IMG/VR virus record: IMGVR_UViG_3300042477_000155
Location: 1 to 23,834 of that record
Origin: a virus
Direction: 5' to 3' (one strand)
DNA length: 23,834 nucleotides
Each line of letters starts with the position of its first letter. The stretch's first letter is position 1. Position numbers and translations under genes: made by a program. Of this stretch, positions 1-23,834 are shown one piece after another. The notes under the pieces are model-generated. The model saw nothing but the letters and a program-made list of their open reading frames with translations. It did not search any database and was not told where the DNA came from.

Positions 1-16
1 TGCTTGTATCTACCGC

Positions 17-262
17 CTACTGGCATGGCTTGCCGTCCTCCTTGAAGCAGTCCCAACCATGGCGCTTCATTTCGTGAATGATTTCATCTTCGCTACAGGT
101 GCTGGCAAGATACATCCGCCTCGCCTCATCGCGTTCCTTGCGCAGCCGTTCGATCTCGTCGGCGGCTTCTGTGATGGCAACGGCAAGAACCACGGCTTTC
201 TGCTTCTCTACGCCTTCAGCCCACAAGCGCAGACGCGGCACGATGTCATCAGGGTCGGTCAT
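17..262 (-). CDS. Small coiled-coil phage protein, function unknown
   Basis: This 81-residue protein begins with MTDPDDIVPRL. Its middle (about residues 20-50) is rich in Glu, Arg and Lys with heptad-like spacing (EIERLRKERDEARR), which suggests a helical or coiled-coil segment. The C-terminal part holds two Cys and ends in KPCQ. The ATG is chosen because it overlaps the stop of the upstream winged-helix gene by 4 bases (ATGA) and has a purine-rich AAGGGAAAG just before it; the longer open frame upstream lies over that gene. It is the last gene of the leftward early operon inside the window. I do not recognise a family. An accessory DNA-metabolism or regulatory role is only suggested by position. 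Confidence 0.75.
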   Translation of the reverse strand: MTDPDDIVPRLRLWAEGVEKQKAVVLAVAITEAADEIERLRKERDEARRMYLASTCSEDEIIHEMKRHGWDCFKEDGKPCQ

Positions 263-513
263 CGCTTTCCCTTTGTGAACTTGGCGACCCGGTTCAAGTC
301 GAACACGCCGGGGTTGTCGATGGCGTACCCGTCCTTCGCGTGGATGAGCCGCACTCCGTAACGGGTCCGTGCGCGGACCAGCATCATGCTCACGGCCCGC
401 GTGGTGATTCCGTAGCGAGCCGCAAGTGCCTTGCGCGTCCACCTCTTTCCGGCGTTGATCTGCGCAAGCAGCGCGAGCGTCCGGTGCGTGTCGTTTTCGG
501 TTGTCTCCATCAT
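259..513 (-). CDS. Winged-helix/HTH DNA-binding protein
   Basis: This is an 84-residue protein. Residues about 12-50 (LLAQINAGKRWTRKALAARY then GITTRAVSMMLVRARTRYGV) look like a helix-turn-helix of the winged type: a leading helix, the turn around GIT, and a recognition helix RAVSMMLVRAR. The following RLIHAKDGYAID fits a beta wing. It is therefore a likely phage transcriptional regulator binding DNA in the cytoplasm. The start ATG overlaps the upstream stop (ATGA), and GGAGG lies 7 bases upstream. Its targets could be the palindromes in the control region at 2202-2681, but that is inference. The family assignment is by pattern only. Confidence 0.75.
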   Translation of the reverse strand: MMETTENDTHRTLALLAQINAGKRWTRKALAARYGITTRAVSMMLVRARTRYGVRLIHAKDGYAIDNPGVFDLNRVAKFTKGKR

Positions 514-758
514 CGGAAGTCCTCCGTGGTATCCGCGATGAAGCGGCCCCGTGCGTTCTCCTCAAGGCTGCGCACAAACACACGCATGGCCGTGAGCAGC
601 ACGCGGTTGTTGCTCACCTTGGGGGTCATGCCGACGTTGCGCTGCATCTCCTCGCGGACGATTTCCTTCGCCCGCTGCATGAGCGTGCGGACCTCGTCGG
701 CCTCCGCGTGGTCCGTGAACTGGAAGCCGATCTGCTTCGTGCTTTTCGGTGTAGGCAC
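510..758 (-). CDS. Small basic phage protein, function unknown
   Basis: This 82-residue protein starts at a GTG (read as Met) with a strong GAGGAG ribosome site 6 bases upstream; there is no better ATG. The sequence reads MPTPKSTKQIGFQF followed by a long predicted helix (ADEVRTLMQRAKEIVREEMQ) and a second one (NRVLLTAMRVFVRSLEENAR). The short N-terminal strand followed by two helices is reminiscent of small dimeric DNA-binding proteins, but I see no diagnostic motif. It sits between the nuclease gene and the winged-helix gene in the early operon, with an 83-base gap to the former that contains a hairpin, and overlaps the latter by 4 bases. Confidence 0.7.
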   Translation of the reverse strand: MPTPKSTKQIGFQFTDHAEADEVRTLMQRAKEIVREEMQRNVGMTPKVSNNRVLLTAMRVFVRSLEENARGRFIADTTEDFR

Positions 759-825
759 CGTTGTCTCCTCACCCCGCTCCCGGCGGGTACGGTCGGCGCG
801 ACCTGCGCCTCGGTCAATGGTAACG

Positions 826-841
826 CCCCGCTACGGCGGGG
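826..841 (-). other. GC hairpin immediately after the nuclease gene
   Basis: This is a perfect 6-bp inverted repeat, CCCCGC and GCGGGG, around a 4-base loop. It begins directly after the stop codon of the nuclease gene on the minus strand. No T-run follows on the minus strand, so it is not a standard intrinsic terminator. It may protect the 3' end of an mRNA or slow transcription before the next gene. Confidence 0.5.
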
Positions 842-1273
842 TCAAGGGATGAATCGGAAATCCGTCACGGGAATCTCGTACATCGCTTCGATGTCGGCGG
901 GGTCGTTGCGGTCGCGCCTGCCGCCCGTGATCGTCGGCCAATGGTTCCGGCGGCGATTCTCCACGCGCAGCCAGCCCGTCCGGTCGCGCCACGCGACGAG
1001 CAGCCCGCCCATGCAGCCATGCTCCCGGCACGCCTGCGCGAGCGCGATGACCTTCGCTCGGCTGATGATGTAGGTGGGGTAGTGGTCGTGTTCATGGCGG
1101 CGGCACTTCACCTCCACAAGCCCCGCCACCGTCCCGTCCGCACGCAGCACCTCAAAGTCGTACTCGGCAAGGCGTGCGGTTTCGACCGCTCGCAGCCCGG
1201 TGGCCTGCTCAAGCACGGCGACGGCCTCGCGCTGGCGGCGGCGGTCCTCGTCCCGTTCGTAGATCGGCCTCAT
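842..1273 (-). CDS. Predicted PD-(D/E)XK-type nuclease
   Basis: This is a 143-residue protein. Asp39 in EYDFEVLR is followed by Glu54-Val55-Lys56 in GLVEVKCRR, the acidic/ExK spacing of PD-(D/E)XK nucleases, where these residues bind the metal and activate water. A downstream helix with SRAKVIALAQAC (about 71-82) and a strand LLVAWRD (91-97) fit the core fold of resolvase and VRR-type enzymes. It probably cuts phage DNA intermediates during replication or recombination. The start ATG overlaps the stop of the DUF1376 gene (ATGA), with AAGGAG 8 bases upstream, so the two are likely co-translated. The family call rests on the motif; the exact subfamily cannot be named. Confidence 0.7.
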   Translation of the reverse strand: MRPIYERDEDRRRQREAVAVLEQATGLRAVETARLAEYDFEVLRADGTVAGLVEVKCRRHEHDHYPTYIISRAKVIALAQACREHGCMGGLLVAWRDRTGWLRVENRRRNHWPTITGGRRDRNDPADIEAMYEIPVTDFRFIP

Positions 1274-2172
1274 GCCACCTGCTCCTTCAGCCCCAACCGA
1301 TGCCGCATGACCGCGTCCGCGTTGCGGACCCCCTCCCAATCCGCCAGCAGGGTCTTGCGCAGGAACTCGTAGGGGTTGATCCCGCGTTCGCCCCACTCGG
1401 TCAAGGCGCGGTTCCACGCGGCCACGATCAGGTCCGGGCCGACCCCCTTCTCGCGCAGCCCCTTGATGTACCCCCGCTGCTGCGCGGCGACGGCTTCCGG
1501 CGACAGGATGCGATTCCCCGGCCACCGTGTTATGCGCCCCATCTCATGCGGGGTCGGGTCGCGCAGCACGACATCGCCGGAAATGCCTTTAGGCGCGTCG
1601 GAAGGGGTCGGTTGCGGCGTGGACCCGTCCGAACGCTTCGGACGCGCCTGCGTCGATCCCTGCCCCCTTGCCGGGGAAACGGCTGTGGGCTTGGACCCTT
1701 GCTTTGCAGAAATCCCCTCCCCTCCCCCTGCACCCCCACCCGTAGGGTGGGGGGTTGTAGGTGTAGGTGTAGTTGTAGCAGCCAATGCGGTCGCATTGGG
1801 TACCCCATTGGGGTTGCCATTGGGGTTGCCATTAGGGTCGCTATGGCCACCCCATCGCCGCGCCGCCCCGCGCCGTCCCGCGTCGGCGGCAGTTTCAATT
1901 CGCGCTATCGACTTTTCGCGCTCCCGTTCCATGCGCGGATGCACCAGCCCGTTGGGGCCAAGGTGGAAGCGCGCCCGCAGGACGGTCCAATCCTCGTCCG
2001 TCAGGTCGCATCGGGTGATCCGGCTGCACACTTCCCGGCTGTCCGGGATGCTGCCGTTCGTCCATGCGTAAAGCAGCAGTTGGGTGAACGCCCATCCCTG
2101 CTGCGGCGTGAACATCGCTGTGCTGGTCAGGAAGTCCGTTGGGTACATCGGGAACCATTGAGGCTGTGCCAT
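1270..2172 (-). CDS. DUF1376 (YdaU-like) replication protein
   Basis: This is a 300-residue protein. Residues 4-90 show the DUF1376 pattern: PQWFPMYPTDFL at the start, then a helical wHTH-like region with LLLYAW and LHPRME-type sequence ending in MEREREKS. This domain is found in phage replication initiators and helicase-loader-like proteins. Residues about 110-215 form a low-complexity linker rich in Pro, Asn, Gly and Thr. The C-terminal part (about 234-300) contains GYIKGLREKGVGPDLIVAAW and NPYEFLRKTLLADWE, probably a second helical domain. It is the first gene after the promoter at 2291-2318 and has no clear ribosome site. Replication initiation is inferred from the family and position. 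Confidence 0.8.
   Translation of the reverse strand: MAQPQWFPMYPTDFLTSTAMFTPQQGWAFTQLLLYAWTNGSIPDSREVCSRITRCDLTDEDWTVLRARFHLGPNGLVHPRMEREREKSIARIETAADAGRRGAARRWGGHSDPNGNPNGNPNGVPNATALAATTTPTPTTPHPTGGGAGGGEGISAKQGSKPTAVSPARGQGSTQARPKRSDGSTPQPTPSDAPKGISGDVVLRDPTPHEMGRITRWPGNRILSPEAVAAQQRGYIKGLREKGVGPDLIVAAWNRALTEWGERGINPYEFLRKTLLADWEGVRNADAVMRHRLGLKEQVA
1795..1842 (-). repeat. Four 12-bp tandem units encoding an Asn-Pro-Asn-Gly linker
   Basis: On the plus strand, ATTGGGGTTGCC occurs twice in tandem (1807-1818, 1819-1830), flanked by a diverged unit on each side (1795-1806 and 1831-1842). On the minus strand the units encode NPNG-type tetrapeptides in the DUF1376 protein linker. The near-identical DNA units suggest recent slippage expansion. 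Confidence 0.75.
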
Positions 2173-2201
2173 ACAGGGTCCAATCGCCGGGAGGGGCGGG
2201 G

Positions 2202-2266
2202 GAGCGGGTGCAAAGCGACCCCGCCCCGTCCACGGCTTTCAAGATGGTGAGCAGTTGCACCCGCTC
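2202..2266 (-). promoter_or_regulatory. 12-bp perfect inverted repeat in the early leader RNA
   Basis: The arms at 2202-2213 (GAGCGGGTGCAA on the plus strand) and 2255-2266 (its exact reverse complement) enclose a 41-base loop. The element lies in the predicted untranslated leader of the early operon, ending 29 bases before the ATG at 2172. It is separated by one base from the hairpin at 2268-2283. The pairing is seen directly; a role in attenuation or antitermination is inferred. Confidence 0.6.
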
Positions 2267-2267
2267 A

Positions 2268-2283
2268 TCCCGCGAGCGCGGGA
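2268..2283 (-). promoter_or_regulatory. Hairpin or operator at the early transcript 5' end
   Basis: TCCCGCG and CGCGGGA form a perfect 7-bp inverted repeat with a 2-base centre. It starts about one base after the transcription start predicted from the -10 box at 2291-2296. It could be a repressor operator overlapping +1 or a 5'-terminal RNA hairpin; with a 2-base centre, the RNA form would lose the innermost pair. Confidence 0.55.
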
Positions 2284-2290
2284 CACCCCC

Positions 2291-2318
2291 ATCATACCTC
2301 CTTCCCGGCGGGTGTCAA
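2291..2318 (-). promoter_or_regulatory. Sigma70-type promoter of the leftward early operon
   Basis: The minus strand carries TTGACA (2313-2318), a perfect -35 box, then a 16-bp spacer and TATGAT (2291-2296), one mismatch from the -10 consensus. The predicted start is near 2284. It faces the DUF1376, nuclease and small-protein genes. The AAGGAGG inside the spacer looks like a ribosome site, but it precedes the likely start of transcription. Confidence 0.75.
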
Positions 2319-2493
2319 GGGCGGGCAGCAGCGGGCGCGTTCCGCGTTCCGCCCTGCCCCGGCGGGAGGTTCCATCGTTACCCCATCGGTGATATCGGCA
2401 GGGGTCGTACCTCGCGGCCTTGTGCCCTGCCCCGAGTGGGATTCGCGTGCGCGAACGGACGCTGCACCCACATCTCCGCACTCAAAGCATAGC

Positions 2494-2518
2494 AAAGTGG
2501 AAGTTTATCTTCCACTTT
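2494..2518. promoter_or_regulatory. 10-bp perfect palindrome arms, 5-base centre
   Basis: AAAGTGGAAG (2494-2503) and CTTCCACTTT (2509-2518) flank TTTAT. The perfect symmetry over 25 bases suggests a dimeric protein-binding operator or an origin hairpin. There is no U-run typical of a terminator on either strand. Confidence 0.6.
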
Positions 2519-2534
2519 CTTGAACCCGTTTGCG

Positions 2535-2551
2535 TGTCGATTCAATCGACA
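2535..2551. promoter_or_regulatory. 17-bp perfect palindrome, candidate operator
   Basis: TGTCGATT and AATCGACA flank a single central C. This size and symmetry are typical of repressor operators. It lies 16 bases from the palindrome at 2494-2518. The binding protein is unknown; the winged-helix protein at 259-513 is one candidate. Confidence 0.6.
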
Positions 2552-2578
2552 AGTCCGCATAAGCGGTTCAAATCCGCC

Positions 2579-2596
2579 ACAGTTGTGAACAAGTGT
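2579..2596. promoter_or_regulatory. Interrupted palindrome, weak candidate operator
   Basis: The pattern ACAgTTGTgaACAAgTGT is symmetric except at the lower-case positions. It is weaker than its neighbours and could be chance. Confidence 0.35.
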
Positions 2597-2662
2597 TGCC
2601 CTTGCCTGCCGCCCGTATACGTTTCTTCACGCAACGAGCGTTTCGTAAGCGGAAAGGAGAAT

Positions 2663-2681
2663 CCGTAAGAGTTTCTTACGG
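2663..2681 (-). terminator. 8-bp inverted repeat across the stop of the HEXXH gene
   Basis: CCGTAAGA (2663-2670) and TCTTACGG (2674-2681) flank GTT. The repeat includes the TAA stop of the small HEXXH gene. On the minus strand it is followed by ATTCTCCTTTCC, only moderately T-rich, so it is a weak candidate for a terminator of the rightward-lying genes. A third CGTAAG copy at 2644-2649, 20 bases from the second, makes an operator equally possible. Confidence 0.4.
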
Positions 2682-2939
2682 GGTGCGCCTGTAGCGCAAA
2701 CGCCACAGCAGGCGGGACAGGTCGTTGGCCGTCGCATGCACAGCCGATTCGTCTAGTAAGGGCAACGAGGCGTGCAGGGCTTCGTGGATGATGGTGTCCA
2801 ACTGGTCGGCCTCACCCTGCCACGTTCCAATTCGGATGACCCGGCCCTCGGCCTTGCCGGGATCGACCATGTCCCCGTAGTCCTTCATGTTGGCCGCGAA
2901 CCGCAGCCGCCAATACTTGCCGCCAAGCCGTACGCGCAT
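2676..2939 (-). CDS. Small HEXXH-motif putative zinc peptidase-like protein
   Basis: This is an 87-residue protein. Residues 48-56 read DTIIHEALH: His52-Glu53 and His56 form an HEXXH zinc-binding motif inside a helix. The N-terminal MRVRLGGKYWRLRF looks like a beta-hairpin. Conserved-looking acidic residues in the following helix (LLDESAVHATANDLSRLLWR) could supply a third ligand. Small phage proteins of this SprT/wss-like layout are common but uncharacterised. The ATG has AAGGA 6 bases upstream and sits 24 bases after the phosphoesterase gene. It is the last gene before the control region. Peptidase activity is inferred only from the motif. Confidence 0.75.
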   Translation of the reverse strand: MRVRLGGKYWRLRFAANMKDYGDMVDPGKAEGRVIRIGTWQGEADQLDTIIHEALHASLPLLDESAVHATANDLSRLLWRLRYRRTP

Positions 2940-2963
2940 GATCTGTCCTTCTCAAACGGCCAG

Positions 2964-3935
2964 TTAGTTCGCGTCGTGAATGTCCCACGCAATCCGTGGC
3001 GTGCCGCGCCGTACCCCTGTTCGACTTACCGCAGCCTCCCATCGGGTGTAAAGCCGAATCCATTTTGCCCGAACCGGGGTCGGGCCGACTCCCTTTTCAA
3101 CGATCCACCCGCCCGACCCGTCGCCCCAATCTTTCTTGTAGGTGCCGCAACGGATGAAGTCTGCGTGTCGGGTCCGCACCTCGTACAAGCCGTTCCGTGT
3201 CTCTAGGTACTCCCGTGCGATGCCGACGATGTTCGACTGGTGGTTGTGCCCGACCGCGATGCAGTCCACGCCCTCCACCCATGAGAACATCCGGCGGCTG
3301 TCAAGCACGCCCATCGACATCGGGGCCGATCCGCCGCTGCCGTGGTGATATCGCATCGTCCAAGTCATCCGGCAGTTGTTCACTTGGCAACGAATCTTGA
3401 CCCACCCGCCGTAACCGCCCGCGCCCATCTGACTCGCGGGGTTGTGAACCTTGATCGTTCGGACAAGGTTTGTCGTGGGGCAAGTTTCGTGATGCTTGAG
3501 CCACGCCGATTCGTGATTCCCCTGCCCAAGCACGCACCAGTTCTGCGCGTAGGGCGCGTACTGCTCCGCAGCATCGTCAATCACCTTGTCGAAGTACGCG
3601 GCGGCAAGTTGGCTGGAGCGCAACTGCGACTTGCTCTGTCGCCTGTCCGAAACCCCCTGCATCAAGTCCAGCGTGTCGCCTAGGTCGATGATGATGGCGC
3701 GACGTTCGATGGCCTCATCAAGATGTCGCATCTCCGTTTCCCGGCAATTCTTCGGGTTGTCCGTATGCGCGTCCGAGCGGACCAACACCCATTGCTCCCA
3801 ATTTGACGATACCGGGTCGCAGTCGATGATGTGGATGTTCTTGCCGTGGTGCGATGCCTTGAAAGGCACAGCCGCAGACGAGGGCTTTGCCCTTTGCTTC
3901 GGTGCGGGCTTCGCGTTCCCTCGTCGCTTTGCCAT
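2964..3935 (-). CDS. Calcineurin-like metallophosphoesterase
   Basis: This is a 323-residue protein with the ordered motifs of the family: Asp55-x-His57 in VRSDAHTDN, Gly86-Asp87-x-x-Asp90 in IDLGDTLDLM, Gly139-Asn140-His141-Glu142 in LGQGNHESA, a His pair at 197-198 in RYHHGSGG, and Gly229-His230-x-His232 in AVGHNHQSN. These build the two-metal site that hydrolyses phosphomono- or diesters. The first 25 residues are Lys/Ala/Pro-rich and probably disordered. The ATG has GGAGG 8 bases upstream and lies 3 bases after the Cys-motif gene. The substrate is unknown: nucleic-acid processing or nucleotide-signal cleavage are both possible. The domain call is strong, the role is not. Confidence 0.9.
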   Translation of the reverse strand: MAKRRGNAKPAPKQRAKPSSAAVPFKASHHGKNIHIIDCDPVSSNWEQWVLVRSDAHTDNPKNCRETEMRHLDEAIERRAIIIDLGDTLDLMQGVSDRRQSKSQLRSSQLAAAYFDKVIDDAAEQYAPYAQNWCVLGQGNHESAWLKHHETCPTTNLVRTIKVHNPASQMGAGGYGGWVKIRCQVNNCRMTWTMRYHHGSGGSAPMSMGVLDSRRMFSWVEGVDCIAVGHNHQSNIVGIAREYLETRNGLYEVRTRHADFIRCGTYKKDWGDGSGGWIVEKGVGPTPVRAKWIRLYTRWEAAVSRTGVRRGTPRIAWDIHDAN

Positions 3936-3938
3936 CGG

Positions 3939-4373
3939 TCATCCCTCCGGTTTCGGATCGTCGCCGTTCTTGAACGGCACCAGTTTGTTCAGGGCTTCGC
4001 GCCTTTTCTTGCACCCGCCGCATTCCTTGATGCCGAGCGTCTTGGTGACCTTGGCTACGGCATCGCCAAGTCCTCGCATCCGCGAACCTTCGGACGGCTG
4101 ATCCGTGAGCGCGACCTGCGGCGCGGTCGGCTGGCCTTCGGGCGTGGAGTTCGCTTCGGAGCGAACGGGCTGCACCTTGGCGTTCGGCAACGAAACGAGG
4201 ATCAGCGGAGGATTGGAGTAATCGCCGTTCCGGGCTTCCCGGTGTTCGCACGTTCCGCATCCCGCCATGTCAAGCCCGCGAATGCAGCGCGGAACAAAAT
4301 CCTGCATTTGGCAGGACTTGCAATCAACGACTTCCTTCTCGTAGTTGCCGATGCGCAGTCGGAGCGTGTTCAT
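3939..4373 (-). CDS. Cys-motif protein with C-terminal CGGC signature
   Basis: This is a 144-residue protein. The N-terminal third holds Cys18, Cys21, Cys30, Cys39 and Cys42 (CKSC, then PRC, then CGTC), a likely zinc-binding or iron-sulfur-like cluster. A Pro/Thr/Gln-rich linker (about 55-98) follows. The C-terminus has LGDAVAKVTKTLGIK then Cys118-x-x-Cys121 and KKRREALNKLVPF, a motif I recognise as recurrent in small phage proteins of unknown function. The start overlaps the stop of the cysteine-rich gene by 4 bases (ATGA), so the two are translationally coupled. Metal binding is inferred; the role is unknown. Confidence 0.75.
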   Translation of the reverse strand: MNTLRLRIGNYEKEVVDCKSCQMQDFVPRCIRGLDMAGCGTCEHREARNGDYSNPPLILVSLPNAKVQPVRSEANSTPEGQPTAPQVALTDQPSEGSRMRGLGDAVAKVTKTLGIKECGGCKKRREALNKLVPFKNGDDPKPEG

Positions 4374-6229
4374 GTGAGCGTGATTGTGTTGGCGTTTGTC
4401 TTGCAGAAAATCTTGGGGTCGTAGTACGCCTCATCGCACAATTCGGCGCACTCTCCCACGGGAGTGATTTGGCAATACTCGCAGTCGTTGATCGCAAACT
4501 GAAGCGGGTACGTTCGGCAATCGGTGGAAGGCTGGCACAGCCCGCAGATCGAACTGTACCCGTAGATCAGCACCACCCATGTCTGCGAAACCGGGTCAAA
4601 GATTTCGATGTCGTTGTAGGGCCACACGCTGCCAGCGGACCACGCGATTTCGTCGCATTCGACGTACGCCTGCGGCGGCAGGTTGTCGCCAATGCACCCC
4701 GAAAAGGAGGTTTCGTCCTGCGACACCGGAATCATCTCATACCGCTTGCCGCAGCCGTATTCGGCCGGGGACAGGCAATTCCCGCTGATGGCCGTGTTCA
4801 CCACGTTGCGGACGCTCAACACGGGTTCAAAAATCTGACACGCGCAAACGCGGTAGCGGATGCTCGTCCCCGTCAGGTAAACGCACACCTGCTGCGATGC
4901 CGGAAGAATCTCCGCGTGATCGACATTCAGCGTGTCCCCCGGCGAAAACGGCGGGCGCGGACTCAAATCGAATCCGCAGTCCACGCACGACTGCCTGTAG
5001 CCGAACCAAAAGCACTCGCCCCCGTCACCGAGAGCCGTCGCCGTGATGACGGGATTCAGTCGGGCGTTGATCCGTTGCGCGATGCCGAATGCGTTGCCGC
5101 TCAAGATGTTCAGCGTGTAATCGCAGATTTCCATGCACGGAACCGCCAGCGGTCCCGGGGGCCATTCCGTGTTGATGATGCACGGGTCTTGGTCGGTGAT
5201 CTGCTTGATCGACACCAAGCCCATGTAGAAGTTCCTGACCTGCTCCTGCATCTCGGGGTCTTGCGAAGAAGGATCAAGCCCTTCGTTCTCCGCAAAGCAG
5301 TACGGGAAGCAAATCTTCATCACCTCGGCAACATGGTCCGCGCATCCGGTTTCCATTCCTGACACGACGGAATAGAAGGTGAACAGCGAATGCGACCCGG
5401 TGGGGTCTTCGATGTTGATGCACAGGTCCGGGTCTTGTTCGCAGATATCGCCTTCGATGCAGCAGTAATCAAGGGCGGCAGGACAGTCAGGGCAGACGGC
5501 AGGCGTAGATTCGACTTGCAGGTAAATCCCGGCCTGTTGGTCGGGAATCATCGACTGAATGATCTGCGTGAGGTCGGGGATGCAGATTCCGACGCGCTGT
5601 TCCGCGTCGATTCCCGTCGTTGCGTACGACTCCCTCGGGAAATCGCGGTCGCAGCAGACGCAGTCGCGCCCGGCGGGATTTGGCGAGAACGCGACTCCCC
5701 ATTTCTTGTAGCACGCAGTCATGTTGCTGCGCATGGTCAGCGGGCAACTTTCGTTCGTGCCGAACTGGTCGCACTTGTCGTAGCAGTCGGCCACCGTGTC
5801 TGCGCATATGTCCTGCGGCGGCGTTACGACGGGCTGGCCCTCAACCTCAAGGTTTCCGATGCCCCCGACGGGAACGTGCGTCTGCGGTTCTGCGGAGCAA
5901 CACGGCTGTTCGCCTTGGTCGCGGACGGAAAGGAGCGTCCCCACGTTGATGGGATTCAAGCCCGAACCCGGCGGGCACGGGAACGGCGTTGGGGTAAGCC
6001 CCTTGAGTTCGTACGCGCAGCCCAAATACGAAATGAGGTAGCACTTCGTCGGGTCAAGCGGCACCGGAATGCCGATGAACTCAAGATACGACTCGCAGAA
6101 CTCAATCTGCGGAGGTCCGTCACAGCAGGCAACGTCGCAACACAACAACCCGGAAAACGCGTTGCAACGATCCGCGTAGTACGTCACCCCGGTGACGCAG
6201 CAGCAGGAATATGCCGTGGTTGCGCTCAC
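4370..6229 (-). CDS. Cysteine-rich 619-residue protein, function unknown
   Basis: This protein holds 53 cysteines in 619 residues (8.6 percent). Several are adjacent (Cys9-11, 30-31, 35-36, 110-111, 192-193, 256-257) and others are in CxxC pairs (246/249, 415/418, 562/565, 583/586). It is rich in Asp, Glu, Pro and aromatic residues and poor in Lys. I see no signal peptide, membrane segment or known domain. The start is the GTG whose last two bases overlap the previous stop (GTGA); the open frame continues 27 codons upstream but only over other genes. Many disulfides or many bound metals are possible. It could be a virion part or a protein released at lysis; both are guesses. Confidence 0.85.
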   Translation of the reverse strand: MSATTAYSCCCVTGVTYYADRCNAFSGLLCCDVACCDGPPQIEFCESYLEFIGIPVPLDPTKCYLISYLGCAYELKGLTPTPFPCPPGSGLNPINVGTLLSVRDQGEQPCCSAEPQTHVPVGGIGNLEVEGQPVVTPPQDICADTVADCYDKCDQFGTNESCPLTMRSNMTACYKKWGVAFSPNPAGRDCVCCDRDFPRESYATTGIDAEQRVGICIPDLTQIIQSMIPDQQAGIYLQVESTPAVCPDCPAALDYCCIEGDICEQDPDLCINIEDPTGSHSLFTFYSVVSGMETGCADHVAEVMKICFPYCFAENEGLDPSSQDPEMQEQVRNFYMGLVSIKQITDQDPCIINTEWPPGPLAVPCMEICDYTLNILSGNAFGIAQRINARLNPVITATALGDGGECFWFGYRQSCVDCGFDLSPRPPFSPGDTLNVDHAEILPASQQVCVYLTGTSIRYRVCACQIFEPVLSVRNVVNTAISGNCLSPAEYGCGKRYEMIPVSQDETSFSGCIGDNLPPQAYVECDEIAWSAGSVWPYNDIEIFDPVSQTWVVLIYGYSSICGLCQPSTDCRTYPLQFAINDCEYCQITPVGECAELCDEAYYDPKIFCKTNANTITLT

Positions 6230-6339
6230 AGCATGAATCGCTTGCCGTGCTTGCCCTTCACCCACCAGCCAAGGACGAACCCGGCAACAACACAGAGCGC
6301 GGACCACCACATCGTTCCGAGAGCATCAGCGAGGAGCAT
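6226..6339 (-). CDS. 37-residue single-span membrane protein
   Basis: The protein has an N-terminal MLLADALGTM, one hydrophobic segment rich in Trp (about residues 10-27, WWSALCVVAGFVLGWWV) and a basic tail KGKHGKRFML, so the C-terminus is probably cytoplasmic. AAGGA lies 6 bases before the ATG. It overlaps the end of the lipobox protein by 14 bases and the next gene by 4. Being tiny, single-span and in the lysis-like group, it is a candidate holin/antiholin accessory, but it has no diagnostic feature. Confidence 0.7.
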   Translation of the reverse strand: MLLADALGTMWWSALCVVAGFVLGWWVKGKHGKRFML

Positions 6340-6841
6340 TCTTCTTCCTTTGTTGGGCCTTGCGAAACGCCGCGTCGAACTCCGGGTCACTACGGAGAGC
6401 GGCCACCATCTCCCGATCCCCTTCGGGTCGGTCGGGATCAAGCATATCAACCGCCAGTTCTGCCTGTGCTACTTTGCGACGGGGCAACCACCCCACGGCC
6501 ACCCGGATAAATTGACCAATTCCGCTGAACCACAAAAACACCACGATGGCGATGACGAGCGCGGCCCCGGCCACCCACGCAATCGCCTGCCCCCACCACG
6601 GCGTGACGTTCTGCGTTCCCGGCAGGTAGCCGTGAATCTGCGCCGCCAGCAGGTCAATTCGCTCCGCAGCCTGCACCACCACATCGTCGCCTGTCTCTTT
6701 GCCGTGCAGGAGGAGCATCCGGGCCTCCATGCGTATCTCGTTCGCGCTGCCCGCGATGTTCTGCGTAGCCCCGCATCCGGCGCAACAACTAACGGCGGCG
6801 GTCCACATCCAGTTGGCGTTCAATCTTGTCAAGCCGCGCAT
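6326..6841 (-). CDS. Lipobox plus membrane-span protein, candidate unimolecular spanin
   Basis: This is a 171-residue protein. The N-terminus MRGLTRLNANWMWTAAVS leads into Cys19, Cys20, Ala, Gly, Cys23; AVSC or CAGC could serve as a lipobox, though neither has the usual Leu at -3. Residues 30-75 are helical and polar. A strong hydrophobic segment spans about 86-106 (AIAWVAGAALVIAIVVFLWF), followed by a basic-then-acidic tail of about 60 residues. Lipid anchor at one end and membrane span later is the plan of a u-spanin, which fuses inner and outer membranes at lysis. The long tail is atypical. The start at 6841 is preferred over Met12 because AGGAG lies 7 bases upstream. Confidence 0.7.
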   Translation of the reverse strand: MRGLTRLNANWMWTAAVSCCAGCGATQNIAGSANEIRMEARMLLLHGKETGDDVVVQAAERIDLLAAQIHGYLPGTQNVTPWWGQAIAWVAGAALVIAIVVFLWFSGIGQFIRVAVGWLPRRKVAQAELAVDMLDPDRPEGDREMVAALRSDPEFDAAFRKAQQRKKNAPR

Positions 6842-6995
6842 TGATGCTCTCCTGTTGGGTCACCAATCGCATCAGCAAGCGGTCATGGTGCAAGAACGCT
6901 CCAATCACACCACCGCTTACGGTCACGACAACGGCAATGATTGCAACCCAATCGCGCACGGACAGTTTTACGATGTTGTTCCGCTCTAAAGTCAT
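6789..6995 (-). CDS. Small membrane protein with coiled-coil tail, candidate holin
   Basis: This is a 68-residue protein. A hydrophobic stretch at about 15-35 (DWVAIIAVVVTVSGGVIGAF) is followed by a charged helix with heptad spacing (LLMRLVTQQESINARLDKIE). The plan of one membrane segment plus a short coiled coil occurs in phage holins of the XhlA-like kind and in inner-membrane spanin subunits. It begins 4 bases after the second tailspike gene and has no clear ribosome site, so it is likely coupled to it. It overlaps the lipobox gene by 53 bases in another frame. Holin is the best guess from position and topology. Confidence 0.75.
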   Translation of the reverse strand: MTLERNNIVKLSVRDWVAIIAVVVTVSGGVIGAFLHHDRLLMRLVTQQESINARLDKIERQLDVDRRR

Positions 6996-6999
6996 GTTG

Positions 7000-8742
7000 T
7001 CAGACCAATGGAGGCACTACCGAGTTTGAATGCCAATGCCCATTATTGTTGATCGCCAACTTCCAATGTTCGTGTCCCAAGTTCTCTGACTTCATCAACA
7101 TGAAGTGTGCCCGAAAACTATTGCTTGAGTCAAGTTCTTCGCCAATGATGAACAACCCCCCATCGGCATCTGCCCCGGCCTTCCGACGAATCTGATTGGT
7201 GATCCGACTACCAATTCCGCCCGTGGTAAGATAGAAATTGTTGACAAGCACCTTATGCGAAGTGTGATAGTGAATCAGGGTCGTAGTGGGTGAAGTGCCG
7301 CCGAACCCACCGAACTCCATGCTGTTGATCGTGATGTTCACGGCGTTGTCAATGTCAAGCGCGTGAGTCGATGGCCCGCTTGGATGCGAGATGGCCGTGG
7401 CTGGCCCAACCAAGAACGGGGAGTTGAACGTAATGCTCCGACACAATTCAGGCAATGCACGATTGCCAAGTTGAATGGGCAGCACCACGTTCTCAAAATA
7501 CGGGGAGTTGATCGTCCATCCGCCGTAATCAACCCCGTAGAGAGCCATACCAACTACGCCGCCTTGACAACACACGTTGGACAACGTCGAGCCAGTTCCC
7601 GAAATCGGAGCAACCGGGTTGTACGGGCTGACGCTGCCCGCATTCGTTTTCTGCGACAGGAAATTGAAGTTGCAGAAGTTTGACGTATAGAGCGTGTCCA
7701 AGTGGTTGGCATTGAAATCCCGCGCCGCCCAAAAACACGCGTTGCTGATGGTGGACCCCTCGGTGGACAGCCGATGGAACGTGCAGCCGAACGATCCATC
7801 CACGACGAACCCGTTAGTGCACGTTGCGTTGCGAACGTTCACGTTGGACATGCCGCCAAAAATTGCGCACGACCATACGACGGCATGATTGAACGTGCCT
7901 GAAATCGTCACATCTTTGAGGAACTGATACGACCGGAACGTGCCCGTAAACGCGCCAACAAACGTCGTGACAACCGCGCCTGTCACGGAATCCGCTTGAA
8001 TGATCGTTCCCGCGCCGCTGCCGCGAAGCGTCTTTCCGTTCGGAATCTCAATCGTTGATGTGACCCGATAGGTTCCTTCCGGCAGATACACGGTCTTGGC
8101 GTTGCTTGCCAACGCAAGCGCAATGGCCGCGCCGTCGTTGGCAACACCATCTCCCACAGCCCCGAAGTTCTTGACGCTGGCGACATCATCAAGGCGGCTT
8201 GCCACCGTTCGCGTCACGGCTCCGCTTCCCGTAGATGTGTAATTCACCAACGAGGCATCGGATACAAGACTTGCAACAGGAACGTGATCCCATTGAGAAC
8301 CGTTGAACTGCCACACATCTCCGACCGCAGGAAGGGACGAATTGATTGGTTGAGTTGCAAATAATCCGGCGTTCGCCGTGATGGTGTTGGCCGGAACGTG
8401 CGACCATTGCAACCCCGTAAATTGCCAAACATCCCCGATGCTTGGCGTAGCCGTGTCGATGTTGGACGAAGCCAACCTTGACACGGTTGGGTTCGGATAG
8501 GTTCCCGACAGATCGCCCGCCGCCGATCCTGATGGGTTTCTTGCGTTTGACAAGCGCACATCCGTTGCGCCGACGAGTTGCGTGGCCGATCCGCCTCCGC
8601 TCGGAGCAATATCCGCAGCGATGGTTCCAGCCTGCGTGATAGTGCCGCCCGTCAGCCCTGTGCCTGCCGTAATGCTGGTGACGGTGCCCGACGCAAGGGT
8701 TACGCCAATGTTGTTCGTCGTGACGATGACCTCTGCGCTCAT
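7000..8742 (-). CDS. Tailspike/tail fibre 2 with Pectate_lyase_3-type beta-helix
   Basis: This is a 580-residue protein. Residues 1-90 are about 78 percent identical to the first tailspike and probably anchor it to the tail. Residues 98-116 and 136-154 are two copies of a 38-residue-spaced repeat (GDVWQFxGxQWxHVP). Residues 189-215 carry SVKNFGAVGDGVANDGAAI, the N-terminal signature of Pectate_lyase_3 beta-helices, followed by many short Asn/Val/Phe strands typical of a right-handed helix. It would recognise or degrade a surface glycan. AAGGA lies 5 bases before the ATG. The gene is AT-richer than the capsid genes, consistent with exchange of receptor-binding genes between phages. Confidence 0.9.
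   Translation of the reverse strand: MSAEVIVTTNNIGVTLASGTVTSITAGTGLTGGTITQAGTIAADIAPSGGGSATQLVGATDVRLSNARNPSGSAAGDLSGTYPNPTVSRLASSNIDTATPSIGDVWQFTGLQWSHVPANTITANAGLFATQPINSSLPAVGDVWQFNGSQWDHVPVASLVSDASLVNYTSTGSGAVTRTVASRLDDVASVKNFGAVGDGVANDGAAIALALASNAKTVYLPEGTYRVTSTIEIPNGKTLRGSGAGTIIQADSVTGAVVTTFVGAFTGTFRSYQFLKDVTISGTFNHAVVWSCAIFGGMSNVNVRNATCTNGFVVDGSFGCTFHRLSTEGSTISNACFWAARDFNANHLDTLYTSNFCNFNFLSQKTNAGSVSPYNPVAPISGTGSTLSNVCCQGGVVGMALYGVDYGGWTINSPYFENVVLPIQLGNRALPELCRSITFNSPFLVGPATAISHPSGPSTHALDIDNAVNITINSMEFGGFGGTSPTTTLIHYHTSHKVLVNNFYLTTGGIGSRITNQIRRKAGADADGGLFIIGEELDSSNSFRAHFMLMKSENLGHEHWKLAINNNGHWHSNSVVPPLV
8173..8742 (-). repeat. Paralogous tailspike N-terminal module, copy 2
   Basis: Codons 1-190 of the second tailspike align without gaps to codons 1-190 of the first (10482-11051). 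Both contain two internal 38-residue units. The bodies after the GDG motif are unrelated by eye. Confidence 0.8.
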
Positions 8743-8819
8743 TCTGTTCCTTTGTGCGATGGACGCATATTGTCTACTCGCTTTACTTCCGAACTACCCA
8801 CGTTTCCCTTGTCAAAATG

Positions 8820-11051
8820 TCAGACGGACGTTGTCTCCACATAGACAGTTCCGGCGGCAGCGGTGTTGATATTGTCTTGCCAAATGCGCACATAGACGCC
8901 GTCGGCGGTAAAGGTGCCGGACGGAACCACGATTTCGCTCACAAACGGCACGGTCGGAATCGGGGCATTGATCGTTATGGTTGTTCCGATTTGGGTAGTC
9001 AGCCCAACGTCTGCAAAAGCGTCGATCCTCACTTGCGTGGTGCCGACAAGAAAGCCCGTAAATACGATTCGGATTTTGTCCACCAACACTCGTTGCCCAA
9101 ATACCGAAACAGCGTGCGTTGTTGCTCCGTTTGGGAAAACCCCCGACCCGCTGCACAACAAACCGTTGTCGTTCTTGGAATTGATGTTTTTGACATCGCG
9201 CCCGCTGGCTGACGATGCTAGATTGTTGATCGTTCCGGGTCCACGCAAGCAGATATTCGGGACATCCCTGCAACTCTCAAACGTAACGGGGATGTGCTGT
9301 GTATACGCGTTGCCCGTATTACCGATCCTTGTAATCGTTGTGCTCGGAGCACCCGCAAGGTTCCTGAACCGCACCCACGCGGCAGAAAAATTCGACAATC
9401 CAAGTTCGGCCTTTGTGCGGATTTTGCAATCCGTCCAAAGCCCCCCGTCGCAATCCAGCGTCATCAACCCGCCTTGCAAATCAAATTGGAACACCGAAGG
9501 ATCGGGACTGCCACCCGCGATGCCTGATTGCCGAAACTGAATATGAACTTCGTTGTTTGCAGACACCGTTGGAGCATCTTCGACCACCACGATTTGGGTC
9601 GTTCCTCCAGTTGGCTGCGGCCAAAACTCAAACTTGGTGTTTTCGACGTTGTATTGCGAGTTCGTGCCCACCAACGTCGCGTCATAGGCCAAATACAGGA
9701 ATACGCCTTTTTGAACAAGGTCGCAATTTGAAATGCGCGTCCATCCACATCCCGAGATGTCAAATACTCGCGTGATGTCTCCGTACATGGTGCAGCCGTT
9801 GAACTCGTTGATGATGGCTTGCGAGTTCCGCGCATAGAACAGCGTCGTACATTCCTCAAACCAACAGTTGTTGAACCGGAAGGTGTCGTTGTTGATGACC
9901 CCAAGGATGTTGAACACCCGATGAAAATTGCGGGTCCAGCAATTTTCCATCAAAAACAACTTTCCGCCGTTGTTGGGATCAAGATTGAATCCGTTGCTCG
10001 TCCACGCGCCTCTCGGAGATGCCGTGTTGTTCACAAATCCCATGTCGCGGAAGGACACGCAGATATGAGGCCCAAAATTGACCATATTGCCCGTGTCGGG
10101 CGTGTACGAAATCACGCTTGCAAATGGCCCATCGCCGTAGAACATCAAGGAAATTGCTGACGCAGTCCCGGTTCCAACACCACTAGAACAAAGCACAGAC
10201 TCGTTCGTTACATACACACCACGCGGAACGTAAATGCGGCCGAGTCCCCATCCTGTGAGAGATGGTCCGCCTGCCGACGGGGGATTTATTCGCGCGCTGC
10301 TGTACGTCAATATGGCTTTGTTTATGGCGGCAAGATCAGCCGAATACGCCCCGCTTGTGACAAACGGATAATCCACCTGAACCGCTGCCAAGTTTGCATA
10401 GCCGCGATACTGCGGCGATGCAGGCGTATACCACTCCGAAACAGTGTGCAGCGTGCCGTCCCCAATCGCTCCGAAATCTTTGATGCTCAAGACTTCGCTG
10501 AACTTTGCTTGCGCCGTGCGTGTTGCTGCGCCGTTTGTCGGATAGGCGTACGCAATCAGAGTTGCGTTAGTCGGGATTTGGCTTGGCGGAACATGCTCCC
10601 ATTGCGTTCCCGAATACGCCAAAATGTCCCCTGCGCTCGGCGCAGAAACATCCAAGGCAACGCCTGCCAATGATGTCGCGTTGGCTGCAAGGGTGTTTTG
10701 CGCGACATGATTCCATTGACTTCCCGAATACACCCATACGTCCCCGGTCACGGGACTGCTTGTGTCTACGGGCTGCGTTGCAATTCGTTCCACGGTTGGC
10801 GTTGGGTACGACCCCGACAAATCGCCTGCAGCGGCTCCCGAAGGAGTCCTTGCGTTTGACAACCGCAAATCCGTGGCACCAACAAGTTGCGTGGCTGTTC
10901 CGCCGCCGTTTGGCGCAAAATCCGCCGCAATCGTTCCGGCTTGTGTGATTGTTCCGCCCGTCAGTCCTGCGCCTGCAGTGATGCTGTTGACGGTTCCTGT
11001 CGCAATCGTGATTCCGATGCTATTGATCGAAACGGTGATTTCCGCACTCAT
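8820..11051 (-). CDS. Tailspike/tail fibre 1 with Pectate_lyase_3-type beta-helix
   Basis: This is a 743-residue protein. Residues 1-90 form the anchor module shared with tailspike 2; 98-116 and 136-154 are a repeat pair (GDVWVYSGSQWNHV and GDILAYSGTQWEHV). Residues 189-250 hold SIKDFGAIGDGTLHTVSEW, then YRGYANLAAVQVDYPFVTSG and a D-x-AAINKAI helix: the variant Pectate_lyase_3 entry in which an insert separates GDG from the acidic helix. A beta-helix of about 400 residues follows, and the last 90 residues look like a separate beta-sandwich. The ATG at 11051 overlaps the previous stop (ATGA), with AAAGG 7 bases upstream. It probably binds or cleaves host polysaccharide. Confidence 0.9.
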   Translation of the reverse strand: MSAEITVSINSIGITIATGTVNSITAGAGLTGGTITQAGTIAADFAPNGGGTATQLVGATDLRLSNARTPSGAAAGDLSGSYPTPTVERIATQPVDTSSPVTGDVWVYSGSQWNHVAQNTLAANATSLAGVALDVSAPSAGDILAYSGTQWEHVPPSQIPTNATLIAYAYPTNGAATRTAQAKFSEVLSIKDFGAIGDGTLHTVSEWYTPASPQYRGYANLAAVQVDYPFVTSGAYSADLAAINKAILTYSSARINPPSAGGPSLTGWGLGRIYVPRGVYVTNESVLCSSGVGTGTASAISLMFYGDGPFASVISYTPDTGNMVNFGPHICVSFRDMGFVNNTASPRGAWTSNGFNLDPNNGGKLFLMENCWTRNFHRVFNILGVINNDTFRFNNCWFEECTTLFYARNSQAIINEFNGCTMYGDITRVFDISGCGWTRISNCDLVQKGVFLYLAYDATLVGTNSQYNVENTKFEFWPQPTGGTTQIVVVEDAPTVSANNEVHIQFRQSGIAGGSPDPSVFQFDLQGGLMTLDCDGGLWTDCKIRTKAELGLSNFSAAWVRFRNLAGAPSTTITRIGNTGNAYTQHIPVTFESCRDVPNICLRGPGTINNLASSASGRDVKNINSKNDNGLLCSGSGVFPNGATTHAVSVFGQRVLVDKIRIVFTGFLVGTTQVRIDAFADVGLTTQIGTTITINAPIPTVPFVSEIVVPSGTFTADGVYVRIWQDNINTAAAGTVYVETTSV
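10482..11051 (-). repeat. Paralogous tailspike N-terminal module, copy 1
   Basis: This is the counterpart of 8173-8742. In the first 90 residues I count 20 differences, so about 78 percent identity; the DNA also aligns visibly. Confidence 0.8.
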
Positions 11052-11386
11052 GCGCCAACCTTTGGGTTGACCTGTGCCTGCCCGTTCTCGTAGTACCGTC
11101 GCACAATCCCGCCTGCCCATTCAACCTCAAAATCGAATCGGCAATTGCCCGTCGGGAAGGTCGCGGTGGTCGCCGCCGGAACCACCAACTTCTTGATTCC
11201 TGTCGTGGGCGGGACAATATCCACGATCATTCCATTGGTAATGGTCGCGTCCAAAAACGGAACCGCGTTTGGTTGCGCAACTCGCACACGCCAGTTCGTT
11301 GCTGTTGCAATATCGGTTATTCCCGACAAAGCAATCTGCTGCTCGTAGGTCGCGCCCTTCAGAAAGAGAATCTGCCACTTGTCCAT
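11048..11386 (-). CDS. Small tail-tip connector or fibre-adaptor protein
   Basis: This 112-residue protein begins MDKWQILFLKGATYEQQI and is predicted mostly beta, with alternating polar and hydrophobic residues (ATNWRVRVAQ, RFDFEVEWAGGIVRRYYEN). Proteins of this size and style often lie just before the fibre gene and form the baseplate site on which fibres dock, like the N-terminal part of BppU-type proteins. GGAGG lies 4 bases before the ATG, and the stop overlaps the tailspike start by 4 bases. The assignment is by position and secondary-structure pattern only. Confidence 0.7.
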   Translation of the reverse strand: MDKWQILFLKGATYEQQIALSGITDIATATNWRVRVAQPNAVPFLDATITNGMIVDIVPPTTGIKKLVVPAATTATFPTGNCRFDFEVEWAGGIVRRYYENGQAQVNPKVGA

Positions 11387-11398
11387 GTTGCCTCCGTG

Positions 11399-13225
11399 TT
11401 AGACCCCGCCCTGTCCGCCTTCTTCCGTGCATTCAACACGAACGGCGTTTGCCATGACAAACCAATATTGCGGAACCGGGACCGTTTGCGTGGACCCGTT
11501 GCTAATAGCCGGAAATTGCTCCACCATCATCACCAAAGTGTTGGGTGGAATTGGCAAGGGAGTAATGGTGGCATTCGGATAATCCGTTTGCGCAATGCCC
11601 GGGGCAATCACTCCCGTCTGTGGGTTGTTTGAATCCTCAATGACGTTGCGTGCCGTTCCGGTCCTGTTGAACGGGGTGAGTGGAACGCTCATGGGACAAG
11701 TGATGTTCGGACTCGGCTCACGTTCTGAAAACGTGTACGACCACTTCCATCCTGAACAGATTGGGCTATTGCCAGTAATGAGAGCAAGGAACACACGCGT
11801 GTTCGGCGGGGCCGTGTCCGTCATGGTCGCGCCTGACCACAGGCGACGAACGTGGCTCATGCCCTTGGACAGCGTGATGTCCTTTGGGTCGCACGGCAGC
11901 ATCCCATCCGGCCCGAGCAGCCAATCAGACGAATCGCACTCCGTGACCGTCACGGGAACGATCTCACCTCGCCTGCGGGCCAACGAGTACCGAACCATCG
12001 TGCACCGGAACGACCCAAGCGGCACCGCAACCCATCCGGCCCACCCAATCTTCCCCGGCATGACCGATGCACGAACCGCCATCAGACCCGCCACCTGCGC
12101 GTTGTACGCCGCGTAATTCCAAGACGGTGCCGTAGAGCCGAGGATGGACGATGCGGGGCTACCGGGATTCAGGCCCGGGGTGCTGCTAGCGACAAGCGGG
12201 CGAGGCTCCTTCGTCAGCCGCGTACCGTTGGTGCCGCGAGTTCTTCCGGTCGTGATGGCGTTCTGCCACCCAAACTCCTTTTCCGACGCGAACATCAGCG
12301 TGGTCGTGTCGGTGTCCGTGTTGTTGTAACGAGTCTTGCCCTCAACAGTCCGATACGGATACGACACCGTTACGGAGGCTGGCAGCGCATTGACTTGATA
12401 AGCGTCCAGCCCATACCACAGGTTTGCAAGCGGCTCCGTCACCGTGAAAGCGTTGGACGGTGCCGAGGCACCGCCGACGTAGGCCACCTTGTTGGTGGTC
12501 ATCCATGAATTCAGTTCGGAGGCATCGCCGCCAACGTCCGTCAGGATCAGCGGGTGCGTAGAACCCATGTCCCGCTGCCACACGAACCCCGTGCCCGCCG
12601 CAAGCAAATCCATCGCCATGCCGACGCTGCATTCCGGCGTGAACAGGTGGTCTGCAACGCGGTTCAGCAACGACGAATCGGGGTTGTACGAACCCACGGA
12701 TATACCGTTGACCGTGTTCGTCAGGGAACCCACAAGCGCATTCATCAGAGCAAGCGGCGTTGCGGCGTTTGCAGAAGCAACCGTCGTGTTCCACCGACCG
12801 TCCGCGCTAAACAACGGGCCTCGCAGCGGGTTCGCTGACAAGGCATTCAACTGCGTCTGCGCCCAAAACCACCGTTCGCAGACCGCCTCAACCAATGCCA
12901 CGCCCGCCCCGTTTGCGACCATGAACACGGGCTTCGGCGGCAGCAAGTAGAACGTCCCCTGCATCAACGATGCCGCGTCGGTTCCCCAATGAAACGATGC
13001 GGACGGCACCTGCCCGACGACTTGGCTTCCGTACAACGTCGCAAGTTTGTCTTGCGCAATCAACACCCTGATGCGCGTCCATCGTGTCGCTCCCGATGGC
13101 ACCTCAACGCTGAACAAGTCCGATTCCGACAGCCCCATCGTCGAGGCAAGGTCAAGCAGATCGCCGTCCGGCACAAGGGCCGGAATCTTCACCGATCCAC
13201 TCGTCTGAAAGTACGCCGTAATCAT
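11399..13225 (-). CDS. Tail-tip/baseplate structural protein candidate (608 residues)
   Basis: The protein starts MITAYFQTSGSVKIPALVPD. The open frame extends about 130 codons further upstream, but that part lies over the previous gene, and the ATG at 13225 forms an ATGA overlap with its stop. The protein is mixed alpha/beta with many short strands; segments such as ATRWTRIRVLIAQDK and MRDMGSTHPLILTDVGG-like stretches recall domain I of baseplate hub proteins, but I cannot confirm a family. A central region has Thr/Asp-rich YNNTDTDTTTL. It lies between another large tail protein and the fibre connector, which fits a tail-tip hub. The function is inferred from gene order. Confidence 0.75.
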   Translation of the reverse strand: MITAYFQTSGSVKIPALVPDGDLLDLASTMGLSESDLFSVEVPSGATRWTRIRVLIAQDKLATLYGSQVVGQVPSASFHWGTDAASLMQGTFYLLPPKPVFMVANGAGVALVEAVCERWFWAQTQLNALSANPLRGPLFSADGRWNTTVASANAATPLALMNALVGSLTNTVNGISVGSYNPDSSLLNRVADHLFTPECSVGMAMDLLAAGTGFVWQRDMGSTHPLILTDVGGDASELNSWMTTNKVAYVGGASAPSNAFTVTEPLANLWYGLDAYQVNALPASVTVSYPYRTVEGKTRYNNTDTDTTTLMFASEKEFGWQNAITTGRTRGTNGTRLTKEPRPLVASSTPGLNPGSPASSILGSTAPSWNYAAYNAQVAGLMAVRASVMPGKIGWAGWVAVPLGSFRCTMVRYSLARRRGEIVPVTVTECDSSDWLLGPDGMLPCDPKDITLSKGMSHVRRLWSGATMTDTAPPNTRVFLALITGNSPICSGWKWSYTFSEREPSPNITCPMSVPLTPFNRTGTARNVIEDSNNPQTGVIAPGIAQTDYPNATITPLPIPPNTLVMMVEQFPAISNGSTQTVPVPQYWFVMANAVRVECTEEGGQGGV

Positions 13226-15054
13226 GTCACGAAGGTCGCGGTAGTCACGACGTACTGCTGGCGCGCATCCGCCGCCGCCGCAAGGGTCGTGGAGTTCGGG
13301 CTGTCCGAGTTGGCGGTGGTCGTTAGCGACACAGGAGGCAGAAGCCCGTTGTTCGGGGTTCCCCAACGGCGCATCTGCGCCCCGCTCGGGGATGTGAAGG
13401 TGGCGAAACCAACGGTCGTGTTTAAGCCTGTGTCGTAGACGGCATATGCACGCTCGTAGATTCCGCTGAACATTCTGTTGCCCTGCGCGTCGTACTTTCC
13501 GTGAGACACCCGCCAATCCTCTGACAGCAGTACGGCCTGTGCAGGAAGCGGTCGCTGATACCGCGCCGGGGCTTGGTTCATTCGGGCAACCTCCGTGAAC
13601 TCCGTAATCACGGCGCATGGCTTCCGCGTCTGAATGATGAGGTCGGGCTGATCGACGTACATCGGGGACAGCCGCACGATGCCCGGGTCCACCGTGGTCT
13701 TGGTGTGTCCGTGCGTATGCGGAACCATCGTGGTGGCCCCGTTGACCTCCGCAGGCTGCGTCTGCGCCAAGTTGAATGCACCGCCGATGTCCGTGTTCAT
13801 CAGGCTCACGCCTTGGGCGTTGCTGATGACCGCGATGCTGATGGTCCCGAACGTGTTGGCGTTCGCAATGTCAAACAAGGAAGCACGCGGCATGGTTCCG
13901 CCGACGTTGCTCATGCTGTCGATGATGTTGTTGATGAAGTACGGAACCATGCCGTACTGCTTGTCCACGCCGCTGACGGGCATGATCGGCCCATAAGCCG
14001 ATGCTTCGCGTGTTTCCGTTCGGGTGATCGTGAACTCGTTGCCGACCATGTACGCAAGGCTCAATAGGTTCGCGGAGGCATCGCTTGCCTTCGGGATGAC
14101 CTGCGCATCCAACTCAAACCGGATTGCGTAGCCGCTCAACAGGTTCTTTTCGACCACCCGCATCCGCGTGATGATCGTCCGCTGGTACGTCAGGTCGATG
14201 CGCGTCTTTGCCAACTGAACGGCGGCTTGCACCAACTTGCGGTTGCCCGTCGTTCCGGTGATCGCCTTCAAGCCTTGATCCCCCTCAAGGTCGCAGGAGA
14301 ACTGCACGGTCGCCATCGCAGCGGAATCAAGATTGCGCTCGTACGCGCATTCCATGTCACCGACGCGCACGCCGTCCGGCAGGTCGTGCGTGTTCCACTT
14401 GTCCACGAAGGAGTACGTCAGCATCGTGCCGAGTTCGTCGGTTGCAAACTCCTGCGACTCCCTGCGCCACCCCGGACCCGGCACGGGCGGGATGATCGCG
14501 TTCCTGAACAGGTCTACCCACGGTGCCCTTCCGGTCCAACTTGTATTACTCGCCGCGACAGTCAGGTTGTTGCCGCTCGTTGCCCTGTTGATGTGCAGCG
14601 TGCCGTTGACCGTGCGCGTGGTCTTGCCCGCCGCATCCAGCGACATCCGCTGCGTCCAACGATGCGCCGTCACGGTTTGGTTTCCGTTGAAGGCAACGTG
14701 GTTTTCGATTTCAAACCGCATGAATGCGGTCTGCGTCCCCGAAATCTCGGTCGTTTCAATCTTGGCGATGGGCCACCCACGGACATCCGAGCCCGCGTTC
14801 AGCAAGACTTGTCCGTTCACCGTGACGATGGCGGAACTGACGCGCCCGCTTCCGCCCGTCAGCGCGGCCAAGAACGAAGCATAGTTCGTCTGCCCCGTGT
14901 CGATGATCGCGGTCCCGCGAACCGTACGCTTCTGCTCCGTGACGATCTGCGTGCCCTCCGCGAACACGGGGTCGCAGTTGTACGCATCCACGTTGACGGC
15001 GTTGAAAGTGACCGAGTTACCGACGTTGAGCGTGATGGTCAGCGTGCTTGGCAT
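13222..15054 (-). CDS. Large tail structural protein candidate (610 residues)
   Basis: The protein starts MPSTLTITLNVGNSVTFNAV with a very strong AGGAGG 5 bases before the ATG, which shares one base with the tape-measure stop (TGATG). It is beta-rich, with many Asn/Thr/Val strands and no membrane segment. The region around residues 190-260 holds a PVPGPGW turn and an FVDKWNTHDLPDGV stretch. The end (about 560-610) is Ser/Thr-rich and flexible. The position immediately after the tape measure is that of distal-tail or baseplate proteins in siphoviruses. No family is recognised. The strong ribosome site suggests high copy number. Confidence 0.75.
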   Translation of the reverse strand: MPSTLTITLNVGNSVTFNAVNVDAYNCDPVFAEGTQIVTEQKRTVRGTAIIDTGQTNYASFLAALTGGSGRVSSAIVTVNGQVLLNAGSDVRGWPIAKIETTEISGTQTAFMRFEIENHVAFNGNQTVTAHRWTQRMSLDAAGKTTRTVNGTLHINRATSGNNLTVAASNTSWTGRAPWVDLFRNAIIPPVPGPGWRRESQEFATDELGTMLTYSFVDKWNTHDLPDGVRVGDMECAYERNLDSAAMATVQFSCDLEGDQGLKAITGTTGNRKLVQAAVQLAKTRIDLTYQRTIITRMRVVEKNLLSGYAIRFELDAQVIPKASDASANLLSLAYMVGNEFTITRTETREASAYGPIMPVSGVDKQYGMVPYFINNIIDSMSNVGGTMPRASLFDIANANTFGTISIAVISNAQGVSLMNTDIGGAFNLAQTQPAEVNGATTMVPHTHGHTKTTVDPGIVRLSPMYVDQPDLIIQTRKPCAVITEFTEVARMNQAPARYQRPLPAQAVLLSEDWRVSHGKYDAQGNRMFSGIYERAYAVYDTGLNTTVGFATFTSPSGAQMRRWGTPNNGLLPPVSLTTTANSDSPNSTTLAAAADARQQYVVTTATFVT

Positions 15055-16049
15055 CAGTACCTCCTCCCGGTCATCATGGCGATGTCAGACTGAAACCAAG
15101 CATTGATGTCGTTGGGATCGACCTCCGAACGAGGCTTCGTGTGGTCCGTAATGATCCCGAGGTACGACAGGATTTGCTTCATCCCGTACAGCGCAGAACC
15201 CGGCACGGCGGTATCCCAAAGACTCTCAAGGAACGGGCTGGCCCACCCAACAAGCATCCCCGTCAGGCGCGATGGAATGGTCATAATGAACGTCACCACG
15301 CCAAGGAAACCGTACAACGCGGCCTTCAGGACGGAGAACACGGCGGAAAGCCCGCTCGTCGCGTAGCCCAACTGTCGGTTGAAGAAGGCGTTGGCCCGCG
15401 TTTCGACGGTCTGCATCCTGATGGCACGCGCATAAATCGCGCCGTTCTGCGATGCTTCCGTGAGTTGATCCTGAAGTTGCTGCACGCGCTGCTCCATCTG
15501 CGCGGCGAGGATCGGCCCACTGAACTTCCCGAGGTCGGCAATTCGGGATTCAACGTGCCTGCTTGCCGCCATCAGGCCACCGACGGCAAGCGCAGCCGCC
15601 GAACCAACGATGGCAACCCCCATCAACGCCTTCCCGACGATGGCTCCCGTGCGCCCAAGCCCGCGAAGCACCGTGCTTGTGGCCGATCCCTGCTGCGTCA
15701 GTTGCGCAAACCCGCCTACGGACGGGGCGCGGAAGAACGACACCAGTTCTCCTTTGACCTGACTCGCCACGCCAAGCGTTCCGCCGCGCCCCTGCTGCAA
15801 CGACCGGAACGCGGCGTTCGTGACGGTCACGACCTCCTGCGAAGCGCGCTGGCTCTGCGTAACGACCCCGGCGATGCGTCCCATCGCCCCCGAAATGGAC
15901 TGTTGAAGCCGAGACAGCGAGGCGGGAACGCTTGCCGTTCCCATCGCGTTCTGTGCCGCCACGGACGGCCCGCCACCCGTATTCCCCGCACCACCGCCCC
16001 CGCCGCCGAGTTCGCGGATGTTGATGTTGATTGCTCCCAAGTCCTCCAC
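15054..16049 (-). CDS. Short tape measure protein
   Basis: This is a 331-residue protein if started at the GTG at 16049 (GGGAGG 10 bases upstream, 2 bases after the previous stop); the open frame allows an earlier GTG at 16112 inside the upstream gene. A Gly-rich stretch follows the N-terminus, then long helices with Gln/Ser/Arg (QSISGAMGRIAGVVTQSQRA, QMEQRVQQLQDQLTEAS). Two hydrophobic segments occur at about 136-160 (IVGKALMGVAIVGSAAALAV) and 235-260. Helices plus internal membrane-like segments, placed after the frameshifted chaperones, identify the tape measure that sets tail length and later assists DNA entry. At about 0.15 nm per residue it predicts a tail near 50 nm. Confidence 0.8.
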   Translation of the reverse strand: MEDLGAININIRELGGGGGGAGNTGGGPSVAAQNAMGTASVPASLSRLQQSISGAMGRIAGVVTQSQRASQEVVTVTNAAFRSLQQGRGGTLGVASQVKGELVSFFRAPSVGGFAQLTQQGSATSTVLRGLGRTGAIVGKALMGVAIVGSAAALAVGGLMAASRHVESRIADLGKFSGPILAAQMEQRVQQLQDQLTEASQNGAIYARAIRMQTVETRANAFFNRQLGYATSGLSAVFSVLKAALYGFLGVVTFIMTIPSRLTGMLVGWASPFLESLWDTAVPGSALYGMKQILSYLGIITDHTKPRSEVDPNDINAWFQSDIAMMTGRRY

Positions 16050-16051
16050 GA

Positions 16052-16510
16052 CTACTTCACCTCCCAATCCATCTCGTAGGCGAACTCGTAGGTGTCCTTC
16101 AGCGTCAGCCACCCCTCAAGATCGGCAACGGCCTGCACGGTCCCGCCGTTGCGAAAGGTGATCGGAACGGCAAGCATTCCGGTCAGGGTCCGCTGCACCA
16201 TCCACTCCCGCAGCACATCAACGAACTGCTGGATGCCGTCCCCTCCCGCAATTCGATAGGTGCCGCGCATAACGGGGTCCGCGATTCCGCGCCACCATAT
16301 GACAAGATCAATGTTCGTCCGAATCAGGCCCACGCCGCTGTTTGGGTGCGCCGCCGTGTCGGGGCCGGGGACGATCTGAATTGCGTACTGCCCGACCATG
16401 TCATCAATCGGGGCTTCCGCGATGTAGACGTTCCCGCTGTAGCCGCGCTCCAGCATCCACTCCGCAAGCCGATCCCGAAGTTCCATGAGGATGTCGCCCG
16501 TGTTCGGCAT
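16052..16510 (-). CDS. Tail protein, possibly tail terminator
   Basis: This is a 152-residue protein. The N-terminal helix (GDILMELRDRLAEWMLERGY) is followed by alternating strands (YAIQIVPGPDT, NIDLVIWWRG) and a late helix DGIQQFVDVLREWMVQRTL, an alpha/beta plan compatible with tail terminator or completion proteins. GAAGG lies 7 bases before the ATG, which shares a base with the previous stop (TGATG). Its position between the chaperones and the tape measure is not the usual place for a terminator, so a minor tail protein is equally possible. Confidence 0.7.
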   Translation of the reverse strand: MPNTGDILMELRDRLAEWMLERGYSGNVYIAEAPIDDMVGQYAIQIVPGPDTAAHPNSGVGLIRTNIDLVIWWRGIADPVMRGTYRIAGGDGIQQFVDVLREWMVQRTLTGMLAVPITFRNGGTVQAVADLEGWLTLKDTYEFAYEMDWEVK

Positions 16511-16758
16511 CAGTTGGCCTTCCTCATGCTGTCGATCTCGGTGCGCTGCGCCAAGCGTGCATTTCCGGTCGCGGCGAACACCGCCGATGCCATCGCCTTG
16601 CCGTCACCGAAGGCAATGCCGATGGCGCGTGCGAACACAAGGGCTTGCGCCGCCTCTACTGCCGGGATGTTCGCGGCCAAGCCCATTGCGACCTCCGCAT
16701 CAAACTCGTTCGGCGGTCGCCCGTATATCGACACGAAACGGGCTACCGCCTTTAGACG
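16510..16758 (-). CDS. Tail assembly chaperone T-type domain, made by -1 frameshift
   Basis: This 82-codon extension is read in the -1 frame after the heptamer at 16758-16764. The join gives a 169-residue fusion: 87 residues of the upstream chaperone, then RLKAVARFVSIYGRPPNEFD and a helical, Ala-rich body ending SMRKAN. An independent GTG start at 16734 exists, but without a well-placed ribosome site. The frame is open right across the stop of the upstream gene, which is what a frameshift extension needs. By analogy with lambda gpGT, the fusion would link the tape measure to tail-tube subunits during assembly. Confidence 0.85.
   Translation of the reverse strand, partial: RLKAVARFVSIYGRPPNEFDAEVAMGLAANIPAVEAAQALVFARAIGIAFGDGKAMASAVFAATGNARLAQRTEIDSMRKAN
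16712..16750 (-). promoter_or_regulatory. Stimulatory stem-loop of the frameshift signal
   Basis: On the minus strand GGCGGT pairs with ACCGCC and GCCCG pairs with CGGGC, separated by one A/G mismatch, around a 15-base loop. The stem begins exactly 7 bases after the slippery heptamer, within the usual 5-9 base window. Confidence 0.85.
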
Positions 16759-17018
16759 TTTCCCGCCTGCTCAACCCTCTGCGCCGCCCGCGCATACGCG
16801 GCGAACAACTGCGCGTCGGTCGCCTGCTTCGCCACCTCCGTGGTTCGGCAGGCCTCCCGCATGGCCCGCGCAAGTTCAGGAACACCGGGCTGCGAGTTGC
16901 CGCCACCCATCGCCTGAAGCGTTGCCGTCACCTCGTTGAACTGGAACACCAGCCGCCCCGCCGGAACGGTCACGGCGAACAGCATCGGATCGTCGGCTTC
17001 GTTGAGTTCGATAGGCAT
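16752..17018 (-). CDS. Tail assembly chaperone, G-type (unshifted product)
   Basis: This is an 88-residue acidic/helical protein starting MPIELNEADDPMLFAVTV, with a predicted N-terminal strand pair and two helices (VPELARAMREACRTTEVAKQ and LFAAYARAAQRVEQ). The ATG shares a base with the tail-tube stop (TAATG), so the upstream open frame is ignored. Its last codons, GGA AAC GTC TAA, contain the slippery site, so most ribosomes should stop here and a minority should shift. The tail tube / G / GT / tape measure order is the classic siphovirus arrangement and supports the assignment. Confidence 0.85.
   Translation of the reverse strand: MPIELNEADDPMLFAVTVPAGRLVFQFNEVTATLQAMGGGNSQPGVPELARAMREACRTTEVAKQATDAQLFAAYARAAQRVEQAGNV
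16758..16764 (-). promoter_or_regulatory. Slippery heptamer GGGAAAC for -1 frameshift
   Basis: In the zero frame the bases read G GGA AAC, the X XXY YYZ form; after a -1 slip the tRNAs re-pair on GGG and AAA. Lambda uses the related GGGAAAG. The zero-frame stop is two codons later. Confidence 0.9.
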
Positions 17019-17515
17019 TAGATCGTCGCGTAGGTGTAGAGCGTGTTGTTCGACGGGTTCGGGATGCAATGGAAGTTGAGCGCAAGCACGCGCTCCCGGT
17101 TGCCCCATTGAGAGTCGGAAACGCCGTCAGAACGGATGAACGCGTGGGTAAACGTGTAGCCGGGATTTCCCTGCGCGATTGATCGGATGCGAAGCCCGAA
17201 GTAGCCCGAGGACGCGACCAACTGGCGACCGACCACCGGGGTTGCCTGCGCGCCGCGATTGTCGTTCAACAGCGCGGCAAGAATCGCATCGTCCCACTTG
17301 ACCAGCGCGCAGGTAACGACGGCCTCCGTGTTCTGCATCACGATTTCCTCCGCAACCGCTCCGCTGCTCACGGTCTTGACCTCATGGCGGTGGTCGGTGA
17401 AGGAAAGGGACGGCAGGTTGTCGTTGTCGCTGCGACCGAGTTCCGTGTAGGTGCCGTTGTTGGCGGTGTCAATCGCAATGATGGTCGGGCCGGGAACAAA
17501 GAGTGCGATAGGCAT
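17018..17515 (-). CDS. Tail tube (major tail) protein
   Basis: This is a 165-residue beta-rich protein starting MPIALFVPGPTIIAIDTA. It has the look of tail-tube subunits: a first strand pair, then LGRSDNDNLPSLSFTDHRHE and VSSGAVAEEIVMQNTEAVV, then a central helix KWDDAILAALL and a C-terminal set of strands. It lies directly before the frameshifted chaperones, which is the expected place for the major tail protein. AGAGG is 9 bases before the ATG, partly inside the end of the previous gene. The family is inferred from architecture and synteny. Confidence 0.75.
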   Translation of the reverse strand: MPIALFVPGPTIIAIDTANNGTYTELGRSDNDNLPSLSFTDHRHEVKTVSSGAVAEEIVMQNTEAVVTCALVKWDDAILAALLNDNRGAQATPVVGRQLVASSGYFGLRIRSIAQGNPGYTFTHAFIRSDGVSDSQWGNRERVLALNFHCIPNPSNNTLYTYATI

Positions 17516-17518
17516 GGG

Positions 17519-18142
17519 TCATGTCCTCTTGAGAATGGATCGTAGCCCGAGGAAGATGGACTTGCCAATCTCCGTCATCTCCTTACGGGTCGGAAGCAAG
17601 AACGGGCGGGACGGTACGGTGACACCCCGCCGCGCCAACAGATAGTCGCGCCCCTCCGCAAACCCCTCTGCGCGGGGATCGTTCCCCGTCCCGTGGCCCC
17701 GCTTGGCTGCAAGGGTCAGGGGGATGAAGTTGGTGCGCTTGGTGCTGAAACCACGGTCTTGGTACAGGGCGTGCCGTGGCCCGCGCAGGGTAATGCGCAT
17801 CCCCGCGCTGGTCGCCACGCCGCCCGCGTTCATCTCGCGGTACATCTGTCCGGTATCCCGCAGGGGATGCCCGCCGTTGCGGTAGCCATCCACGCGGATG
17901 CGGTATTCCGTCCGGGTGCCGACCTTGCGGGTAGCCACCACCTTGGCTCCCTTGGGCTTCTTGAACGTCCACACCTCGCTCGTCAGGTTCTTGAGCGGCT
18001 GGTGAGGCACCGAAGCACCGCTTGCGCCACGGCCCTGCGACTCGTCAATGTGATCCTTCATGGCCCCGGCAACGATCTGCGCGATGCCAGCCGCTATCTG
18101 CGGCTCACGAAGCGCGCGCCGTACCCTGTCGGACCACTTCAC
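17519..18142 (-). CDS. Phage virion morphogenesis protein (Mu gpG-like / tail completion)
   Basis: This is a 207-residue basic protein. I start it at the GTG overlapping the preceding stop (GTGA), giving VKWSDRVRRAL; a TTG start at 18202 is open but lies inside the upstream gene. Features of the family are the strand-turn with LRDTGQMYREMN, a central THRG-like basic region (ARHALYQDRGF, TKRTNFIPL) and the C-terminal VPSRPFLLPT followed by a helix. Such proteins join heads to tails or complete the tail end. The neighbours (DUF1320 upstream, tail tube downstream) agree. Confidence 0.8.
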   Translation of the reverse strand: MKWSDRVRRALREPQIAAGIAQIVAGAMKDHIDESQGRGASGASVPHQPLKNLTSEVWTFKKPKGAKVVATRKVGTRTEYRIRVDGYRNGGHPLRDTGQMYREMNAGGVATSAGMRITLRGPRHALYQDRGFSTKRTNFIPLTLAAKRGHGTGNDPRAEGFAEGRDYLLARRGVTVPSRPFLLPTRKEMTEIGKSIFLGLRSILKRT

Positions 18143-18624
18143 GGGTACACCGTGGGACGGCGGGGCGGGAAGAACGGGCTGTTCGACGCTTGGTTGTACC
18201 AAGCCAGCACCGACGTACCCACCGCCTTGACCACCGGGGTGCCCGCGTCGGCGTTCGCCGCCACGCCGCCGAACAGCATCTTGCCGTCCCGCAGCCCCTC
18301 CAGCATGGAGTACGTCTGCTTGATCCGCTGTTCGATGGCCGGGGTCAACTTGGCCCCACGCCGCTGGAACAGGAACTCCGTGGCGAGGTCAACCGCCATC
18401 GTGACGAGCAGCGGGTCGTGCGCCGCGTCAAGCGCGGCCAGTTCCGTTTCGCTGTAGATGTTCCCCACCCGGACGTAGGACCGGATGACCGCCGTGGCCC
18501 GGTCCAGCGCGTGCGTGGTCATCGGGTTCGGCCCCGGCATGGGGGTGCCCGCATCCCCGCACAACTGCGCGATGATCGTCTGATCCAACGCCGCTTCAAG
18601 GTCTGCGTAGGTTGCGTAGGCCAT
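18139..18624 (-). CDS. DUF1320 (gp36-like) head-tail adaptor
   Basis: This is a 161-residue protein starting MAYATYADLEAALDQTIIAQ. AGGAGG is 5 bases before this ATG; an upstream start at 18687 is open but has no such site and would read through a hairpin. The N-terminal YADLEAAL then helices with THALDRATAVIRSYVRVG and MAVDLATEFLFQRRG match the DUF1320 pattern of phage gp36-like proteins. These sit between capsid and tail genes and are thought to form the connector ring. The C-terminal end NSPFFPPRRPTVYP is Pro-rich. Confidence 0.85.
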   Translation of the reverse strand: MAYATYADLEAALDQTIIAQLCGDAGTPMPGPNPMTTHALDRATAVIRSYVRVGNIYSETELAALDAAHDPLLVTMAVDLATEFLFQRRGAKLTPAIEQRIKQTYSMLEGLRDGKMLFGGVAANADAGTPVVKAVGTSVLAWYNQASNSPFFPPRRPTVYP

Positions 18625-18647
18625 AGCGTCCTCCTGAAGCGATGGGG

Positions 18648-18669
18648 GGGTGGGGCCGAAGCCCCACCC
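18648..18669 (-). terminator. Strong hairpin between the capsid and gp36-like genes
   Basis: On the minus strand GGGTGGGGC and GCCCCACCC form a perfect 9-bp stem closed by a TTCG tetraloop. It lies in the 69-base gap after the major capsid gene. C-rich rather than T-rich sequence follows, so full termination is doubtful; partial termination or mRNA protection is likely, which would set a high capsid-to-tail ratio. Confidence 0.6.
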
Positions 18670-18693
18670 ACCCATGCGTTTCCTCAACCCCTA

Positions 18694-19731
18694 TTACGGA
18701 GTCACATCGCCAATCGCGTAGCCGCCGACCGGGGCGACCACAGCCGCCACCGAGTTGTCGATGACGCGGCCTTCGATGCGGCGGTTCTGCGGATCGTTGA
18801 ACTGCTCAACGGTCATGTCCTCGTAGGCGAAGATTTGGCAAGTGCTGAAGGACGATGCGCCCTCAACGCCGACCAGACCACCCGGACGCGACACGAAGTA
18901 CGCGCCGTCGCCGTAGACGTACGAGGAAGTGAGGGTCGAAGCACCCTTCTTGCTCGTCACCTTGACCGAGTCATCGACAACGACATCACCGAGTCCGAAC
19001 AGCGTGGACGGGATGCCCCAACGCGAGAACGTGTCCGAACCCTGAAGGAACGACAGGGCAGCGGGGTAGTTCTTGACGTATGCCTTGACTTCCGGCGACT
19101 GCGAAACAACCTGCGCCACGGTCGGGGAGATGACCATGATGAGTTGGTTGGGAGCAACCGCTCCACCGCTGGACAGGCTGACGAGGCGCATAACCGCCTG
19201 AATGGTCTTCTGAATGTAACCATTCACCTCGCTGCTGTTCAGCCACGTTCCCGCGCCGATGGCGGCGGCAGTCGGGTCAGCGGCATAGTTGCTGCCCCAG
19301 TTGCCCGAATCAGCCAGCACCGCCGCAGCGCGGTTGGTGCGGGCGGTCATCGCCAACTGTGCCTTGCTGCGGGCGTGCTGCGCCACGATGTCCCACGCCG
19401 ACTGCTGCGCAGTCTCCTGCGGGATGTAGAACGGGAACGCGTAACGCTGCGTCGCGTACTGGACGAAGTCAAACGCGTTCTGCTTGCCCGTGGGTCGGTC
19501 ATTGCCGAGCGGCCAAGCGAACTCGCGGTCGCTCGTCAGACGGACGTTGTCGGGAACGTCCTGACGCAGATAGTAACCCGTCATCTTGGTGACGGGGACC
19601 AACTGCGCGTAGCGCGTGAGTGCGAACGAGTTGACGCTGCGGGTGAATTCCACCTGAAGCGCACCCGAGACAATGTCATTGGTGGACGGAACGTAAGTCG
19701 AAAGTCCACCACCTGCAACCGTGAAAGCCAT
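18694..19731 (-). CDS. Major capsid protein (HK97-like fold)
   Basis: This is a 345-residue protein starting MAFTVAGGGLSTYVPSTND. A beta-hairpin-rich N-terminal half with RLTSDREFAWPLG is followed by a long helix (about 110-145, ETAQQSAWDIVAQHARSKAQ). The region PNQLIMVISPTVAQVVSQSP followed by EVKAYVKNYP matches the P-domain/A-domain passage of HK97-fold capsid proteins. A late FFVSRPGG-type stretch and the EDMTVEQFNDPQNRRIEGRV E-loop-like end agree. AGGAGG is 8 bases before the ATG, and the gene ends with a double stop TAA TAG. It follows the protease/scaffold and decoration genes, as expected. Confidence 0.9.
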   Translation of the reverse strand: MAFTVAGGGLSTYVPSTNDIVSGALQVEFTRSVNSFALTRYAQLVPVTKMTGYYLRQDVPDNVRLTSDREFAWPLGNDRPTGKQNAFDFVQYATQRYAFPFYIPQETAQQSAWDIVAQHARSKAQLAMTARTNRAAAVLADSGNWGSNYAADPTAAAIGAGTWLNSSEVNGYIQKTIQAVMRLVSLSSGGAVAPNQLIMVISPTVAQVVSQSPEVKAYVKNYPAALSFLQGSDTFSRWGIPSTLFGLGDVVVDDSVKVTSKKGASTLTSSYVYGDGAYFVSRPGGLVGVEGASSFSTCQIFAYEDMTVEQFNDPQNRRIEGRVIDNSVAAVVAPVGGYAIGDVTP

Positions 19732-19764
19732 GTGTGTTTCCTCCTATGTGGGTGATGGCTTCTA

Positions 19765-20154
19765 TCAGACGATACGAGTGCCGATGCGGAAGGCGCGAAC
19801 GATCTCGCCAGCCGAACCAGCCTCAAGCGCGATGTAGTAGCACACCTGCGTCGAGGTTCCGGCAACGGCCTTGCCATCCGCGTCCGAAGTCAGCAGCGAA
19901 CCGATGCTGCAACCGCCCGTGCCGAGTTCCACCTGCACGGTGTTCGTCGGCTGAAGGCTGATCTGGTCGCCCGCAATGGCGTTCCAAGTCGAATCGAAAC
20001 GACGAACCGAGCCATCGGTCACGCCGAGGATGTTGTCGGAAGCGGCGTTGGCCTGCTGGCCCGTGAACGCCGCGCCCGTGTTGATCTCAACGAACCGGAA
20101 CGGAGCGATGTTGCCGGAAGCGGTGAGGTTGGGAATGAATCCAAAGTCTGCCAT
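19765..20154 (-). CDS. Head decoration protein (DUF2190-like)
   Basis: This is a 129-residue beta-rich protein: LTASGNIAPFRFVEI at the start, SDNILGVTDGSV, a central GDQISLQPTNTVQVELG and a C-terminal LLTSDADGKAVA then EAGSAGEIVRAFRIG. This series is typical of DUF2190-like capsid decoration proteins, which stabilise the expanded shell from outside. It sits between scaffold and major capsid genes, with AAGGA 7 bases before the ATG. The family call is by pattern. Confidence 0.8.
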   Translation of the reverse strand: MADFGFIPNLTASGNIAPFRFVEINTGAAFTGQQANAASDNILGVTDGSVRRFDSTWNAIAGDQISLQPTNTVQVELGTGGCSIGSLLTSDADGKAVAGTSTQVCYYIALEAGSAGEIVRAFRIGTRIV

Positions 20155-20172
20155 GTGAGTGTCCTTTCCTTC

Positions 20173-20805
20173 TTACCGCTTGATGCGGCTGTTGATTGCC
20201 TTCTTGAACTCCTCCGGCTTGCCCGCATACTCGCGGACGAGGTCGGAGATTTCCGATGCCTTGATGTCGCCCTGCGGGAGCGCAGCGCGGCTCATGTCGA
20301 TGCGAACCCCCATCGGGTCGCGTGCGAACAGGTCGCGCCACGCCTCAAGGGTTTCGGCGGGATTCTTGCTTGCGGAGAGTTCCGCAAGCAGGCGGGGACG
20401 GTGCGAAGCGGGGATGCGGTAGCCCTCCTGCTCCATGAGGTCAAGTTCGCGGCTGAACCGCTCACGGGCAAACTCGGCCTTGAGTTCGCGCAGTTCGCGG
20501 GCCTGCCGAGCGTTCTCGCGGCGAAGCGCGAACGTATCGGCCTTGCCGGGACGGGCGGCGGGGAACATCGCCTCGTCCATCTCTTCCTCTTCCTCCTCCT
20601 CGCCGCCGTGCGAGTCGATGTCGATGTGCACGCCGTCGCCCTCGCCGGATTCCTCCGCGAACTGGTCAACGATCATGTCGTCAGCGGCCATCTCCTCCTT
20701 CTTCTCCTCCTCATCGCCCGTGCCGTAGTGCTTCTTCATCATGGACTTCATCTCGTCCATCGAAGCCTTCAGCGCAGCGATTTCCTTCTCGTAATTCATC
20801 GCCAT
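20173..20805 (-). CDS. Nested scaffold protein from an internal start
   Basis: This is the same frame as the protease gene, starting at Met187, giving a 210-residue product MAMNYEKEIAALKASMDEMK. AAGGA lies 7 bases before this ATG. The protein is a long helical, strongly acidic then basic region (EEEE runs about 25-90 residues in, then RRENARQARELRELKAEFAR) and a C-terminal helix ending NSRIKR, as in scaffolds that bind the capsid shell. Lambda Nu3 and Mu gpZ are made in the same nested way. Confidence 0.75.
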   Translation of the reverse strand: MAMNYEKEIAALKASMDEMKSMMKKHYGTGDEEEKKEEMAADDMIVDQFAEESGEGDGVHIDIDSHGGEEEEEEEMDEAMFPAARPGKADTFALRRENARQARELRELKAEFARERFSRELDLMEQEGYRIPASHRPRLLAELSASKNPAETLEAWRDLFARDPMGVRIDMSRAALPQGDIKASEISDLVREYAGKPEEFKKAINSRIKR

Positions 20806-21363
20806 GTTGTTGTCCTTCGTACCGGGAACGAACGTGGATAGCCCGCCTCCGACCGTCCCCATGTCGAAGCGAAGCGAACGTGAAAACCGGACCAGTTCAC
20901 CCGTGCGGGTGAAGTGAGTGTCGGGGAGCGGGCGGCGCGGGGTTTCACGCCCGAGCAGCGCGACTTCCGACAGGTGATTCTGTTCCGCCCAAATCTCCGC
21001 GCTGCGGCGCGGGAAGGCGTTGGTGGCAAGAAGGCGGTCGAACACGGATCGCTCCACTTCGCAGTCACCCACGATGTATCCGACCCCGTCGCGCTCCTCG
21101 TACGCAATGTCCGTGAATCGGCCCACCGCCGACTTCGGCTCGTTGCCGTCCTTTTCGTGCATGACCACCAACCGAGGCATGGACCCGCGTTCCATGTATC
21201 GACGCGTGCTGTCCACGATGTCGCGGACGCGCTCGTTGTCGAACTTCTTGAGTTCAGGGTCGCTCTCCCCGTCAATGGCCGGGTCATACGCGCAGAACAC
21301 CTCAAGACCGTGGATGACCACGCTCTTGCCGTTGTCGGTGATGCGGTGCGAAGGATGGCTCAT
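20173..21363 (-). CDS. Prohead protease fused to scaffold
   Basis: This is a 396-residue protein. Residues 1-165 are protease-like: VVIHGLEVFCAYDP, LVVMHEKDGNEPKSAVGRF with His69, then FPRRSAEIW with Ser121 and VALLGRETPRRPLPD. The His and Ser spacing resembles prohead serine proteases, but the catalytic assignment is my inference. Residues 169-184 hold the peptide TVGGGLSTFVPGTKD, also present at the capsid protein N-terminus. Residues 187-396 are the acidic and helical scaffold. The ATG at 21363 lacks a ribosome site. The enzyme would mature the prohead by cutting scaffold and perhaps capsid protein. Confidence 0.85.
   Translation of the reverse strand: MSHPSHRITDNGKSVVIHGLEVFCAYDPAIDGESDPELKKFDNERVRDIVDSTRRYMERGSMPRLVVMHEKDGNEPKSAVGRFTDIAYEERDGVGYIVGDCEVERSVFDRLLATNAFPRRSAEIWAEQNHLSEVALLGRETPRRPLPDTHFTRTGELVRFSRSLRFDMGTVGGGLSTFVPGTKDNNMAMNYEKEIAALKASMDEMKSMMKKHYGTGDEEEKKEEMAADDMIVDQFAEESGEGDGVHIDIDSHGGEEEEEEEMDEAMFPAARPGKADTFALRRENARQARELRELKAEFARERFSRELDLMEQEGYRIPASHRPRLLAELSASKNPAETLEAWRDLFARDPMGVRIDMSRAALPQGDIKASEISDLVREYAGKPEEFKKAINSRIKR
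20813..20817 (-). promoter_or_regulatory. Internal ribosome binding site for the scaffold
   Basis: AAGGA is placed 7 bases before the internal ATG at 20803-20805. The spacing is optimal and better than anything before the full-length start at 21363. Confidence 0.7.
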
Positions 21364-21380
21364 AATAGAAGTGTCTTGGA

Positions 21381-21398
21381 TTGACGTACTTATGTCAA
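21381..21398. other. Near-palindrome in the gap before the protease gene
   Basis: TTGACGTACTTATGTCAA has outer arms TTGAC/GTCAA with partial inner symmetry. A TTGACA on the minus strand here has no matching -10 box. It may be an operator remnant or chance. Confidence 0.35.
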
Positions 21399-21401
21399 GG
21401 G

Positions 21402-21704
21402 TTATGCAAACACCCGATACGGAATTGCCGGAAGCGGATCAAAGGTCGGCAGGACACCGATCTGCTCGTCCGTGAGGTCGAAGGTTACGCGCAGGTTCGC
21501 GTGATACTCCGGGTGGCCCCGGGACACCATGTTCCCGTCAATGTCGTAGACGGCGGGAATCGGGCCGATTCGGTCAAGATAAACACCGGGCGCGGTCTGC
21601 ATCATCATGCTTCCGTCCCCAACGTTCACTTCAACAAGAAGCCCCGCTGCTTCAAGCGCGGCATCCAGTTGTGCCTTGACGGTGGTTCGGAGGAGGTAGT
21701 CCAT
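21402..21704 (-). CDS. Small structural-region protein, function unknown
   Basis: This is a 100-residue protein starting MDYLLRTTVKAQLDAALEAA. An N-terminal helix is followed by strands (GLLVEVNVGDGSMMMQ, ANLRVTFDLTDEQIG) and a C-terminal PAIPYRVFA. It starts one base after the stop of the adhesin-like gene (TGA c ATG) without its own ribosome site, so translation is probably coupled. It lies between head-module genes; no family is recognised. Confidence 0.7.
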   Translation of the reverse strand: MDYLLRTTVKAQLDAALEAAGLLVEVNVGDGSMMMQTAPGVYLDRIGPIPAVYDIDGNMVSRGHPEYHANLRVTFDLTDEQIGVLPTFDPLPAIPYRVFA

Positions 21705-21705
21705 G

Positions 21706-23223
21706 TCAGGCGGTCATTGCGTTCAGTTGGGTGCCAGTCATTGCATACGGCCAATACTTCATCGAAGCAACATTCATGGATGGGTAATCCGTCGGCGCGC
21801 CAGCCCCATACAGGAAATCAAGTGTCACAGGATTGACGATGGCTCCCTGCCCAAGCGGAGTGATCAAAGTCGATGATCCATTGAGGCTTACCGTCGCGCT
21901 TGCTATCGCCGGATTCACCGCAGTAGTCAATGTCCATCCAAACTTGAATGCACCAGCAGACGCGAGTGTTCTGCTTGCCTCAAAGTAAGAGCCACCGGAA
22001 GTATTTGGCGTGTTGCCGTATAGGGTCTTTCCGGCGGTAATCATCGCCATCGACTGCACGGACGAACCCATAAACCGAATGGAACGCGGGAATGCGTTGG
22101 CATCCTTGTTGTACGTCCCGTTGATGGTCATGGTCCCGGCATTGGTGTTGAAACCGAGCGATGCGAGATTGGTCATCTGCACCTGATCCTGAATGCGGGT
22201 CGCCGTGCTAGCCCCGGTATGGATCAAACTGCTGGCACCGTTTCCGGCTTCCATCTGCATCCCCCAAACGTACGCGGTTCCGTTGATGGTTCCGCTGCTT
22301 GATCCGGGGTACGCGAGAATGTTCGTGTAGGTCGTCGACCGGAAAATCTGCACCCGCGTCCATTGGGTAGTGGACAGGCCCGTGATCGACCAAAGACCGC
22401 CGATTTGCTGCACCGGAGCGTTGCCGGGACCGCTGATGATCCTGCAAGTGCTGTCGGCATTGTTGCCCCAAGTCGTTCCTGCCGAATCAAACGCGCCGAC
22501 GCTGAAAGACGTAAGGCTCCCGGCACGAAGCCACAGGCTGATGGTCCGGTTCGTCCCGGTTGTCACGGCTTGCGCGATGGATGCGGACGCTCCTCCGGTA
22601 ACGGTGATCTGCTTTGCACTCGTCGTTCCATCAGGAGCCGTCGCGTAGGTCGTGCCATCCCATGTGATTGCGGCTGGCTTGGACCACGGCGATACGGTCC
22701 AATCAACAGATTGCTGCAACAGATTGATGGACGAACCCTCCAGTAGCAGCCCTCGCGGTGCCTGCGTGGTCGGGTCGTGGTCGAAGCGGGCCGAGGCGTT
22801 GCCAACGGTCCACGAAGTGAACGAGCCGCTGCCGCTAGGCGCCGTCGCATTGATCGTCAGCACTTGCGTCGATGCGTTGTAGGCCGTCACCGGGCCGCTC
22901 ATGTTGTTCCCGCCGTTGCTGATGTAGACCGTCTGCCCGACGAGGTAGCGTCGGTCAACGCCAGCCGTCGCCGTCAGCGTCACCGACTTCGACCCCGTGC
23001 CAATGGCAAGCGAACTGCTTGTGGCGAAGTCCATGCCGTACACCAAGCCATCGTTTCCGGTGTACGTCCCGCCGCTCGCCCTGCTGAACGTCAGGCGCGG
23101 GTCAAGTTGACCCGTGGTGAAGTCAAGGGTGAGCGTGGAGCCGTCGCCATCGTTGCCAAGCAGGACCGCCGACCGGGATGAACCGGACAACGTCGGACGG
23201 GACATTCGGGTGCTGCGGCGCAT
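21706..23223 (-). CDS. Adhesin-like structural protein with carbohydrate-binding modules
   Basis: This is a 505-residue beta-rich protein. Residues 46-63 (FSRASGGTYTGNDGLVYG) and 147-163 (FDHDPTTQAPRGLLLEG) belong to a recurrent phage adhesin entry motif, usually contiguous. Between them is an inserted module (64-145) with GTGSKSVTLTATAG, VGQTVYIS and GSGSFTSWTVG, itself a repeating bead domain in phage fibres. Residues 165-340 resemble a carbohydrate-binding jelly roll ending YVWGMQMEAG; 350-505 look like a second sandwich. It probably binds host or mucosal glycans. The start shares a base with the previous stop (TGATG); Met7 is an alternative. Confidence 0.8.
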   Translation of the reverse strand: MRRSTRMSRPTLSGSSRSAVLLGNDGDGSTLTLDFTTGQLDPRLTFSRASGGTYTGNDGLVYGMDFATSSSLAIGTGSKSVTLTATAGVDRRYLVGQTVYISNGGNNMSGPVTAYNASTQVLTINATAPSGSGSFTSWTVGNASARFDHDPTTQAPRGLLLEGSSINLLQQSVDWTVSPWSKPAAITWDGTTYATAPDGTTSAKQITVTGGASASIAQAVTTGTNRTISLWLRAGSLTSFSVGAFDSAGTTWGNNADSTCRIISGPGNAPVQQIGGLWSITGLSTTQWTRVQIFRSTTYTNILAYPGSSSGTINGTAYVWGMQMEAGNGASSLIHTGASTATRIQDQVQMTNLASLGFNTNAGTMTINGTYNKDANAFPRSIRFMGSSVQSMAMITAGKTLYGNTPNTSGGSYFEASRTLASAGAFKFGWTLTTAVNPAIASATVSLNGSSTLITPLGQGAIVNPVTLDFLYGAGAPTDYPSMNVASMKYWPYAMTGTQLNAMTA

Positions 23224-23762
23224 CAGAACGTCGTTGCGAACACGCCCATCGTCGGCGTGCCGCTTGCGGCCTTGAACTGCACGGTGACGATCTGACAGCC
23301 GACGATGTCCACCAGCGCGGCGGCTGGTTCGACGTTCGCGGCAGCAGCCGTTCCGGGGCTATAAAGGTTCGCCGCCGGGGTTCCGGCCACCTGCGTGATG
23401 ATGGCGAACGGACGCTGCGTACCACCGTCAAGGCTGTAGGTCGGCACCGTACCGCTGCTGAACGTCAGGTTGAAATCCGCAAGGACCGTCGGGATGTAGT
23501 AGGTCAGGCCGTCGGCGGTGTTGACTTCGCCCGTCCATCCCACCACGCGCACGCCCGTCGCCGCGCCAATGCTGGTGCTGCTTGCGTACGGCATGATCCG
23601 TAGCAGGGACGGCGACATCCCATTCAACTGCTGATCGTGAACCACGCCGCTCGTCGGCTTGGTCGATGACAGGGTGGCGATGCTTCCGTAGGACGCTCCC
23701 ACGCTTGCCACGCTGACGTTGCTGAAAATCCGCTGGTAGGTGATGATCGTTGCGTCCGCCAT
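23223..23762 (-). CDS. Probable structural protein, function unknown
   Basis: This is a 179-residue protein starting MADATIITYQRIFSNVSVAS. It is beta-rich and Thr/Ser/Ala-rich with few charged residues, like small virion proteins; one region reads LTYYIPTVLADFNLTFSSG and another VDIVGCQIVTVQFKAASG. GAGG lies 7 bases before the ATG. It overlaps the adhesin-like gene by one base, so the two may form a structural unit, for example a capsid or fibre base. No family is recognised. Confidence 0.75.
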   Translation of the reverse strand: MADATIITYQRIFSNVSVASVGASYGSIATLSSTKPTSGVVHDQQLNGMSPSLLRIMPYASSTSIGAATGVRVVGWTGEVNTADGLTYYIPTVLADFNLTFSSGTVPTYSLDGGTQRPFAIITQVAGTPAANLYSPGTAAAANVEPAAALVDIVGCQIVTVQFKAASGTPTMGVFATTF

Positions 23763-23834
23763 GTGTGCCCTCGTCCTTATGGTAGCGGTGCGTAGCGCAA
23801 CCGCAATGGGTTGTATCAGCCCGACACGAAGCCG
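23763..23834. other. Right-edge leader with a small imperfect hairpin
   Basis: These 72 bases precede the first gene of the window. A hairpin at 23785-23804 pairs GCGG-TGCG with CGCA-CCGC around a 3-base loop with one bulged A. No promoter of good quality is visible. Two minus-strand frames stay open, so the end of a preceding gene cannot be excluded. Confidence 0.4.

Follow-up and report, generated by a model that had tools for sequence, protein, structure and literature searches.

Analysis of a 23,834-nucleotide stretch of viral DNA (IMG/VR record IMGVR_UViG_3300042477_000155, positions 1 to 23,834; hereafter the window) identifies a cysteine-rich protein, CysR, as one half of a widespread and apparently undescribed two-gene module, a finding larger than one odd protein. 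In about 70 uncultivated phage contigs a long Cys-rich protein of 161–1297 aa is encoded beside a small partner with predicted zinc-binding motifs. The informative features of the module are a CCC triplet near the N-terminus of the Cys-rich protein, the conserved positions of its cysteines and the partner gene. We propose, with confidence that is about evenly balanced, that CysR is a disulfide-stabilised, fibre- or adhesin-like protein of the virion surface, attached by its Cys-rich N-terminus and served by a dedicated folding or attachment partner.

The cysteine-rich gene and its partner

CysR is read from a GTG start at 6229 to a stop at 4370–4372 (Table 1), and the plus-strand frame over the same interval is interrupted by a stop. 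The start is backed by the homologue L013, which has an ATG at the same place, and by a GTGA overlap with the stop codon of an upstream membrane-like gene of 37 aa (6226-6339, the one among the small membrane genes that overlaps CysR); the start of the partner in turn overlaps the CysR stop as ATGA. The preliminary description of this DNA, which had singled out a 619-residue protein with 53 cysteines coupled to another Cys-motif protein, is thereby borne out. It had also called the cysteine content extreme, and rightly so: cysteine makes up 8.6 % of CysR (with 10 Lys, 1.6 %, and 4 His, 0.6 %) against 0-4.8 %, with a median of about 1 %, in the remaining called genes of the window, and at a background of 1.1 % the probability of at least 53 cysteines is about 7e-30. 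The scarcity of lysine that it remarked upon is genuine but not distinctive, such a content being normal among the structural proteins of this phage. A hydrophobic stretch was looked for at the N-terminus of CysR and none was found, in agreement with the earlier statement that it has no signal peptide.

Table 1. Positions in the window of CysR, its partner and neighbouring genes
Feature	Positions	Strand	Remarks
Partner protein	3939..4373	minus	144 aa, 7 Cys, pI 8.7; pairing recurs in all relatives
Partner C-terminal motif RGLGDAVAKVTKTLGIKECGGCKKRREALNKLVPF	3972..4082	minus	phrog_32048; over 500 viral contigs
Partner N-terminal Cys motif DCkSC...C..GLD.aGCgTC..R	4239..4325	minus	seen in alignments; common to podophage-type partner
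CysR (Cys-rich protein)	4370..6229	minus	619 aa, 53 Cys, pI 4.05, GTG start
Cys449 of CysR	4883..4885	minus	absent in all five relatives (C to F)
Cys307 of CysR	5309..5311	minus	absent in all five relatives (C to R)
CysR N-terminal domain, residues 1-113	5891..6229	minus	sole part in common with distant podophage-type relatives (31-36 % identity)
CCC, residues 9-11 of CysR	6197..6205	minus	signature common to otherwise unrelated CysR proteins
Small membrane or possible lysis genes upstream of CysR	6226..6995 (6789-6995, 6326-6841, 6226-6339)	minus	weak holin-like match, E = 0.087
Two tailspike genes upstream of CysR	7000..11060	minus	one with a pectate-lyase-like domain; virion-gene context

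Conservation of the cysteines and exchange of the C-terminal part

Full-length homologues of CysR are present on five further contigs at about 57 % identity, along with one more that is truncated, and in each close relative the partner gene lies directly downstream. Across the five, 51 of the 53 cysteines are invariant (P about 1e-11), cysteine being kept as strictly as tryptophan (6/6) and far more strictly than glycine or proline. The two exceptions, Cys307 and Cys449, are both missing in all five relatives, consistent with the gain or loss of a single disulfide. Among other Cys-rich proteins of the module, L021 and L022 keep 34/34 cysteines at 62 % identity, L080, L084 and L085 keep 17/17 at 71-80 %, and L068 and L082 have 50 in common (out of 55 and 51, respectively) at 49 %. 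Within the window's own group, and counter to the proposal, the N-terminal domain is 69 % identical as against 52-59 % for the C-terminal part, which is not much more variable, and separate tailspikes diverge more than CysR does (about 30 %).

Profile searches recovered a distant, podophage-type group (L021, L022, L024 and L036; 460–479 aa, 34–36 Cys), which resembles the window protein over the first 110 residues only (31–36 %). Its partner has the window-type N-terminal motif (DC.S…C..GLD.aGCgTC..R) in common and differs at the C-terminal end, which carries a zinc-ribbon-like CxxC…CxxCGC…CPKGKW. Between L021 and L022, residues 1-114 of CysR are 89 % identical as opposed to 46-59 % in the C-terminal part; its residues 115-350 are 46-57 % identical, and their synonymous divergence is saturated. 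The partner and the genes in the adaptor and nozzle positions (named by gene order only, without a PHROGs match) are 93-97 % identical, with dS of 0.25-0.42. A saturated distal part beside near-identical neighbours, with every cysteine kept, indicates that the distal part was evidently exchanged within a fixed framework; the C-terminal part of CysR has thus been replaced at least once.

Survey of the two-gene module

Two scans were seeded from partners found via the window's family, and their sample is confined to Cys-rich phage proteins that have such a partner. The type A scan used the CPKGKW-type partner as query and found 54 contigs; the type B scan used the window's own C-terminal motif (GLGDTVAK…CGGCKKRQ…LN) and found 503, of which 80 were kept. 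Type A partners keep CxxC...CxxCGC...C and the window-type partner keeps CGGC together with the N-terminal DCkSC...C...CgTC, and by these zinc-ribbon-like motifs the partner is predicted to bind zinc. In type A, 32 of 37 distinct cases have a Cys-rich gene (≥3.5 %) just upstream of the partner, the upstream genes having a median of 7.2 % Cys versus 1.2 % in other genes. Of the five exceptions, L060, L068 and L071 are mistakes of gene calling, as a Cys-rich ORF is present there, and the other two (L097, L100) are true negatives with weak partner matches. In type B the upstream gene is Cys-rich in 33 of 57; among the others are small stand-alone motif genes that follow a major capsid gene, and hence this motif is not exclusive to the module.

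These stand-alone genes (53-56 aa; GLGDTVAKV...CGC.KRQ..LNkLVPY) follow a recurrent capsid-type gene in many contigs (L141-L175, e.g. L141 3965-4132) and carry the same motif as the C-terminus of the window's partner; in L141 the preceding gene is a major head protein by PHROGs. The two C-terminal motifs of the partner proteins are contained in phrog_13558 and phrog_32048, PHROGs with no named function and silent on a Cys-rich neighbour, and motifs of the phrog_32048 type are also encountered on their own, for example directly behind the major capsid gene and in Nonlabens phage P12024S. The type-B motif further lies at the N-terminal end of much longer ORFs of 331-508 aa (L108 3959-5485, L111 3890-5101, L115 3875-5008, L169 3115-4110), given which partner fusions may exist.

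The surveys yielded 73 Cys-rich proteins (L133, L146 and L160 being doubtful members) that fall into 40 BLAST clusters, mutually unrelated by BLAST. In all 65 pairs tested the start of the partner is no more than 30 nt away from the stop of the Cys-rich gene, and 34 have an exact ATGA overlap. CCC lies within the first 60 residues of 40 of 65 Cys-rich proteins versus 1.2 expected (by survey set, 23/32 versus 0.76 and 17/33 versus 0.48 expected from shuffling), and is absent from some Cys-rich loci. The median pI is 4.4 for the Cys-rich protein and 9.1 for the partner, an acidic/basic combination being seen in 53 of 64 pairs. The Cys-rich proteins contain more Pro, Tyr and Trp than their neighbours do and less Lys; their His content (1.2 % pooled) is no higher.

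Gene neighbourhood

A sibling contig of 35,978 bases carries terminase and portal genes, which identifies the window virus as a tailed phage. In the window the module comes after two tailspikes and the small membrane genes; in L037, L047, L073 and L087 it comes after tape-measure proteins (PHROGs matches), in L050 and L093 it has tail-fibre genes carrying Mtd_N or collagen domains as neighbours, and in the L021 group it belongs, by gene order, to a podophage-like late operon. In L081, from a T4-like phage, it falls within a head cluster, where the portal (E 1e-75) lies to one side of it and the head protease (E 4e-75) to the other; a tail-tip role is therefore not general. The common denominator of these positions is the virion-gene region, with no single fixed tail position.

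Several other genes in these neighbourhoods deserve mention. The window tailspikes (8820-11060 and 7000-8742, minus strand) begin with closely similar N-terminal repeats (MSAE.TV..N.IG.T.A.GTV.SITAGTGLTGGTITQAGTIAAD.AP.GGG.ATQLVGATD.RLSNAR) and are different afterwards, as if duplicated and then diversified. In L081 the T4-like portal gene and the Cys-rich gene are separated by a gene of 701 aa (778-2883) with repeat-like sequence and a sub-threshold collagen match, an insertion that is unusual for a cluster of head genes. Short lipoprotein-like genes (..C[SN]R[TA]V.[VI]..) occur just before the Cys-rich gene in L064 (3538-3828), L088 (3351-3653) and L093 (3358-3696), and are possibly outer spanins paralleling the lysis-like genes of the window. 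The window's group and several unrelated phages alike have, downstream of the pair, a gene for a calcineurin-like phosphoesterase (window 2964-3935, minus strand; L010 17232-18134; L073 7184-7951; L042 1154-1930; L177 6009-6872), recognised by Pfam Metallophos in L073, by a DNA-repair exonuclease-like PHROG in the window and also by a pattern search; this gene may belong to the module as its third member.

Searches for known families and folds

Among the CysR proteins scanned, Pfam gave no match above the gathering cut-off and no fibre, spike or lectin domain, and PHROGs gave no match; an NCBIfam scan of the window protein, and phmmer and hmmsearch against the PDB with that protein and its alignment, returned nothing usable. 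A match to the phosphatidylserine decarboxylase N-terminal family (PF12588) scored 19.3 bits, under the cut-off of 23.4, and was taken as chance, and LamG-like domains considered in L130, L131, L142 and L169 were given no support by Pfam. Only the CysR of L110 hints at a binding domain, by a single weak CBM match that stays below threshold. AlphaFold modelled full-length CysR with a pLDDT of 30, too poor to name a fold, and the N-terminal domain alone with a pLDDT of 61; Foldseek matched the latter model to nothing in the PDB or BFVD. With no confident family or fold from profile or structure-based searches, the view of the preliminary description that this protein belongs to no recognised family and is a candidate for an undescribed system is indirectly supported.

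A tblastn search of 50,697 phage records found no CysR homologue in cultured phages, and scans of a bacterial and archaeal genome collection found no relatives. The type-B partner motif is present in only six cultured phage records, and the three of these regions that were inspected show no Cys-rich neighbour by annotation. A description of the pair was not found in the one open-access library searched, where only papers on Agrobacterium phage Milano proved relevant.

Proposed function and comparison with known systems

Tail fibre or spike genes followed by the gene of an assembly chaperone are known from T4, Mu and other phages. The present module is like such pairs in combining a large, variable protein, its N-terminus clearly the more conserved part in L021 and L022 and weakly so in the window's group, with a small overlapping gene downstream, and in its spike, fibre and tape-measure neighbours; it is unlike them in that its sequences resemble no family of fibres or chaperones and in the Cys motifs of its partner. 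To our knowledge, both the Cys-richness and the N-terminal CCC are foreign to known fibres. The kind of system most resembled, a surface protein of the virion that is stabilised by disulfides and has an assembly partner, is already known; new, as far as these tools show, are the family, its CCC signature and the pairing.

That the cysteines are conserved while the rest of this acidic, Pro/Tyr/Trp-rich protein diverges, and that their spacing is not of a metal type, speaks for intramolecular disulfides that form outside the reducing cytoplasm. The common N-terminal CCC, taken together with the exchange of distal parts, points to one end that is shared and docks and another that is exposed and varies. 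A partner that is basic, bears Cys motifs and is translationally coupled fits an assembly or attachment factor. We accordingly picture CysR as probably exposed on the virion. Its N-terminal domain with CCC would dock on the particle; the rest would be a fibre- or adhesin-like part, distal and quick to diverge, which could serve in receptor or surface binding and would be shaped by many disulfides formed after exit from the reducing cytoplasm. The small basic partner, translated from its overlapping start, probably binds reduced CysR during assembly as a folding or attachment factor; alternatively, it could be a small structural linker that fixes CysR to the particle. The suggestion of a disulfide-rich virion protein in the preliminary description gains indirect support from the near-invariant cysteines in a diverging sequence and from homologous modules inside virion-gene clusters, from which we infer the disulfides and the virion location. 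Tentatively, as a possibility we would not yet call probable, the modules may together constitute an unrecognised virion-surface system of uncultivated podo-, sipho- and T4-like phages, in which hypervariable, disulfide-scaffolded binders of unrelated sequence have a common CCC anchor handled by a zinc-motif partner, forming an interchangeable adhesin slot.

Instead of binding the host, CysR might be a covalent cement that cross-links virion parts by disulfides, as in a collar, sheath or decoration, and the closest parallel is Milano, whose virions are cross-linked and reportedly stabilised by disulfides (PMC10811340, PMC10491603). There, an N-terminal cysteine of the fibre is bound to the baseplate, and N-terminal cysteines of fibre and capsid-linker form inter-chain disulfides with other virion proteins, a precedent for disulfide collars and linkers (PMC10811340, PMC10491603). 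CysR is like these in being a Cys-enriched and, as predicted from its gene neighbourhood, virion protein, and the very high number of its cysteines, their rank as the most conserved residue after tryptophan and the module inside the L081 head genes also speak for cement. In Milano, however, cysteine averages 2.1-2.4 % and is spread over many structural proteins (PMC10811340, PMC10491603), whereas in the window it is concentrated in one protein and the other structural proteins have only 0-1.9 %, which leaves few cross-linking partners; a zinc-motif partner gene is moreover without mention in the Milano passages considered. Since the C-terminal replacement between L021 and L022 and the range of unrelated sequences also fit a host-facing part better, we consider cement unlikely.

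A product outside the virion, whether set free by lysis, in line with the released protein that the preliminary description had suggested, or active inside the cell as a sulfur or redox buffer or an effector, and merely encoded in the late region, would suit the place of CysR after small lysis-like membrane genes, its lack of a signal peptide and the phosphoesterase-type, non-structural gene nearby. Against it stand the tape-measure, fibre and head genes that neighbour the module across phage types, the very stable cysteine framework, and the N-terminal CCC and strict pairing, which suggest assembly into something; we find this distinctly unlikely.

It is more improbable still that CysR is a zinc or iron-sulfur scaffold or metal sink loaded by the partner, as the preliminary description had entertained. 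The motifs of the partner would be in keeping with this, and cysteine conservation alone cannot tell disulfides from metal sites. However, the recurring CC and CxxC pairs once cited as evidence are at chance level, both in CysR (7 CC and 5 CxxC versus 4.5 of each expected from shuffles) and for CxC, CC and CxxC pooled over 40 clusters (z 0.7-1.3); histidine is low; and a large, fast-diverging protein with a conserved N-terminal region, in a family reaching 1297 aa, is unlike metallothioneins. A spurious ORF or composition artefact, for which open frames on the other strand could be adduced, is refuted by conservation, as the relatives at 57 % identity show a dN/dS of 0.2, conserved length and retained cysteines, and the opposite frames are 14-16 % Arg.

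Ordinary homology searches fail for the Cys-rich proteins because these share almost no sequence, and the partner motifs provide a practical handle for finding them in metagenomes. If the proposal of a disulfide-stabilised surface protein with its own partner is true, a widespread class of virion proteins now annotated as "hypothetical" would be host-facing, stabilised by disulfides and held by a covalent or metal-assisted N-terminal anchor, which raises the question of how phages produce dozens of cysteines, prevent their oxidation in the cytoplasm and then oxidise them in the particle.
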